A DNA stretch of 64,000 nucleotides, from positions 1-64,000 of the forward strand of contig JAAYGX010000108.1 in NCBI GenBank assembly GCA_012735585.1, in the 5' to 3' direction. Shown here piece by piece: positions 1 through 64,000 of the stretch. A program made the translations under genes and the position numbers. The notes beneath the pieces were generated by a model, which worked only from the letters and a program-made list of their open reading frames with translations, was not told the origin of the DNA and searched no databases. Position 1 is the stretch's first letter, and every line of letters begins with the position of its first letter. This stretch comes from Tissierella sp. (GTDB lineage Bacteria > Bacillota > Clostridia > Tissierellales > Tissierellaceae).

Positions 1-55
1 ATACTCCTTAAGGGAATAAATTATATAATATAATCATTTCAAGGAGGTTGTTTAT

Positions 56-1129
56 ATGGCTAATGTTCGTAGGATATTTCCAGGAGGGAACACTGCTGAA
101 GGCTTCTATTCTTTCCATGATAATATAATTGGACCAAATAGAAATATGCTTTATATACTAAAGGGTATGCCAGGTGGAGGTAAGTCTTCCATGATGAAGG
201 AGATAGGCAAGAGGGCCTATGAGAAGGGTTACTCTGTTGAGCTGCATCATTGCCCATCCGATGCCGGTTCTATTGATGCAGTGGTGATTGAGGAGCTTGG
301 GATAGGTATTATAGATGGGACACCACCACATCCTGTAGATCCAACCTATCCAGGTATTAGTGAAACCATTATGGATTTGACACAATTTATAAATACAGAA
401 AAAATACAAGACTCAAAAGCGGATATAGTTGAAGCTAAAGCAAATAATAAAAAGGCATATAGAAGAGCATTTAACTAATTTAAGGCTGCAAAGACAATCA
501 ATGAAGAGATTGAAGAGACCAACAAAGAATTTGTAGACTTCAAAGGGATAAATACTTTAAGCAAAGCAAGTATAGATAAGATATTTAGTAAGGAGCCTAT
601 GGATGTGAATAGGGATTTTAAAGTTCGAAAAATGTTCTCTACAGCCTACACTCCTAATGGCTATGTGGATAATACTAAATTCATACTAGCTGATGTAAAT
701 AATAGGTATTATATAAAAGGTGATATAGGTACTGGTAAAAGTGATTTTCTAAAAAGGATTATAGAAGAATGCACACTAAGGGACTACCATATAGAAATTT
801 ATTATAACTCCCTAATACCATCAAAAATTGAATCTATTATTATATTTGAGTTAGATACAATTATTTCATCAAATCATAAAACTCTGGAATTTACTAATAC
901 ACTAATAGATTTTAATGAACATTTTAATAAACCTAAAGAAAAACCAGAAGAGGAAAATTATGAGGTTAAAATGTTCAATGAACTTGTTCTAGGTGGTATA
1001 GAAGGATTAAGAGGAGCTAAAGATAATCATCTAGCTTTAGAAGAATCCTATAAGAAGGCTGTTAATTACAAAGGTGTAGACGAAGTTAAGGAAAGAATAT
1101 GGACGGAAATAGAAAGTCATATGAAATAA
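56..1129 (+). pseudogene. Two-P-loop ATPase (PRK06851-like), broken by one in-frame stop
   Basis: Two reading frames in the same phase are separated only by a TAA at 476-478 (codon 141). Read through, they give one protein of about 357 codons. It is an internal duplication: each half starts with a similar R-(R/K)-x-F segment and has a P-loop, GMPGGGKS at residues 37-44 and GDIGTGKS at about 222-229. The length and twin P-loops resemble the uncharacterised clostridial PRK06851 family. A good ribosome site (AAGGAGG) precedes the ATG at 56. The second half could restart at ATG 599, but no strong ribosome site is visible there. Function unknown. The stop may be a real nonsense mutation or a sequence error. 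Confidence 0.7.
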
Positions 1130-1185
1130 CAAGATTCTTCATCTAAGATTCACCTAGAATACAATGAGCACAGGTAGAATGATAA

Positions 1186-1211
1186 AAAGGTTAGGGTGCT
1201 CCCTAACCTTT
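1186..1211 (-). terminator. Rho-independent terminator of the alaX-like gene
   Basis: A perfect 11-bp stem (AAAGGTTAGGG / CCCTAACCTTT) with a 4-nt loop overlaps the stop codon of the reverse-strand gene. Read on the minus strand it is followed by a short T run. It may also stop transcription from the left. Confidence 0.8.
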
Positions 1212-2411
1212 AAAATGTTTTTTGATTTCAGTTTTAAAAGTATTGATTACATTACCTAAAATAGCAATTGATGACGCACCTTGAATCATCTGTTGATTTC
1301 CGCCACCTTTGATAATAATTCTATTTGAAACATTTTCGAATATTTCTTTAAGATCAATTTCTAAATCCTTACTTTTGCATATTAGAAATTGTCCGAGCTC
1401 ATTAGTACTAATACTATAAACTTGAATTAAGTTCACTTGACTTCGACTTAAGTTAGACGATATTAAATTTATTTCTTTCATATCAATATCCTTGAATTCC
1501 TTGATTATATAATTTACACCATTTTCTTCTTTACTTTCCTTTAGAAAAAGCTCAGCTTTAATATTGTAAATTTGCTCCCTTAAGTATTTATTTTCTTTCT
1601 CCAAGGTTTCTTTTCCATTATAGAGATGTTCAACTTTATCTAATACATCAGTATCCTTAGAGGATAATAGCTTTCCTATCTCTTTAATATAAGTATTCTT
1701 CCATGCATAATCCTTTAGAGCCCTTGTTCCACAAATAAACTCTACCCTAATATTACCTTTGTATTTTTCCCATTTACGTATTTTTACCAAACCTATTTCT
1801 CCAGTAGTTGATACGTGGGTTCCACAACATGCAGAATAGTCAACGTTATCTATTTCCACAATTCGAATATTATCATCTTCAATAGAAGTATCCTTTCTTA
1901 GGGGTAATTTAGACAATTGATTATGTTCTACAAAATAGGATTTGACTCTAAAATTTGATTGGACTACTTTATTGGCTAAATATTCTATTTGTGAGGCCTC
2001 GTCTTCTGTAAGATATGGCTTTTTAACATCTATAGTTAGATATTCATCACCCATATGAAAACCTATGGTCTCTGCATTAAATAATCTATCAAAAGATGAG
2101 GATAACAGATGCTGCCCAGTGTGTTGCTGCATCAAATCCAATCTTCTATCCCAATCTATAGCTAAATGAACCCTACTTGTTTTTAGCTCACCTTTAACTA
2201 CATGGATGATTTCTTCACCATCTTCATATACTTCAAGAATTTCTACACCATTAATAGTACCAAAATCCATAGGTTGTCCACCTGCTAAATGTGGATAGAA
2301 TATTGTTTTGTCCAGTTGTATATAGGATTTATTATCTTTAAATTCATTTTTTATGATCTTGCTGTCCATTTCCTTAAGATAAGGATTTTCCATAAAAACT
2401 TTATATGTCAT
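1203..2411 (-). CDS. AlaX-type alanyl-tRNA editing protein with DHHA1 domain
   Basis: A 402-aa freestanding relative of the editing half of alanyl-tRNA synthetase, expected to hydrolyse Ser-tRNA(Ala) or Gly-tRNA(Ala). The N-terminal part is beta-barrel-like. The zinc-site motifs are present: HTGQH, and CCGTH (CxxxH) further on. A coiled segment follows, then a C-terminal DHHA1 domain with the glycine-rich GGGNQQM motif. The aminoacylation domain is absent, which is normal for the long AlaX class. The ATG at 2411 is preceded by GGGTGAT. It is transcribed against the surrounding genes, divergent from comEC, with its own terminator. Confidence 0.9.
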   Translation of the reverse strand: MTYKVFMENPYLKEMDSKIIKNEFKDNKSYIQLDKTIFYPHLAGGQPMDFGTINGVEILEVYEDGEEIIHVVKGELKTSRVHLAIDWDRRLDLMQQHTGQHLLSSSFDRLFNAETIGFHMGDEYLTIDVKKPYLTEDEASQIEYLANKVVQSNFRVKSYFVEHNQLSKLPLRKDTSIEDDNIRIVEIDNVDYSACCGTHVSTTGEIGLVKIRKWEKYKGNIRVEFICGTRALKDYAWKNTYIKEIGKLLSSKDTDVLDKVEHLYNGKETLEKENKYLREQIYNIKAELFLKESKEENGVNYIIKEFKDIDMKEINLISSNLSRSQVNLIQVYSISTNELGQFLICKSKDLEIDLKEIFENVSNRIIIKGGGNQQMIQGASSIAILGNVINTFKTEIKKHFKG

Positions 2412-2510
2412 ATAATATCACCCAGCCTTTCATAATTTGGTTATTATCTTACTTTTTTATATCCCTATGCTATAATTAAATAAATACCTTTACAATTATA
2501 GGAGAGAGAT

Positions 2511-4937
2511 ATGAACAAGCCTTTTAGTATATTGATAGTCCCCTTGATTATGGGAGTTTTGTTTTCACATTATTTTGAAATCAATAGATATTTTATATTT
2601 ATTCTGCTTAGTTTTGTAATTGTCGCTTTAATATATAATATAATAAAGAATGCCATAAATCAAAGGGTAATACTAGTTTTATTCTTTTTATTAGGGATCT
2701 TTATTGGAATCAATGGTGATAGAAGTCTTCTTATAAATAATATTGATAAAAGATTAGATTATATGGGAATTGTTGAAGAAACAATAAAAGGTGAGGATGA
2801 CTTTAATAAATATATCGTATCTGTAGATTATGCTGATAATAAATCCATTATGAAGGAAAAGATCATTCTAAATGTAACTGGTAATGATCGCTTACACATA
2901 GGAGAGAGAATATATTTTAGCGGAGAACTAAGACTCCCAAAGGAAAATACAAACCCAAGATTATTTAATTATAGATTAAATCTTAAGACTGAAAAAATAC
3001 ATACTACTATGAGTATCAAAGGGCATTCAATAACAGTAATAAATAGTGAAAATATAGCATTAAAATATAGGCTTAAATCCAAATTTACTGACACCATTGT
3101 AAATACTTTTAACACCTATTTATCAGAGAAGAACGCCAGCCTAATGACAGGTATCTTCTTAGGACAATCATCTTATTTATCCAGTGAGGACATAGATGTA
3201 TATAGAGATATGGGACTAGCTCATTTATTGGCGGTCTCAGGTCTTCATATTGGGATTATTTCTGGTTTTATATCCTTTGTATTATCTAATTTAGGAATCA
3301 AAAGAAGAATTAATATAATTATTACATTATCCACTATATGGATTTATGGATATTTGATTGGCTTTCCGCCATCGATTCTTAGATCAAGTATTATGTTTAC
3401 AATTCTATATTATTCCCAATTAATTCATGAGCCCTATGACTCAATTAATTCACTTAGTTTAGCTATGTTCATACTATTAATAATTAATCCTTACTATATA
3501 TTTAATCTTGGATTTCAGTTATCCTTTGCAGCCACATTTTCAATACTGATATTTACACCTAGGATTAGGCAAGGGTTTTATCCTTTTAAAAATAAGATTA
3601 CCCAATCATTATCATCTATACTTGGAGTTCAGATTGGTCTATTACCATTTCAAGCATATTATTTTAACAATATAAATTTAATTAGTCTAATTGCAAATCT
3701 TATAATTATCCCTATTATATCCTTTTCCTTAATCTTGGGATTTTTGATGATAATTTTTACAAATCTTCATGGGATTAATGGATTGATAGGAATAATTCTA
3801 GAAAATTTATTGAATATAGAAGGGATCATGCTTAACTGGCTTAATGGAATCAATATAAATTCATTTAAGGTGTTTTCGCCTGAAATTATAACAGGGATAA
3901 TCTTTTATATAATCCTATTTATAATATTTGATCTTATTAATATAAAGAAGCTAGATAAGATCATGGTAAAAGTTGTGGCTGTTTATTTAATTCTTCTAAC
4001 GATGATAAATATATACTCAATAATAAATGATAAATCTACAGAATTACATTTCATAGATGTAGGACAAGGTGATTCTATACTAATAAGGACTAAAAGGGCA
4101 GATTACTTAATGGATACAGGAGGTAGTTTTTTTGGAGATTATAATATAGCTGAAGGGATTACCATTCCTTATTTAGAAAAATTAGGTATCAATAAACTAG
4201 AGGGTTTATTTATAACTCATTTTGATGCTGATCATAGTCAAGGAGTACCACTGATATTGGATATTTTAGATGTTAGATATCTGTTTTCCACCTATTTACC
4301 TGATGATGAAGAAATGCTAAATTCCATCAAATCAAGTGATGCAAAATCAATTATACTTAAGGAAAATGACAAACTAAAATTAGACGATTCTATTACACTA
4401 GATATAATTTGGCCAAATACATCAAATCTTGATTCAAATAATAGTTCTATGGTGTCTATACTTAGAACCAATGGTACAAATATTTTACTTACAGGAGACA
4501 TAGAAAGAGAAGCTGAATACTTGATTAAAGATAAGATCATCGACGACATCCATATTATCAAAGTACCTCATCATGGAAGCAATACTTCATCTACTGATGA
4601 GTTTTTACAAAGTATAAGACCACAGGACGCTATTATCCAAGTTGGTAGGAACAATTTATACAATCATCCCAGTGATGAAGTGTTAAATAGATATAACTCT
4701 CTTGGTGCAGCTGTCTATAGAACTGATAATATGGGGCTTGTAAAAGTTATTATAGATGAGAATGATTATGAAATAGAAACTTATTTAAAGGATAGTGAAA
4801 AGCCCAAGCCTAATTTATCTACATACATTTATGATAATATAGTATACTTAATGGCTTATGTATTGTATTTTGTGTTAATATATATAATGGTTAAAATATC
4901 ATCCTACAAAGGAGATGAGGTTTATGATTTACAATGA
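2511..4937 (+). CDS. comEC: ComEC/Rec2 family DNA uptake channel protein
   Basis: An 808-aa polytopic membrane protein. Order: N-terminal helices and a DUF4131 domain, then the Competence transmembrane domain (from about residue 200, with LAVSGLHIGI), then a C-terminal metallo-beta-lactamase domain. The latter shows HFIDVGQGDS near 510, THFDADH near 570, LTGDIE and VPHHGS. In known systems it conducts single-stranded DNA across the membrane, and the hydrolase domain may degrade one strand. An extra hydrophobic segment lies at the C-terminus after the hydrolase domain. ATG 2511 follows a GGAGAGA ribosome site. It overlaps holA by 14 nt. No comEA or comEB precedes it. Confidence 0.93.
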   Translation: MNKPFSILIVPLIMGVLFSHYFEINRYFIFILLSFVIVALIYNIIKNAINQRVILVLFFLLGIFIGINGDRSLLINNIDKRLDYMGIVEETIKGEDDFNKYIVSVDYADNKSIMKEKIILNVTGNDRLHIGERIYFSGELRLPKENTNPRLFNYRLNLKTEKIHTTMSIKGHSITVINSENIALKYRLKSKFTDTIVNTFNTYLSEKNASLMTGIFLGQSSYLSSEDIDVYRDMGLAHLLAVSGLHIGIISGFISFVLSNLGIKRRINIIITLSTIWIYGYLIGFPPSILRSSIMFTILYYSQLIHEPYDSINSLSLAMFILLIINPYYIFNLGFQLSFAATFSILIFTPRIRQGFYPFKNKITQSLSSILGVQIGLLPFQAYYFNNINLISLIANLIIIPIISFSLILGFLMIIFTNLHGINGLIGIILENLLNIEGIMLNWLNGININSFKVFSPEIITGIIFYIILFIIFDLINIKKLDKIMVKVVAVYLILLTMINIYSIINDKSTELHFIDVGQGDSILIRTKRADYLMDTGGSFFGDYNIAEGITIPYLEKLGINKLEGLFITHFDADHSQGVPLILDILDVRYLFSTYLPDDEEMLNSIKSSDAKSIILKENDKLKLDDSITLDIIWPNTSNLDSNNSSMVSILRTNGTNILLTGDIEREAEYLIKDKIIDDIHIIKVPHHGSNTSSTDEFLQSIRPQDAIIQVGRNNLYNHPSDEVLNRYNSLGAAVYRTDNMGLVKVIIDENDYEIETYLKDSEKPKPNLSTYIYDNIVYLMAYVLYFVLIYIMVKISSYKGDEVYDLQ

Positions 4938-5952
4938 ATTTATAGATCATATAAAAAAAGACAATTTAGATTCTTCATATCTTTTTATTGGAGATGAAGA
5001 GTATATGATGAATATAGCCCTTCAAAGTTTAAAGAATACATATATTGAAGATTCATTAGAAGCTTTAAATTATTCTAAGCTAGAGGGTAAGGATACTCAA
5101 TTAGAGGACTTAATTAATGCTTGCGAAACGCTGCCTTTTATGTCCAGTAAAAAAATTGTGATATTAAAAGATGTGGCTGCATTTATAGAAAGTGGAAATG
5201 GAGATTTTGATAAGAAGTTCTATAAATATATGGATGATCTAGGAGATTATTTAGTTTTAATTTTACTTGACAACACTTCATCAATCAAGAAGAATAGCAA
5301 GGTATACAAATATTTCAACAAAAGGAATCAAGCAGTAGAATTTGGGAAATTACTTAATAATGATTTAATCAATTGGGCAAATTCAATCTTACTTAAAAAC
5401 AATAAAAAAATGTCTACTGCCGATATCAATTACTTTATTGAAAATTCATCATATAAAAGTAGAAATATCAGTGTTAATCTATATGATCTTGAAAATGAGT
5501 TCTTAAAGGTAATAAACTATTCAAACAATGAAAAAATAAGTAAAGAAGATGTAGATAAAGTATTAATCAAATCAATAGATACAAATATATTTGAGCTATT
5601 AAATGCAATCAATAGATTTGATACTGAAGGAGCAATCAATATTTTCAATGATATGTACTTATCCAATGAACCTATTCCTAGGATTTTCTATATGATTACT
5701 AGACAAATTAGACTACTCTTGGGATATAAGCTGTATAAGAGTAAGGGCTATGATGAGAGACAAATACAAGAAAAAATAGGCACAAAAGATTATGAATTTA
5801 AAAAGATCAGGACACAATCATCTAATTTTAAAACTGAACAACTAGAAAAAATTATGGAGTATTTGCTACAGATGGATCTGAAATTAAAAACAGTTTCAAA
5901 CCAAGATAAGCTTGAAATGGAAATGCTTTTAGTAAAACTATGTATTCGATAA
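4924..5952 (+). CDS. holA: DNA polymerase III delta subunit
   Basis: A 342-aa HolA, the clamp-loader subunit that opens the beta sliding clamp. The N-terminal region has the degenerate AAA+ core (YLFIGDEEYM), followed by the helical collar domain. The start was set at ATG 4924, 8 nt after AAAGGAG; an earlier in-frame ATG at 4915 sits too close to that site. It overlaps the comEC 3' end, so the two are probably translationally coupled. The comEC-holA-rpsT order is standard in Firmicutes. Confidence 0.9.
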   Translation: MIYNEFIDHIKKDNLDSSYLFIGDEEYMMNIALQSLKNTYIEDSLEALNYSKLEGKDTQLEDLINACETLPFMSSKKIVILKDVAAFIESGNGDFDKKFYKYMDDLGDYLVLILLDNTSSIKKNSKVYKYFNKRNQAVEFGKLLNNDLINWANSILLKNNKKMSTADINYFIENSSYKSRNISVNLYDLENEFLKVINYSNNEKISKEDVDKVLIKSIDTNIFELLNAINRFDTEGAINIFNDMYLSNEPIPRIFYMITRQIRLLLGYKLYKSKGYDERQIQEKIGTKDYEFKKIRTQSSNFKTEQLEKIMEYLLQMDLKLKTVSNQDKLEMEMLLVKLCIR

Positions 5953-5956
5953 AAAA

Positions 5957-5984
5957 ATAAAACTTCGGAGGTCCGAAGTTTTAT
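5957..5984. terminator. Bidirectional terminator between holA and rpsT
   Basis: A perfect 13-bp inverted repeat (ATAAAACTTCGGA and its complement) with a 2-nt centre lies between the convergent holA and rpsT stop codons. A-rich and T-rich flanks let it act on both strands. Confidence 0.88.
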
Positions 5985-6248
5985 TTATATTGCATTGTTT
6001 AATTTTTTTGTTAAGTTGCTCATTTTTCTTGCAACTGAATTTCCGTGAATAATATTTCTTGCTGATGCTTTTTTAAGCTTTTTATCAATAACTTTAATTA
6101 ATTCTCTTGCTTCTTCAATATTACCTGCGTTTAAAGCGCCTTCGAATTTTCTAATATATGTCTTAATTTCAGTTTTCTTAGCCTTATTAATAAGAGTTCT
6201 ATTTCTAGTTAATTCAATTCTTTTCTTAGCGGATTTAATATTAGCCAA
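5985..6248 (-). CDS. rpsT: 30S ribosomal protein S20
   Basis: An 87-aa, lysine-rich helical protein beginning MANIKSAKKR, the conserved S20 N-terminus. It binds 16S rRNA early in small-subunit assembly. The start is TTG at 6248: the AGGAGGTG ribosome site lies about 6 nt upstream, and the longer GTG start at 6257 would overlap that site. It is one of few reverse-strand genes here, convergent with holA and sharing its terminator. Confidence 0.95.
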   Translation of the reverse strand: MANIKSAKKRIELTRNRTLINKAKKTEIKTYIRKFEGALNAGNIEEARELIKVIDKKLKKASARNIIHGNSVARKMSNLTKKLNNAI

Positions 6249-6375
6249 TAATTTCACCTCCTAATTATCTAACAAAAGATATTCTACCATGCCAAAGCTC
6301 AAAATGCAAGGATAAATAATATTATAAATGGTTAAAATTAAATCAGAATGAAAATTTTTTGAAAGGAGTATATGA

Positions 6376-7350
6376 ATGAAACATATTTATACTGATTTAG
6401 CCATAGAAAGTAAGGAGATTTATCAAGAAGAAAACAAAACTGAAATTCAAGGAGTTTCTGTAGATGTTGTTGAGGAAAAAAATCATTCTGTTACAACTGT
6501 AAAGGTTTTAAATGATAAAGGTAGCTCTATTATTGGCAGACCTATTGGAACATATATTACCATAGAAGTTCCTAAACTAAATAATGCCAATGAAGATTTA
6601 AAGGATGAAGTAAGTATTGAATTCTCCAAAGTATTATTATCCCTGTTAAAAGATTTAAAAAAAGAAAAGGTGCTAATCATAGGACTTGGGAATTGGAATA
6701 TTAGTTCCGATGCTTTAGGTCCTAAGGTTATTGACAGGGTTTTAGTAACAAGGCATTTTTTCATAAATTATAATAAAGAATCCGATGAGTCAATGGCCAA
6801 TGTTGCAGCCATGTCACCTGGAGTATTGGGTATTACAGGTATTGAAACTTTTGATATAGTCAAGGGAATAGTGGATAAGGTACAACCAGATTTACTGATA
6901 GCTATTGATGCATTATCATCTAGAAAAATGGAAAGAGTTAGTACTACTATACAAATCACTGATGTAGGGATTACACCTGGAAGCGGAGTTGGCAATCATA
7001 GAGTAGGCCTAAACAAAGAGACTTTAGGAGTTCCAGTAATATCATTAGGTATACCTACAGTTGTCAATGCAGCTACAATGGTAAATGATACCATGGATTT
7101 AATTATTGGTAGTTTAAAAAACGAAGCTGAAATAGGGAAAGAATTTTACTCTTTGTTAGATGAATTATCTGAGCAGGATAAATATTCCTTAATTGAAGAA
7201 GTACTAAATCCCTATATGGGGAATGTAATAGTTACACCGAAGGATATCAATGTATTGATAGATGATTTATCAATTATTATTGCAAATGGATTAAATATTG
7301 CATTACATCCTGGGATAGGGATTGCAGATGTCAATAGATATATTAGATAG
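6376..7350 (+). CDS. gpr: Germination protease (spore protease) precursor
   Basis: A 324-aa GPR (peptidase family A25), made in the forespore as a zymogen that self-processes and then degrades small acid-soluble spore proteins at germination. The N-terminal propeptide has the expected IYTDLAIE start, followed by GRPIGTYITIE, LGNWNISSDALGPKV and MSPGVLGITGIET. The length fits the family. The ATG is preceded by AAAGGAG. It stands beside spoIIP, as in Bacillus. No confident forespore promoter could be assigned. Confidence 0.95.
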   Translation: MKHIYTDLAIESKEIYQEENKTEIQGVSVDVVEEKNHSVTTVKVLNDKGSSIIGRPIGTYITIEVPKLNNANEDLKDEVSIEFSKVLLSLLKDLKKEKVLIIGLGNWNISSDALGPKVIDRVLVTRHFFINYNKESDESMANVAAMSPGVLGITGIETFDIVKGIVDKVQPDLLIAIDALSSRKMERVSTTIQITDVGITPGSGVGNHRVGLNKETLGVPVISLGIPTVVNAATMVNDTMDLIIGSLKNEAEIGKEFYSLLDELSEQDKYSLIEEVLNPYMGNVIVTPKDINVLIDDLSIIIANGLNIALHPGIGIADVNRYIR

Positions 7351-7423
7351 ATTTTCATAACATATTAATTACCCTTATTGAATATATTTTTATGGAGGCA
7401 TGTAGTGAGAGGAGAGTAATATT

Positions 7424-8401
7424 ATGAGAAGAAGCAATAAGGGTACATATTTGATAATAGCATTAATTTGTTTAATATTACTGAATCTGGGATCTATGAC
7501 AATCCTACTTTCAAGAGATATAAACAAACCAATTACAATCTTTAAAGAGTTAATTCGTGAGGTTTTTAGTATTTCTGAAGAATTAGATGGAATAAAGGTT
7601 GATAGTGAAGTGGACAGGGAGCTAGAACAACATAATATAGATAGGGCAAATGATATAATTATAATAGATCCTGCAGAATATGAAAATCTCATCATTGTAA
7701 AAGATTCTTCGGGTAAAGGTTCCATTGAAAATATTCCTGAGCCTTTAAATATTGATAAAGTAAAAATAGATAAAACGAAACCATATATATATATTTACCA
7801 TACTCATGGTACTGAAGGTTATATACCCTTTGATAATGCTACCTATTATACAACTGACAATAATAAGAATGTAGTCAAAGTGGGGGATACCATGGCTAAA
7901 GTCTTGGAAGCTAGTGGACATGTGGTAAACCATTCTACAGTTCATCACGATAGGCCATCATATAATCAATCTTATTCTAGATCATTAAAAACGATACAAG
8001 ATGCAAAGAATAATCAGGACAATCTTAAGTTCTTTTTTGATATCCATAGGGATGGCATAGATGAAGGTGCATCTTATTATGATAGCTTTGTTGCCAATTC
8101 TAAGACAACTATAAATGGAAAAGAGGTAGCAACTTTTTCTTTAGTTGTAGGCCCTGATAGTCCAAATTATGAGAAGGTGCTAAATTTTGCAAAGTTTTTT
8201 AAGGTCGTATCTGATACAATGTATCCAGACCTATGTACTAAAATAATCATTAAACCATATGGTAAATACAATCTTTATATATCAGACTATGCTGCCTTAA
8301 TTGAAATAGGAAGTAATGTAAATACCATAGAAGAAGCAAATGAAACAGCTAAGCTTGTAGCAGAGATTTTAGATACGGTTATTAGAAGTATTGAAGAATA
8401 G
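7424..8401 (+). CDS. spoIIP: Stage II sporulation protein P
   Basis: A 325-aa membrane-anchored amidase/endopeptidase that works with SpoIID and SpoIIM to thin septal peptidoglycan during engulfment. One transmembrane segment lies at residues about 8-30. The catalytic domain starts near residue 120 with IYIYHTHGTEGY, and FFFDIHRDG follows, supplying the zinc-binding His and Glu/Asp residues of the family. It lies 73 nt after gpr with its own GAGGAGAG ribosome site. Confidence 0.95.
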   Translation: MRRSNKGTYLIIALICLILLNLGSMTILLSRDINKPITIFKELIREVFSISEELDGIKVDSEVDRELEQHNIDRANDIIIIDPAEYENLIIVKDSSGKGSIENIPEPLNIDKVKIDKTKPYIYIYHTHGTEGYIPFDNATYYTTDNNKNVVKVGDTMAKVLEASGHVVNHSTVHHDRPSYNQSYSRSLKTIQDAKNNQDNLKFFFDIHRDGIDEGASYYDSFVANSKTTINGKEVATFSLVVGPDSPNYEKVLNFAKFFKVVSDTMYPDLCTKIIIKPYGKYNLYISDYAALIEIGSNVNTIEEANETAKLVAEILDTVIRSIEE

Positions 8402-8419
8402 TCTTTTAATAAAAATATA

Positions 8420-8557
8420 ACGAGGCATTAAGATTCCCCTACTTCTATAAATGGCGGGTACCTATTAGCTAAACAGGCGGTGAGTATATCTCTTGCCTCG
8501 TTGAAACGCTGCGGGTAGGTTTTTGCAAAAAGCGCAAAAACCTTTCATTGGAATCTT
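8420..8557. other. Structured intergenic element with pseudoknot topology (possible ncRNA)
   Basis: Two perfect complementary pairs cross each other: AACGAGGCA (8420-8428) with TGCCTCGTT (8494-8502), and AAGATTCC (about 8431-8438) with GGAATCTT (8550-8557). Between them lies a third perfect hairpin, AGGTTTTTGC / GCAAAAACCT (about 8518-8543). I could not match it to a riboswitch, ribozyme, 6S, SRP or tmRNA. Its 3' edge overlaps the -35 of the lepB promoter, so it is not simply a lepB leader. The coding strand is unknown. It could be a small RNA, the 3' end of the spoIIP mRNA, or a dispersed repeat. Confidence 0.5.
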
Positions 8558-8576
8558 GTTATAAAAGTGTTATAAT
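8548..8576 (+). promoter_or_regulatory. Sigma-A type promoter for lepB
   Basis: TTGGAA, a 17-bp spacer, then a perfect TATAAT at 8571-8576. It would give a leader of about 110 nt before lepB. Confidence 0.7.
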
Positions 8577-8694
8577 ATAGAAAACTTGCATTAAGTGGCA
8601 TAAAATCAACTTAGAATATCACATTTATTTTGAATTTGTGAAATTTAATACTTAAGGATTAAAGGAAGTCATGTAACAATGGGAGGTTTTTGTT

Positions 8695-9237
8695 TTGGAA
8701 AACAATAATGATAAAACAAAGAATGAAGCTTTAGAATGGATAAAGAGTATTGCAATAGCTGTAGGCGTTGCTGTGATAATTAAGACATTTGTTTTTAACT
8801 CAACATACGTTCTGGGAAACTCAATGTATCCTACATTACTTGAAAAAGATAGATTGTTTGCTGTAAAGATACCTTTATACTTTTCCGGACCCAATAGGGG
8901 AGACGTTATAGTACTAGAGGCACCAGATAATGAAAATAAAGATTATATTAAAAGGGTAATTGGAATAGGTGGAGATAAGGTTCAGATCATCGATGGCAAG
9001 GTTTATCTAAATGATGAAATATTAGTCGAAGATTATATAGAAGAAGATTCTTATACACAAATCTATTCTACTGATACATGGATTGTTCCAGAAGGCGAAG
9101 TTTTTGTATTAGGTGATAATAGGGATGAGGGAGCTAGTAAAGATAGCAGGTATTTTGGAAGTGTATCTATTAATTTAGTAAAAGGGATTACAGGCTTTAG
9201 ATATTTCCCAATAGACAAGAGATTTGGGAAAATATAG
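8695..9237 (+). CDS. lepB: Signal peptidase I
   Basis: A 180-aa type I signal peptidase that cleaves signal peptides of secreted proteins at the outer membrane face. An N-terminal transmembrane helix spans about residues 15-36. The catalytic Ser43 sits in GNSMYPTL and the general base Lys86 in DYIKRVIG. The C-terminal family box GDNRDEGASKDSRYFG is present. The start is TTG 8695 after GGGAGGTTTT. The size is normal for the Gram-positive short type. It is followed closely by a small membrane protein. Confidence 0.95.
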   Translation: MENNNDKTKNEALEWIKSIAIAVGVAVIIKTFVFNSTYVLGNSMYPTLLEKDRLFAVKIPLYFSGPNRGDVIVLEAPDNENKDYIKRVIGIGGDKVQIIDGKVYLNDEILVEDYIEEDSYTQIYSTDTWIVPEGEVFVLGDNRDEGASKDSRYFGSVSINLVKGITGFRYFPIDKRFGKI

Positions 9238-9280
9238 TATATTTTTTTAAAAATCGGACACCCTATTGAGGGTGATAAAA

Positions 9281-9535
9281 TTGGAAACAAGGACCGAAAG
9301 ATATAAAAGAATTAGAAAAGAAAAATATCTTCGTAGATTTAAATTCATAACTATTATAATAATCATATGTTCAATGTCTTACGGATTATATATAGTAAAT
9401 GACACCATCAGAGATTTTGATATGATTGACAATGATTATTTAATAGAGTTAGACATTAATAATAACAGAGTAAATTTACTAGGAAAGTCCTATTATATAG
9501 ACTTTCAAGTCATAAAAAATGTTTTTAAACAATAG
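9281..9535 (+). CDS. Small single-pass membrane protein, unknown
   Basis: An 84-aa protein with a basic N-terminus (RYKRIRKEKYLRRFK), one hydrophobic helix at about residues 23-42, and a short acidic outer domain. I do not recognise a family. TTG 9281 was chosen because GAGGGTG lies 7-8 nt upstream; the earlier TTG 9266 and GTG 9272 overlap that site. It follows lepB by 43 nt and is probably co-transcribed with it. Confidence 0.6.
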   Translation: METRTERYKRIRKEKYLRRFKFITIIIIICSMSYGLYIVNDTIRDFDMIDNDYLIELDINNNRVNLLGKSYYIDFQVIKNVFKQ

Positions 9536-9560
9536 ACCAGTGTACTGGTCTATTGTATTT
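9531..9560 (+). terminator. Terminator after the lepB unit
   Basis: A perfect 10-bp stem AATAGACCAG / CTGGTCTATT with loop TGTA includes the stop codon of the small membrane gene and is followed by a T-rich stretch. Confidence 0.85.
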
Positions 9561-9587
9561 TACATAAATAGAAATATTTGTTATAAT
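9559..9587 (+). promoter_or_regulatory. Sigma-A type promoter for lepA
   Basis: TTTACA, a 17-bp spacer, then a perfect TATAAT at 9582-9587, 45 nt before the lepA start. Confidence 0.75.
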
Positions 9588-9631
9588 CATCTAAGATAGA
9601 TGAATCTTCAAAGGAGGAAAGTGATAAATAG

Positions 9632-11443
9632 ATGTACAATATAAAACAAGAAAATATAAGAAACTTTTCTATAATTGCACATATAGACCACGGAAAATCA
9701 ACATTAGCTGATAGACTGATTGAAAAAACAGGGATGCTTACAACTAGAGAAATGCAATCCCAAGTATTAGATAATATGGATCTAGAAAGAGAACGTGGTA
9801 TAACTATTAAACTAAAAGCAGTTCAATTGATTTATAAAGCAAAAGACGGTGAAGACTACATACTGAATTTAATAGATACACCAGGACATGTGGATTTTAC
9901 TTATGAGGTATCAAGGTCCTTGGCAGCATGTGAAGGTGCTATTTTAATAGTAGATGCTTCACAAGGAATAGAAGCCCAAACATTAGCCAATGTATACTTA
10001 GCTTTGGATCAAGATTTGGAGATCGTACCTGTAATCAATAAAATAGATTTACCTAGTGCTAGACCGGACGAAGTAAAAAAAGAAGTAGAAGATATTATTG
10101 GAATAGATTGTGAAGATGCACCTTTAATTTCAGCAAAAGAAGGTACAAATATTGAAGATGTATTAGAATCAATAGTTAACAATGTACCAGCTCCAGTTGG
10201 TAATCCAAATGAACCTTTAAAAGCTTTAATATTTGATTCTTATTATGACAGTTACAAAGGTGTAATATGTTATATTAGAGTTTATGAAGGAACAATTAAA
10301 GCAGGTATGGAAATCAAAATGATGAATACCGGAAAGAAATTCGAGGTTGTAGAAGTTGGTATAAATACATCCAAACACGTCGTAGTAGACAAACTTGAAG
10401 CAGGTGATGTTGGCTTCGTAACAGCAAGCATCAAGAATGTAAAGGAAGCTACTGTCGGTGATACAATCACAGATGCCAATAATCCTACACCAGAACCACT
10501 ACCTGGATACAAAAAAGTTATACCAATGGTATACTGCGGAATTTATCCAGCTGAAGGTGAAGATTTTAATACTGTAAGGGAAGCACTTGAAAAACTTCAA
10601 GTCAACGATGCGGCATTGGTATTTGAGCCAGAAACATCTGTTGCACTAGGCTTTGGATTTAGATGTGGATTTTTAGGACTTTTGCATATGGAGATCATCC
10701 AAGAAAGATTAGATAGGGAATTTGATTTAAATATCATCACTACTGCACCATCAGTTATATACAAAATAACTAAGAGTGATGGAGAAGTAGTAGAGATACA
10801 AAACCCTACAAATATGCCACCTCTAACAGAGATTGAGTATATGGAAGAACCTATAGTGACTGCTTCCATAATGACTCCAACAGACTATGTTGGTGCTATA
10901 ATGGAGTTATGCCAAAACAAAAGAGGTACATTTATAAATATGGAATATCTTGAGAAAACAAGGGTTGTTATGAACTATGAACTACCTTTAAACGAAGTTA
11001 TATATGACTTTTTCGATGCTTTAAAATCAAAAACACGTGGATATGCATCCCTTGATTATGATTTAAAAGGATATGTTAAGTCTGAATTAGTTAAATTGGA
11101 TGTTCTAATAAATGGAGAGTCCGTAGATGCTTTCTCCTTAATAGTTCATGAGGATAAAGCCTATGAAAGAGGTAGAACTATAGCTGAAAAATTATCAGAG
11201 GTTATTCCAAGGCATCAGTTTGCAGTACCGATTCAAGCAGCTATTGGATCTAAGGTCATCGCTAGAGAAACTATAAGGGCTCTTAGAAAAGACGTATTGG
11301 CAAAATGTTATGGTGGAGATATATCTAGAAAGAGAAAACTACTTGAGAAGCAAAAAGAAGGTAAGAAAAGAATGCGACAAATTGGTTCTGTAGAAGTTCC
11401 ACAAGAGGCATTTTTAACAGTTCTAAAATATGATGAAAAATAA
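9632..11443 (+). CDS. lepA: Elongation factor 4
   Basis: A 603-aa translational GTPase of the LepA/EF4 family, which acts on the ribosome in initiation and assembly and can back-translocate it in vitro. GTPase motifs are [14 protein letters not shown] and NKIDLP. EF-G-like domains II, III and V follow. The LepA-specific C-terminal domain ends in [19 protein letters not shown] and the usual basic tail. Full length. ATG 9632 follows AAAGGAGGAAAG. Confidence 0.97.
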
Positions 11444-11448
11444 ATAGT

Positions 11449-11483
11449 GCGACAGGGGAATAGTTCTCCTGTCGCAATTTTTT
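11449..11483 (+). terminator. Terminator after lepA
   Basis: A GCGACAGG-type stem of about 12 bp with one mismatch, and a short loop, is followed by six T residues at 11478-11483. Confidence 0.85.
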
Positions 11484-11523
11484 CGTATGGCAGACTGTGA
11501 CCTACTGTTTAAAAGGAGGAAAT

Positions 11524-12660
11524 ATGAAGGAGTTAAGTATATATATACATATTCCATTTTGTAGTAGTAAATGTTTTTACTGTGATTTCACCTCGTTTTC
11601 AGGTCAAAGTAATAGAGTTAAAGAATATATAGATAGTTTAATTGTAGAATTATCCCTTCATAAAGATAGCTTACAAGATTATAGAATTAAGACCATATTC
11701 ATAGGTGGTGGAACTCCATCAGCTATAGATGCAAAATATATATTTAAGGTATTAGATTATATATACAAAAATTTTAATATTTCCAGTGATATGGAAGTAA
11801 GCATGGAACTAAATCCAGGAACCATTGAATTTGAAAAATTAAATATATATAAAGAAGCAGGTATCAATAGAATTAGTATGGGACTGCAAACATTTAATAA
11901 TAATATTTTAAAGAAGTTGGGAAGAATACATAGTGCTGAGGATTTTTTACAATCTTACAATATGTTAGATAATGCTGGCTTTGAGAATATAAATGTAGAT
12001 TTGATGTTTAACTTACCTGATCAAACCATATCTGATGGAATGAAAGATGTTGAAGCACTAGTAAGATTAGGTGTAAAACACATTTCTTATTATAGTTTAA
12101 TTATTGAGCCTGGTACATTGATGCATAAATGGCATCAAGAAAACAGGCTAAAATTATTGGATGAGGATAGTGAAAGAAAGCTATACTATAATGTTAAGGA
12201 TTTTTTGAAAGAAAATGGATATCAGCATTATGAAATATCTAATTTCTCTATGAAGGATTATGAGTGCAAACATAATATGGTTTACTGGAAGATAAAGCCA
12301 TATATTGGAGTAGGCCTAAGTAGTCACTCTTACTTAAATAATAAAAGATTTTGGAATACTGATGATTTAAGTAGTTATATTCAAGAGTTAAAGAAGGGCA
12401 AATTACCTATAGAGGAAGATGAGATCATCTCTAAGGACATTGAAATGGCAGAGTTTTGCATATTTGGCTTAAGATTGGTAGAAGGTATTGATAAAAGGGA
12501 ATTTAAAGATAAATTTGGTGTAGATATTAAAGTTTTATACAAAGATACCATTGAAAAGCATAAAAATAGTGATCTTTTATTTGAGGATGATAGGTATTTG
12601 AAGTTAACTGATAAAGGATTAGATTTGGCTAATATAGTGGAGGTAGACTTTTTACCTTAA
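11524..12660 (+). CDS. hemW: HemW-like radical SAM protein
   Basis: A 378-aa radical SAM protein of the HemN/HemW family. The cluster motif CxxxCxYC appears as FCSSKCFYCDF near residues 14-24, with the GGGTPS motif after it. The family includes HemW haem chaperones and HemN oxidases. The length and the position next to lepA/hrcA match HemW, which is often misnamed coproporphyrinogen oxidase. ATG 11524 follows AAAAGGAGGAAAT; an upstream in-frame ATG at 11497 lacks a ribosome site. Confidence 0.9.
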   Translation: MKELSIYIHIPFCSSKCFYCDFTSFSGQSNRVKEYIDSLIVELSLHKDSLQDYRIKTIFIGGGTPSAIDAKYIFKVLDYIYKNFNISSDMEVSMELNPGTIEFEKLNIYKEAGINRISMGLQTFNNNILKKLGRIHSAEDFLQSYNMLDNAGFENINVDLMFNLPDQTISDGMKDVEALVRLGVKHISYYSLIIEPGTLMHKWHQENRLKLLDEDSERKLYYNVKDFLKENGYQHYEISNFSMKDYECKHNMVYWKIKPYIGVGLSSHSYLNNKRFWNTDDLSSYIQELKKGKLPIEEDEIISKDIEMAEFCIFGLRLVEGIDKREFKDKFGVDIKVLYKDTIEKHKNSDLLFEDDRYLKLTDKGLDLANIVEVDFLP

Positions 12661-12678
12661 TTATTAATGTTTTTTCTA

Positions 12679-12707
12679 TTGACAAATCTAAATCTAAATG
12701 ATATTTT
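12679..12707 (+). promoter_or_regulatory. Sigma-A type promoter of the hrcA operon
   Basis: A perfect TTGACA at 12679-12684, a 17-bp spacer and TATTTT at 12702-12707. The CIRCE operator begins 13 nt downstream, so HrcA bound there would cover the transcription start. Confidence 0.8.
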
Positions 12708-12720
12708 ATTAATGTAGGAT

Positions 12721-12747
12721 TTAGCACTCGTTACATTTGAGTGCTAA
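12721..12747 (+). promoter_or_regulatory. CIRCE operator
   Basis: TTAGCACTC-N9-GAGTGCTAA, a perfect match to the CIRCE consensus bound by the HrcA repressor. It controls the downstream hrcA-grpE-dnaK unit. Confidence 0.97.
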
Positions 12748-12782
12748 CAATAGCATCCAAAGTATAATCCGAGGTGAGAATC

Positions 12783-13817
12783 ATGTTGGATGAAAGAAAA
12801 ATGAAGGTTTTGTATGCAATTATTAAAAGCTATATAGACAGTGCAGAGCCTATTGGCTCAAGAACCATATCAAAGAACTTTGAACTAGGGGTTAGTTCTG
12901 CCACTATAAGAAATGAAATGTCAGATTTAGAAGATTTGGGATACTTAAGTAAGACCCACTCATCCTCAGGAAGAGTTCCTTCTGACAAAGCCTATAGATT
13001 ATATGTAGATGAATTATTAAAACTTAATAAATCATCCATTGATAAATTAGAAAATCAGAAGATTAAAGAGATATTAGCTAAAGAATCATGGGATATAGAT
13101 GAGATTGTACAAAGTTCAGCCAAAATTTTGTCAGCTATAACAAATTATACTTCTGTAGTAGCTACTCCAAAGCTAAAAGGTAGTAGAATTAAACAACTAC
13201 AATTAGTTAGCATAGAAGGCTTAGGAGTATTAATAGTTATTGTATGCAATAATGGATTAATAAAAAATTCCATTTACAAGACGAATATAGAGGTTGAACA
13301 GGAAGAATTAATTAAAATTTGCAACTTTCTAAATGAAAGATTCAATGATAAAACAATGGATGAAATCTTAGTCAATTTAAACATAGATATATTTAAAGAA
13401 GTATTGGATTATCAAGATTTCTTAAAAGGACTATTAATTGTTATCCAAAGATCCATAGAAGAACTGATATCAATAGAATTGTATTCAGAAGGAATAATGA
13501 ATATATTGAATTTTCCTGAATATAGGGATATCGAAAAGGCAAAATCATTCATTTCCTTTGTTGAAGATAAGAATTTATTATTGAATATTCTTCAAAAGAC
13601 TTCCGTGTCCCAAGGTATAGATATTCTTATAGGACAAGAGAATATTTATTCACCGATAAAAGATATAAGTATTATAACTGCTACTTATACCATAGGTGGG
13701 AGGACAATAGGAAAAGTAGGATTAATTGGGCCGACTAGGATGGATTATTTAAATTTAATAAGGACTTTAAAGATATTTTCATCCCATGTAAGCAATATAT
13801 TGGATTTAAATGATTAA
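12783..13817 (+). CDS. hrcA: Heat-inducible transcription repressor HrcA
   Basis: A 344-aa repressor of chaperone genes. The N-terminal winged helix (IGSRTISKNF, SSATIRNEMSDLEDLGYL) binds CIRCE. The central GAF-like domain and the C-terminal region (IGPTRMDY) are complete. Start ATG 12783 lies 6 nt after GAGGTG; a GTG at 12774 overlaps that site. Being first in its own operon behind CIRCE makes it autoregulated. In known systems GroEL sets its activity. Confidence 0.96.
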   Translation: MLDERKMKVLYAIIKSYIDSAEPIGSRTISKNFELGVSSATIRNEMSDLEDLGYLSKTHSSSGRVPSDKAYRLYVDELLKLNKSSIDKLENQKIKEILAKESWDIDEIVQSSAKILSAITNYTSVVATPKLKGSRIKQLQLVSIEGLGVLIVIVCNNGLIKNSIYKTNIEVEQEELIKICNFLNERFNDKTMDEILVNLNIDIFKEVLDYQDFLKGLLIVIQRSIEELISIELYSEGIMNILNFPEYRDIEKAKSFISFVEDKNLLLNILQKTSVSQGIDILIGQENIYSPIKDISIITATYTIGGRTIGKVGLIGPTRMDYLNLIRTLKIFSSHVSNILDLND

Positions 13818-13838
13818 TGATAAAATTGAGGTGAGAAG

Positions 13839-14366
13839 ATGGTATTTAACAAAGGTAAAGATGATGAAAACCTTGAGGATAATGAACTTGAGGAAAATGA
13901 AGAGGTTGAAGAGCCTGAAATCAATGAAGAAACGTCTCAGAATGACACAGAAATCGAAGATTTAACATTAAAACTGACTAGAATGCAGGCAGATTATAAT
14001 AATTTAAAGAGACGCTCTGAAATTGAAAAAAAAGGATCCATTGATTTTGGTATAGAGACATTGGCTTGTCAAATATTACCAGTATTGGACAACTTTGATA
14101 GAGCTATGGAAGCTGAAAGTGACAAGGAATCAAGTTTTTATCAAGGAATCAATATGATTTATTTACAGTTAATTGAAACATTAAATAAAGCTGGTATTAA
14201 AGAAATTGATGCATTAAATAGTGCTTTTGACCCCAATCTACACAATGCAATAATGGTGGAAGAATCAGAAGAACATGAAGAAGGCATTGTCATAGGTGTC
14301 CTACAAAAAGGATACCAATTTAAAGATAAAGTTATAAGACCAAGTATGGTAATGGTCTCAAAATGA
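13839..14366 (+). CDS. grpE: Nucleotide exchange factor GrpE
   Basis: A 175-aa GrpE that releases ADP from DnaK. An acidic, disordered N-terminus (residues 5-40) is followed by the long dimerising helix (RMQADYNNLKRR) and a C-terminal beta domain with FDPNLHNAIM and VLQKGYQFKDKVIRPSMV. It lies 21 nt after hrcA with a GAGGTGAG ribosome site. Confidence 0.96.
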   Translation: MVFNKGKDDENLEDNELEENEEVEEPEINEETSQNDTEIEDLTLKLTRMQADYNNLKRRSEIEKKGSIDFGIETLACQILPVLDNFDRAMEAESDKESSFYQGINMIYLQLIETLNKAGIKEIDALNSAFDPNLHNAIMVEESEEHEEGIVIGVLQKGYQFKDKVIRPSMVMVSK

Positions 14367-14385
14367 CATATTAGGAGGAATATAA

Positions 14386-16194
14386 ATGGGAAAAATAATA
14401 GGAATTGACTTAGGTACTACAAACTCAGCTGTTGCTGTTATGGAAGGTGGAGAGCCTGTAATAATACCTAATGTTGAAGGTAATAGAACTACTCCTTCAG
14501 TAGTAGCATTTACTAAAGATGGAGAGAGACTAGTTGGAGAAACTGCAAAAAGACAAGCAATAACAAACCCTGATAGAACGATTCAATCAATAAAGAGAGA
14601 AATGGGTAGTGACTATTCAACAGATATAGACAATAAGAAGTATTCACCACAAGAAATATCTGCAATGATACTATCAAAAATCAAAGCAGATGCTGAAAGT
14701 TATTTAGGAGAAACAATCACAGAAGCTGTTATAACTGTACCTGCATACTTTACAGACAGTCAAAGACAAGCAACTAAAGATGCTGGACGAATAGCTGGTT
14801 TAGAAGTTAAAAGAATTATAAATGAACCTACAGCTGCTGCATTATCTTATGGAATGGACAAAGAAGAAGGTCAACGTAAGATCATGGTATTTGACTTAGG
14901 TGGAGGTACTTTTGACGTATCAATCCTTGAATTAGGAGATGGCGTGTTTGAAGTATTAGCAACAAGAGGTAACAACAGTTTAGGTGGAGATGACTTTGAT
15001 AATACATTAATCAAATATATAAATGAAGAATTTAAAAAAGAAAATGGTATTGATTTAACAAATGACAAAATGAGTTTACAAAGATTAAAAGAAGCTGCAG
15101 AAAAAGCTAAAAAAGAATTGTCAACGACAATGTCAACAAATATCAACTTACCATTTATAACAGCAACTCAAGCTGGACCATTACACTTAAATATGGATAT
15201 TACTAGAGCAAAATTTGAAGAATTGACTTCAAGTTTAGTTGATAGTACAATAGAACCTGTAAAAGCTGCACTTAAAGATGCTGGATTACAAGCTTCAGAG
15301 ATTGAACGTGTAATACTAGTAGGGGGTTCAACAAGAATTCCGGCTGTTCAAGCAGCGGTTAAAAACTTAACCGGTAAAGAACCTCAAAAAGATATCAACC
15401 CTGACGAATGTGTGGCTTTAGGAGCTGCTATACAAGGTGGGGTACTAAGTGGTGAAGTTAAGGACTTACTGTTATTAGACGTTGCACCATTATCCCTTGG
15501 TATCGAAACATTAGGTTCAGTAACTACAAAGTTAATTGAAAGAAATACAACGATACCTACTAAGAAATCACAAGTGTTTACAACAGCTGCTGACAATCAA
15601 ACATCAGTTGATATACATGTACTTCAAGGTGAAAGACAAATGGCTAGTGACAATACTACACTAGGTAGATTCCAATTGACTGGAATAGCTCCAGCACCAA
15701 GAGGAGTTCCACAAATCGAGGTTACTTTTGATATAGATGCTAATGGTATAGTAAATGTTACAGCTACAGATAAAGGTACAGGAAAAGAACAAAGAATTAC
15801 AATTACATCCTCAACTAAATTATCAGATGAAGAAATTGAGCAAAAAGTAAAAGAAGCAGAAAGATTTGCAGAAGAAGACAAAAAGAAAAAAGAATCCATA
15901 GAAATTAGAAACAATGGTGATTCACTAGTTTATCAAACTGAAAAATCTCTTAAGGATTTAGAGGGTAAAATTTCCGATGAGGAAAAATCAGATATTGAAG
16001 GCAAATTAGAAACACTTAAGAAAGCACTTGAAGGTGACGATATGGATGATATCAAGTCAAAAACTGAGGAACTTACTGAAGCTTTCTACAAAGTTTCTGA
16101 AAAACTATATGCAGACATGAACCAAGGAGCAGAAGGTGCAAACCCAGAAGATGATGTAGTTGATGGAGATTATGAAGTAGTAGATGAAGACTAG
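14386..16194 (+). CDS. dnaK: Chaperone protein DnaK (Hsp70)
   Basis: A 602-aa Hsp70. Nucleotide-binding motifs are [24 protein letters not shown] and [12 protein letters not shown]. The linker [16 protein letters not shown], the substrate domain and a C-terminal lid ending in an acidic tail are all present. It is intact and full length, with an AGGAGG ribosome site. Its partner dnaJ downstream is interrupted (see that entry). Confidence 0.98.
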
Positions 16195-16220
16195 TAAAAT
16201 TATGTGTCATTGAATTTTTC

Positions 16221-16296
16221 TGTCATTCTGAGGAGCTTGTGACGAAGAATCTTTGTTTTTGGGCCCTAAGATTCTTCGCCTACGCTCAGAATGACA
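16221..16296. repeat. Palindromic intergenic repeat between dnaK and dnaJ
   Basis: The left arm (16221-16253) begins TGTCATTCTGAG and ends GAAGAATCTT. The right arm (16268-16296) begins AAGATTCTTCG and ends CTCAGAATGACA, so the two fold into one long hairpin of about 29 bp with small interruptions. Elements with this TGTCATTCTGAG...AGAATCTT pattern are familiar as dispersed palindromic repeats in many bacterial genomes. It has no coding capacity. A second small hairpin (GGGTGGAT / ATCCACCC, 16324-16344) lies between it and dnaJ. Confidence 0.75.
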
Positions 16297-16375
16297 ACCA
16301 TAATAAAGGCACATTCTTTTTAAGGGTGGATGACATATCCACCCGTTAATTTTGATTTAGAAGGTTGGTGAGAAA

Positions 16376-17509
16376 GTGGCAAGAGATTACTATGAAATTC
16401 TTGATATAGAGAAAAATGCATCAGAATCTGATATAAAAAAAGCATATCGTAACTTGGCTAAGAAATATCATCCAGATTTAAATCCAGATAATAGTGAAGC
16501 AGAGCAAAAATTTAAGGAAGCAACTGCAGCTTATGAAATATTAAGTGACCCAGACAAAAGGTCAAGATATGATAGATATGGTCATGCAGGTGTTGACCCA
16601 CAGGCAGGTGGGGGAGACTTTGGTGGCTTTGGTGATATATTTGAAGATATATTTGATATCTTTGGTGGTGGATTTGGAGGATATTCTCAAGGAGCTAGAA
16701 GAAACGGTCCAGCTAAGGGTACGGATTTAAGATATAATCTAAACCTTGAATTTAGAGAAGCCGTATTTGGAGTAGAAAAAGAAATACAGTTTAAAAGGTC
16801 AGAGTCTTGTGCAACTTGTGATGGCTCAGGAGCTGCGCCAGGTAGCCATAAGGAAACTTGTTCTAAATGTCATGGTTCAGGACAAATAAGATAAACACAA
16901 CAAACACCACTTGGACAATTTGTAAGAGTAGGTACTTGTGACCTATGTAATGGAAGCGGGGAAGTTATAGAAGAGAAATGTGATACATGTGGTGGAAGTG
17001 GTAAAGAGAACAAAAGTAGAAAAATTAAAGTAAAAGTTCCAGCAGGTGTTGATAATGGCTCTGTAATTTCCTTAAGAGAAGAAGGAGAAGCAGGATCAAA
17101 TGGTGGTCCACCAGGGGACTTGTATGTTTATATTAGTGTCAAGGAAGATCCAGTCTTTAAAAGACAAGGCAATCATTTATTTATAGATATGCCAATTACC
17201 TTTACTGAAGCCGCACTAGGAGCTGAAATTGAAGTCCCGACTTTAGAAGGCGTAGAGAATTTTAATTTAAGTGAAGGAACCCAAACAGGTACAAGATTTA
17301 AGTTAAAAGGAAAAGGCGTAGCAAGCCTTAGAGGTATAGGCAAAGGAGACTTATATTTTACTGTAAATATAAAAGTACCATCTAAATTGACTGAAAAACA
17401 AAAAAATCTGTTATTGGAATTTGCAAATGAGTCAGGAGAAGAATATAAACAAGCAAATGAACAGAAAAAAGGATTCTTTGATAAAGTAAAAGATGCATTT
17501 CATAATTGA
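16376..17509 (+). pseudogene. dnaJ: Chaperone protein DnaJ, interrupted by an in-frame TAA
   Basis: Read through, this is a normal DnaJ of about 377 aa: J domain with HPD at residues 32-34, a G/F-rich linker, four CxxCxGxG zinc repeats (two before and two after the break) and the C-terminal substrate domain. A TAA at 16892-16894 (codon 173) falls inside the zinc domain just after GSGQIR; the same frame resumes at once with TQQTPLGQF, a family-typical sequence. No frameshift is present. If real, the cell makes a fragment with only the J domain, G/F region and half the zinc domain. The GTG start follows a weak GGTGAG site. The palindromic repeat separates it from dnaK. Confidence 0.85.
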
Positions 17510-17510
17510 T

Positions 17511-17541
17511 AGGACAAGAGATTTCTCTTGTCTTATTTTGT
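17511..17541 (+). terminator. Terminator after dnaJ
   Basis: AGGACAAGAG / CTCTTGTCTT stem with an ATTT loop at 17511-17534, followed by ATTTTGT. Confidence 0.8.
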
Positions 17542-17626
17542 ACGCTTAATTTTTTGTTTCACTAGTAATTCTTTTACTATTAGGATATAATTTATTAAAG
17601 ATTTATTACAAAGGAAGTGTTGTTTA

Positions 17627-18562
17627 ATGAAGTGGGTAGAAGTAATAGTCAGAACAATTCCAGAGAACGAAGATATTGTTTCTGATATTTTATATCAAGC
17701 AGGAGCAGTAGGACTGGCAATAGAAGATCCTCAGGATTTCATAGATTTAACCAATGATAAAAAATCATGGGATTTTATAGATGAAAGTCTAATGAGCTTT
17801 GATCATGAGGGGGTTTCATTAAAAGCTTATTTTGCTGAATCAGAAGATATTCCTAAAATAGTGGACTTTATTAAAAATAGGGTAATACATAAACCCTTAG
17901 AAGAAGAAGGTAAGTCCTATGGAGAAGTAATACTTAATTCAGTAGATGATGAAGAGTTTTCTGAGTCATGGAAAAAGTATTATAAACCCTTAAAAATAGG
18001 CAATAGAATTATTATAAAACCTTCTTGGGAAGATTACGATGAAAAGGTAAATGATTTAATTATAGAGCTAGATCCTGGTATGGCTTTTGGGACAGGTACC
18101 CACGAGACAACTGAAATGTGTGCAGAAGCCTTAGAATCCCTTGTAAAGCCAGGGGATCATATATATGACATAGGTTGTGGCAGCGGCATACTTTCTATTG
18201 TAGCTGCTAAATTAGGGGCAGAGAAAGTTACTGCAATAGATATAGACCCCGTTTGTATAGATGTATCAAATGAAAATATCAAAATAAATGGTGTAGAGGA
18301 TATAGTGCAGGCTTATAAGGGAGATTTATTCAATGTAGTTAGTGATAAAGTAGATTTAATAGTTTCAAATATTATTGCTGAAGTAATAGCTGGCATGGTA
18401 AAAGATCTAAATACCTATCTGAAAGATGATGGTATATTTATTACATCAGGAATTATTTTAAGCAAAGTTGAATTAGTGGAAAATGCTTTAAAAGAAAATA
18501 ATTTCAAAATATTAGAGATCAAGAGATTAGGAGAATGGGCATGTATTATTGCTCAAAAATAG
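17627..18562 (+). CDS. prmA: Ribosomal protein L11 methyltransferase
   Basis: A 311-aa SAM-dependent enzyme that methylates ribosomal protein L11. An N-terminal substrate-recognition domain is followed by the methyltransferase fold: LDPGMAFGTGTHETTEMC, the SAM-binding IYDIGCGSGILSI, then VSNIIAEV. ATG 17627 follows AAAGGAAGTG. It begins a tight rsmE-mtaB-hinT run. Confidence 0.95.
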   Translation: MKWVEVIVRTIPENEDIVSDILYQAGAVGLAIEDPQDFIDLTNDKKSWDFIDESLMSFDHEGVSLKAYFAESEDIPKIVDFIKNRVIHKPLEEEGKSYGEVILNSVDDEEFSESWKKYYKPLKIGNRIIIKPSWEDYDEKVNDLIIELDPGMAFGTGTHETTEMCAEALESLVKPGDHIYDIGCGSGILSIVAAKLGAEKVTAIDIDPVCIDVSNENIKINGVEDIVQAYKGDLFNVVSDKVDLIVSNIIAEVIAGMVKDLNTYLKDDGIFITSGIILSKVELVENALKENNFKILEIKRLGEWACIIAQK

Positions 18563-18571
18563 GTGATATCA

Positions 18572-19315
18572 TTGCATAAGTTTTTTGTAGAAAAAAATCA
18601 AATTCAAGATAATAATATTTACATTTCCGGTAAGGACTTAATTCACATAAAAAATGTCCTAAGGCTAAAACCGGCTGATAAGATAGAAATCTCTTGTGGT
18701 GGGACTAATTATTTAGCAGAAATAATTGAATTTTCAAAGGAAAATATTATAACTAGGATCATCAATAGTTCTATAGGAAATAGAGAATCATCAATAGAGA
18801 TCACATTATATCAGGGACTAGCCAAAGGTAGCAAAATGGATTTAATAATTCAAAAATGTGTGGAGATTGGTGTAAAGGATTTTTATGCTATAGAGACAGA
18901 TAGAGCAGTAGTTAAAATCACTGATAAGAAAAAAGAAGATACAAAAATACAAAGATGGCAATCTATAGCAGAGGAAGCAGCGAAGCAATCTAAAAGAGAT
19001 TATATACCTAAAATCAAAGGTATCATCAGTTTTAATGAAATGATTGATATTTTAAAGGAAGAAAAAAATATAATCGTTCCCTATGAAAACGAAGAAAACT
19101 TAAGTATAAAAGATGGACTCAAAGCAGTTGAAGGAAATAAAATAAATCTAATAATAGGACCTGAAGGTGGATTTGAAAATAATGAAATAAAATCCCTAGA
19201 GAATATAGGGGCAAGCATTGTAACTTTGGGACATAGAATTCTTAGAACAGAAACTGCAGGTTTAGTATCATCGACAATTATTTTATATGAGCTTGGAGAT
19301 TTAGGAGTGATTTAA
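18572..19315 (+). CDS. rsmE: 16S rRNA (uracil-1498-N3)-methyltransferase
   Basis: A 247-aa SPOUT methyltransferase that modifies U1498 of 16S rRNA. The N-terminal PUA-like part starts MHKFFVEK. The C-terminal knot has LIIGPEGGFENNEI and LGHRILRTETA, the SAM-binding signature. TTG 18572 is chosen because AGGTGAT lies 5 nt upstream and the N-terminus then matches the family; GTG 18563 overlaps that site. Its TAA overlaps the ATG of mtaB. Confidence 0.93.
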   Translation: MHKFFVEKNQIQDNNIYISGKDLIHIKNVLRLKPADKIEISCGGTNYLAEIIEFSKENIITRIINSSIGNRESSIEITLYQGLAKGSKMDLIIQKCVEIGVKDFYAIETDRAVVKITDKKKEDTKIQRWQSIAEEAAKQSKRDYIPKIKGIISFNEMIDILKEEKNIIVPYENEENLSIKDGLKAVEGNKINLIIGPEGGFENNEIKSLENIGASIVTLGHRILRTETAGLVSSTIILYELGDLGVI

Positions 19316-20610
19316 TGAACAAAGTTGCATTTCATACTTTAGGATGCAAAGTAAATCAATATGAGACTGAAGCTATGGAAAAGATGTTTGAAGATAAAGG
19401 ATATGCTATTGTTAAGGAAGACGAGGCAGCAGACGTCTATGTAATTAATACTTGTACCGTAACCAATCTGTCAGATAGAAAATCTAGACAATTTATTAGA
19501 AGGGTTAAAAAGATAAACCATAACTCTATAGTCGCAGTAGTAGGCTGTTATTCACAAGTTTCCCCAGAGGAAGTTGAAAATATCGAAGGTGTAGATGTAA
19601 TCATAGGGACTAGTGATAGAAACAAAATCGTAGAGCTTTGTGAAAAGGCAAAGGATGACAATCAAAAGATCAATATCGTAAGAAGTATCAAAACCTACGA
19701 TGAGTTTGAAGAAATAAATGTAGATGATATAAAGTCTATGACTAGAGCATATATCAAAATACAAGATGGGTGCAATCAGTTTTGCTCTTATTGTATCATA
19801 CCTTATGCAAGAGGGCCGATTAGAAGTAGACAAATACATGATATAATAGATGAAACTGAGAAACTAAAGTCAGCAGGATTTAAGGAAGTTGTCCTTACTG
19901 GTATCCATGTTGCATCCTATGGTAAGGATTTAGGAGATACAAGATTAGATAGTGTAATTAAAGAAATTGATTCTATTAATGGTATAGAGAGAATTAGACT
20001 AAGTTCCGTAGAGCCTAATTTAATCACCGAGGAATTTATGAATGTTTTAGTAGGATCCAACAAGGTATGTGACCATTTTCATCTTTCTTTACAAAGTGGA
20101 TCAGATAATATACTTAAAAGAATGAATAGAAAATATACCACAGATGAATATAGAGAAAAAGTAGAACTTATAAGAAGATATATGCCAAATGCAGGGATTA
20201 CTACGGATATCATCGTTGGTTTTCCTGGTGAAAGTGATGAGGATTTCGAAGAAACTCTTCAATTTGTAAAGGATATAAAATTTTCCAAAATACAAGTATT
20301 CAAATATTCCCCAAGGAAAGGAACTCCAGCAGCAAAATTTGAAGATCAAATTCATGGCACAATAAAGAATCAGCGAAGTGAAAGATTGATACAGCTAGCT
20401 GATGATTTAATGGAAAAGTTTTATAAAAAGCAAATTGGTAGTACAATGAAGGTACTGTTTGAAGAAGTCAATGAAGGATATTATGAAGGTTACACTTCAA
20501 ACTATATTAGAGTTAAATCTTATTCAGAAAAAGACATTATTGGTCAATTACTTGATGTTAAAATAATTGATAGTGAAGGTGAGTATTTAGTAGGTAAGAT
20601 TGGGAGGTGA
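19315..20610 (+). CDS. mtaB: tRNA t6A37 methylthiotransferase MtaB
   Basis: A 431-aa radical SAM methylthiotransferase that converts t6A37 to ms2t6A37 in tRNA. The N-terminal UPF0004 domain carries Cys in LGCKVNQYE, INTCTV and VVGCYSQ. The radical SAM motif is CNQFCSYC, and a C-terminal TRAM domain follows. The TLGCKVNQYE start marks the MtaB rather than MiaB subfamily. It overlaps rsmE by one base. Confidence 0.95.
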   Translation: MNKVAFHTLGCKVNQYETEAMEKMFEDKGYAIVKEDEAADVYVINTCTVTNLSDRKSRQFIRRVKKINHNSIVAVVGCYSQVSPEEVENIEGVDVIIGTSDRNKIVELCEKAKDDNQKINIVRSIKTYDEFEEINVDDIKSMTRAYIKIQDGCNQFCSYCIIPYARGPIRSRQIHDIIDETEKLKSAGFKEVVLTGIHVASYGKDLGDTRLDSVIKEIDSINGIERIRLSSVEPNLITEEFMNVLVGSNKVCDHFHLSLQSGSDNILKRMNRKYTTDEYREKVELIRRYMPNAGITTDIIVGFPGESDEDFEETLQFVKDIKFSKIQVFKYSPRKGTPAAKFEDQIHGTIKNQRSERLIQLADDLMEKFYKKQIGSTMKVLFEEVNEGYYEGYTSNYIRVKSYSEKDIIGQLLDVKIIDSEGEYLVGKIGR

Positions 20611-20614
20611 AAAA

Positions 20615-20956
20615 ATGGATGATTGTTTGTTTTGTAAGATTATAAATGGTGATATACCAACAGACTTTATCTACCAGGATGAAAAAATCGTAGTTTTTAA
20701 AGATATCAGCCCTCAAGCTCCTGTTCATTTGTTATTTGTTCCTAGAGAACATATTGGATCAGCCGATGATATCAATCAAGAAAATTCTCATCTAATAGGC
20801 CATATTTTTGAAATAGCTACCAGATTAGCAAAGGAAAATAATTTGATTCAAGGGTATCGAATAGTGAACAATTGCAAGGAACATGGAGGACAATCTGTAG
20901 ATCATATTCATTTTCATCTAATAGGTGGAAGGCAAATGCAATGGCCTCCAGGTTAA
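20615..20956 (+). CDS. hinT: HIT family protein (HinT-like purine phosphoramidase)
   Basis: A 113-aa HIT hydrolase. N-terminal CLFCKIINGDIP and the catalytic histidine triad HIHFHLIGG are near the C-terminus, which ends in the HinT-typical WPPG. It hydrolyses AMP attached to amines. Start ATG 20615 follows GGGAGGTG; a longer frame into mtaB lacks support. Confidence 0.95.
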   Translation: MDDCLFCKIINGDIPTDFIYQDEKIVVFKDISPQAPVHLLFVPREHIGSADDINQENSHLIGHIFEIATRLAKENNLIQGYRIVNNCKEHGGQSVDHIHFHLIGGRQMQWPPG

Positions 20957-21007
20957 AATTAAGTTGATTCAATACATCCTTTATGATTCATAGGTTACAA
21001 ATTATGG

Positions 21008-21036
21008 TTGAAATATGCCATTATATAATGTATAAT
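21008..21036 (+). promoter_or_regulatory. Sigma-A type promoter for rpsU
   Basis: TTGAAA, a 17-bp spacer and a perfect TATAAT at 21031-21036, giving a leader of about 65 nt. Confidence 0.8.
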
Positions 21037-21109
21037 ATCTTAGTGTGCAATCCTTAACCAAGATATGGTATGCATTAACTCTAATAGTAGTGAGGGGAGG
21101 GAGAAGTAT

Positions 21110-21292
21110 ATGTCAGAAATTAAAGTAGGCGAAAATGAATCTCTTGATAATGCTCTAAAAAGATTTAAAAGACAATGTGCGCGTTCTGGCGTTTTAGGGG
21201 AAGTTAGGAAGAGAGAACACTATGAAAAACCTAGCGTGAGGAAAAAATTAAAATCTGAAGCCGCAAGAAAAAAGAAACATTCAAAGTTTTAA
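21110..21292 (+). CDS. rpsU: 30S ribosomal protein S21
   Basis: A 60-aa basic protein with the S21 signature ([25 protein letters not shown]) and a lysine-rich tail. It takes part in small-subunit function at initiation. ATG 21110 follows GGGGAGGGAG; an earlier in-frame ATG at 21065 would add a non-conserved extension. Confidence 0.96.
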
Positions 21293-21307
21293 TAAGAAGG
21301 TGAAAAT

Positions 21308-21760
21308 ATGTCCCTTAAAGAAAGACTTATGGAAGATATGAAAAATTCCATGAAAAACAAAGATACTATTAGAAAAAATACTATTACTATGGTTCGTGCT
21401 GCTATTAAGCAAAGAGAAGTCGATGAAAGAATTGATTTGTCTGACGAAGATATATTGGATATAATAGCAAAACAGTTAAAAGAAAAAAGGGTTGCCATTG
21501 AAGAATTCCAAAGAGGAAATAGACAGGATTTAGTTGAATTAACAAATTCCGAAATAGAGATTCTCTTGGAGTATCTCCCCGAACAACTTTCAGATGATGA
21601 AGTTGAGAAGATAGTATTAGAAGTAATCAACGAACTTAATGCAACATCTATGAAAGAAATTGGATTAATAATGAAAGCTGTGATGCCAAAAGTTAAAGGC
21701 AGAACAGATGGAAATAAAGTTAATAATATAGTAAGAAAAATATTTCAAAAGCCTGAGTGA
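21308..21760 (+). CDS. yqeY: GatB/YqeY domain protein
   Basis: A 150-aa helical protein of the YqeY family, related to the tail domain of GatB that contacts tRNA. Motifs are RKNTITMVRAAIKQREVDER and YLPEQLSDDE. Its precise role is unknown; pairing with rpsU is conserved in Firmicutes. It is 15 nt after rpsU and ends in a terminator hairpin that includes its stop codon. Confidence 0.92.
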   Translation: MSLKERLMEDMKNSMKNKDTIRKNTITMVRAAIKQREVDERIDLSDEDILDIIAKQLKEKRVAIEEFQRGNRQDLVELTNSEIEILLEYLPEQLSDDEVEKIVLEVINELNATSMKEIGLIMKAVMPKVKGRTDGNKVNNIVRKIFQKPE

Positions 21761-21777
21761 TTCACTCAGGCTTTTTT
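21751..21777 (+). terminator. Terminator after yqeY
   Basis: GCCTGAGTG pairs with CACTCAGGC around a short loop, followed by six T residues; the yqeY TGA lies in the stem. Confidence 0.92.
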
Positions 21778-21887
21778 GGGCTAAATTAATTTCTTTGTTA
21801 GAAATTTAATAATTGGGTAGAAATAAAATGATTGGTTTATTAATAATAAGATACATAGACAAATAATATGAATGGAGGTGATAAAAT

Positions 21888-23177
21888 TTGAAAAAAATGA
21901 GATTGTTTACGATTGTTTTGATTGTATTATTGATGATGATACCAAACCTTAGTTTTGGTGAATCAAATGATAAAGTATATATTGTTCCAATAAATGGAGA
22001 AATAAATAGGGCAACTAGGAATTATGTAAAGGATGTCCTTAATGATTTAAATAACAAAAATGATGTTGCGGCGGTTATATTTGAAATAGACACCTTTGGT
22101 GGACTAATTGATGAAGCCAGCAATATCAAAGATTTGATTATATCTACCAATATTCCGACAATATCCTTTGTCAACAACAAAGCAGCATCTGCTGGAGTTT
22201 TGATTACTATTGCAAGTGAAAATGTAGTCATGTCACCAAGTGCAATGATAGGATCTGCTGAAACAATTCCAAACACTGAAAAAGTATTATCTATGTGGCG
22301 AGCATGGCTTAGGGACACTGCAAACTATCGAGGGAGAAATTCTGATATAATCGAGGCTATGGCTGATAGTGATATTGTAGTAGAAGGTATTAGTGAACGT
22401 GGTAAATTAGTCAATCTTACTTCACAGGAGGCTTTGACCCATGGTATCGCTGATTATATTTCCAACGACTATAGAGATATCGCTGAGCATTTTGGCTATG
22501 GTAATGCTGAGATCGTTGAAAAGAATGAAAGTATGCAAATAAAGTTGTCAAAATATATTTCTAATCCATATTTGAGCAGTATTTTATTGACAATAGCTTT
22601 TATAGGTCTGGTTATTGAAATTATGACTCCTGGTTTTGGTCTTGGGGGAACTATAAGCATCATCGGATTTGGACTATATTTCGGTGGGAATATATTAGCT
22701 GGTAACTCCAATTGGACATCTTTAGCTCTATTTGTTTTAGGTATCGTATTGTTGGTAATTGAAATAATAGTACCTGGTTTTGGTTTACCTGGAATCAGTG
22801 GAATTTTATTTGTTCTAATAGGGATAATATTGGCAATGGATTCTTTTGCCAATGCAATATTGTCTATAAGTATTGCAATAATTATTACTACAATTATTGG
22901 GATCATGTTGGTGAAGCGAGGGTTTAAGAGTCAATTATTTAATTCGATTGTTCTTAACAATCAAACTAATAAGGAAAAAGGTTATTTAAGCTCAGAGGCT
23001 GATGAAAATCTTATCTCTAAAGAGGGTATAGCTGTGTCTGAACTTAGGCCAAGTGGTTTTATCGATATAGATGGTAAGCGTATAGATGCTTTGTCTGATG
23101 AAGGATATATATCTAAGGGAACAGCAGTTAAAATTGTTAAAATTGAAGGATCAAAAATATTTGTTAGGAGGATTTAA
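21888..23177 (+). CDS. NfeD-family membrane protease (NfeD1b)
   Basis: A 429-aa protein with an N-terminal signal peptide (about residues 1-25), a ClpP-like serine protease domain containing [10 protein letters not shown] (Ser nucleophile) and [11 protein letters not shown], about four transmembrane helices at 230-345, and a C-terminal OB-fold NfeD domain. These proteins partner flotillin-like proteins in membrane microdomains, and a flotillin gene follows after 2 nt. Equivalent to yqeZ of Bacillus. The TTG start follows GGAGGTGAT. Confidence 0.9.
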
Positions 23178-23179
23178 TT

Positions 23180-24172
23180 ATGTTAGCTAATGCGTCAGTA
23201 TTTTTTACTTTTGGTATTGCTTTAATTATTATCATATTGGTAATGTTATTTTTCTCTTTTGTTCCAGTGGGGCTATGGATTACAGCATATTTCTCTGGAA
23301 TTAAGATTAAAATATCAACCTTAATTGGTATGAGACTTAGAAGGGTTGCACCATCTAGAATTGTTAATCCTTTGATCAAAGCATCAAAGGGCGGACTGGA
23401 TATCGATATTAATGAATTAGAAGCACATTTTCTAGCTGGCGGTAATGTAAATACTGTGGTGGATGCTCTTATTGCAGCACAAAGAGCAAACATTCCATTG
23501 ACATTTGAAAGAGCTGCAGCAATTGATTTGGCAGGTAGGAATGTATTAGAGGCAGTACAGGTATCAGTTAATCCAAAAGTAATTGAAACACCGTTAATTG
23601 CAGCGGTTGCTAAAAATGGTATAGAAGTAATGGTAAAGGCAAGGGTTACTGTAAGAGCTAATATTGAGAGATTGGTTGGTGGAGCGGGAGAGGAAACTAT
23701 TATTGCCCGTGTAGGTGAAGGTATTGTTACTACAGTAGGTAGTTCGAATACTCATGAAGATGTACTAGAAAATCCTGATAGTATTTCACAAACCGTATTA
23801 TCTAAAGGATTGGATTCAGGTACTGCATTTGAAATACTTTCCATAGATATAGCTGACATAGATATAGGTAGAAACATTGGTGCAAAACTTTTAACGGATC
23901 AAGCTGAAGCAGACAAGAATATTGCACAGGCAAGGGCAGAGGAGAGAAGAGCCATGGCTGTTGCTAGGGAACAAGAAGAAAAAGCCGAAGTTCAACACAT
24001 GAGAGCTAAGGTAATTGAGGCTGAAGCAGAGGTACCTCTAGCTATGGCTGAGGCGTTTAGAAAAGGGAATCTAGGAGTTATGGATTATTATAATATGAAA
24101 AATATACTTGCGGATACCGATATGAGATCCTCTATATCTAAGATTTCAGATGAAGGCAAAGACCAAAAATAG
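23180..24172 (+). CDS. floA: Flotillin-like protein FloA
   Basis: A 330-aa YqfA/FloA scaffold of bacterial membrane microdomains. One N-terminal membrane hairpin spans about residues 5-40. An SPFH-like region follows ([20 protein letters not shown]), then an Ala/Glu-rich coiled region ([20 protein letters not shown]). It is 2 nt after the NfeD gene, which implies coupling. The downstream yqfC/yqfD order is standard. Confidence 0.95.
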
Positions 24173-24183
24173 GATGTGATTAA

Positions 24184-24684
24184 ATGGAATCAATTATATT
24201 TTTTGTAATAGCCATAGCAATTAATCTTGTTTTTAAAAGCGCAAATGATAAGAAGAAAATTGAGCAGGCTCGAAAAAAAAGAGTTGAGCAATTAGGAAAT
24301 AATCCAACGACAAATAGAGCTGATAAAGTTCAAAGTAAGACATTGACAGATAAAAATATGAAATCAAGAGAAATTCTGATTGCGAAAGATAGAGAAAAAG
24401 AACGTGAAAATAGAATTAAAGAAAGGAATAATTATAATCCTGGGAAGTATAATTATACAATACAAGAGGTTGAATCTAAAAAATCTACTGGTAGAGAAAA
24501 TTATGCTGAAAGAGATAATCTAGAAAGACTTAAAAGAGAGAAAGAAGAATTAAAAGCTAAACAACTAGAGGCACAAAAAGAGATTAGAAAAGGGTTTGAG
24601 AAAAAAAGGCTTGTAAATGCAATAATTTGGTCTGAAATCTTAGGTGAACCTAAAAGTATTCAAAACCTTAAAAAGGGCATGTAA
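24184..24684 (+). CDS. Charged single-pass membrane protein, unknown
   Basis: A 166-aa protein with one N-terminal hydrophobic helix (residues 3-18), then a long, very charged Lys/Glu/Arg region with coiled-coil character, and a short C-terminal hydrophobic motif (LVNAIIWSEILGEPKS). I do not recognise a family. It is 11 nt after floA and probably in the same transcript, so a role at the membrane with FloA/NfeD is possible but not shown. Confidence 0.75.
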   Translation: MESIIFFVIAIAINLVFKSANDKKKIEQARKKRVEQLGNNPTTNRADKVQSKTLTDKNMKSREILIAKDREKERENRIKERNNYNPGKYNYTIQEVESKKSTGRENYAERDNLERLKREKEELKAKQLEAQKEIRKGFEKKRLVNAIIWSEILGEPKSIQNLKKGM

Positions 24685-24700
24685 AACATGCTCTTTTTTT
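24670..24700 (+). terminator. Terminator after the floA unit
   Basis: AAGGGCATGT / ACATGCTCTT stem with one wobble pair and an AAA loop, followed by seven T residues. It separates the nfeD-floA unit from yqfC. Confidence 0.88.
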
Positions 24701-24805
24701 ATATGTCAAGCATATCCAAGGCATATAAGTTAATACATATTAGAGATTTCATGCATCTGTAATAGTCTACTTGATTTATGCATATTATTAGTAGGAGGGA
24801 TATGT

Positions 24806-25084
24806 ATGAAAAAAGGTATAGATGATTTTAAAATGTCTCTTACAGACGCCCTAGAGTTGCCTCTAGATGTTGCCCTAGATTTACCTAAGATAATTCTAGT
24901 GGGAAATGTAAAAATAAATATTACCAACCATAAAGGAATTATAGAATACACCAATGAGCTAATTAGAATAAACAGTAAAATAGGTATGATAAAAATTACT
25001 GGAAAAACATTGGAGATAAAAAATGTACTTATGGAAGAAATAACTGTTAATGGATTTATTGACAAAGTTGAAATAATTAGCTAG
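24806..25084 (+). CDS. yqfC: Sporulation protein YqfC
   Basis: A 92-aa protein of the YabP/YqfC family, made in the mother cell during sporulation. Motifs are ALELPLDVALDLPKI and NHKGIIEYTNELIRI. It pairs with YqfD, 10 nt downstream. The ATG follows TAGGAGGG. A mother-cell sigma-E promoter is expected in the 100-nt gap but I could not place it with confidence. Confidence 0.9.
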   Translation: MKKGIDDFKMSLTDALELPLDVALDLPKIILVGNVKINITNHKGIIEYTNELIRINSKIGMIKITGKTLEIKNVLMEEITVNGFIDKVEIIS

Positions 25085-25094
25085 AGGTGTTGAG

Positions 25095-26288
25095 ATGCTT
25101 GCTATAAAAATATGGAATTATCTAAAGGGATATGTTATTATTAGAATTAAAGGATTGACACTGGAAAGATTGTTGAATTTAGCACTTTCAAAGGATATTT
25201 ATCTATGGGATGTAAATAGAATAAATGCCACAACTATTGAAGCAACGGTTTCCCTAGAAGGCTTAAGTGCACTAGAAGAGATAGTTACCAAATCAGGCTG
25301 TAGAGTTGAGATTATAGGAAAAATTGGACTACCGTATATACTTGATAGACTTAAATATAGAAAGATGTTTGTATTTGGAATCGTCATATTTGTAGCTCTT
25401 ATGGTTGCCTTATCCAATATAATATGGGTGATAGAAATAATTGGAGCAGAACAAATCCCATCTGATGAAATTGTTCAATTACTAAAAGATAATCAGATAA
25501 AAGTGGGAAAATTTAAGAAACAAATTGATACCTCTGAAGTAGAAGGGATAATTCTAAAGAATTATGACTATTTATCATTTTTAGATATACAAATTAACGG
25601 AGTAAAGATGACAATAGATTTAAAAGAAATGGATATAGATCCAGAAAGGGTGGATACATCCTATCCTTGTAATATTGTTGCTAGAAAAAAAGGTGTCATA
25701 GTAAAAATAATTGCTAAAAACGGAAAAGCAATAGTTGAAAAGGGAAAAATAGTGGAGGAGAATGAAATATTGATTTCTGGTGTAATGGATAGCGAAACAT
25801 CTGATGATACATATTTAGTTCATGCTGAAGGGGAAGTATTGGCTCAGACCACATATTCTCATCTTGTTGAAGTACCTATAGTTAAATTAGAAAAGAAAGA
25901 AACTGGAAAGGTATATAAACAAAGAGGTATCTCCGTAAACGAAAAAGGTATCAGATTTTTATCAGGCAATATCCCTTATGAAAATTATGTAGAGGAAGTT
26001 GTAGAAAAGGATATAATAAATCTTAACTGGCTAAATATTGATTTACCATTTAAAATTGTAAACTATATATATAGAGAAGTTGATGTTCAAGAAATTAAAC
26101 AGGATATTGAATTTTTGAAAAACTCTACAAAAATTGAAGCAACTAAAGAAATTAACAAGGAGCTAAGAGATACCAGCGAAATTATTTCAAGAAATGCCAT
26201 ACATACTATAGATGGCAATGTCTTGAGAACTAAAGTAACCATAAATAAAATTGAAAACATAGGAAAAGCACAGATAATTTCAAATTAG
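25095..26288 (+). CDS. yqfD: Sporulation protein YqfD
   Basis: A 397-aa membrane protein required for efficient sporulation. The N-terminal soluble part (IRIKGLTLERLLNLAL) is followed by one transmembrane helix near residues 93-115, then a long extracytoplasmic region with the family features GVIVKIIAKNGKA and RKKG. It is translated with yqfC and precedes phoH, as in Bacillus. Confidence 0.93.
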   Translation: MLAIKIWNYLKGYVIIRIKGLTLERLLNLALSKDIYLWDVNRINATTIEATVSLEGLSALEEIVTKSGCRVEIIGKIGLPYILDRLKYRKMFVFGIVIFVALMVALSNIIWVIEIIGAEQIPSDEIVQLLKDNQIKVGKFKKQIDTSEVEGIILKNYDYLSFLDIQINGVKMTIDLKEMDIDPERVDTSYPCNIVARKKGVIVKIIAKNGKAIVEKGKIVEENEILISGVMDSETSDDTYLVHAEGEVLAQTTYSHLVEVPIVKLEKKETGKVYKQRGISVNEKGIRFLSGNIPYENYVEEVVEKDIINLNWLNIDLPFKIVNYIYREVDVQEIKQDIEFLKNSTKIEATKEINKELRDTSEIISRNAIHTIDGNVLRTKVTINKIENIGKAQIISN

Positions 26289-26299
26289 GAGGCCAAAAT

Positions 26300-27268
26300 T
26301 TGCAAAAGACTTTAGAAAAGCGTATTATGATTGAAAACAATAATATTATGAGTGAAATATTTGGAGAACTAGACGAAAATATTAAAATAATTGAAAATGA
26401 ATTAGATATTAAAGTAATCGTTGGTGATGGTGAGATCAAATTATTAGGCAATGAAGCCAGTCTTATTCCAGCTGAAAGACTTATTTATAATCTAATCGAT
26501 ATCATAAAAGTTCAAAAAAAATTGGATAAACGTGATTTAAGATACACCATAAAACTAATAAATGAAGGCAAAGATGATCAGATAAAGGATTTATTAAATG
26601 AAGTAATCTGTGTGACTTCGACGGGTAAAAGTATCAAACCAAAAACCCTAGGTCAAAAGAGATATCTAGATGCCATTAAAAAAAGTGATATCGTATTTGG
26701 TATAGGTCCAGCGGGAACAGGTAAGACCTATCTAGCAATGGCTATGGCAGCTCAAGCATTTAAAAACAAACAAGTAAATAGAATCATTCTCACAAGACCG
26801 GCTGTAGAAGCGGGAGAGAATCTAGGATTTTTGCCTGGTGACTTACAAGAGAAAGTTGACCCATATTTAAGACCTTTATATGATGCCTTATTTGATATTC
26901 TAGGGTATGAAAATTACTTAAGATATATGGAAAAAGGATTGATAGAGGTTGCACCTCTTGCATATATGAGGGGAAGGACATTGGATTCAGCATATGTTAT
27001 ATTAGATGAAGCTCAAAACACGACAAATGAACAAATGAAGATGTTTCTAACAAGGTTAGGTTATGGCTCAAAGGCTATTATAACAGGTGATGTGACCCAA
27101 ATTGACTTGCCTAAAGGCAAAGAATCGGGTCTTAAGACTGTATCTAGGATTTTAGAAGGTGTAGATGGAATAGATTTAGTATATTTATCCAAATTTGATA
27201 TAGTGAGGCATCCATTAGTTCAAAGAATAATCGAAGCATATGAAAGGTATGAAAACAAACAAAAGTAA
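26300..27268 (+). CDS. phoH: PhoH family ATPase
   Basis: A 322-aa cytoplasmic P-loop ATPase. The Walker A motif is GPAGTGKTYLA, and the Walker B region is YVILDEAQNTT with ITGDVTQIDLP. An N-terminal KH-like segment supports RNA binding. It probably acts in RNA metabolism beside YbeY, found two genes on. The TTG start follows TTAGGAGGCC. Confidence 0.95.
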   Translation: MQKTLEKRIMIENNNIMSEIFGELDENIKIIENELDIKVIVGDGEIKLLGNEASLIPAERLIYNLIDIIKVQKKLDKRDLRYTIKLINEGKDDQIKDLLNEVICVTSTGKSIKPKTLGQKRYLDAIKKSDIVFGIGPAGTGKTYLAMAMAAQAFKNKQVNRIILTRPAVEAGENLGFLPGDLQEKVDPYLRPLYDALFDILGYENYLRYMEKGLIEVAPLAYMRGRTLDSAYVILDEAQNTTNEQMKMFLTRLGYGSKAIITGDVTQIDLPKGKESGLKTVSRILEGVDGIDLVYLSKFDIVRHPLVQRIIEAYERYENKQK

Positions 27269-27291
27269 AGTTCCAAAAAGGGGGATTACCT

Positions 27292-29358
27292 TTGGAAAAA
27301 ATGAGAGTGAAGAAATTCAAGAAAATCAACTTTAGGTTTGATAATAAAAAAATTATTAATATGCTATTGCTATTTTCTTTTACGGCAATACTTTTTTTTA
27401 TAAGCTTCTTAAGGCTTGAAGGAAATAAACTAAACATTGTACCAGGAGATCGAGCAGAGACAGATATACGAGCTACTAAGGAAATAATTGATGAGATTGG
27501 TACTGAAAACTTAAGACAAGAGGCTTATAATAGGGTTCAACCTAAGTATAGAATTACTCCTTCAGTACAGATTAGTATGAAAGATTCTATTTCTAATCTA
27601 TTTGATACAATTAGAGACTATAAAATTCAAACGAATATAAGTAATTATAGGAAGCTTGAGTTGATACAGGAAAGCTTAGAGTTTGAAATGAGTAATGATG
27701 ATATATCGAATCTACTCAGAATGGAATATACAGAGCTTAATAGTTTCGAAAACACTTTGTTGGATTTAGTCAATCAATTAATGGGAATAGGTGTTAGAGA
27801 AGAAGACTTGGAATACGAAAAAGGAAATCTAAGTGCTACCTTTGAAACCCTAAACCTAACAGAGACTCAGAAGAATCTTGGCGATACATTGATATCTCAA
27901 ACAATTAAGTCAAATAAATTTGTTGATGAACTGGAGACTAAAAGGATTAGAGATATAGCTGTAGCTAATGTTGAGGATCTAGTAGTTAAAGAAAATGAAA
28001 TTATAGCTATTGAAGGTGAGTTGATCAATAGACAAAAATATGAATTAATCAAAGAGTCTGGTTTGTTAAAGGATTCTGATGTAAAAGATATAGATGCTAA
28101 AATAGGTATTGTTTTACTAGTTGTATCAGGGGTCCTAGCCCTATTTGGATATATTTATTTCTTTAATCCTAATATTTTAAATGACAATAGATTTGCTGTC
28201 TTTATAATCATAATGATACTTACTATACTATTATCCCAAGGTTTATATGTAGTCTCTCCATATTTGTTGCCAGCTTCAGTTGGGGGCTTATTAGTATCTA
28301 TATTGATCAACCCAATATTAGGAGTTATTGCTAATGTTTTACTAACACTGTTTCTAGGCTTAGTATTAGGTTTAGATACTAGTTTAATTGCCATGCTACT
28401 CATAGGAGGTACTTTAGCAATCTATCCTATAGTTCAGCAAAAGCAAAGATCCAATATATTACTCAGCGGTATAATTATGTCTATTATAAATATGGTAGTT
28501 ATTACATCTTTTGGCCTAATCAAAGGTTTAAGCGGAAGGGAAATATTGATTAGGGATTTACAAGTATTTTTAAATGGCATTATAACTATTATTATAACTA
28601 TAGGTTCATTACCTCTGTGGGAAAATTTGTTTTCGATTTTAACTCCAATAAAACTCTTAGAATTATCAAATCCAAACCATCCACTGCTGAAAAGATTATT
28701 GGTAGAAGCACCAGGAACTTACCACCATAGTCTAATGGTAGGAAATCTAAGTGAAGCAGCAGCAGATTCCATAGGTGGAAATTCATTACTAGTAAGAGTA
28801 GGGGCTTATTATCACGATATAGGAAAATTATATAAACCATATTATTTTAAAGAGAATCAGTTTGGAATGTCAAATCCTCATGATTTACTTGAGCCTTATG
28901 AAAGTGCAAAAATTATCCTTGCCCATGTTACTGAAGGGATTAAATTAGCTAAGGAGAAAAAACTGCCTAAGGAAATCATAGAATTTATAGATGAACACCA
29001 TGGTACTACAAGTGTTGCTTATTTCTATTATAAAGCAAAGGAAAAGGATCCTTTAGTAGATATAGAGGACTTTAAATATAAAGGCAAAAAACCTCAAAGT
29101 AAAGAGACTGCCTTAGTTATGTTAGCGGATTCTGTAGAAGCTGCAGTACGATCTATAAAAGAGCCTACTAGAGAAAAAGTGGAAGAAATGGTCAATAAAG
29201 TTGTTAAAGGCAAGATCAATGATGGACAATTATCTGAATGTGATATAACCAATAAAGATATAAGTATTACTATAAATATTTTTATAAATATGTTATTAAG
29301 CATATATCATGATAGAATTGAGTATCCAAATATTGAAACGATAGGGGAAGAAGGTTAG
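27292..29358 (+). CDS. pgpH: HD-domain c-di-AMP phosphodiesterase PgpH (YqfF)
   Basis: A 688-aa 7TM-HD protein. One N-terminal helix is followed by an extracellular 7TMR-HDED domain (about residues 40-260), then seven transmembrane helices (about 265-450) and a cytoplasmic HD domain with GTYHHSLMVGN, VGAYYHDIGKL and EHHGTT. PgpH of Listeria degrades c-di-AMP to pApA. The TTG start follows a GGGGGA ribosome site. It sits between phoH and ybeY as usual. Confidence 0.93.
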   Translation: MEKMRVKKFKKINFRFDNKKIINMLLLFSFTAILFFISFLRLEGNKLNIVPGDRAETDIRATKEIIDEIGTENLRQEAYNRVQPKYRITPSVQISMKDSISNLFDTIRDYKIQTNISNYRKLELIQESLEFEMSNDDISNLLRMEYTELNSFENTLLDLVNQLMGIGVREEDLEYEKGNLSATFETLNLTETQKNLGDTLISQTIKSNKFVDELETKRIRDIAVANVEDLVVKENEIIAIEGELINRQKYELIKESGLLKDSDVKDIDAKIGIVLLVVSGVLALFGYIYFFNPNILNDNRFAVFIIIMILTILLSQGLYVVSPYLLPASVGGLLVSILINPILGVIANVLLTLFLGLVLGLDTSLIAMLLIGGTLAIYPIVQQKQRSNILLSGIIMSIINMVVITSFGLIKGLSGREILIRDLQVFLNGIITIIITIGSLPLWENLFSILTPIKLLELSNPNHPLLKRLLVEAPGTYHHSLMVGNLSEAAADSIGGNSLLVRVGAYYHDIGKLYKPYYFKENQFGMSNPHDLLEPYESAKIILAHVTEGIKLAKEKKLPKEIIEFIDEHHGTTSVAYFYYKAKEKDPLVDIEDFKYKGKKPQSKETALVMLADSVEAAVRSIKEPTREKVEEMVNKVVKGKINDGQLSECDITNKDISITINIFINMLLSIYHDRIEYPNIETIGEEG

Positions 29359-29360
29359 TT

Positions 29361-29822
29361 ATGGAAATTTATATAGATAACAGACAATCAGAGATAAATA
29401 TAAGCGAGTACATGGAAGAATTATTCCAAAAGGTTATTAAGGAATCATTACTAGTTGAAGGTAAAAGCCTAGACTATGAGGTCTCAGTATCCTTAGTTGA
29501 CAATAGTGAGATTAAAGAGCTAAATAGAGATTATAGAGGTGTAGACAATGAGACGGATGTTCTGTCTTTTCCACTTGATGATGACTTTGGTATGGATTTA
29601 CCTCTATTAGGAGATATCATCATATCTGTAGAAAAGGCAGTGGAACAAGCAGAGGAATACGGTCATAGTCTGGAAAGAGAATTAGCCTATTTAACAGCCC
29701 ATAGTATGTTTCATTTAATGGGATATGATCATATGGAGAAAGAAGAAAAAGAAATAATGAGAAGTAAGGAAAAGCTTGTAATGCAAAATGTAGGATTATT
29801 TAAATTTGACAAAGGGGAATAA
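29361..29822 (+). CDS. ybeY: Endoribonuclease YbeY
   Basis: A 153-aa zinc-dependent RNase for 16S rRNA 3'-end maturation and ribosome quality control. The metal motif HSMFHLMGYDH (H-x3-H-x5-H) is complete, and LNRDYRGVDNETDVLSFP matches the family. It is 2 nt after pgpH. Confidence 0.96.
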   Translation: MEIYIDNRQSEINISEYMEELFQKVIKESLLVEGKSLDYEVSVSLVDNSEIKELNRDYRGVDNETDVLSFPLDDDFGMDLPLLGDIIISVEKAVEQAEEYGHSLERELAYLTAHSMFHLMGYDHMEKEEKEIMRSKEKLVMQNVGLFKFDKGE

Positions 29823-29826
29823 ATTT

Positions 29827-30528
29827 ATGAAGAGAAGCATAATTGACAGTTTTAATTATGCAGTATCAGGGATTATACTATCTATAAAAACTGAAAAGAA
29901 TATGCTAATTCATTATATAATAGCTGTTTTAGTACTGGGTTTAAGTTTGTTTTTTAATTTTACGAGAGTAGAATTTTTGGTACTGTTATTTGCAATTTCT
30001 TTAGTACTTACTTTGGAAATGATTAATACTGCTATTGAAAAAACTGTAGATATGATAACAAAGGAATATCATCCATATGCTAGAATAGCTAAAGACATAT
30101 CTGCTGGAGCTGTTTTAATAGCAGCAGTAAATTCATTAATAGTAGGCTATTTATTGTTTTTTGATCGTCTAAATCATATTTCAGAAGTATTATTGTTTAA
30201 AATAAAAAGATCACCTATCCATTTGACTTTTATATCCCTTTTATTAGTTATATTATTGACGATTGGGTTAAAAGCCAAATATTATAGAGGAAGAGGCACT
30301 CACTTTCAAGGTGGCACAGTAAGTGGCCATTCCGCAATTGCATTTTGCATAGCTAGTATTATAGCTTTTTTGGTGGAGAACATTTTAGTAATTACACTTG
30401 CATTTGGGTTAGCACTTTTAGTTGCTGAGAGTAGGGTTGAAGGGAAAATCCATACTTTTATAGAAGTGGTTTTAGGAGCAGTATTAGGAATTATAATAGC
30501 AATTTTAGCATTCCAAATCATAGGATAA
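29827..30528 (+). CDS. DgkA-PAP2 fusion: lipid kinase and lipid phosphatase
   Basis: A 233-aa membrane protein made of two domains. Residues about 1-115 are a DgkA-type kinase of diacylglycerol or undecaprenol with EMINTAIE (64-71) and AKDISAGAV (88-96). Residues about 140-233 are a PAP2 phosphatase with SGHSA (166-170) and SRVEGKIHTFIEV (202-214). One protein could thus phosphorylate and dephosphorylate a lipid carrier. Start ATG 29827 follows AAAGGGGA; an upstream ATG at 29806 lies inside ybeY. The usual neighbour order ybeY-dgkA-cdd-era is kept, with one extra gene. Confidence 0.9.
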   Translation: MKRSIIDSFNYAVSGIILSIKTEKNMLIHYIIAVLVLGLSLFFNFTRVEFLVLLFAISLVLTLEMINTAIEKTVDMITKEYHPYARIAKDISAGAVLIAAVNSLIVGYLLFFDRLNHISEVLLFKIKRSPIHLTFISLLLVILLTIGLKAKYYRGRGTHFQGGTVSGHSAIAFCIASIIAFLVENILVITLAFGLALLVAESRVEGKIHTFIEVVLGAVLGIIIAILAFQIIG

Positions 30529-30539
30529 GGGGAAGAATA

Positions 30540-31601
30540 ATGACTAAGAAATTTTCATACATACTGATTACATTATTTGTTCTAATAGCACTTGTTGCTT
30601 GCGGTAAAGACGACATAGAGGAGCCTGTAGTAATAGATGAAGTGGATGGGGAGCCAATGATAGAAGTAATTGAACCAGAAGAACCACTTATTGAAGGTGT
30701 TCCATCTCCATTAAGTGGAATATATGCTGATGAAGAAAAGGTCAATCGAAGGGTGGTTGCAGTTATGTTTGACAACCATCCTAGTGCTAGATGGCAAGCC
30801 GGTCTAAAAGATGCTGAGATTATCTATGAGTTTCAAGTTGAAGCTCCATATACCAGATATTTGGGATTATATTTAATAAATGATCCTGAATCTTTAGGCT
30901 CCATTAGAAGTGCAAGACCTTATTTTGTTACAAAAGTATTGGAGTTTGATGCAGTGTATGTAAGAGCAGGTGGAAGTGAACAGGCTAAAAGTGATATAAT
31001 AAATAATAAGATAGCCGATATCGACAGCTTAAGTAGTTCAAACAAAGTGTTTTGGAGAAATAATGATAAGAAAATGCCTCATAATCTTTATACCAGCATG
31101 GAAGTCATCAGAAATACTCAAGAAGAACGTGGATTTAGAATGACAGGTGATACTCCCGTATTTGTATTTAATGAAGAAGATAAGGACTTAGATGGGTTTG
31201 TTGCCAAAGATATATTAATAGATTACAAAGGAAAAAATACCACTAAATACATATATGATGAAGAAAATAAAATTTATCTAAGACAAAAAGATGGCAAAGA
31301 TCATATTGATGAAATAGATCATAGCCAATTATTTGCAAAGAACATAATCGTTCAAGAAGCAAATACTAAGGTAATAGATAATGTAGGTAGACTTCAAATA
31401 GATTTAATTGGTGAAGGCAAAGGAACTTATTTTACAAATGGTTATGGTATAGATATTAAATGGGTAAAAAATGATAGAAATGGTAAAACTACTTATTATA
31501 CTGAAAATGGACAAGAACTATCTTTAAACAAAGGTATTACCTGGATTCAGATGGTAAGTCCAAAGGTAGATATGATTATTGATGAAGAGTTAGGGGGATA
31601 A
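30540..31601 (+). CDS. DUF3048 lipoprotein (YerB-like)
   Basis: A 353-aa exported lipoprotein. A signal peptide ends at the lipobox LVAC (Cys near residue 21), followed by an acidic linker rich in Glu and Pro, then the DUF3048 domain (VAVMFDNHPSARWQAGL, YEFQVEAPYTRYLGLY, LGSIRSARPYF) and its C-terminal part. Function unknown. It sits between the lipid kinase and cdd. Confidence 0.9.
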   Translation: MTKKFSYILITLFVLIALVACGKDDIEEPVVIDEVDGEPMIEVIEPEEPLIEGVPSPLSGIYADEEKVNRRVVAVMFDNHPSARWQAGLKDAEIIYEFQVEAPYTRYLGLYLINDPESLGSIRSARPYFVTKVLEFDAVYVRAGGSEQAKSDIINNKIADIDSLSSSNKVFWRNNDKKMPHNLYTSMEVIRNTQEERGFRMTGDTPVFVFNEEDKDLDGFVAKDILIDYKGKNTTKYIYDEENKIYLRQKDGKDHIDEIDHSQLFAKNIIVQEANTKVIDNVGRLQIDLIGEGKGTYFTNGYGIDIKWVKNDRNGKTTYYTENGQELSLNKGITWIQMVSPKVDMIIDEELGG

Positions 31602-31603
31602 TA

Positions 31604-31993
31604 ATGAATAAGAAAGAATTAATTAAATTGGCTTTAGATGCACAAAAAAAGGCATATGTACCATATTCTAAATTTCGTGTTGGTGCTGCGGTTTTGATGG
31701 ACGATGGAAAGGTCTACTCTGGTTGCAATATAGAGATCGCATCCTATTCTCCTACTTTGTGTGCTGAGAGAACAGCTATATTTAAAGCTATTTCAGAAGG
31801 CAGCACAAAGATAAAAGAAATAGCTGTAGTTGGGGATGCAGATCCAACATTTCCATGTGGGGTGTGTAGACAAGTAATCAGAGAATTCGGTAAAGATGCT
31901 ACAGTAATTATTGCTAATTCAGAAGATGATTACAAAGAATATACTTTAGATGAACTGCTACCAAATAGCTTTGGTCCAGAAGATCTAGCGTAA
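31604..31993 (+). CDS. cdd: Cytidine deaminase
   Basis: A 129-aa zinc enzyme converting cytidine and deoxycytidine to uridine forms in pyrimidine salvage. Zinc and catalytic motifs are CAERTAIFKA and PCGVCRQV; YVPYSKFRVGAAV is the substrate site. Full length, 2 nt after the DUF3048 gene. Confidence 0.96.
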   Translation: MNKKELIKLALDAQKKAYVPYSKFRVGAAVLMDDGKVYSGCNIEIASYSPTLCAERTAIFKAISEGSTKIKEIAVVGDADPTFPCGVCRQVIREFGKDATVIIANSEDDYKEYTLDELLPNSFGPEDLA

Positions 31994-32012
31994 TATAGGA
32001 AGGATGTAATAT

Positions 32013-32897
32013 ATGTATAAATCAGGATTTGTTAGTGTAATAGGTAGACCAAATGTGGGGAAATCCACTTTATTAAACAAAGTAATAGGAGAAAAGATTT
32101 CCATAATATCAGATAAACCACAAACTACAAGGAATAAGATACAATTAGTATATACTGCTGATGATTTTCAGATCGTATTTTTAGACACACCAGGTATTCA
32201 AATGCCTAAAAACATATTAGGTGAATATATGCTTAAATTGTCTAGAAGTACATTAGAAGAAGTAGATATCATTACCTTTATGGTAGATGAAAGTATGAAA
32301 ATTGGTAAATTGGATGATTATATTTTGGGGCAACTTAAAGATATTTCAACTCCAATTGTTCTTTTAATAAATAAAAGTGACAAACTAAGTGATGAAGAAA
32401 TAGAAACACTGATTGAAAAATATAAGGATATGGATCTTTTTGAAAAAATCATTCCTATATCAGCTTTGGAAGATACGAATATAGATGAGTATATTTCAAC
32501 CATGAAAGATATGTTGCCAGAAGGGCCACAGTACTTTCCAGATGACATGATCACAGATCAACCTGAAAGATTTATTATTGCAGAGATCATTCGTGAAAAA
32601 GCACTACTAAATCTTGACGAGGAAGTTCCCCATGGTATTTACGTAGGAGTAGATGCTGTAAAGACTCGAGATGATAAAGATATTATAGATGTTTTTGCTA
32701 ATATCTATTGTGAAAAAGAATCCCATAAGGGAATTATAATTGGTAAAAAAGGTCAAATGCTTAAATCAATAGGGCAAAGTGCTAGGGAAGATATAGAAAA
32801 ATTGATGGGAAGTAAGATCAATCTTCAATTATGGGTGAAAGTTGAGAAAAATTGGAGAGATAAAGACAATAAAGTTAAATACTTTGGATATAAATAA
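32013..32897 (+). CDS. era: GTPase Era
   Basis: A 294-aa GTPase that binds the 3' end of 16S rRNA in 30S assembly. G1 is GRPNVGKST, G3 is DTPG and G4 is NKSD. The C-terminal KH domain has GIIIGKKGQMLKSIG. It is followed by recO after 13 nt. Confidence 0.97.
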   Translation: MYKSGFVSVIGRPNVGKSTLLNKVIGEKISIISDKPQTTRNKIQLVYTADDFQIVFLDTPGIQMPKNILGEYMLKLSRSTLEEVDIITFMVDESMKIGKLDDYILGQLKDISTPIVLLINKSDKLSDEEIETLIEKYKDMDLFEKIIPISALEDTNIDEYISTMKDMLPEGPQYFPDDMITDQPERFIIAEIIREKALLNLDEEVPHGIYVGVDAVKTRDDKDIIDVFANIYCEKESHKGIIIGKKGQMLKSIGQSAREDIEKLMGSKINLQLWVKVEKNWRDKDNKVKYFGYK

Positions 32898-32910
32898 GCG
32901 GTGAATAAAA

Positions 32911-33666
32911 ATGTTAAAAACTGAAGGGATTGTCTTAAGGGAAACTAAGTATCAAGAGACAAGCAAGATATTGAGTATTTATACAAAAAAAATGGGCAAA
33001 ATTAGTGTAATGGCCAAAGGTGCCAACAGACCAAAATCCACGCTAATAGCAAATACTCAGCCCTTTTCCTATAATGAATATCAATTTTCCCAGGGTAAAA
33101 GTTTTTATTATATCAATCAAGCTGATATAATTGATTCCTTTTATGATATTAGAGAAAATATGGATAGAGTAATCTATGGATTTTATTTACTTGAGCTAAT
33201 TGAAAAATCAATGCCAGATGAGGAACCTAATGAGAAGATTTTTTTATTACTAGAAAAGACACTAAGATTATTATCGCAAATCGAAGATAATTATCTGAAA
33301 TTAATAGTTGCATTTGAGTTAAAGTATATATCCTTTTTAGGTTATAAACCTTACTTAGAAGAATGTGTTATGTGTGGTAATAAAGAGTCTTCAGGATATA
33401 AATTCAGTAATAATCAAGGTGGTATCATATGTAATTATTGTTACCCTAAGGATTTTTCAGCTAAGTTGATTAGTAAAGAAGTATATACTTCTATGGTTAA
33501 GTTTATGTATGCTAGATTAGAAGATTTAGATCATATTGAAGTATCTGAGGATACATTATGTAGGGTTCATGACATAATAGAAAATTATATTTTATATAAT
33601 ATTGATAGAAAAGAATTCAACTCATTAAACATGTTCAAGTTAAATAAACTAAATATTGATGAATGA
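32911..33666 (+). CDS. recO: DNA repair protein RecO
   Basis: A 251-aa recombination mediator that helps RecA load onto SSB-coated DNA. The N-terminal OB fold has EGIVLRETKYQETSKIL. A helical domain and a zinc finger follow (CVMCGN ... CNYC). The order era-recO-glyQS matches Firmicutes. Confidence 0.95.
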   Translation: MLKTEGIVLRETKYQETSKILSIYTKKMGKISVMAKGANRPKSTLIANTQPFSYNEYQFSQGKSFYYINQADIIDSFYDIRENMDRVIYGFYLLELIEKSMPDEEPNEKIFLLLEKTLRLLSQIEDNYLKLIVAFELKYISFLGYKPYLEECVMCGNKESSGYKFSNNQGGIICNYCYPKDFSAKLISKEVYTSMVKFMYARLEDLDHIEVSEDTLCRVHDIIENYILYNIDRKEFNSLNMFKLNKLNIDE

Positions 33667-33672
33667 CATGTA

Positions 33673-33701
33673 TTGACAACGAATAAATAATTTGTTAAAT
33701 T
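33673..33701 (+). promoter_or_regulatory. Sigma-A type promoter of the glyQS leader
   Basis: A perfect TTGACA at 33673-33678, a 17-bp spacer and TAAATT at 33696-33701, just upstream of the T-box leader. Confidence 0.7.
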
Positions 33702-33707
33702 ATTAAA

Positions 33708-33914
33708 GATAAGTATAAGGAATGCGATGATGAAGATAAGTACCATTTATGTTTATTAAAAGAGAGTCTAGAATAGGTGAGAGCTAGATATAAATATATT
33801 TCGGGAAAGGAACTTCTGAGTATTTTAACTAAAGTGAACATCTTTTCAAGGTGTTAAATAGGGTGGAACCGCGGAACTAACCTTTCGTCCCTATATTTGG
33901 GATGAGGGGTTTTT
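33708..33914 (+). promoter_or_regulatory. T-box riboswitch for glyQS
   Basis: A leader of about 200 nt with the AGGTGAGAGCTAGA stem I region, the T-box sequence GGGTGGAACCGCGG (33861-33874) and a terminator (TCCC / GGGA and AACC / GGTT stem at about 33879-33911, then T5). Uncharged tRNA(Gly) should stabilise the antiterminator. GGA at 33809-33811, just before the AACTTCTGAG segment, is a plausible glycine specifier codon, but that assignment is tentative. Confidence 0.93.
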
Positions 33915-33946
33915 GTGCATTCAATTTTATTTTGAGGAGGGTTAAT

Positions 33947-34834
33947 ATGTATTTTCAGGATTTAATGCTGAAATTGCTAAACTACTGGGGTGAGAAAGGA
34001 TGTCTAATACTAGAACCATATGATATAGAGAAGGGCGCAGGGACTATGAATCCCCATACATTTTTAAGGGCTTTAGGTCCAGAACCTTGGAAGGTTGTAT
34101 ATGTTGAACCATCAAGAAGACCTGCCGATGCCAGATATGGAGAAAATCCAAACAGGGTATATCAGCATCATCAGCTACAAGTTATATTAAAACCTTCGGC
34201 TGAAGATATTCAAGATCTTTACTTAGATAGCTTAAGAGCTATTGGAATCGATCCACTTAAGCATGATATAAGATTTGTTGAGGATAATTGGGAGGCACCA
34301 ACCCTGGGAGCATGGGGCTTAGGATGGGAAGTGTGGCTAGATGGTATGGAAATCACACAATTTACTTACTTCCAACAAGTGGGTAGTATCAACTGTGAAC
34401 TAGAATCAGGTGAAATAACCTACGGTTTAGAAAGAATAGCAATGTACTTACAAGATGTTGATAATATATTTGATATCAAATGGAACAAAGATATTACCTA
34501 TGGCGATATTTTTAATAAGGCAGAATATGAACAATCAGTTTACAGTTTTGAAAAAGCTGATATTGAAGTATTAAGAGGCTTATTCAACACCTATGAAGAA
34601 GAAGCCAAAAAAGCCTTAGAAGATAAACTGGTTTTACCTAGTTATGAATATGTATTAAAATGTTCACATACATTTAATATCCTAGATGCTAGGGGAGCTA
34701 TATCAGTGTCTGAGAGGACAAATTATATAGGTCGAGTTAGAAGTTTAGCAAGAAATGTTGCTGCATCATATGTAGAACAGAGAAAAGAAATGGGATTTCC
34801 CCTATTAAAGAGAGAAGGTGTATCAAATGACTAA
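33947..34834 (+). CDS. glyQ: Glycyl-tRNA synthetase alpha subunit
   Basis: A 295-aa catalytic-core subunit of the bacterial alpha2beta2 glycyl-tRNA synthetase (class II). Motifs are [18 protein letters not shown] and [16 protein letters not shown] 33947 follows TGAGGAGGG; the longer in-frame start at 33902 lies in the T-box terminator. It overlaps glyS by 8 nt. Confidence 0.97.
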
Positions 34835-36905
34835 GAGTTATTTACTAGAAATTGGAGTAGAAGAACTTCCAGCGAAGTATGTTAAAGATACTTTAAAACA
34901 GTTAAATGATAAATTTTCTTCAACTTTAGAAAATCAAAGATTAAATTTCGATGAAATTAAAGTATATTCAACCCCTAGAAGATTGACAACCATAATTACT
35001 GGCTTAGATGAAGGTCAAGAAGATCTTTCAGAAGATGTTAAAGGACCATCAAAGAAAATATCATTTGACGAAGATGGCAACCCTTCAAAAGCGCTTTTAG
35101 GATTTATGAGAGGTCAAAATGTAGAACTAAAAGATATATTTACTTTAGAAAAAAATGGTGAAGAATATGTATATGCTAAGGTACTTAAAAAGGGACAAAG
35201 TACGGAGGACATTATCTCTCAAGTAGTGCCAGATATAATCAAATCTATTAATTTTCCAAAGTCCATGAGATGGGGTGGCAAAAACATCAGATTTGCTAGG
35301 CCTATTAGATGGATCGTATCTTTATTAGATGATAAAATAGTAAAATTTGATTTAGAGGGAATACCTGTATCTAATACAACAAAGGGCCATAGATTCTTAG
35401 GACAAAAATCAGTTGAAATACATAGCGTAGATTCATATATGGATTTATTAAAAGAAAACTATGTATTGGTTAATCAAGAGGAAAGAAAAGAAATCATTAA
35501 ATATGGTGCAGAAAGACTTGCTAAAGAAAAAGGTGGAAAGCTAATCCAGGATGAAGATCTTCTTGATGAAGTAACGAATCTAGTGGAATATCCAACACCT
35601 TTAATAGGAAGAATTAAGGATGAATATCTAAACCTACCAAAGGATGTAGTAGTTACACCGATGAAGGAACATCAAAGATATTTTCCTGTTGTAGATGATA
35701 AAAATAGATTATTACCGTATTTTATCACCATTAGAAATGGTAATGATGAATATATAGATACAGTTGCAAAAGGAAACGAAAAAGTCCTTGGTGCTAGATT
35801 AGAAGATGCAAAATTCTTCTATGAAGATGATATCAGTAAACCTTTAGAGGATTATGTAGATAGACTAAAGGATATAGTTTTCCAAGAAAAATTAGGTACC
35901 CTATATGACAAGACAATTAGAATACAAAAATTGTCAGAAAAAATCGGTGGCTATTTAGAAATTGGTGAAGAAACTGAAAAAAACCTTCAAAGAGCATCCT
36001 ATCTTGCTAAAGCTGATTTAGTTACAAAGATGGTTACAGAGTTTACTGAACTACAAGGTAAGTTAGGTATGGAATATGCCACGATTTCAGAAGAAAATGA
36101 AATTGTTAGTTTAGCAATATTTGAGCAGTATTTACCAAGATTTTCTGGAGATAAACTACCTACAACTACCGCAGGAGCCATTTTAAGTATTGCTGATAAA
36201 TTAGATTCTATAGTAGGGTTATTTGCAATCAATATACAACCTACAGGATCACAAGATCCATTTGGTCTTAGAAGAAGCGCATTAGGGATTATCAATATTA
36301 TTTTAGATAAAAAATTAAACATTTCCTTAAGTGAGCTAGTTGACTTTGCATTATATATTTATGCAGATGAAATGGGTTTAGCATTTGACTATAATAAGGT
36401 AAAATCAGAGATTAACAACTTCTTTATGGGGAGAATCAAATCCATGTTCTCTGATATGAAGATTAGATATGATATAATTGAAGCAGTGCTAAGTTCTGAA
36501 ACAGATGATATATATGATATGAAGATAAAGGCTGAAAAGATTAATGAATGGTTAATGAACGAAGACTTATCTGAAGTTTTATTAGTATTTAATAGGGTTT
36601 CCACATTAGCATTGAATACTGATTCTAGTGAAGTAATGAGAGATTTATTGACAGAAGAGGGTATACATCTATATGATAGCTACAACAATATTGAGGAGAG
36701 AGTTTTAGGCTTAATCGAAAAGAAAGAGTATGATAAGGCTTTAGATACTATTGTTACTTTAAAAGGACCTATAGATAATTTTCTTGATAATGTAATGGTT
36801 ATGGTTGATGATGAAGCTTTAAGAAATAATAGACTAGGCTTGTTAAGAAAGATATATGATACAATGATGCTTGTTTGCGACTTATCTAAAATTGTAAATA
36901 AATAG
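34827..36905 (+). CDS. glyS: Glycyl-tRNA synthetase beta subunit
   Basis: A 692-aa tRNA-binding subunit. The N-terminal [14 protein letters not shown], the central HD-like domain and the C-terminal anticodon-binding region are complete. Start ATG 34827 follows AGAAGGTG inside the glyQ 3' end, implying coupled translation for equal stoichiometry. Confidence 0.96.
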
Positions 36906-36921
36906 TAATATCTTAAGATAG

Positions 36922-37563
36922 GTGGTGATTGATATACAGCTCAGTGAAAGGCAAGAAAGAATCATAGATATTGTAAAGAAGAATCAACCTATCACAGGTG
37001 AGGCTATAGCAAGTGAACTAAATCTAACAAGATCAACCATTAGACCAGATTTATCCATATTGACTATGTCAGGGATACTAGATGCTAGACCAAGGGTTGG
37101 ATATTTTTTCACCGGCAAAACCGGACTAGGTATTGTATCTGATAAGATTGGCAGTATATTAGTTGATGATGTAAAATCAGTTCCAGTTGTTTTAGATGAG
37201 TCTATTTCCATCTATGATGCCATAGTATTTATGTTTTTAGAGAATGTTGGGTCAATATATATTACAGATAATGGAATATTATCTGGGGTAATTTCAAGAA
37301 AAGACATTATAAGAACTGCAATGGGTGGGACCGATCTACATAAAGTTCCTGTTGGAGTTATAATGACTAGAATGCCAAACATCATATCTGTAAAGCCTAA
37401 GGATAGCTTATTAAGCGCGGCAAAAAAACTAATTGAGCATGAAATTGATAGTTTGCCAGTTGTTGAAGAGGTAGATGAGAGTAATAAAGAGTATAAAGTT
37501 ATCGGAAGGATTACTAAAACCAATATTACTAGATTATTCGTAGAACTAGGCGATAATAATTAG
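36922..37563 (+). CDS. ccpN: CcpN-like repressor with CBS domains
   Basis: A 213-aa regulator: an N-terminal winged HTH (QLSERQERIIDIVKKN, LNLTRSTIRPDLSILTMSG) followed by two CBS domains (about residues 80-205) that sense nucleotides. CcpN of Bacillus represses gluconeogenic genes and is encoded beside the PPDK regulator, as here. The start is uncertain: GTG 36922 and GTG 36925 both fit the family N-terminus, but the GGTGGTG itself resembles the ribosome site. Confidence 0.9.
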   Translation: MVIDIQLSERQERIIDIVKKNQPITGEAIASELNLTRSTIRPDLSILTMSGILDARPRVGYFFTGKTGLGIVSDKIGSILVDDVKSVPVVLDESISIYDAIVFMFLENVGSIYITDNGILSGVISRKDIIRTAMGGTDLHKVPVGVIMTRMPNIISVKPKDSLLSAAKKLIEHEIDSLPVVEEVDESNKEYKVIGRITKTNITRLFVELGDNN

Positions 37564-37573
37564 GGGGGATATA

Positions 37574-38392
37574 ATGGATCCGCAAATTACTATTTATGTT
37601 ATGTCAGATTCCATAGGGGAAACTGGGGAATTAATAGCAAAAGCTGCAGTAAAACAATTTGTTCCTAGTAACTTTGAGATTAAAAGATATCCTTATATAG
37701 TAGGAAGAGAGCAGATAAAGGATATTTTCGATGATGCAAAAAAGCAAAAAAGCATAGTGATCTATACAACAGTTTCTGAAAGTAATAGGGACTATATCAT
37801 TAGCAAAGGAATAGAATATGATATCCCTACGATTGATGTGATGACACCTCCTATGGAAGCCTTAGAGAAGCAACTAGGATTTGAACCAAAAAGAGAATCA
37901 GGAATAATCAGAAGACTAGATGAAAACTACTATAAAAAAGTAGAAGCAGTTGAATTTGCTGTTAAGTATGATGACGGAAAAGACCCTAGGGGAGTAGTTA
38001 AATCAGATATATGCCTGGTTGGAATATCAAGAACATCTAAAACCCCTTTAAGTATGTATTTAGCCAATAAATATTTAAAAGTGGCTAACATACCTTTGGT
38101 TCCTGAAGTACCACCACCAGCAGAACTGTTTGAAAAAGATAAAAATAGGGTCATAGGATTAGTAGCTAATCCATTAAAATTAAATGAAATAAGAAAAGAA
38201 AGACTAAAATCCCTTGGACTTGATTTTACGGCAAATTATGCAAATGTAGAAAGAATCAATCAAGAACTTAATTATTCAAAAGAAATAATGGAGAAATTAG
38301 GGTGTATAGTCATAGACGTATCATACAGGGCAATAGAGGAAACAGCAAGTATAATTATGGAGCATGTAAAAAACAATTTTCCAAATAGATGA
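37574..38392 (+). CDS. ppsR: Pyruvate, phosphate dikinase regulatory protein
   Basis: A 272-aa bifunctional serine/threonine kinase and phosphorylase (DUF299) that switches pyruvate, phosphate dikinase off with ADP and on with phosphate. Motifs are YVMSDSIGETGE and the P-loop-like VGISRTSKTPLSMYLA. It follows ccpN by 10 nt, linking the pair to pyruvate/PEP flux. Confidence 0.94.
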   Translation: MDPQITIYVMSDSIGETGELIAKAAVKQFVPSNFEIKRYPYIVGREQIKDIFDDAKKQKSIVIYTTVSESNRDYIISKGIEYDIPTIDVMTPPMEALEKQLGFEPKRESGIIRRLDENYYKKVEAVEFAVKYDDGKDPRGVVKSDICLVGISRTSKTPLSMYLANKYLKVANIPLVPEVPPPAELFEKDKNRVIGLVANPLKLNEIRKERLKSLGLDFTANYANVERINQELNYSKEIMEKLGCIVIDVSYRAIEETASIIMEHVKNNFPNR

Positions 38393-38422
38393 AAAAGAAG
38401 TGTTGAAGAACACTTCTTTTTT
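38392..38422 (+). terminator. Terminator after ppsR
   Basis: AAAAAGAAGTGTT / AACACTTCTTTTT, a perfect 13-bp stem with a GAAG loop and six T residues. Confidence 0.92.
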
Positions 38423-38474
38423 ATGACCTAACACAATGAGCTCCAACATTAATGTACGACCTAGAAATAAAATA

Positions 38475-38560
38475 TGGAGTCCTGGAGGGGCAAATTTATG
38501 TGAGCGATAGCGAGCGTATAAATTTGTGATGCGTAACTGAGGGAATATGAAAATATTTTT
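38475..38560. repeat. Palindromic intergenic element between ppsR and dgt
   Basis: CAAATTTAT (38491-38499) and ATAAATTTG (38518-38526) form a perfect 9-bp stem around GCGATAGCGAGC, preceded by CCTGGAGGGG and followed by GTGATGCGTAACTGAGG. The GC-rich core stands out from the AT-rich spacer and looks like a dispersed repeat or an RNA hairpin. The boundaries are approximate. The rest of this 257-nt gap shows nothing clear. Confidence 0.45.
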
Positions 38561-38649
38561 TTAATAAAGAAGGACTTTTTAAACTTATGTTGTATATATA
38601 ATAATAAGAACCACCATAATATCTATTTATTTGAAATGGGGTTGGAAAT

Positions 38650-39663
38650 ATGATTATTAGATTACAAACAGAAAGATTAGAAAAAGAGATATTATCTACT
38701 TATGCAACACTCAGTGCTAATTCAAAAGGTAGAAAATTTGCTGAGAAAAAATGTGACATACGTACTGATTTTCAAAGAGATAGAGATCGAATTATTCATT
38801 CCAAAGCTTTCAGAAGACTAAAACATAAAACCCAAGTATTTGTTTCACCAGAGGCTGATCATTTTAGAACAAGACTTACTCATACCCTTGAAGTGGCACA
38901 AATCAGTCGAACTATAGCTATGGCCCTACGCTTAAATGAGGACTTAGTTGAGGCAATTTCCCTGGGACATGATTTAGGACATACCCCTTTTGGGCATACT
39001 GGAGAAAGAGTACTTGATAGTCTTCATCCAAATGGTTTTAAGCACAATATTCAAAGTTTAAGAGTAGTGGATTTCCTAGAACACAACCATGATAGAGTGG
39101 GCTTAAATTTGACTTATGAAGTTAGAGAAGGTATAATGAAACATTCTGGGTATAATATAAGTACAACCCTTGAAGGACAAATAGTTAAGATTTCTGATCG
39201 AATTGCATATATTAATCATGATATAGATGATGCAATAAGGGCAGGAATAATCCAGGAAAGGGATTTGCCTAAAGATTGTGTAGAAGTCTTAGGAAATACC
39301 CATGGAGAAAGAATTAATACAATGATTTTAGACATAATAAATAATAGTTTTGATAAAAATACTATTTCATTGAGTGAAGAAATAGGTAGTAAAACTGGGA
39401 AGTTAAGAACATTTATGTTTGACAATGTATATTTAAATAGTAAAGCCAAGATTGAGGACGACAAGGCAGAATATATAATAAGGGAATTATTTAATTATTA
39501 TTTAGTGAATATAGATAAACTTCCCTTGGAATACCAGTCTTCTAAATTTGTAGAGACAACCATAGAAGATAGAATTTGTGATTATATAGCAGGAATGACT
39601 GATAGATATGTATTAAGTTTATTTACCAATATTTTCCTACCAAAAGGTTGGGAAAAATTTTAA
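38650..39663 (+). CDS. dgt: dGTPase-like HD phosphohydrolase
   Basis: A 337-aa deoxynucleoside triphosphate triphosphohydrolase-like protein that cleaves dNTPs to deoxynucleoside and triphosphate. HD motifs are RLTHTLEVAQISRTIA and SLGHDLGHTPFGHTGE; RRLKHKTQVF is conserved. It is upstream of dnaG, a common clostridial arrangement. ATG 38650 follows GGGGTTGG. Confidence 0.93.
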   Translation: MIIRLQTERLEKEILSTYATLSANSKGRKFAEKKCDIRTDFQRDRDRIIHSKAFRRLKHKTQVFVSPEADHFRTRLTHTLEVAQISRTIAMALRLNEDLVEAISLGHDLGHTPFGHTGERVLDSLHPNGFKHNIQSLRVVDFLEHNHDRVGLNLTYEVREGIMKHSGYNISTTLEGQIVKISDRIAYINHDIDDAIRAGIIQERDLPKDCVEVLGNTHGERINTMILDIINNSFDKNTISLSEEIGSKTGKLRTFMFDNVYLNSKAKIEDDKAEYIIRELFNYYLVNIDKLPLEYQSSKFVETTIEDRICDYIAGMTDRYVLSLFTNIFLPKGWEKF

Positions 39664-39748
39664 TCAAAAAGAAGGATTTTCGTATTTTATGTCGAATACT
39701 ATTAAATGAGTAAATAAACTATTGGTAGGTGAATAAATAGGTGATAAT

Positions 39749-41560
39749 ATGACAACTTACATTAATGATGAGATAATTGATAAAGTCAAAGAAAGTAGTG
39801 ATATAGTCGATATAATTTCAGGCTATATACAATTAAAGAAATCCGGCTCGAATTTTGTCGGTCTTTGTCCTTTTCATAATGAGAAGACGCCATCTTTTAC
39901 TGTATCAGAATCAAAACAATATTTCCGTTGTTTTGGTTGTGGTGAAGGTGGGGATAGTATAGGATTTATTATGAAAAAAGAGAACTTGGATTTTGTTGAT
40001 GCAATTAAGCTACTTGCGGACAAGTATAATATCCAAATTGAAGAAAAGAAAATAGATCATAAATTTGTTAGCGAAAAGGAAAGATTATATAATATTAATA
40101 AAGAAACAGCTAGATTTTTCTTAGACAATCTAGGAAATAGTCAAAAATCATTAGAATATTTAAGTAGAAGACAAATTGATTTAAAGACTATGAGGCAGTT
40201 TGGTTTAGGATATGCTCATGATAGCTGGAATAGTTTGCACAATCATTTGCTAAATAAAGGCTTTAAAAGTGAAGAAATTGCAAAGATTGGATTGATTGGT
40301 AAGAAAAGTGGGAATACTGGATACTATGATAAGTTTAGAGATAGAATAATATTCCCAATAATAGATATAAGATCTAGGGTAATAGGTTTTGGTGGTAGAG
40401 TTATGAATGATTCTGTACCAAAATACTTAAACTCAAGTGATAGTATAATTTTTAATAAAGGTAACCATCTTTATGGATTGAATTTAGTCAGTAAATATTC
40501 AGATAAAAAAAAGATTCTTTTAGTTGAAGGATACATGGATGTAATATCTTTGTTTTCCAGTGGAGTAAATTATGCAGTGGCTAGTTTGGGTACAGCTTTA
40601 ACTGAAAGACAAGCCAAGCTTTTAAAGAGATATGGCGAGGAGATTTATATATGTTATGATTCAGATACTGCTGGTACGAAGGCAACCCTAAGAGCAATTG
40701 ATATTTTAATTGAAGCCGACGTAAAACCAAGAATTATATTGCTACCAAATGGTATGGATCCTGATGATTATATAAAGAAAATGGGTAATATAGAGTTTAA
40801 CAAACTATTTGTAAAATCTTTAAACCATATTGACTATAAGATTAATATTGCCAAAACTAAATACAATTTGGATTCAATAGAAGATAAGATACAGTTTACA
40901 TTAGAAGTATCTAAAATTATTAAATCCCTTAAAAGCCCTGTAGAACAAGATGCTTTCATAAAAAAAATCTCAGGGGATACAGGTATATCTGTAGAGGCAA
41001 TAGAGGCAGAAGTTAAAAGTAAAAAATACAATAATAGGCCTAATGATAAGTTTAAAGGTCAAAAACCTAATATTAGTCCAGTAAAAGCAAAAATTACTTC
41101 TGGAAATCTAAAGGCGGAAGTAGACTTACTTTTACTTATGATAGAAGACAAAGATTATTTTCACTTAATCAATGATTCCTTAGAATTGGAGGATTTTTCA
41201 AGTAATGAATATAAAAAAATATATGAAATTATAAAAAATCAATATTTGGACAAAACTACAATAGACATTGATAGTATTGTAGAAATCTATTCTAAAGAAA
41301 CATCAGACAATGAGATGTTGAACACATTAAAAATGAATAATATTAATTACCAATCAACGAAGATAGAGCAGATAATCAAGGATTTAATCAATACTTTGAT
41401 TTATAATAAATTAGAGGTAAAAAGAAAAGAAATAATTGATAAGATATCAATATTAGAAAAAAAAGATAACAGAAATAATGAAGAAAATGAAATGTTTATC
41501 AATTACTGTATGGAACTGACCAAGTTAAATAATGAAATTAATATAATCAGGCACGAGTGA
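39749..41560 (+). CDS. dnaG: DNA primase
   Basis: A 603-aa primase making RNA primers for replication. The N-terminal zinc finger [11 protein letters not shown] ... [10 protein letters not shown], the RNA polymerase core, the Toprim motifs [12 protein letters not shown] and [11 protein letters not shown], and a C-terminal helicase-binding region are complete. The stop codon overlaps the sigA leader; dnaG-sigA is the ancient macromolecular synthesis operon. Confidence 0.97.
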
Positions 41561-41574
41561 GGGAGGTAGCACAA

Positions 41575-42720
41575 TTGGCTCAGAACACGAAGGATAATGA
41601 AGCTAAATTAAAAGAAAAACAAGACCAAATAAAAAAATTGATTGCTAAAGGGAAGAAAACCGGTATTTTAACATATAAAGAAGTTATGGATACCTTAGAA
41701 GAAATTGATTTAAGCAGTGATGAAGTCGATGATATTTACCAAAGATTAGAGGATATGGGTATTGAAGTATCAGGTGAAAAAGAAGAAGAACTACTATTGG
41801 ATGATGATTTAGATAAGGATCTAGATGATGATGTAGTTGATGATGTGATTGAAGAAAGCAAGAAAGATGATCTTTCAGTACCTAAAGGGGTTAATGTAGA
41901 TGACCCTGTAAGAATGTATTTAAAAGAAATAGGTAAGATTCCTCTACTTACAGGAAATGAAGAAGTTGAGTTGGCTAAAAGGATGGAAGAAGGAGACGAA
42001 ATCGCCAAGAAAAAGCTAGCTGAGGCAAATCTTAGGCTAGTTGTTAGTATAGCTAAAAGATATGTTGGTAGAGGTATGCTGTTCTTGGACTTAATCCAAG
42101 AGGGAAATTTAGGTCTTATGAAGGCTGTTGAAAAGTTTGAGTACAGAAAAGGATTTAAATTTTCTACCTATGCTACTTGGTGGATTAGGCAAGCCATTAC
42201 AAGGGCCATAGCCGATCAGGCACGAACTATTAGAATACCTGTTCATATGGTTGAAACCATAAACAAATTAGTCAGGGTGCAAAGACAATTAGTTCAAGAA
42301 CTAGGCAGAGATCCAACCCCTGAAGAAATAGGTAAAGAAATGGACTTAGATGTTGAAAGAGTTAGAGAAATAATGAAAATTGCTCAAGAGCCAGTATCCT
42401 TAGAAACACCAATTGGAGAGGAAGAAGACAGTCACTTAGGTGATTTTATTCCTGATGAGGATGTACTAGCACCAGCTGATGCTGCCACTTTTACTATGTT
42501 AAGAGAGCAATTAATTGATGTGCTTGATACCTTAACTCCAAGGGAGCAAAAAGTCCTAAGATTGAGATTTGGTCTAGATGATGGCAGAGCAAGAACCCTT
42601 GAAGAGGTAGGTAAAGAATTTGATGTTACTAGGGAGAGAATTAGACAAATTGAAGCTAAAGCTTTAAGGAAGCTAAGACATCCAAGCAGAAGTAAAAAAT
42701 TAAAGGATTTTCTTGAATAA
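41575..42720 (+). CDS. sigA: Primary sigma factor SigA (RpoD)
   Basis: A 381-aa housekeeping sigma factor. An acidic region 1.1 and linker (about residues 1-100) are followed by region 1.2 ([15 protein letters not shown]), regions 2.1-2.4 ([14 protein letters not shown] type: [19 protein letters not shown]), region 3, and region 4.2 ([18 protein letters not shown]). Start TTG 41575 lies about 8 nt after GGGAGGT; the GTG at 41557 overlaps that site. The -10/-35 elements found in this window fit this factor. Confidence 0.96.
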
Positions 42721-42747
42721 AAGATTCGCATATTTATGCGAATCTTT
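42719..42747 (+). terminator. Terminator after sigA
   Basis: AAAGATTCGCAT / ATGCGAATCTTT stem of about 12 bp with a short loop, weakly followed by T residues. It ends the dnaG-sigA unit. Confidence 0.8.
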
Positions 42748-42777
42748 AATCATGTCCAATTGGAGGAGGTATTTTTC

Positions 42778-43476
42778 TTGGAGTTATCAAATAGACTATT
42801 AGAAATTGTAAATTTTGTACCGAAGGGCTCATCTGTTGCGGATATAGGGACAGATCATGGATATATTCCTGTTTATTTAATTCAAAATAATATTAGTAAA
42901 AAAGTAATAGCCTCTGATATTAGTGCTGGCTCCTTAGATAAAACTATTGAATATGTCAATGATCTAGAACTTAATGATAAAAAATATCCCAAATTAGGTG
43001 ATGGTCTAGATGTATTAAAACCCAACGAAGTAGATACGGTTATCATTGCTGGAATGGGTGGCATTCTTATTAGTAAAATATTGGAGAATAATAAAGAAAT
43101 ATCAAATACAATAGAGAACTTCATTTTCCAGCCTATGGTTGCCAGTAAAGAACTAAGACAGTATTTGACCAACAATGGCTATATTATAGTAGATGAAAGC
43201 TTGGCAAAAGAGGGCAGGAAGTTTTATGAAATTATATATGCCAAACGAGGAAAAAGTAATATCCAAAGGGATATTTATTACGAAATAGGTCTTAAATTAA
43301 TAGAAAATAATCACCCACTGTTAAAGAAGTTTCTTGAACATAAAAAAAATGAAATAAAAGAAATTATATCTAAACTAGGCAATAATGATTCTAATAATAC
43401 AAAATCCAGATATGAAGAGCTGAATAGAATTTTAGAAGAATATAAGGAGGTGGAAAAGGAAATTGATAGCAAATGA
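42778..43476 (+). CDS. trmK: tRNA (adenine-22-N1)-methyltransferase
   Basis: A 232-aa SAM-dependent methyltransferase making m1A22 in tRNA. SAM motif VADIGTDHGYIPVYL, then IIAGMGGILISKIL and FIFQPMVASKELRQYL; a coiled C-terminal domain follows. TTG 42778 lies 7 nt after GGAGGAGGT; a longer frame would start inside the sigA terminator. It overlaps the next gene by 14 nt. Confidence 0.94.
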   Translation: MELSNRLLEIVNFVPKGSSVADIGTDHGYIPVYLIQNNISKKVIASDISAGSLDKTIEYVNDLELNDKKYPKLGDGLDVLKPNEVDTVIIAGMGGILISKILENNKEISNTIENFIFQPMVASKELRQYLTNNGYIIVDESLAKEGRKFYEIIYAKRGKSNIQRDIYYEIGLKLIENNHPLLKKFLEHKKNEIKEIISKLGNNDSNNTKSRYEELNRILEEYKEVEKEIDSK

Positions 43477-44260
43477 TATTATTAAAATCTTAGAAAAATG
43501 GGTACCTAAAAAGTTGATAGATAGCTGGGACAATACTGGGTTCCAAATAGGTAATCCAGATATAGAAGTTAGCAAAATCCTTATAGCATTGGATTTAGAT
43601 GAAGATGTATTGAATAAAGCCATAGAAGAAAAGTTCCAAATGATCATTACACATCACCCAATAATATTTAAGCCACTTAAGAATTTAACAACAATGGACT
43701 ATACTGGCAATATTATTTCCCAAGTTATTAAAAATGATATAGTAGTATATAATGCCCATAGTAACCTAGATTTGGCTGAAGGTGGTGTTAATGATAAATT
43801 AGCTGAAGTTCTAGGATTAAAGGATACATCACCAGTAACAATTGTAACCAAAGAAGATTTCCCGGAAAATAAAATTGGATATGGAAGAGTAGGTTTTGTA
43901 GATAGGATTGAACTCAATAAATACCTAGATATAATCAAGGCTAACCTGGATGCTTCCCATCTGATTGTATATGGGGATAAAAAGGATGATATAGAAAAAG
44001 TCGCTGTTTGTGGAGGAAGTGGTAGTGATTTTATCAAAGATGCGTACAAGCAGGGGGCAGATATCTATATTACAGGAGATATAAAGTATCATGATGCGGA
44101 GCTTGGATACCAACTAGGTCTTACAATAGTAGATGCAGGACATTTCAATACAGAAAAAATAATATTGCCAACTATAAAAGATTATCTAGAAAAAAATCTA
44201 AATAACAAAATAGAAATAGAAGTTTTAATGGAGTCAAGTGTACCTCAATTTATATACTAA
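43463..44260 (+). CDS. NIF3-like dinuclear metal protein
   Basis: A 265-aa protein of the Nif3/YqfO family of uncertain function. Metal-binding motifs are THHPIIFKP, YNAHSNLD and TGDIKYHD, with DAGHFNTE near the end. The trmK-nif3 pairing is conserved in Firmicutes and the genes overlap here. The TTG start follows AAGGAGGTGG. It lacks the PII-like insert found in longer YqfO proteins. Confidence 0.92.
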   Translation: MIANDIIKILEKWVPKKLIDSWDNTGFQIGNPDIEVSKILIALDLDEDVLNKAIEEKFQMIITHHPIIFKPLKNLTTMDYTGNIISQVIKNDIVVYNAHSNLDLAEGGVNDKLAEVLGLKDTSPVTIVTKEDFPENKIGYGRVGFVDRIELNKYLDIIKANLDASHLIVYGDKKDDIEKVAVCGGSGSDFIKDAYKQGADIYITGDIKYHDAELGYQLGLTIVDAGHFNTEKIILPTIKDYLEKNLNNKIEIEVLMESSVPQFIY

Positions 44261-44278
44261 GAATATGGAGGTAGTAAT

Positions 44279-44992
44279 ATGAAGCAATTAAAATTAGTCT
44301 GGGAGTTAGAGAAGTATAATGGTATTATAGATGAATGCAAAGTAGACCTTTCAAAATTAGAAAATTCCAATCGTCTTAAAAACATGAATAAAAGAATGGT
44401 GGAATTAGATTCTAATATTAACCATGTAAGAGAAAGAATATTAGAAAATAATAAATCGACATCAAAATTTGAAAGATTATTGAAAGAATATGATTACACA
44501 AAAATGAAACTAGAAGAAGATCTATATAGTGGAGAAATATCGGATATAAAACAATTGGAACAATTAAGCATGGATAAAGAAAAGACTTTTGAGTTAATCG
44601 ATGAGGTAGAATCAAAGATTCTAAAACTAATAGATGATAATGAAGTCTTAGAAGAGAACTATGGAGCTATAAGAAATGATTACGAGAAATTAAAAGGTGA
44701 TATAGAAATTACAGAAAAGCAATTTAATGAATTAGTCCAGAAATTAAGAGCGGAAATCCATATAGCTGAACAAGAAAAAGATAAAGTCTTACCTAAAATA
44801 GATGGTAAAATACTTAAAAGATACGATACAACAAGGACAAAGAGAGGTAAAGGAATTGTCACAGTAAATGATGATATATGTGGAGGATGTAATGTAAGAA
44901 TTCCTACATATCTCATGGTAGATATAAAGAAACAAACTGAAATAATTTATTGTGATTCATGCGGTAGACTCTTATACTATATGGAGAATTAA
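44279..44992 (+). CDS. Coiled-coil zinc-ribbon protein (DUF164 family)
   Basis: A 237-aa protein. Residues about 1-170 form a long antiparallel coiled coil. The C-terminus is a C4 zinc ribbon (CGGCNVRIP ... CDSCGRLLY). This C4-type zinc-ribbon family usually follows trmK-nif3, as here, and is thought to bind nucleic acid. It is the last gene of the unit before a terminator. Confidence 0.88.
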   Translation: MKQLKLVWELEKYNGIIDECKVDLSKLENSNRLKNMNKRMVELDSNINHVRERILENNKSTSKFERLLKEYDYTKMKLEEDLYSGEISDIKQLEQLSMDKEKTFELIDEVESKILKLIDDNEVLEENYGAIRNDYEKLKGDIEITEKQFNELVQKLRAEIHIAEQEKDKVLPKIDGKILKRYDTTRTKRGKGIVTVNDDICGGCNVRIPTYLMVDIKKQTEIIYCDSCGRLLYYMEN

Positions 44993-45017
44993 TAGAGTGT
45001 CAAATATAAATAGTCTT

Positions 45018-45062
45018 AAAAAGCACAGTATATCTTATGTTTATAAGATGTATTGTGCTTTT
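45018..45062. terminator. Bidirectional terminator between the zinc-ribbon gene and araC
   Basis: A long stem of about 19 bp with two mismatches (AAAAGCACA ... TGTGCTTTT, inner ATCTTAT / ATAAGAT, loop GTTT), flanked by A-rich and T-rich sequence between convergent genes. Confidence 0.85.
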
Positions 45063-45063
45063 A

Positions 45064-45798
45064 TTATTTAAATATATAATCGGAATTTCCGTCTCTAAAA
45101 GAAGTAGGTGAAATTCCAGTTTGCTTCTTAAATTGATGAGTAAAGTAACTTTGGCTATTAAACCCTACTAATATGGCAATATCAAGAATGGATTTGTCAG
45201 AATTAGCTAGAAGTTATTTACTTTTTTCAATTCGAGTATGGGTTATATAAGTACTAAAGTTCATATTAGTCTCCATTTTAAATTTAGTACAAAAATAACA
45301 CCTACTTAAATTAACATGGTCTGATACCATATCTAAACTAATATCCTCGCCTAGATTATCATGGATATAATCAATAGCTTTCCTTATACAAATACTATCT
45401 ACAGAATTTTTATTATGCATTAATTGGGTTGAATATGCTTTAATCATCATTTTCCCAATTTTAATAAGCTCTACTTCGGAATTAGCTCTTTCTATTAATT
45501 TAGAAAAGGCATGATATTTTGCCTTTACACTATATGTAGAAACTCCTTTTTTAATCACACCATGACAAATCAATAGAGAAATAGATACTATATAACTTTT
45601 TAAATATGCGATATTCTTACTGTCTAAAATATTATAAATAGTATTCTTCCTAATAAAATCCTCGTATAATTTTAAGGCTTTCTCCACTTCTCCGTTTAGA
45701 ATATTTTCTACAATAGCAATTTCAAATTCATAAGTACCATGATACTCATCTATATTAGGCTTAGGATAGGAAAGGACGCCTATGTCTTTACTAAACAA
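45064..45798 (-). pseudogene. AraC-family regulator, interrupted by an in-frame TAA
   Basis: Read through, this is a 244-aa AraC-type activator: an N-terminal sensor region of about 140 residues, then the two-helix DNA-binding domain. A TAA at 45214-45216 (codon 195) falls after RIEKSK, between the first and second helix-turn-helix. The same frame continues with LLANSDKSILDIAILVGFNSQ and FTHQFKKQTGISPTSFR, the intact second HTH. The fragment before the stop would lack half the DNA-binding domain. The TTG start follows AAGGGAGTG. It diverges from the flavodoxin/nitrogenase-like operon and has a Fur-like box upstream, so it was probably the operon activator, possibly responding to the imported ligand. 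Confidence 0.82.
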
Positions 45799-45817
45799 TT
45801 TTAATCACTCCCTTAAA

Positions 45818-45832
45818 TGAAAACCATTATCA
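45818..45832 (-). promoter_or_regulatory. Probable Fur box upstream of araC
   Basis: TGAAAACCATTATCA matches 12 of 14 fixed positions of the 7-1-7 Fur consensus TGATAATnATTATCA. It lies about 20 nt upstream of the araC start, consistent with iron repression of the regulator. Confidence 0.6.
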
Positions 45833-45950
45833 ATTAGATTATATAATAACATATTTTTAATAAAAAATGAATATAACAAAATATATTTATAAATACCGAA
45901 ATATAGTAAGAGAAAAGATTAATTATTTAAGGTATGATACTTATTGAGAA

Positions 45951-45965
45951 TGATAATCATTATCA
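45951..45965 (+). promoter_or_regulatory. Fur box of the nitrogenase-like/haem transport operon
   Basis: TGATAATCATTATCA is a perfect match to the 7-1-7 Fur consensus and sits inside a longer near-palindrome (45941-45969). It lies 18 nt before the flavodoxin start and just after a TATGAT -10-like hexamer (45933-45938). Iron-loaded Fur would block transcription, so the operon should be on during iron starvation. Confidence 0.88.
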
Positions 45966-45982
45966 ATAAGGAGGAAGAATTT

Positions 45983-46489
45983 ATGAAGATGAGTATAGTG
46001 TTTTCTTCACTAACTGGAAATACAAAGAAGGTTGCAGAAGAAATTTTACAAATTATGCCGAAAGGTACAGATATATATGATTTAAAAGAATTAGATCATG
46101 GATTAGAAGATGAACTTTTGGTTTTAGGTTATTGGGTAGATAGGGCCAATCCCAATAAGGAGATGGTAGAGTTTATGGAAACCTTTAAAGATAAAAAGAT
46201 AATTACATTTGGTACATTGGGGGCATATCCTGACTCAGACCATGCAAATGAGACAAAGGAAAATACAACCAATATATTAGAAAAGAACAATGAAGTTTTA
46301 GGAAACTTCCTTTGTCAAGGTAAGATCAATCCTAAGATCACTGAAATGTTCATGAAAGGCGGAGAAGGCAAGGTACATAAAATGACACCAGAACGACTAA
46401 AGAGACACCAAGATGCAGCAAGTCATCCTAATGAGGAAGACTTTAACAATGCAAGAAATTTTGTGGAAAGTATATTGATGAATTTATAA
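45983..46489 (+). CDS. Flavodoxin-like protein (probable electron donor)
   Basis: A 168-aa flavodoxin fold with the FMN phosphate loop SSLTGNTKKVAEEI at residues about 6-19, then LVLGYWVDRANPN and FGTLGAYPDSDHA, the flavin-contacting loops. It looks like the flavodoxin branch found with iron and haem acquisition genes rather than classic FldA. Flavodoxins replace ferredoxin when iron is scarce and can reduce NifH-type proteins. As the first gene after a perfect Fur box, it is inferred to feed electrons to the NifH-like protein. ATG 45983 follows AAGGAGGAAG; an upstream ATG at 45944 overlaps the Fur box. Confidence 0.85.
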   Translation: MKMSIVFSSLTGNTKKVAEEILQIMPKGTDIYDLKELDHGLEDELLVLGYWVDRANPNKEMVEFMETFKDKKIITFGTLGAYPDSDHANETKENTTNILEKNNEVLGNFLCQGKINPKITEMFMKGGEGKVHKMTPERLKRHQDAASHPNEEDFNNARNFVESILMNL

Positions 46490-46494
46490 GAGGA

Positions 46495-46617
46495 TACTAT
46501 TCACAGTCAATTTAATAGTGACAAAGCGAAAAAAGATAAAAACACACGCTTATGGTTCTGGAGTGAATATTGCTTCGTATTTTTATCATTTTTCTTGACA
46601 TGGAGTAAATAGTAACA
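46495..46617. repeat. Nested inverted-repeat element between flavodoxin and nifH-like gene
   Basis: Outer arms TACTATT (46495-46501) / AATAGTA (46608-46614) and GTCAA (46506-46510) / TTGAC (46595-46599) enclose an inner imperfect inverted repeat, with GATAAAAA (46535-46542) pairing with TTTTTATC (46580-46587) and A/T tracts beside it. The whole spans about 120 bp with no ORF. It could be a MITE-like insertion, or an mRNA structure that trims expression between the first gene and the rest of the operon. Confidence 0.55.
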
Positions 46618-46635
46618 AAAAAAGGAGAAATTTAA

Positions 46636-47382
46636 ATGAAAAAAATTGCAATATATGGTAAAGGTGGCATTGGTAAATCTACAACTGTTTCAAATCTTTC
46701 AGCTGCCTTATCAAACTTAGGATATAAAGTAATGCAGGTAGGTTGTGATCCTAAGGCAGATTCAACAAAAACTCTAATGGGTGGTAACTTTATACCAACA
46801 GTACTAAATGTTCTAAGAGACATGGGAGATGATATTGACTTGGAAGATATCGTATTTGAAGGCTATAATGGTGTCCTATGTGTGGAGGCGGGAGGACCTA
46901 CACCTGGAATTGGTTGTGCTGGTAGAGGAATAATCACTGCTTTTGAAAAACTAGAAGAACTAGAAGCTTTTGAAAACTACAAACCAGATATCGTTATTTA
47001 TGATGTTTTAGGCGATGTGGTTTGTGGCGGATTTGCTATGCCTATTAGAAATCAATATGCAAATGAGGTCTATATTGTGACATCAGGTGAGATGATGAGT
47101 ATGTATGCAGCATCCAATATATCTCGTGCTGTAATGCAATTTAAATCAAGGGGATATGCAGAGCTAAAGGGTCTTATACTAAATGCCAAAAACGTAGAAA
47201 ATGAAATAGAATTGGTAGATAAATTATGTGAGGAAATAGACACAAGTGTATTTCATTACATACCGAGGAATCCAATTGTCGAAGAGGCCGAAAATAGTGG
47301 ACAAACTGTAATAGAAGGATTCATCGACTCAGATATGTCAAAGATTTATTTAGATTTAGCTAAGAAAATAATGGAGGAATAA
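46636..47382 (+). CDS. NifH-like nitrogenase-family Fe protein
   Basis: A 248-aa ATP-dependent reductase of the NifH/BchL/CfbC superfamily. Walker A is GKGGIGKST (8-16) and the switch region is [10 protein letters not shown] (35-44). The two [4Fe-4S] ligands are conserved: Cys94 in [12 protein letters not shown] and Cys130 in [13 protein letters not shown]. As a homodimer it should hold the cluster between subunits and pass electrons to the NifD/K-like pair at the operon end. It is shorter than true NifH (about 270-295 aa), and no FeMo-cofactor genes (nifB, nifE/N) are in the window, so nitrogen fixation is unlikely. ATG follows AAAGGAGA. Confidence 0.93.
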
Positions 47383-47383
47383 A

Positions 47384-48328
47384 ATGAAAAGAAAATCTTT
47401 ATTAATATTATTAATTTTAAGTCTTATGGTAAGTTTGGTAGCTTGTAGTAGTGGAGGGCCTGATAAAGACAATGATGTGGATGCAGTAATAGAAAATGAT
47501 GTGGAAAAAGAAGATGATATACAAGAAAATGAAGTTGAGGGTATGGAAGATAAAAGAATAATAGCAGGTACACTAATGTCTGCTGAATTATTGGATTTAT
47601 TTGATGTAAATCCTGTTGGAGTATTAACTAGTGAAAAAGGATTACCAGCAAGATATGATAATACAGCTAAAATAGGTTCACCTATGAAGCCAGATTTAGA
47701 AATAGTGACTTCATTAGAACCTGAAGTGTATATAACAGATGCTTCACAAGAGGAAGCTTTAGAAGAATTGTTTAAAGGTAGCGATTTTGAGATGCTATAT
47801 TTAAGTAACAACTCCTATGAAAATATATTTACAAATATAGAAAATGTAGGACAGTACTTAGGAAAAGAAGATAAAGCAAATGAAATTATAAGTGAAATGA
47901 GGGCTAAAGAAAAGAGAATTATGGATTCTGTTGCCGGTAAGGAATCACCTAATGTCTTAGTATTATTTGGGACACCTGAAAGTTTTATGATAGCAACTCC
48001 GAATTCATATACTGGAAACTTAGTAGAGAAATTAGGTGGAACTAACGTGGCAAGTGATTTAGCACAGGGTAAACCAATGCCTTACCTACCATTTAGTTTG
48101 GAAACCATAGCAGATATGAATCCAGATATTATTTTAAGATTAACCCATGTATCGCCTGAATTAAGTAGAAAGGCCTTTGAAGAAGAGTTTTCAAAGGGAT
48201 TCTGGACGAATCTTGACGCTGTTAAAAATGATAATGTATTTGACTTAGATCCAGATCACTTTGGAGTTACAGCAAATATGAGGGTTATGAGTGCTTTGGA
48301 GAATATGGCAGAAATATTATATAACTAG
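47384..48328 (+). CDS. IsdE-like haem/iron-complex binding lipoprotein
   Basis: A 314-aa ABC substrate-binding lipoprotein. The signal peptide ends at lipobox LVAC with Cys21, followed by an acidic linker, then the two-lobed periplasmic-binding fold. It resembles Staphylococcus IsdE in RYDN ... GSPMKPDLEIV, ATPNSYTGNLVEKLGG and NPDIILRLTHVSPE. IsdE binds haem through Met78 and His229; the matching residues here are Met101 and His255, separated by almost the same distance (154 vs 151). Haem, or a similar iron tetrapyrrole, is thus the inferred ligand. Alignment is from memory; a siderophore remains possible. It is 1 nt after the NifH-like gene. Confidence 0.88.
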   Translation: MKRKSLLILLILSLMVSLVACSSGGPDKDNDVDAVIENDVEKEDDIQENEVEGMEDKRIIAGTLMSAELLDLFDVNPVGVLTSEKGLPARYDNTAKIGSPMKPDLEIVTSLEPEVYITDASQEEALEELFKGSDFEMLYLSNNSYENIFTNIENVGQYLGKEDKANEIISEMRAKEKRIMDSVAGKESPNVLVLFGTPESFMIATPNSYTGNLVEKLGGTNVASDLAQGKPMPYLPFSLETIADMNPDIILRLTHVSPELSRKAFEEEFSKGFWTNLDAVKNDNVFDLDPDHFGVTANMRVMSALENMAEILYN

Positions 48329-48339
48329 GAGAATCAAAA

Positions 48340-49329
48340 ATGATTAAATCTTTAAATAAAAACAAACATATTTATATATTTTTTTCACTAATTATTCTTA
48401 TGTTTGTTGTATTGTTGGCAATAAGACTAGGAAGTGTAGAGTATAGCTTTTCTAAAATATTAGATGCTTTATTAAGCACAGAAATGACCTCAGATAAAAA
48501 TATAATCTTGAACATAAGATTACCTAGAATTGTTGTTGCAACCATAGTAGGAGCGAACCTGGCAGTAGCTGGAGCACTATTACAAGCAGTTATGCAAAAT
48601 CCATTGGCAGACCCTGGTTTAACTGGGGTTTCTTCTGGGGCAAGTCTAGCAGCGATTATTATAATGCTTCTATTTCCCCAATATACTTATTTAGTGCCAA
48701 TAGTAGCATTTTTAGGTGGTGCTGTAGCCTGTGCTCTAGTGTATACCCTAGCATGGAAAAATGGAATCAAACCTGTGAGGATTATATTAGCAGGGGTAGC
48801 GGTCAATGCAATCCTAGGCGGTGGAACTTCCTTATTATCAATTTTATATAGTGATAGAATCCAAGGAGTATTGATGTGGGTTAACGGAAGTATCGCCGGT
48901 AAAACATGGGAGGATGTAAGATTATTATGTACATATAGTGTTATTGGTTTGATTGTGGCAATGTTTTGTATTAGAAAGGCAAATATACTTCAACTAGGTG
49001 ACGAGATGTCCTCAAACCTTGGAGTAGATACTAATAAATATAGACTTTTTATTTCTTTGGTTGCAGTATTTTTAGCTGCAATATCCACATCTATCGTTGG
49101 GGTAGTAGGTTTTGTAGGGCTAATAGTTCCTCATATTGCAAGATTAATCGTAGGATCTGATTATAAGTATTTACTTCCATTTAGCGTGATACTAGGAAGT
49201 GGGCTGCTACTACTAGGAGATACTTTTGCGCGAACCATAGCTAGACCGATAGAGCTACCAGTAGGAGTTATTATGGCAGTTGTTGGAGGACCATTCTTTC
49301 TATACCTATTAAGGAGGGGAAAAGCATGA
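48340..49329 (+). CDS. FecCD-type ABC permease (haem/siderophore class)
   Basis: A 329-aa membrane protein with about ten helices typical of the FecCD/BtuC family: RLPRIVVATIVGANLAVAGA, QAVMQNPLADPGLTGVSSGA and GFVGLIVPHIARLIVGSDYK. Only one permease is present, so it should work as a homodimer. It moves the ligand of the preceding lipoprotein across the membrane. Its stop overlaps the ATPase start (ATGA at 49326-49329). Confidence 0.95.
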   Translation: MIKSLNKNKHIYIFFSLIILMFVVLLAIRLGSVEYSFSKILDALLSTEMTSDKNIILNIRLPRIVVATIVGANLAVAGALLQAVMQNPLADPGLTGVSSGASLAAIIIMLLFPQYTYLVPIVAFLGGAVACALVYTLAWKNGIKPVRIILAGVAVNAILGGGTSLLSILYSDRIQGVLMWVNGSIAGKTWEDVRLLCTYSVIGLIVAMFCIRKANILQLGDEMSSNLGVDTNKYRLFISLVAVFLAAISTSIVGVVGFVGLIVPHIARLIVGSDYKYLLPFSVILGSGLLLLGDTFARTIARPIELPVGVIMAVVGGPFFLYLLRRGKA

Positions 49330-50138
49330 TAGAAGCAAAGAATTTAAAGATAGCTTATGAAGAAAAGATAGTGATCAAAGACTTTTCCTTCAATGTAAGA
49401 GAAGGTGAAATGGTATCCATTATAGGACCAAATGGCTCAGGAAAATCTACTATTCTAAAAACCATATCTAGATTGCTTAAACAAAAAAATGGGGCAATTT
49501 TTTTAGAAAAAGAAGATATTAGTCATATAAATATAAAAAAGATTGCACAGAAGATGTCCAGTCTATCACAGCATAATAGAAGCCCAGAAGATATAAGCGT
49601 AAAAGAACTTATTTATTACGGAAGAATGCCTCATAAAAAATGGTACGAATTAAAAACCAAAGAAGATGAAGATATCATCCAATGGGCAATAGATAAGACT
49701 TCACTACATGGATTTAAAGATAAGAAAGTAATAGAACTATCAGGAGGAGAGAGACAAAGAGTATGGATCGCCATGGCTTTGGCTCAGAGACCTAAGATAC
49801 TACTTCTTGATGAACCAACTACTTATCTAGATATATGTCATCAGTTGGAAGTAATGGAGCTTGTAAAGTCTCTAAATGAAGAATTAGGGCTAACTGTAAT
49901 AATGGTGCTACATGATCTAGGACAAGCTGCCAAGTATAGTCATAGGGTAGTAGTAATCAAAGATGGAGATTTAGTAGTGGAAGGAAATCCATCAAAGGTA
50001 TTGACCGTGGATTTAATAAAAGAAGTATATAATGTAGAGGTTTGTATAAGAAAAGATATATTAAAAGATGAAATGATCATACACCCAGTAGGTGTATGTA
50101 AAACTTGTGAAACGAGGTGCACCGATGAAGCAATTTGA
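49326..50138 (+). CDS. ABC transporter ATPase with Cys-rich tail
   Basis: A 270-aa FepC/BtuD-type ATPase. Walker A is GPNGSGKST (about 36-44), the signature is LSGGERQRVWIAMAL, and Walker B is ILLLDEPTTYLD. The last 30 residues are an unusual extension with GVCKTCETRC, a CxxCxxxC pattern that could bind a metal or a cluster. It overlaps the permease by 4 nt and the NifD-like gene by 14 nt, physically tying transport to the reductase. Confidence 0.95.
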   Translation: MIEAKNLKIAYEEKIVIKDFSFNVREGEMVSIIGPNGSGKSTILKTISRLLKQKNGAIFLEKEDISHINIKKIAQKMSSLSQHNRSPEDISVKELIYYGRMPHKKWYELKTKEDEDIIQWAIDKTSLHGFKDKKVIELSGGERQRVWIAMALAQRPKILLLDEPTTYLDICHQLEVMELVKSLNEELGLTVIMVLHDLGQAAKYSHRVVVIKDGDLVVEGNPSKVLTVDLIKEVYNVEVCIRKDILKDEMIIHPVGVCKTCETRCTDEAI

Positions 50139-51450
50139 TTTAGATAGATTATCTAGACTTAATGATATAAAAGAAAATGACGATATAAAAGCCTTATCCC
50201 ATGCAATATTTCCTGGCACTCACTGTCCATTATTTGGAGTAGCAATGATTGCATCATTTATAGAGGATTTGGTGGTAGTAGTAGCGGGAACTCAGGAATG
50301 TACTTATTATGCTAAGGATTTTGCATATCAAAGACAATATGGTAAGGATAATTTTTATTCAGTAGTAACCAACAAGCATGATATTACCTTTGGATGCGAG
50401 GATAAAATAAAAGAAGTGATATTTGAAATAGACAGGACAATCAATCCTAAAGCAATTATGCTAGTATCCACATGTGTATTAGAATTAATAGGAGAAGACT
50501 TTGTAGGATTAAAAGAATCTATCCAGGATGAAGTAAATGCTAAATTATTAGTAGTACCTACAGAGCATTTTAAATGTAATAGCCATATTCCAGGAATGGA
50601 AAGATCACTGGAACAACTGGTTACAGTAATGGAGAAATGCGACATAGATAATAATAGTATAAATATCCTAGGGCATAGACAGCATGGCATAGAGAATACA
50701 GAACTTATGAAACTTCTAATAGATGAGGGAATCCATATTAATTCTGTTATACCATCAAAGACCACAATAGAAGAGTTAAGATTTGCACCAAGGGCAAAAT
50801 TAAATATAGTTACAGATTTTGTAGCACTACCAATGGCAAAGAAGATGGAAGATATCTTTAATATTCCCTATGTATATTTTGACAAACATCTATCCATAGA
50901 TAGAATAAGAAATAGCTACAAAAAAATTGAAGAATTTTTAAATATAAAGTTGCTTTCAAAGCTGAATGAAAAGGAAGCTGAGCTAAATTCTCTAATGGAA
51001 GAAGCAAGAAAAATTCTGAAGGGCAAAACCTTTATCTATGGTAATACTCCTATGATGGCATTTGAAATAAGCAGTTTTCTATGCGATTTAGGAATGGAGC
51101 CAATTTTAGTACAGGTTAGGGATCTATATGAAAATGATTCCATCTATATGGAGGAGATAAAAAGACATGGTCACAATCCATATATCAGTAGAATAGCCAA
51201 TATAGCACCGATGCAATCTATATATGATCAGTGTAAGCCGAATTTCTATTTAGGACATGAGAATCCTATGAACCTTGCAAAGAGAAATATAATCCAGATA
51301 ACATTGGATGAAGTAACTAAAAAATTAGGATATGAAATACCGATAGATAGCATAAAGAAGATATTATTATCCCTTGAACAACACGAAGAAATGAAAGATA
51401 AAATGAAGAAAATGGCAGCAAAGGGAGGTATGAAACATGGACTTTTATAA
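50125..51450 (+). CDS. NifD/NifE-like nitrogenase-family component 1 subunit
   Basis: A 441-aa protein of the oxidoreductase/nitrogenase component 1 fold. Three Cys lie where NifD holds its P-cluster ligands: Cys34 in GTHCPLFG, Cys59 in GTQECTYYAKD and Cys117 in STCVLELIGED, with spacings of 25 and 58 (26 and 66 in NifD). An extra Cys91 follows FG. NifD residues that hold FeMo-cofactor (a C-terminal His and Cys275) have no obvious match, so the active site is probably open, as in DPOR or CfbD. ATG 50125 follows CGAGGTG within the ATPase 3' end; a longer frame at 50092 is less likely. Confidence 0.9.
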   Translation: MKQFDLDRLSRLNDIKENDDIKALSHAIFPGTHCPLFGVAMIASFIEDLVVVVAGTQECTYYAKDFAYQRQYGKDNFYSVVTNKHDITFGCEDKIKEVIFEIDRTINPKAIMLVSTCVLELIGEDFVGLKESIQDEVNAKLLVVPTEHFKCNSHIPGMERSLEQLVTVMEKCDIDNNSINILGHRQHGIENTELMKLLIDEGIHINSVIPSKTTIEELRFAPRAKLNIVTDFVALPMAKKMEDIFNIPYVYFDKHLSIDRIRNSYKKIEEFLNIKLLSKLNEKEAELNSLMEEARKILKGKTFIYGNTPMMAFEISSFLCDLGMEPILVQVRDLYENDSIYMEEIKRHGHNPYISRIANIAPMQSIYDQCKPNFYLGHENPMNLAKRNIIQITLDEVTKKLGYEIPIDSIKKILLSLEQHEEMKDKMKKMAAKGGMKHGLL

Positions 51451-52690
51451 ATTTTTTCCAACACCATCAGATAGAATGGGGACCATATGGACACTGAGTA
51501 CTATTAAAGATGCTTATATAATTGAATTTGGTCCAGCAGGTACGACGCACTTTGCCATTGAAGGCCTTATGCAATTAAATGCAGACCATAATGCCAATGT
51601 ATATACAACCCATATCAATGAAACAGATATCTCCTTTGGAAAGCAAGATCGATTGGAAAATGCCATACTAGAAATAGATGGGCAACATAATCCTAAATAT
51701 ATATTTATAATGGCATCCTCTATATCAGCAATAATCGGTACAGATATAGATAGTATATGCTATGAAATGCAATCTAAAGTAAATGCCAAGCTAATCCCCA
51801 TAACTACTGGAGGATATAGTGGAGACCATACCCTAGGTATAGAAACAACCCTAGATATGCTCTGTAAAGAAGCCGTCAAAGAATCAGAAAATAAGATAGA
51901 AAATAGTTATAATATCATAGGAAATAATGCAGATATTTTTAACTTCTTATCAGATGTTGAAGAAATAAAATCTCTTATGAAAAATGGATTTGGATTTGAT
52001 GTAAATACTATTTTTACGGCATATACATCTATAGATGAAATAGAGAATACTGCAAATGCAAATATGAACCTGGTTTTAAGGGGTGAAGGTATAAAAGCAG
52101 CTAAAACCCTTCAGAAAAACCATAATATAGAATATTATTATGGCAAGCCCTATGGGTTAGAAGGTACTACAAAATGGTTAAGAGAGCTAGAAAAAGTCTT
52201 GGGTATAAAAGTAAATGAATCCTATATAAATAAAAAAACAGCCCAAATAAGAAAATATCTAATGACTTTTAGATTTATGATAAGAGAAGTAGAAAATAAA
52301 TCTACCATATTAGTTGGAGATTATGATGTGGTTATTGGATTGGCAGATTTAGTAGAAGAGCTGGGACTTAAAGTCGAAGCTATTATAGTTAAGCATAAAC
52401 CATGTAAAGCAATAAAAAAATCAATCTCAGAAAAATGGGCAAGTTTAATTCAATTTGATATCAGTGAGAGGGAGTTAGAAAATTATCTAAAATCAACACC
52501 GTCCTATTTATTATTAGCAGATGGATCCACATTGGAGTTAGAAAATAGCTCCAGACTAAGTATGCAAATAGCAAATCCTAATTTTAAAAAATACAGTATC
52601 TATCCTCATACCCCCTTTGTAGGATATAATGGTACATTATATATGATTCAATCTTTATTTGAACTAAATAAAGCGAATCCTAGATATTAA
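51437..52690 (+). CDS. NifK/NifN-like nitrogenase-family component 1 subunit lacking cluster Cys
   Basis: A 417-aa partner subunit of the same fold. The positions that carry Cys in NifK are replaced: FGPAGTTHFA has Thr36, and IMASSISAIIG has Ser95; the N-terminal site reads PSDRMG. So this subunit gives no Cys ligand, and any cluster must rest on three Cys of the partner plus a non-Cys or solvent ligand, comparable to the Asp ligand of BchB. It overlaps the NifD-like gene by 14 nt, supporting a heterotetramer. A weak ribosome site (AAGGGAGG) precedes ATG 51437. Last gene of the operon. Confidence 0.88.
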   Translation: MDFYKFFPTPSDRMGTIWTLSTIKDAYIIEFGPAGTTHFAIEGLMQLNADHNANVYTTHINETDISFGKQDRLENAILEIDGQHNPKYIFIMASSISAIIGTDIDSICYEMQSKVNAKLIPITTGGYSGDHTLGIETTLDMLCKEAVKESENKIENSYNIIGNNADIFNFLSDVEEIKSLMKNGFGFDVNTIFTAYTSIDEIENTANANMNLVLRGEGIKAAKTLQKNHNIEYYYGKPYGLEGTTKWLRELEKVLGIKVNESYINKKTAQIRKYLMTFRFMIREVENKSTILVGDYDVVIGLADLVEELGLKVEAIIVKHKPCKAIKKSISEKWASLIQFDISERELENYLKSTPSYLLLADGSTLELENSSRLSMQIANPNFKKYSIYPHTPFVGYNGTLYMIQSLFELNKANPRY

Positions 52691-52728
52691 TAAAAAGACC
52701 TTTTCTAATAAGAAAAGGTCTTTTTATT
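52689..52728. terminator. Terminator of the nitrogenase-like operon
   Basis: A perfect 18-bp stem AATAAAAAGACCTTTTCT / AGAAAAGGTCTTTTTATT with an AATA loop; it begins within the stop codon and may also end rnpB from the other strand. Confidence 0.92.
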
Positions 52729-52744
52729 AATATCTAATATATGT

Positions 52745-53083
52745 AGTCGAGTAAATCTATAAGCCGTGTTCTGTTTATATGGTCATCTATCTAGACCTAT
52801 TGTTACCAATAGGTTCATGCGACCTACCTTTGGAACGATAGCGAGCAACTATCTCTTTTGTTCCCTTTTGGTCTTGCTCCAGATGGGGTTTACATAGCTA
52901 TTTAGTCGCCTAAACACTGGTGAGCTCTTACCTCACCTTTCCACCCTTACCTATGTAAATAGGCGGTATCTCTCTGTTGCACTATCCTTGGGGTCGCCCC
53001 CACTGGACGTTATCCAGCATCTTGCTCTATGGAGCACGGACTTTCCTCATGCCTAAAGCACGCGACCAAACAACTTACTCGAC
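52745..53083 (-). ncRNA. rnpB: RNase P RNA
   Basis: About 339 nt on the minus strand. Universal core segments are present: GAGGAAAGTCCGTGCTC near the 5' end, CAGTGGGGGCGACCCC, ACAGAGAGATACCGCC, GGTAAGGGTGGAAAGGTG and, near the 3' end, GAACACGGCTTATAGA. The two ends (GTCGAGTAA and TTACTCGAC) pair as helix P1. It is the ribozyme that removes 5' leaders from pre-tRNA. It runs against all neighbours. Confidence 0.97.
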
Positions 53084-53088
53084 ATACT

Positions 53089-53117
53089 ATTATAGCATCT
53101 TTCTAATAGGAATGCAA
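53089..53117 (-). promoter_or_regulatory. Promoter of rnpB
   Basis: On the minus strand: TTGCAT, a 17-bp spacer and a perfect TATAAT (53094-53089). The -10 lies 6 nt from the predicted 5' end of the RNA. Confidence 0.7.
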
Positions 53118-53267
53118 AGGATTCGTATATTATTGTGGTTTTATCACTATTTTTCCAGCAGAAAAATATGATCTAGTATTTATCCATATTTTAATTTGTA
53201 TATTCCCACCAAAAACACTATAATTAATAGTAAGACATTATAGGTTATGAATATATGGAGGTTGTAA

Positions 53268-54131
53268 ATGGAGAATTTTAAATTAGGGGCTAAGGTATCA
53301 TGGGTAACCGTAGGGATCAATATGATTCTTGGTGTATTTAAGTTATTTGCGGGGGTTGCAGGGCGTAGTAATGCTATGATTGCAGATAGTATGCATACCT
53401 TTTCTGATGTATTTACAACAATATTAGTATTAGTAGGATTTGATATTTCCACAAAAGAAGCCAATGATCAAAATTCAATACATAAAAAATATGAATTACT
53501 TTTTAAAAAATTATTTGGCATTATAATGATAATTATGGGTCTATTTGTAGTATATGATAGCCTTAAACTTTTAATATTTGAAAAGATTACAAGACCAAAT
53601 ACCATTGCATTGGTTGCAGCCCTAATTTCCATAATAGTAAAGGAGCTAATGTATTGGTATACTATTAAAATTTCTAGAAAAATTAAATCCTTATCTATGG
53701 AAGCTGATGCATGGCATCATAGGGAAGATGCTTTTTCATCGATTGTTACATTTATTGCAATATTAAGCTCTAAATCTGGACTAGCTCCTCTTGATGCAAT
53801 AGCAAGTATAGTTGTATCTATTATTGTAATAAGAGTTGGCTCGGATTTATATAACAAATCTAAGGATAGACCAATAGATGAAGCAATTACCAATGAAATC
53901 ATAAATAATTTAGAAATCATAATCAATGAATTCTATGGAGTCGCTGGAATTAAATCCTTAAAAAGTAGATTATTTAATAATGGGATATACATAGATTTAG
54001 ATATTTTTGTAGACTCTAATATATCAGTTAAAGAAGGTCATGATATAGCAAAGTCTCTCCAATATAAAATAGAGAATGAACTTAGTAATATTAAACATTG
54101 TATGGTTCATATTGTACCAAATAATAAATAG
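53268..54131 (+). CDS. Cation diffusion facilitator (FieF-like)
   Basis: A 287-aa efflux protein for divalent metals. Six transmembrane helices lie in residues about 10-195, with metal-site motifs DSMHTFSDV and AWHHREDAFSS, followed by a cytoplasmic ferredoxin-like C-terminal domain (about 205-287). Zinc, iron or manganese are possible substrates; specificity cannot be read. No Fur box was seen upstream, so a link to the haem operon is not supported. ATG follows TGGAGGTTG. Confidence 0.92.
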   Translation: MENFKLGAKVSWVTVGINMILGVFKLFAGVAGRSNAMIADSMHTFSDVFTTILVLVGFDISTKEANDQNSIHKKYELLFKKLFGIIMIIMGLFVVYDSLKLLIFEKITRPNTIALVAALISIIVKELMYWYTIKISRKIKSLSMEADAWHHREDAFSSIVTFIAILSSKSGLAPLDAIASIVVSIIVIRVGSDLYNKSKDRPIDEAITNEIINNLEIIINEFYGVAGIKSLKSRLFNNGIYIDLDIFVDSNISVKEGHDIAKSLQYKIENELSNIKHCMVHIVPNNK

Positions 54132-54144
54132 AAGGGGGATAATT

Positions 54145-54990
54145 ATGATGAAATTATTGAAAGGAATTGAGGTTAGTAAAGGAGTAAAGCTTCAAATAAC
54201 CAATACTATAAAAGAACTTGAGGAAATGGATAAATTTCCACAGCTTGGTATTATTCGTGTGGGAAATGATCCAAGTGATATTTCATACGAGAAAAGTATT
54301 ATTAAAAATTGTGATTCCCTGGGTATAAAAACAAAGATTGTTGAACTAGATGAAAAAATCGATACAGATGATTTGGTAAGTGCCATGGAAGAACTTAACA
54401 ATGATACTTTAGTTTCTGGGATTTTAGTATTTAGACCGTTACCTAAACATATTGATGAAGAAAAGGTTAGAATATCTATTAATCCTTCGAAGGATGTAGA
54501 CTGTATGCATCCATTAAATTTAGAAAAAATATTCGAAGGCGATATAACTGGATTTTCTCCATGTACACCAAAGGCTGCTATGGAGATACTATTATATAAT
54601 GATATACCTTTAGAGGGTAAAAATGTTGTAGTTATTAATAGATCCATGGTAGTAGGAAAGCCTTTGGCAATGATGTTATTAGAAAAAAATGCTACTGTAA
54701 CAATTTGTCATTCTAGAACTCAAAATCTATCAGAAATAACAAAGAATGCCGATATAGTCATGACTGGCCTTGGTAGGGCTAAATTCTTAGATGACAAATA
54801 TTTTAATGAAAGTTCAATTGTAATAGATATAGGTGTGAGTTTAGATAGTGATGGAAAAATCTCTGGGGATGTAGATATGGATAAAGTAAATGATAAAATT
54901 TCTATGGTTACACCTGTGCCAGGTGGAGTTGGAAGTGTGACTACAAGTATATTACTAAAACAGGTAGTAGATGCTTGTAAGATGAACTAG
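54145..54990 (+). CDS. folD: Methylenetetrahydrofolate dehydrogenase/cyclohydrolase
   Basis: A 281-aa bifunctional FolD interconverting methylene-, methenyl- and formyl-tetrahydrofolate. Motifs are PSKDVDCMHPLNLEKI (substrate), FSPCTPKAAMEILLY, VVINRSMVVGKPLAMMLL and VTPVPGGVGSVTTSILLKQ. The usual catalytic Y-x3-K is seen as SYEKSIIK. Start ATG 54145 follows GAAGGGGGAT; a longer frame overlaps the previous gene without a ribosome site. Confidence 0.95.
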   Translation: MMKLLKGIEVSKGVKLQITNTIKELEEMDKFPQLGIIRVGNDPSDISYEKSIIKNCDSLGIKTKIVELDEKIDTDDLVSAMEELNNDTLVSGILVFRPLPKHIDEEKVRISINPSKDVDCMHPLNLEKIFEGDITGFSPCTPKAAMEILLYNDIPLEGKNVVVINRSMVVGKPLAMMLLEKNATVTICHSRTQNLSEITKNADIVMTGLGRAKFLDDKYFNESSIVIDIGVSLDSDGKISGDVDMDKVNDKISMVTPVPGGVGSVTTSILLKQVVDACKMN

Positions 54991-55020
54991 ATTTAAGTTA
55001 TAAATAAAATTATTTATGGG

Positions 55021-55043
55021 AAAGGGTCTTTTTAGACCCTTTT
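55021..55043 (+). terminator. Terminator after folD
   Basis: AAAGGGTCT / AGACCCTTT perfect stem with a TTTT loop followed by T residues. Confidence 0.9.
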
Positions 55044-55077
55044 CTACATTTTTGGAGAAAAATAGTCATAATTCTTT

Positions 55078-55104
55078 GAAGGACAATCCAAATCTATATC
55101 GAAT
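55078..55104 (+). promoter_or_regulatory. Sigma-H-like promoter of the spoIIA operon
   Basis: GAAGGACAA (8 of 9 to RnAGGAwww), an 11-bp spacer and ATCGAAT (matches RnnGAAT), 34 nt before spoIIAA. The spoIIA operon of Bacillus is read by sigma-H. No clear Spo0A box was found nearby. Confidence 0.65.
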
Positions 55105-55137
55105 ATAAATAATAGAAATTTAAAAGGGGTGATTTTT

Positions 55138-55473
55138 TTGTATTTGAATATGGAGATATTAGATAACAATTTAATTGTAAAATTAAAGGGAGAGTTGGAT
55201 CATCATACTTCAGAGGAAGTAAGAAAAAAAATTGACAAACAGTATAATGGAAGTAGTGTATCGAATATTATTATGGATTTAAATGAACTTACTTTTATGG
55301 ATAGTTCAGGAATAGGGCTTATTATGGGCAGATATAGAAATACAGTGGATAAAAGAGGTAAGTTAATAATAGCCTGCGAAAATATGACAATAAAAAGAAT
55401 TCTTGATATGTCAGGTTTACTTAAAATTATTGAATTGTATCCAAAATTAGACGAAGCAACTAATAATATTTAA
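55138..55473 (+). CDS. spoIIAA: Anti-sigma F factor antagonist SpoIIAA
   Basis: A 111-aa STAS-domain protein. [12 protein letters not shown] and the phosphorylation site [14 protein letters not shown] (Ser that SpoIIAB phosphorylates) match the family. Unphosphorylated, it pulls SpoIIAB off sigma-F in the forespore. TTG 55138 lies after AAAAGGGGTGAT; GTG 55129 overlaps that site. Confidence 0.95.
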
Positions 55474-55486
55474 AGAGGTGAATACA

Positions 55487-55927
55487 ATGGAAAATAACCA
55501 CATGAAGTTAGAGTTTCTGAGCAAATCAAATAATGAATCATTCTCAAGGGTTGTTGTAGCAGCCTTTGCTTCACAGCTTGATCCTACACTTGAAGAATTA
55601 TCAGATATAAAAACAGCAGTTTCAGAGGCTGTGACAAATGCAATAATTCATGGATATGAATATGGCGAAGGAGTTATAGTTATAGAATCAACTATATCTG
55701 GCAATACTATTGAAATAACCGTAAGTGATTCTGGAAAAGGGATAGATAACTTAGAGGAAGCAATGGAACCATTTTTTACTTCTAAGCCAAATCTTGAAAG
55801 ATCTGGAATGGGATTTACAGTTATGGAAACTTTTATGGATTCATTAGTTGTTGAAAGTTTGGATGGTAAAGGCACAATGGTAAAAATGACTAAGCACATA
55901 AAAAACATCTCAGATAAGGAGAGATGA
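55487..55927 (+). CDS. spoIIAB: Anti-sigma F factor SpoIIAB
   Basis: A 146-aa GHKL serine kinase that binds and inhibits sigma-F and phosphorylates SpoIIAA. N box [14 protein letters not shown]1 DSGKGID and G2 [11 protein letters not shown] are present. ATG 55487 follows AAAGAGGTG. It ends overlapping the sigF leader. Confidence 0.96.
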
Positions 55928-55929
55928 AT

Positions 55930-56688
55930 ATGAGTGTAGGAGAAGTTTCAAAAGGAGTTTTATCCCATGAAGAAACAATGGAGTTAATTCAAATGTCTCA
56001 AAATGGTGATAGAGCAGCCAAAAATAAATTGGTTGAAAGTAATATTGGATTAATTAGATCTGTCTTAAGAGGGTTTATGAACAGGGGATATGAGGTAGAT
56101 GATTTGTTTCAGATAGGCAGTATTGGCTTGTTAAAAGCAATAGATAAATTTGATACCTCCTTTAATGTAAAATTTCCAACTTATGCAGTACCTATGATAA
56201 TGGGTGAAATAAAAAGGTTTCTTAGGGACGATGGCTTAATCAAGGTTAGCAGATCTTTAAAACAAGTAGCTGGCCAAGCTAAAAGAGCTGAGGAACTTTT
56301 AAGTAAAAAATATGGAAGAGAGCCAACGATTCAGGAGATTAGTGAGGAGATTTGTATAGAACCTGAGGAAATAATTATGGCTTTGGAGTCTTCTTATCAG
56401 CCTGAGTATCTATACAGTGTTATTCACCAAGATGATGGAGAGCCTCTATATTTAATAGATAAAATTAGTTTAGATACTAATGAGCAAGAGGATGTATTGG
56501 ATAATATTTTCCTTAAAGATATATTAAATAAATTGCAGCCAAGGGATAGGCAAGTAATTTTTCTTAGATATTATAAGGATAAAACACAAACAGAAGTAGC
56601 AAAAGAGCTAGGGATATCTCAGGTTCAAGTGTCAAGAATAGAAAAAAGAATAATTGAGGATATGAGAGTAATGATGGAAAAGGCATAA
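55930..56688 (+). CDS. sigF: Sporulation sigma factor SigF
   Basis: A 252-aa forespore-specific sigma factor. Region 2 has NIGLIRSVLRGFMNRGYEVDDLFQIG and PTYAVPMIMGEIKRFLRD; region 4 has LGISQVQVSRIEKRI. ATG 55930 lies 8 nt after AAGGAG; ATG 55924 is too close to it. Released from SpoIIAB after septation, it drives early forespore genes. Confidence 0.96.
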   Translation: MSVGEVSKGVLSHEETMELIQMSQNGDRAAKNKLVESNIGLIRSVLRGFMNRGYEVDDLFQIGSIGLLKAIDKFDTSFNVKFPTYAVPMIMGEIKRFLRDDGLIKVSRSLKQVAGQAKRAEELLSKKYGREPTIQEISEEICIEPEEIIMALESSYQPEYLYSVIHQDDGEPLYLIDKISLDTNEQEDVLDNIFLKDILNKLQPRDRQVIFLRYYKDKTQTEVAKELGISQVQVSRIEKRIIEDMRVMMEKA

Positions 56689-56739
56689 TAAATGCTTTTC
56701 CATCATTATTTTCATTTTTAAATAATTAAACCTTAAATT

Positions 56740-56768
56740 GAATGAAATAACAATTATTGTAGATACTA
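56740..56768 (+). promoter_or_regulatory. Sigma-G-like promoter of the spoVA unit
   Basis: GAATG (fits GHATR), a 17-bp spacer and GATACTA (6 of 7 to CATnMTA). The spoVA operon of Bacillus is sigma-G dependent, which supports the reading. Confidence 0.55.
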
Positions 56769-56788
56769 TTATTAGATGAGGTGATGTT

Positions 56789-56953
56789 TTGGAAATTCAA
56801 AGACATGGTAAAAAAATTATGATTCTAACAATACTTATACTAATTTCATTGTATATAATCCTCAATTATAACGAAAAATCTACAAATCAAGAAGCTCCAA
56901 AAAGGGCTACCTTCGTGGATAATCATATAGGAGGTAATTTCTATTATGGATAA
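56789..56953 (+). CDS. Small single-pass membrane ORF before spoVAA, unknown
   Basis: A 54-aa frame from TTG 56789, preceded by GAGGTGAT at good spacing. It has a basic N-terminus, a hydrophobic helix (residues about 10-27) and a short polar tail. Its stop overlaps the spoVAA start by a few bases, which suggests coupling. I do not recognise it. A chance ORF cannot be excluded. Confidence 0.5.
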   Translation: MEIQRHGKKIMILTILILISLYIILNYNEKSTNQEAPKRATFVDNHIGGNFYYG

Positions 56954-57569
56954 AGCAAAGGTTTATTTATTTGTAAAGCCTAAAGCTGCTTTGGAGACAA
57001 ATTATAGTATAACTGTTAAGGATATTGCTGAAGTTTATTGCAATGATAAAGATATTAAATCTGAAGTAGAAAATTACATCGTATCTAAGACTAAAAAAGT
57101 AGAGAACTGGATGAGTATTAGTAGCATCTATATAATAGAACAAATACTTGATAAGGATCCTAATCTAGATATAGAGATTACTGGAGAAAATGAAGTATTA
57201 ATTGAAATAAAAGATAAAGTTAAGATAAATAAGTTATTACAGGCTTTAAAAGTTACATCTATTTTCATACTGTTATTTTTTGGTGCAGGCATCACTATAA
57301 CTAATTTTCATACAGATGTTGAAATGGATACATCAATGGAGATTATTTATGAAACATTAACAGGAAAACATGATTCAAACCCGCTTGTACTTAATGTGTC
57401 TTATTCAATTGGATTAGGTTTGGGGGTCATAATTTTCTTTAACAGAATATTAACTAAAAACTTAAGAAGAAAGAAGGAGCCAGGGCCTATGGAAATAGAG
57501 CTTTTTAACTATGATAAAGAAATGGAAGACTATATTTTAAATGATATAAATAAATCTGACAAAGAGTGA
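56946..57569 (+). CDS. spoVAA: Stage V sporulation protein AA
   Basis: A 207-aa SpoVAA, part of the inner-spore-membrane channel for dipicolinic acid. The soluble N-terminal domain (residues 1-100, KVYLFVKPKAAL) is followed by two membrane helices (about 103-120, 150-170) with the family motif FFGAGITITNFHTDV. ATG follows ATAGGAGGT. SpoVAA/AB are missing from many Clostridium species but kept here. Confidence 0.92.
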   Translation: MDKAKVYLFVKPKAALETNYSITVKDIAEVYCNDKDIKSEVENYIVSKTKKVENWMSISSIYIIEQILDKDPNLDIEITGENEVLIEIKDKVKINKLLQALKVTSIFILLFFGAGITITNFHTDVEMDTSMEIIYETLTGKHDSNPLVLNVSYSIGLGLGVIIFFNRILTKNLRRKKEPGPMEIELFNYDKEMEDYILNDINKSDKE

Positions 57570-57997
57570 TAAAAGTGATAAATTTGTTGATCATTCTCAT
57601 AGGACTAAGTGGAGGATTAGTAGTTGGTGGTGCTTATGCTGCCTTTATTTCAATGCTAAGAATAATACCTAGACTGGCCCATATAAGCAAAACCCACAAA
57701 TATAAAAGAACATATCAAAATGCTTATATACTTGGTGTAATTGCTTTTACAATTTCCTATTTTTTCGATTTTAATATGAAACTAAATGATATTATGATTG
57801 GCATAATTGGGTTTACTTTTGGAACATTTACAGGACTCTTTTCATCTGCTTTAGCTGAAGTGTTGAATGTAATTCCAGTTTTGGCAAAAAAGCTAAGAAT
57901 GAAAGAACATTTAAAATTGATAATTTATGCCTTATTATTTGGGAAAGTAGCTGGTTCATTATACTTTTGGCTAGTATTTAAAAAAATTGGAGGATGA
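57566..57997 (+). CDS. spoVAB: Stage V sporulation protein AB
   Basis: A 143-aa membrane protein with about four helices and the family segments LSGGLVVGGAYAAFISML and RIIPRLAHISKTHKYKRTYQ. It overlaps spoVAA by 4 nt. The start may be GTG 57566 or GTG 57575. Part of the SpoVA dipicolinate channel. Confidence 0.92.
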   Translation: MIKVINLLIILIGLSGGLVVGGAYAAFISMLRIIPRLAHISKTHKYKRTYQNAYILGVIAFTISYFFDFNMKLNDIMIGIIGFTFGTFTGLFSSALAEVLNVIPVLAKKLRMKEHLKLIIYALLFGKVAGSLYFWLVFKKIGG

Positions 57998-57999
57998 GT

Positions 58000-58443
58000 A
58001 TGGAGAATTTAAATAATAATGAATATCAAAAGTTTGCTGATAAAAAAGTACCAAAACCCACCTATTTGAAGAATGTGATACTTGCGTTTTTAGTTGGGGG
58101 TGCCATATGTACAATTGCACAGGGCGTAACTAATTTCTTAGAATCTCAAGGATATAATGAGGATTTATGTGGTATGGGAACATCAATAGTTATGATTTTT
58201 ATAGGATCTCTATTAACTGGTTTAGGAGTATATGACAAAATTGGTAAGGTAGGTGGAGCAGGAGCTGCTGTACCTATAACAGGTTTTGCAAACTCTATTG
58301 TTGCCCCTGCAATGGAATTTAAAAGAGAAGGTTTTATATTTGGTGTAGCAGCAAAGATGTTTATTATTGCTGGTCCTGTTCTTGTTTATGGAATTGGAAG
58401 CTCGATTATAGCAGGTTTATTAAGTATATTATTTAAAGGTTAG
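58000..58443 (+). CDS. spoVAC: Stage V sporulation protein AC
   Basis: A 147-aa membrane protein with AFLVGGAICTIAQ, GKVGGAGAAVPITGFANS and a C-terminal helix. SpoVAC forms a mechanosensitive channel in spores. ATG 58000 lies 6 nt after TTGGAGG; ATG 57994 abuts that site. Confidence 0.95.
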   Translation: MENLNNNEYQKFADKKVPKPTYLKNVILAFLVGGAICTIAQGVTNFLESQGYNEDLCGMGTSIVMIFIGSLLTGLGVYDKIGKVGGAGAAVPITGFANSIVAPAMEFKREGFIFGVAAKMFIIAGPVLVYGIGSSIIAGLLSILFKG

Positions 58444-58451
58444 GTGATCAT

Positions 58452-59471
58452 ATGGCGCTTAAAAGAATTGGAAATCAAACTATAAAATTATTAAATCCAC
58501 CTACAATTTTAAGTAACTACAGTATAGTGGGTCCAAAAGAGGGTCAAGGTCCCTTAAAAGATTATTTTGATTTGATTATAGAAGACGATCTTTGGGGTCA
58601 AGAATCTTTCGAAAAGGCAGAATGTAAATTCCAAGAAGAAGCAATAAGATCAGCCGTTGATAATGCGGAATTGAGCCTAAAAGATATGGATTTTTTGATA
58701 GCTGGTGATTTGCTCAATCAAATAGTTGCAACTGGGTATTCTGCTAGGGAATTGGCTATACCATTTTTTGGGTTATATGGGGCTTGCTCTACTATGACAG
58801 AATCTTTATCACTTGGAGCGATGTTAGTAGAGGGCGGATTTGCAGATAAATTGGTTTGTGCTACATCTAGTCATTTTTCTACAGCTGAAAGACAATTTAG
58901 ATTTCCCTTGGAATATGCGGCTCAAAGGACATTTTCTGCTAAATGGACTGTTACAGGAGCTGGTGCAACTGTTCTTTCATCCTATGGCTCAGGTCCATAT
59001 ATCACTCATGTAACTCCCGGTAGAATAATTGACCCGGGTATAACTGATGCTGCCAATATGGGTGCGGCTATGGCTCCTGCAGCCATGGATACATTGATAA
59101 ACCATTTTCAAGACACTGGATTTAAACCTAGTGACTATGATTTAATTATTACTGGCGACTTGGGCATTGTCGGAAAGTCTATAGTAATGGATATGATGAA
59201 GGAAAAAGGCTATGACTTAGGAAGTGTATATACTGATTGTGGTGTGGAAATATTTAATCCTAGAGCCCAAGATACACATGCAGGAGGAAGTGGATGTGCA
59301 TGCTCTGCAGTTGTATTAAATGGATATGTACTAAAGGAAATGAAAAAGGGAAAATTTAAAAGAGTATTATTTATGTCTACTGGAGCATTACATTCTCCTA
59401 TTATTACGCAACAGGGAGAATCAATTCCTTCTATTGGTCATGCAATAACAATAGATATTAATAATGAATAG
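58452..59471 (+). CDS. spoVAD: Stage V sporulation protein AD
   Basis: A 339-aa thiolase-fold protein that binds dipicolinic acid during uptake into spores. Motifs are FFGLYGACSTMTESLSLG, TSSHFSTAERQFRFPLEY and CGVEIFNPRAQDTHAGGSGC. It lies between spoVAC and spoVAE as usual. Confidence 0.96.
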   Translation: MALKRIGNQTIKLLNPPTILSNYSIVGPKEGQGPLKDYFDLIIEDDLWGQESFEKAECKFQEEAIRSAVDNAELSLKDMDFLIAGDLLNQIVATGYSARELAIPFFGLYGACSTMTESLSLGAMLVEGGFADKLVCATSSHFSTAERQFRFPLEYAAQRTFSAKWTVTGAGATVLSSYGSGPYITHVTPGRIIDPGITDAANMGAAMAPAAMDTLINHFQDTGFKPSDYDLIITGDLGIVGKSIVMDMMKEKGYDLGSVYTDCGVEIFNPRAQDTHAGGSGCACSAVVLNGYVLKEMKKGKFKRVLFMSTGALHSPIITQQGESIPSIGHAITIDINNE

Positions 59472-59483
59472 GGTGAGAAATTA

Positions 59484-59840
59484 ATGGATTATATAAAAGC
59501 TTTTATTGTAGGTGGAGGAATATGTGTTATAGCTCAGGTAATTTTAGATAGAACAAAATTAACTCCTGGTCATATATTAGTTTCATTTGTTACATTGGGT
59601 GTTGTATTAGGGGCGCTTGGTATATATGAGCCATTGGTTGAATTTGGTGGAGCAGGAGCCAAGACCCCAATTCTTGGATTTGGTTATGCCCTAGCAAAAG
59701 GAGCAATAAAAGGTGCAAAGGCAGATGGGTTTTTAGGAGCATTTTCAGGTGGACTGGAAGCAGGGGCAGGTGGAATCGCTGCTGCAATAATATTTGGATA
59801 TACAATGGCTGTAATATTCAATCCAAAAACAAAAGACTAA
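59484..59840 (+). CDS. spoVAE: Stage V sporulation protein AE
   Basis: A 118-aa membrane protein (SpoVAEb type) with AFIVGGGICVIAQVILD, FGGAGAKTPILGFGYAL and FSGGLEAGAGGIAAA. It completes the minimal spoVAC-AD-AE channel. spoVAEa and spoVAF do not follow; the unit ends in a terminator. Confidence 0.95.
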   Translation: MDYIKAFIVGGGICVIAQVILDRTKLTPGHILVSFVTLGVVLGALGIYEPLVEFGGAGAKTPILGFGYALAKGAIKGAKADGFLGAFSGGLEAGAGGIAAAIIFGYTMAVIFNPKTKD

Positions 59841-59859
59841 GGAAGATCCTTAGTCTTTT
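59831..59859. terminator. Bidirectional terminator between spoVAE and the PBP gene
   Basis: AAAAGACTAAGGA / TCCTTAGTCTTTT perfect 13-bp stem with an AGA loop, containing the spoVAE stop, between convergent genes. Confidence 0.92.
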
Positions 59860-59870
59860 ATAATTAATAA

Positions 59871-62852
59871 TTAATTATTATCTTCTGGGTCCGATGGTAT
59901 TATATTATTGTTACCATTGTTTCCATTATTACCGTTGTTTCTATTATTTCCATTACCATTATTACCATTACCATTGTTACCATTGTCATCATCATCGCCC
60001 CAATCAAACCATGGCCATTGGAATATATCTTCAAAATCATCGATTATAGATGTGTTTTCATCATGCTCATCACATATTTCAGTCGGTACATTGTATTGCC
60101 AATCAGCAGGCACTACGCCATTATGTTCTGATGGAATATATGGTGGAGTACGCTCGATAAATACTCGAGTTTCCAAATTATCTGTTGGACAGTATTCATT
60201 TGCTATTTTTCCATTACTACTATCTACAATTACTTCTACATGGACATCACAATATTCTTTTGGAACAGTACCTTGGGCGAATATCTCTGTTCTGACAACA
60301 TGTCTAGGATCTTGTGTACATAGTGGTGTAGGTAGTTTTCCAGACTGGGTACATACACTTGCTGAAACTATTCCCTCAGGCCTTTCAAAACTAGTTACAC
60401 TATCCAAACCGTCATGGACTTTTGTATTGATATGTTGCCATAATTGTGCCGCAGTACTACTACTTTTGTTGAGAGTTATCTTTGGTGAATCATTACCGAT
60501 CCATACACCGGATACATAGTAAGGTGTATAGCCTACAAACCAAATGTCTGCATTATGTTGTGTAGTACCTGTTTTACCAGCCACAGCCATGTTGGACATC
60601 CTAGCTCTACCGGCTAAACCTTCCGTAACAGTGGTTCTCATAATATCACCTAATATATAGGCTACTTGAGGTGATACAACTGTTGTTTGTTTCGGTGTAT
60701 TATCTATTAAAAGATTACCATCTTTATCTAGAACTCTAGTAACTGCAATAGGCTCAACATATACACCATTATTCGCTATAGCTCCATAGGCTGCTGTTAC
60801 TTCAAGAGGAGTCAATCCCTTAGTCATTCCTCCTAATGCCAATGATGATAAGTTTTCATCATTAGTTCTTTCGTTTTCAGTCCTAGTGACTATACTGTCA
60901 GATTCAGGATTTTCTACATCTATAATACCCATTTTTTCCATGTATGACATTACAGTTTTTATTCCGACTGATTCTACAGTTTTGACAGCATTAATATTTA
61001 TTGATTGTTCTAAGGACTTTCTTAGTGTATTGATACCTCTATATCCTGAATACCAGTTTCTTGGAGCCCAACCTCCCTGAGTATATGGTATATCATCTAT
61101 AGGTGATGCAGCAGTATATCCATTGTCTAGAGCTGGTAAATATACTGTGAGTGGTTTAATAGTTGATCCAGGCTGTCTCTGAGAGTCAGTAGCTCTATTT
61201 AATATCCTATTTCCATCAACATCTCTACCACCAACAATAGCTTTTATGTGACCAGATCTATAATCAATAACAACTGATGCAGACTGTGGTTGTACAATGC
61301 CGTCTACAGAACGATAAAAATATGAATTACTTATAATTAAGTTACCATTTTCATCAACTCTATAAAAATCATTATTATTATCTAAATATACCTTACTTAT
61401 TATAAGTTCCTTATTTTCACCAACACTAAATTCATCCTCAGGAATTATAATAGAACCAACAGTATGTGAAACCATGTTTTTCTTTTCATCAATCCTATAA
61501 TAATCAGCAACATCAATATGTTTAGGATATATAGTTAACTTTTTATTGTTGATTGTAATATTACCATTATCTAATATTTCATATGAACCATTCTCAATAA
61601 CTAAATCAAAGTCATCATTTAAAAGATTATCCTGACGGTAATAAACTAAAGATCCTTTATCATCAATGACATTACCTGAATTATTAACACTCCAATCAAC
61701 TAGTACAGGTCCTTTAACATTGTCAGTATTTCCAACTAATACTTCTACAAAGTTATCATATACATTCTCTAGTTCTTTTTGCATATTTACATCTATAGTA
61801 GTATAAATATTCAATCCACCTGTAAACAATTCTTCCTCGGCTTCTTGTTTTGTATAGCCGAGTTTGTCTACTAAAAGATTAACTGTTTCAGTCTTGGCAT
61901 AATCTGTAAAATAAGATGTAATATCTGTCATCTTCTTTTGCCCAGGTTGCAAAGCAGTTTTCATATCTTCTGCTAGGGCTGCATCATATTCTGATTGAGA
62001 TATATCACCAAGTTCAAGCATCTTATTTAAAACTATTTTTTGCCTATCAACAGAGTTTTGATTAAATACTAAAATATATCTTTGGCCCAATATATCAGCT
62101 TCTCCAACTTTATGTTGAGTATTTGAGTTAAAATCATCTGGCCTCACTCGTATATATGGCTGATAAATATTGGCACCTTTAACCACTCCTGCCAATAAAG
62201 CTGATTCTGCTATAGTAAGCTCTCCTACGTCTTTAGAAAAGTATGTTTGAGCTGCTTCTTGAACTCCATAGGCATTTTGACCAAAGAAGTTTCTATTTAA
62301 GTAAGCTTCGAGTATTTGATCTTTATGGAGAACTCTCTCCATTTGTAAGGCTAAGTAAGCTTCTTGAATTTTTCTTGACCAAAGCTTATCAGGACTTAGG
62401 TATACTTGTTTTATTAATTGTTGTGTAATCGTACTGGCACCGCGGACAATTCCACCTGCTTTAACATTTTCAAACATCGAACCAACAATACCTTTTGGAT
62501 CAACTCCATGATGTTCGTAGAATCTTTCATCTTCAATAGCTACAAAAGCATCTATAAGATGCTGGGGCATTGTATCTAAGCTGACATATGTTCTTATTTC
62601 TGCAGCATCAATTTTTTCCAGTAGGTTACCACTATTATCATATATAAATGATGTATGGTCCAAAGATGAATTAATCTCCGCAGGGTTTATTTCTGGAGCA
62701 TCTTTTATTATTGATATAACCATTCCTGCCACTGCTCCACCTGACAAAATTGTTACAATTAATAATACTATGATTGTTATTTTAAATCCTTTTGCAAAAC
62801 TAAATTTATTTTTCTTCTTTTTCTTTTTTTCTCTATTGTTATTTTCAGACAT
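59871..62852 (-). CDS. Class A penicillin-binding protein (PBP1A type)
   Basis: A 993-aa bifunctional peptidoglycan synthase. A Lys-rich cytoplasmic start (many K at 8-16) is followed by a membrane helix (about 23-47), the GT51 glycosyltransferase with VAIEDERFYEHHG (Glu106) and RGASTITQQLIKQ, then the transpeptidase with GSTIKP (Ser563, Lys566) and GKTGTT. A long insert lies between the domains (about 360-540). The C-terminal tail (from about 940) is an Asn/Gly low-complexity region after an acidic stretch, and may be unstructured outside the membrane. It is on the minus strand with its own promoter. Confidence 0.95.
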   Translation of the reverse strand: MSENNNREKKKKKKNKFSFAKGFKITIIVLLIVTILSGGAVAGMVISIIKDAPEINPAEINSSLDHTSFIYDNSGNLLEKIDAAEIRTYVSLDTMPQHLIDAFVAIEDERFYEHHGVDPKGIVGSMFENVKAGGIVRGASTITQQLIKQVYLSPDKLWSRKIQEAYLALQMERVLHKDQILEAYLNRNFFGQNAYGVQEAAQTYFSKDVGELTIAESALLAGVVKGANIYQPYIRVRPDDFNSNTQHKVGEADILGQRYILVFNQNSVDRQKIVLNKMLELGDISQSEYDAALAEDMKTALQPGQKKMTDITSYFTDYAKTETVNLLVDKLGYTKQEAEEELFTGGLNIYTTIDVNMQKELENVYDNFVEVLVGNTDNVKGPVLVDWSVNNSGNVIDDKGSLVYYRQDNLLNDDFDLVIENGSYEILDNGNITINNKKLTIYPKHIDVADYYRIDEKKNMVSHTVGSIIIPEDEFSVGENKELIISKVYLDNNNDFYRVDENGNLIISNSYFYRSVDGIVQPQSASVVIDYRSGHIKAIVGGRDVDGNRILNRATDSQRQPGSTIKPLTVYLPALDNGYTAASPIDDIPYTQGGWAPRNWYSGYRGINTLRKSLEQSININAVKTVESVGIKTVMSYMEKMGIIDVENPESDSIVTRTENERTNDENLSSLALGGMTKGLTPLEVTAAYGAIANNGVYVEPIAVTRVLDKDGNLLIDNTPKQTTVVSPQVAYILGDIMRTTVTEGLAGRARMSNMAVAGKTGTTQHNADIWFVGYTPYYVSGVWIGNDSPKITLNKSSSTAAQLWQHINTKVHDGLDSVTSFERPEGIVSASVCTQSGKLPTPLCTQDPRHVVRTEIFAQGTVPKEYCDVHVEVIVDSSNGKIANEYCPTDNLETRVFIERTPPYIPSEHNGVVPADWQYNVPTEICDEHDENTSIIDDFEDIFQWPWFDWGDDDDNGNNGNGNNGNGNNRNNGNNGNNGNNNIIPSDPEDNN

Positions 62853-62894
62853 ATTTTCCTCCTTAAAAAATTCTAAAGGCCTAGAGCATATCTA

Positions 62895-62923
62895 ATTATA
62901 ACACAATTTTATTATAATGTTAA
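62895..62923 (-). promoter_or_regulatory. Promoter of the PBP gene
   Basis: On the minus strand: TTAACA, a 17-bp spacer and a perfect TATAAT (62900-62895), about 40 nt before the start codon. Confidence 0.75.
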
Positions 62924-63106
62924 CAAGCTTAAATTTCTATAAAGATTACAATATGATAACAGAACTATAAAATGCTTAGATTCTGTATCAATCCTAATTT
63001 TAATAGTATTAATATACTTTACATATTCTTGATATTCAGTTAGATAATACTAGGAATTAGTGGTATAATATAGTAAAGAATATACTATCAAATGGATGGT
63101 GATGTA

Positions 63107-64000
63107 TTGAGTAACGAAAATAGAGAAATCGAAAGGACTTTAATAGTAGGTGTGGAATTAGATAAGGATCCAATCGAAATTGAAGTTTCATTAGATGAAT
63201 TACAAGAATTAGTTCAAGCAGCAGGGGGGATCGTAGTATCCCGAATAGTCCAAAAAAGAGAGGCTATTAACGCAGCACATTTTATAGGTAAAGGAAAAGC
63301 TGAAGAGATAAAACTATACTGTGAAGAATTAGATATTGATTCAGTTGTTTTTAATGATGAGTTATCAGGAGCACAAATCAGAAATTTAGAAAAGATTATT
63401 GACAAAAAAATTGTCGATAGAACCAATCTCATATTGGACATCTTTGCCAATAGAGCCACATCAAAAGAAGGAAAACTGCAGGTAAAGCTGGCTCAACTAA
63501 AGTATCGTTTACCTCGACTAGTAGGAATGAGAGACTATCTATCAAGAGAAGGTGGAGGTATAGGTACGAGAGGGCCTGGTGAGCAAAAATTAGAAACGGA
63601 TAGAAGACATGTATTAAGGGAAATCAATAATATAGAGAAACAGCTTAAAGAAGTAGAGGCTAATAGGGATATAAAAAGAAAGAAAAGAATCGATTCAAGC
63701 CTTCCAATAGTAGCATTAGTTGGGTATACCAATGCAGGGAAATCAACTTTATTAAATAGACTAATGGATGATAATGATGAAGATGTTAGTAAACAAGTAT
63801 TTGTTAAAGACATGCTATTTGCTACTTTAGATACTTCCTTAAGACGTGGTAAACTACCTAATGGACAAGGATATTTGTTAACAGATACCGTAGGATTTGT
63901 ATCAAAATTACCTACGCACTTAATAGAAGCATTTAAAGGCACTTTAGAAGAGGCAACCTATGCAGACATGTTACTTCACGTTGTTGATGCATCAAATAAA
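63107..64000 (+). CDS. hflX: GTPase HflX (3' end beyond the window)
   Basis: The first 298 codons of HflX, a ribosome-splitting GTPase; the frame is open to the window edge. The N-terminal HflX domain has AAHFIGKGKAEEI, FNDELSGAQIRNLE and SREGGGIGTRGPGE. The GTPase G1 is GYTNAGKST and G3 lies in TDTVGFVSKLP. TTG 63107 follows GGATGGTGAT. It is divergent from the PBP gene. Confidence 0.95.
   Translation, partial: MSNENREIERTLIVGVELDKDPIEIEVSLDELQELVQAAGGIVVSRIVQKREAINAAHFIGKGKAEEIKLYCEELDIDSVVFNDELSGAQIRNLEKIIDKKIVDRTNLILDIFANRATSKEGKLQVKLAQLKYRLPRLVGMRDYLSREGGGIGTRGPGEQKLETDRRHVLREINNIEKQLKEVEANRDIKRKKRIDSSLPIVALVGYTNAGKSTLLNRLMDDNDEDVSKQVFVKDMLFATLDTSLRRGKLPNGQGYLLTDTVGFVSKLPTHLIEAFKGTLEEATYADMLLHVVDASNK

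Follow-up and report, generated by a model that had tools for sequence, protein, structure and literature searches.

The gene for a substrate-binding lipoprotein of the kind that serves iron-related importers lies among nitrogenase-like genes in the stretch of DNA analysed here (the window; 64,000 nucleotides of contig JAAYGX010000108.1 from Tissierella sp.), which raises two questions, namely what the lipoprotein binds and what a nitrogenase-like enzyme would do beside such an importer. The explanation that best fits the evidence, to which we assign a probability of roughly 0.58, is that a haem importer under Fur control works together with a nitrogenase-like reductase whose substrate is haem or a product of haem. 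According to this model, haem would sit in the cleft of the lipoprotein of an anaerobic Tissierella-like bacterium, with Met101 on one side and His255 on the other, and would be carried inward by the FecCD permease and the ATPase. A flavodoxin and a NifH-like ATPase would pass electrons on to a NifD/NifK-like reductase, which would have a single [4Fe-4S]-type cluster and lack FeMo-cofactor; this reductase would then reduce the macrocycle of haem, or else a tetrapyrrole derived from haem, and iron would thereby be released, or readied, without oxygen. The reduction step by the NifH/NifDK-like complex is our inference from how the genes are linked and controlled by Fur, from the pattern of cluster ligands, and from the fold; linkage of a transporter and an enzyme does not prove a common substrate.

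The operon is encoded on the plus strand in the order flavodoxin, NifH-like protein, substrate-binding protein (SBP), FecCD permease, ATPase, NifD-like subunit, and NifK-like subunit. The flavodoxin (45983..46489; Flavodoxin_3, PF12641, 196.8 bits), which has a start codon with a ribosome-binding site and is the probable electron donor, is BilS-like but scored 118.6 bits on the BilS model, below the cut-off of 155. The NifH-like iron protein, the ATP-dependent reductase component (46636..47382; PF00142, 328.9 bits), was under the cut-offs of both the NifH model (356.3 bits versus 394) and the CfbC model (355.5 versus 402). The SBP (47384..48328, 314 aa; Peripla_BP_2, PF01497, 104.4 bits), the FecCD-family permease (48340..49329; PF01032, 332 bits), and the ABC transporter ATPase (49326..50138; PF00005, 122.9 bits) form a complete FecBCD-type importer set; the best NCBIfam matches of the ATPase, both under cut-off, were FecE and the heme ABC transporter ATP-binding protein (235.1 versus 261). 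The two catalytic subunits, NifD-like (50125..51450; PF00148, 200 bits) and NifK-like (51437..52690; PF00148, 292.5 bits), follow.

A Fur box, TGATAATCATTATCA (45951..45965), with 0 mismatches to the 7-1-7 consensus, is located 17 bases upstream of the flavodoxin start codon and is the only site in the window with one mismatch or fewer, against an expectation of 0.18. The 3.0 Mb assembly contains six perfect sites, that of the operon included, and two of the other five also adjoin SBP genes. Fur-like sites with no more than two mismatches were present in the leaders of 9 of 14 related operons; upstream sites at the three named C. difficile loci and at L068 have three mismatches, non-significant on their own, and none was found upstream of the L081 operon. 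Fur control, with Fur acting as a repressor in the model above, is the best reading of these predicted sites.

The SBP open reading frame begins with ATG preceded by the ribosome-binding site GGAGG, and the encoded protein has the lipobox LVAC, with Cys21 invariant in the homologue alignment. Residue 101 is Met, within GSPMKPDLEIV (codon at 47684..47686, plus strand), and residue 255 is His, within ILRLTHVSPE (codon at 48146..48148, plus strand); in the alignment with IsdE of Staphylococcus aureus, GSPMKPD falls on GQPMEPN and LRLTHVSPE on LRLPHGMPE. An earlier note on this DNA had equated the two residues with Met78 and His229 of IsdE and had given their spacing as 154 residues against 151 in IsdE; a script-numbered alignment proved the equivalence exact to the residue and bore out the spacing, and with the IsdE alignment and a structure model in hand both residues sit, by alignment, at the haem-ligand sites. 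The corresponding residues of IsdE have been probed with an M78A; H229A double mutant, according to a reference title in PMC12670364, a review that also describes the handing of haem from IsdE to the permease IsdF; in group A Streptococcus HtsA, the ligands are Met79 and His229 (PMC4684392). The two best phmmer matches in the PDB were HupD/Lmo2184 (5joq, 5.5e-50) and S. aureus IsdE (2q8p, 4.6e-40), which were ahead of other SBP matches by >20 orders of magnitude in E-value, the match to HtsA being far weaker (3e-16). Judged by its sequence, the protein thus resembles haem-catching proteins and has both of the residues known to grip haem, and it is very likely to bind haem.

An AlphaFold model of the SBP, built on nine nif-linked homologues (pLDDT about 83-97 per block in the folded part), has the IsdE fold, matching 5joq with Z 31.9 and the IsdE-haem structure 2q8p with Z 29.9 and an rmsd of 2.6 Å over 256 residues; the next chain followed at Z 24.9, and haem, B12, and siderophore binders were mixed from there (VIA-align). 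In addition to the fold, the lipobox, and the Met and His sites, the system shares a FecCD-type permease partner and Fur control with those of IsdE (S. aureus Isd) and HupD (Lmo2184, Listeria); however, identity to these proteins is 32-35%, and the system differs from theirs in being encoded with nitrogenase-like genes, in a genome without a NEAT gene. On the IsdE equivalog model TIGR03659 the SBP scored 274.8 bits, below the curated cut-off of 298.65, as did five of six nif-linked relatives (243-288 bits), the sixth, from L067, scoring 357.7 and so above it. Nif-linked SBPs were placed mostly on a branch apart from the IsdE and HupD group in the phylogeny. Because of the sub-threshold score and the placement outside this group, the protein is called IsdE-like rather than a certified IsdE. 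A single origin of all nif-linked SBPs was rejected, the tree requiring four label changes; gain or loss of nif linkage has therefore probably happened repeatedly.

The specificity of the Met/His pair was assessed in a background sample of 35 open reading frames taken from Peripla_BP_2 matches in 60 genomes and in the Tissierella genome itself, including a few mis-picked neighbouring frames. Met was found in 5 of the 35 and His in 7, and the only frame with both encodes a protein that is itself IsdE-like. FeuA, a bacillibactin binder, also has Met in the Met101 column, so that Met101 by itself was rejected as haem evidence, and His occurs at the His255 column of unrelated SBPs; neither residue alone is therefore informative. 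The pair, by contrast, was near-universal among proteins similar to this SBP as long as identity was at least about 28-30%, and was lost at lower identity; together with its restriction in the background sample to an IsdE-like protein, this distribution makes it, as judged by alignment, a marker of the IsdE lineage. At the Met position, L008, a locus without nif genes, has Arg and L029 has Phe.

The search for related operons covered genomes from the class and from the order as well as a named collection. The core set, consisting of nifH, SBP, permease, ATPase, nifD, and nifK, was found in at least 15 further distinct loci (counting L082, whose nifH falls past the contig end), among them those of Tissierella pigra, an Oscillospiraceae MAG, Terrisporobacter, Clostridium mediterraneense, Paraclostridium benzoelyticum, C. 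gallinarum, and three genomes titled Clostridioides difficile. Several families of Clostridia show this linkage of the six core genes, and in more than one gene order, the order being changed in L067 and L069 with the core set still together. His is kept in 16/16 distinct operons of this type and Met in 13 of the 15 that could be read, the column being unreadable in the truncated L082; the SBPs of C. mediterraneense and C. gallinarum (L083 7311-8195 and L087 2939-3826) have Phe in place of Met and retain His, and Met is thus not obligatory for the system. Among the nitrogenase-like operons at a greater distance (NifD 27-38% identical), the SBPs of L074, L076, L109, and L110 are without the His, and the Met/His SBP therefore tracks one enzyme subtype. 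A wider family, including L074, L076, L110, L109, L070, and L071, combines NifHDK-like proteins and FecCD-type importers with other SBPs; for operons of this family whose SBPs lack His, the sequences suggest other metallophore or tetrapyrrole substrates.

Several of the related operons carry haem-related genes. The L067 operon holds, at 11496-19371, a sortase gene between the ATPase and nifH genes, a gene for an LPXTG NEAT protein, and one for a protein of 1192 aa that combines NEAT domains with a Shr-like haemoglobin-interacting domain; a NEAT protein gene also lies inside the L069 operon, and no other NEAT genes occur in the two genomes. In the Tissierella genome, no NEAT gene was found by the same search, which was positive in G189, G211, and G226. 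Directly after nifK, L082, L083, L084, and L087 have a related small gene, the product of which in L087 has a PNPOx fold and matched the haem-utilisation families HugZ (137 bits) and HutZ (117 bits), both under cut-off; beside the window operon, no HugZ-like gene was found. At L079, an IsdE-like importer without nif genes occurs together with NEAT, Shp, and a BilS-like flavodoxin. The claim that the operon handles haem rather than a catecholate or hydroxamate siderophore is accordingly supported, in that the closest folds and sequences are those of IsdE and HupD; further backing comes from two related operons that contain NEAT, Shr-type, and sortase genes, from the HugZ/HutZ-like gene after nifK in four others, and from the perfect Fur box ahead of the operon. 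There is good reason to expect that haem is the substrate carried by the importer.

The nitrogenase-like enzyme differs from molybdenum nitrogenase, which has the FeMo-cofactor Cys275 and carries P-cluster cysteines on each of its two subunits, a combination that the operon enzyme does not show. Cys34, Cys59, and Cys117 of the NifD-like subunit are invariant in an alignment of 20 sequences and are putative cluster ligands; Asp231 occupies the position of Cys275, and the NifK-like subunit has Thr36 and Ser95 at cysteine positions and keeps none of its cluster cysteines. The NifD-like model was closest to chains of DPOR (dark protochlorophyllide reductase, a tetrapyrrole reductase), with Z 30.6, followed by methylthio-alkane reductase (Z 28.5) and the nitrogenases (about 26-28), these two groups together covering 25.7-28.5; this lead of about 2 Z units is small and may come partly from shorter chains. 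By sequence search alone, nitrogenase alpha chains ranked first, and the subunit has more in common with nitrogenase alpha and NifE than with DPOR; for this reason the modelled resemblance to DPOR is treated as moderate evidence. All DPOR subunit models scored below threshold (79.1 and 122.5 bits versus the BchB cut-off of 490.35; 212.6 versus 345 for BchL), and no counterpart of Asp, the fourth cluster ligand of BchB, was evident in the NifK-like subunit. The architecture of a NifH-like protein with two NifDK-like subunits, three Cys in one subunit, and no FeMo-co cysteine is nevertheless common to DPOR (BchLNB) and the operon enzyme, although identity is only about 15%, scores are far under the model cut-offs, and there is no chlorophyll pathway context. 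CfbCD, the Ni-sirohydrochlorin a,c-diamide reductive cyclase, also performs tetrapyrrole chemistry, and the NifH-like protein scores on CfbC as it does on NifH; however, CfbCD has CfbD alone where the operon has two different catalytic subunits, the scores are under cut-offs, and the operon enzyme, unlike CfbCD, is bacterial and adjoins haem import genes. It is slightly more likely than not that the enzyme acts on haem or a haem product.

Haem import could also be real while the enzyme serves a sulfur or nitrogen compound or a non-haem iron source, the two having only the Fur control of iron-starvation functions in common. Distant relatives do accompany other SBPs, and the substrates of nitrogenase-like enzymes are diverse, with methylthio-alkanes among them according to the abstract of PMC12552129, while a role of such enzymes in isethionate assimilation is described in that of PMC11423573; however, importer and enzyme genes are tightly interleaved in all 16 operons despite the variation in gene order, the absence of the FeMo-co cysteine and the DPOR-like fold count against it, and the HugZ/HutZ-like and NEAT neighbours are haem genes, so that this alternative is considered unlikely. 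Still less probable is an importer for another cyclic tetrapyrrole (coproporphyrin, a corrinoid, or a bilin) or a siderophore, with Met and His inherited from an IsdE-like ancestor: the Peripla_BP_2 folds of B12 and siderophore binders are close (BtuF Z 22.9, HtsA-staphyloferrin Z 23.6) and Phe replaces Met in two related operons, but IsdE and HupD lead by at least 5 Z units in addition to their lead in E-value, the His is invariant, and NEAT/Shr genes occur at the same loci. A third alternative, in which haem is imported for use as a cofactor and the enzyme produces or alters a modified tetrapyrrole cofactor with no iron release, would agree with the resemblance of the NifH-like and NifD-like parts to DPOR, COR, and CfbCD, the known tetrapyrrole members of the superfamily, which are biosynthetic, but is highly improbable given the Fur-box control, which indicates iron starvation, and the HugZ/HutZ-like gene, which indicates breakdown.

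Haem import coupled to haem reduction therefore remains the preferred reading, and it suggests that some oxygen-free bacteria process haem by a nitrogenase-like enzyme. The more specific proposal, that an enzyme of the nitrogenase superfamily, with its own importer and electron donor, breaks down imported haem reductively and without O2 to obtain iron in Clostridia, with Clostridioides difficile genomes among them, is tentative and falls somewhat short of probable. If true, a haem-catabolic branch would join a superfamily of N2, chlorophyll, F430, and methylthio-alkane chemistry, with a bearing on how strict anaerobes free iron from haem; the IsdE-like ligands point to haem as a concrete candidate substrate of the nitrogenase-like enzyme, which opens the question to direct test. 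In the literature searched, with most subscription papers outside reach, no published link of nitrogenase-like genes with haem uptake was found, and this literature contains no description of a nitrogenase-like enzyme tied to a haem importer. In a November 2025 review, the section on anaerobic haem degraders names, as far as consulted, ChuW and the ChuS/HemS/HmuS group, and the review does not mention nitrogenase anywhere (PMC12670364).

Two known systems resemble the proposed one in part. ChuW/HutW, a radical-SAM enzyme unrelated to the nitrogenase-like enzyme of the operon, degrades haem without oxygen and with a flavodoxin donor according to the same review (PMC12670364), as is proposed for the operon. 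A HutW/ChuW protein was rejected for the Tissierella genome, the best match reaching only 196 bits, under the cut-off of 400; the radical-SAM protein of the HemW/HutW kind in the window (11524-12618, plus strand), which scored 196 bits against this HutW cut-off, is probably HemW-like. As in the bilirubin reductase BilR/BilS (PMC10769871), a BilS-type flavodoxin stands beside a suspected tetrapyrrole enzyme in the operon; the operon differs in that its flavodoxin is under the BilS cut-off and no BilR-like gene is among its identified genes.

Further observations concern individual loci. CD630_29970-29990, encoding an iron-family ATPase, a permease, and an SBP, is suspected from gene order alone to be the C. 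difficile counterpart, and these genes respond weakly to low iron and to fur mutation (PMC6311696); none of the readings above relies on this suspicion. The Paraclostridium nifK (L084 4838-6057) is in two frames, and the G301 SBP (L068 12581-13353) is disrupted near its N-terminus. Divergent from the window operon is a gene for an AraC-type regulator (45214..45798, minus strand; Pfam HTH_AraC) with an open frame of 194 aa; compared with its 242-aa Tissierella pigra homologue (tblastn with the L080 protein), it has one in-frame stop, which precedes the C-terminal helix-turn-helix part, and the regulator may be inactive or the stop an assembly error. A homologue of this regulator adjoins several of the related operons.
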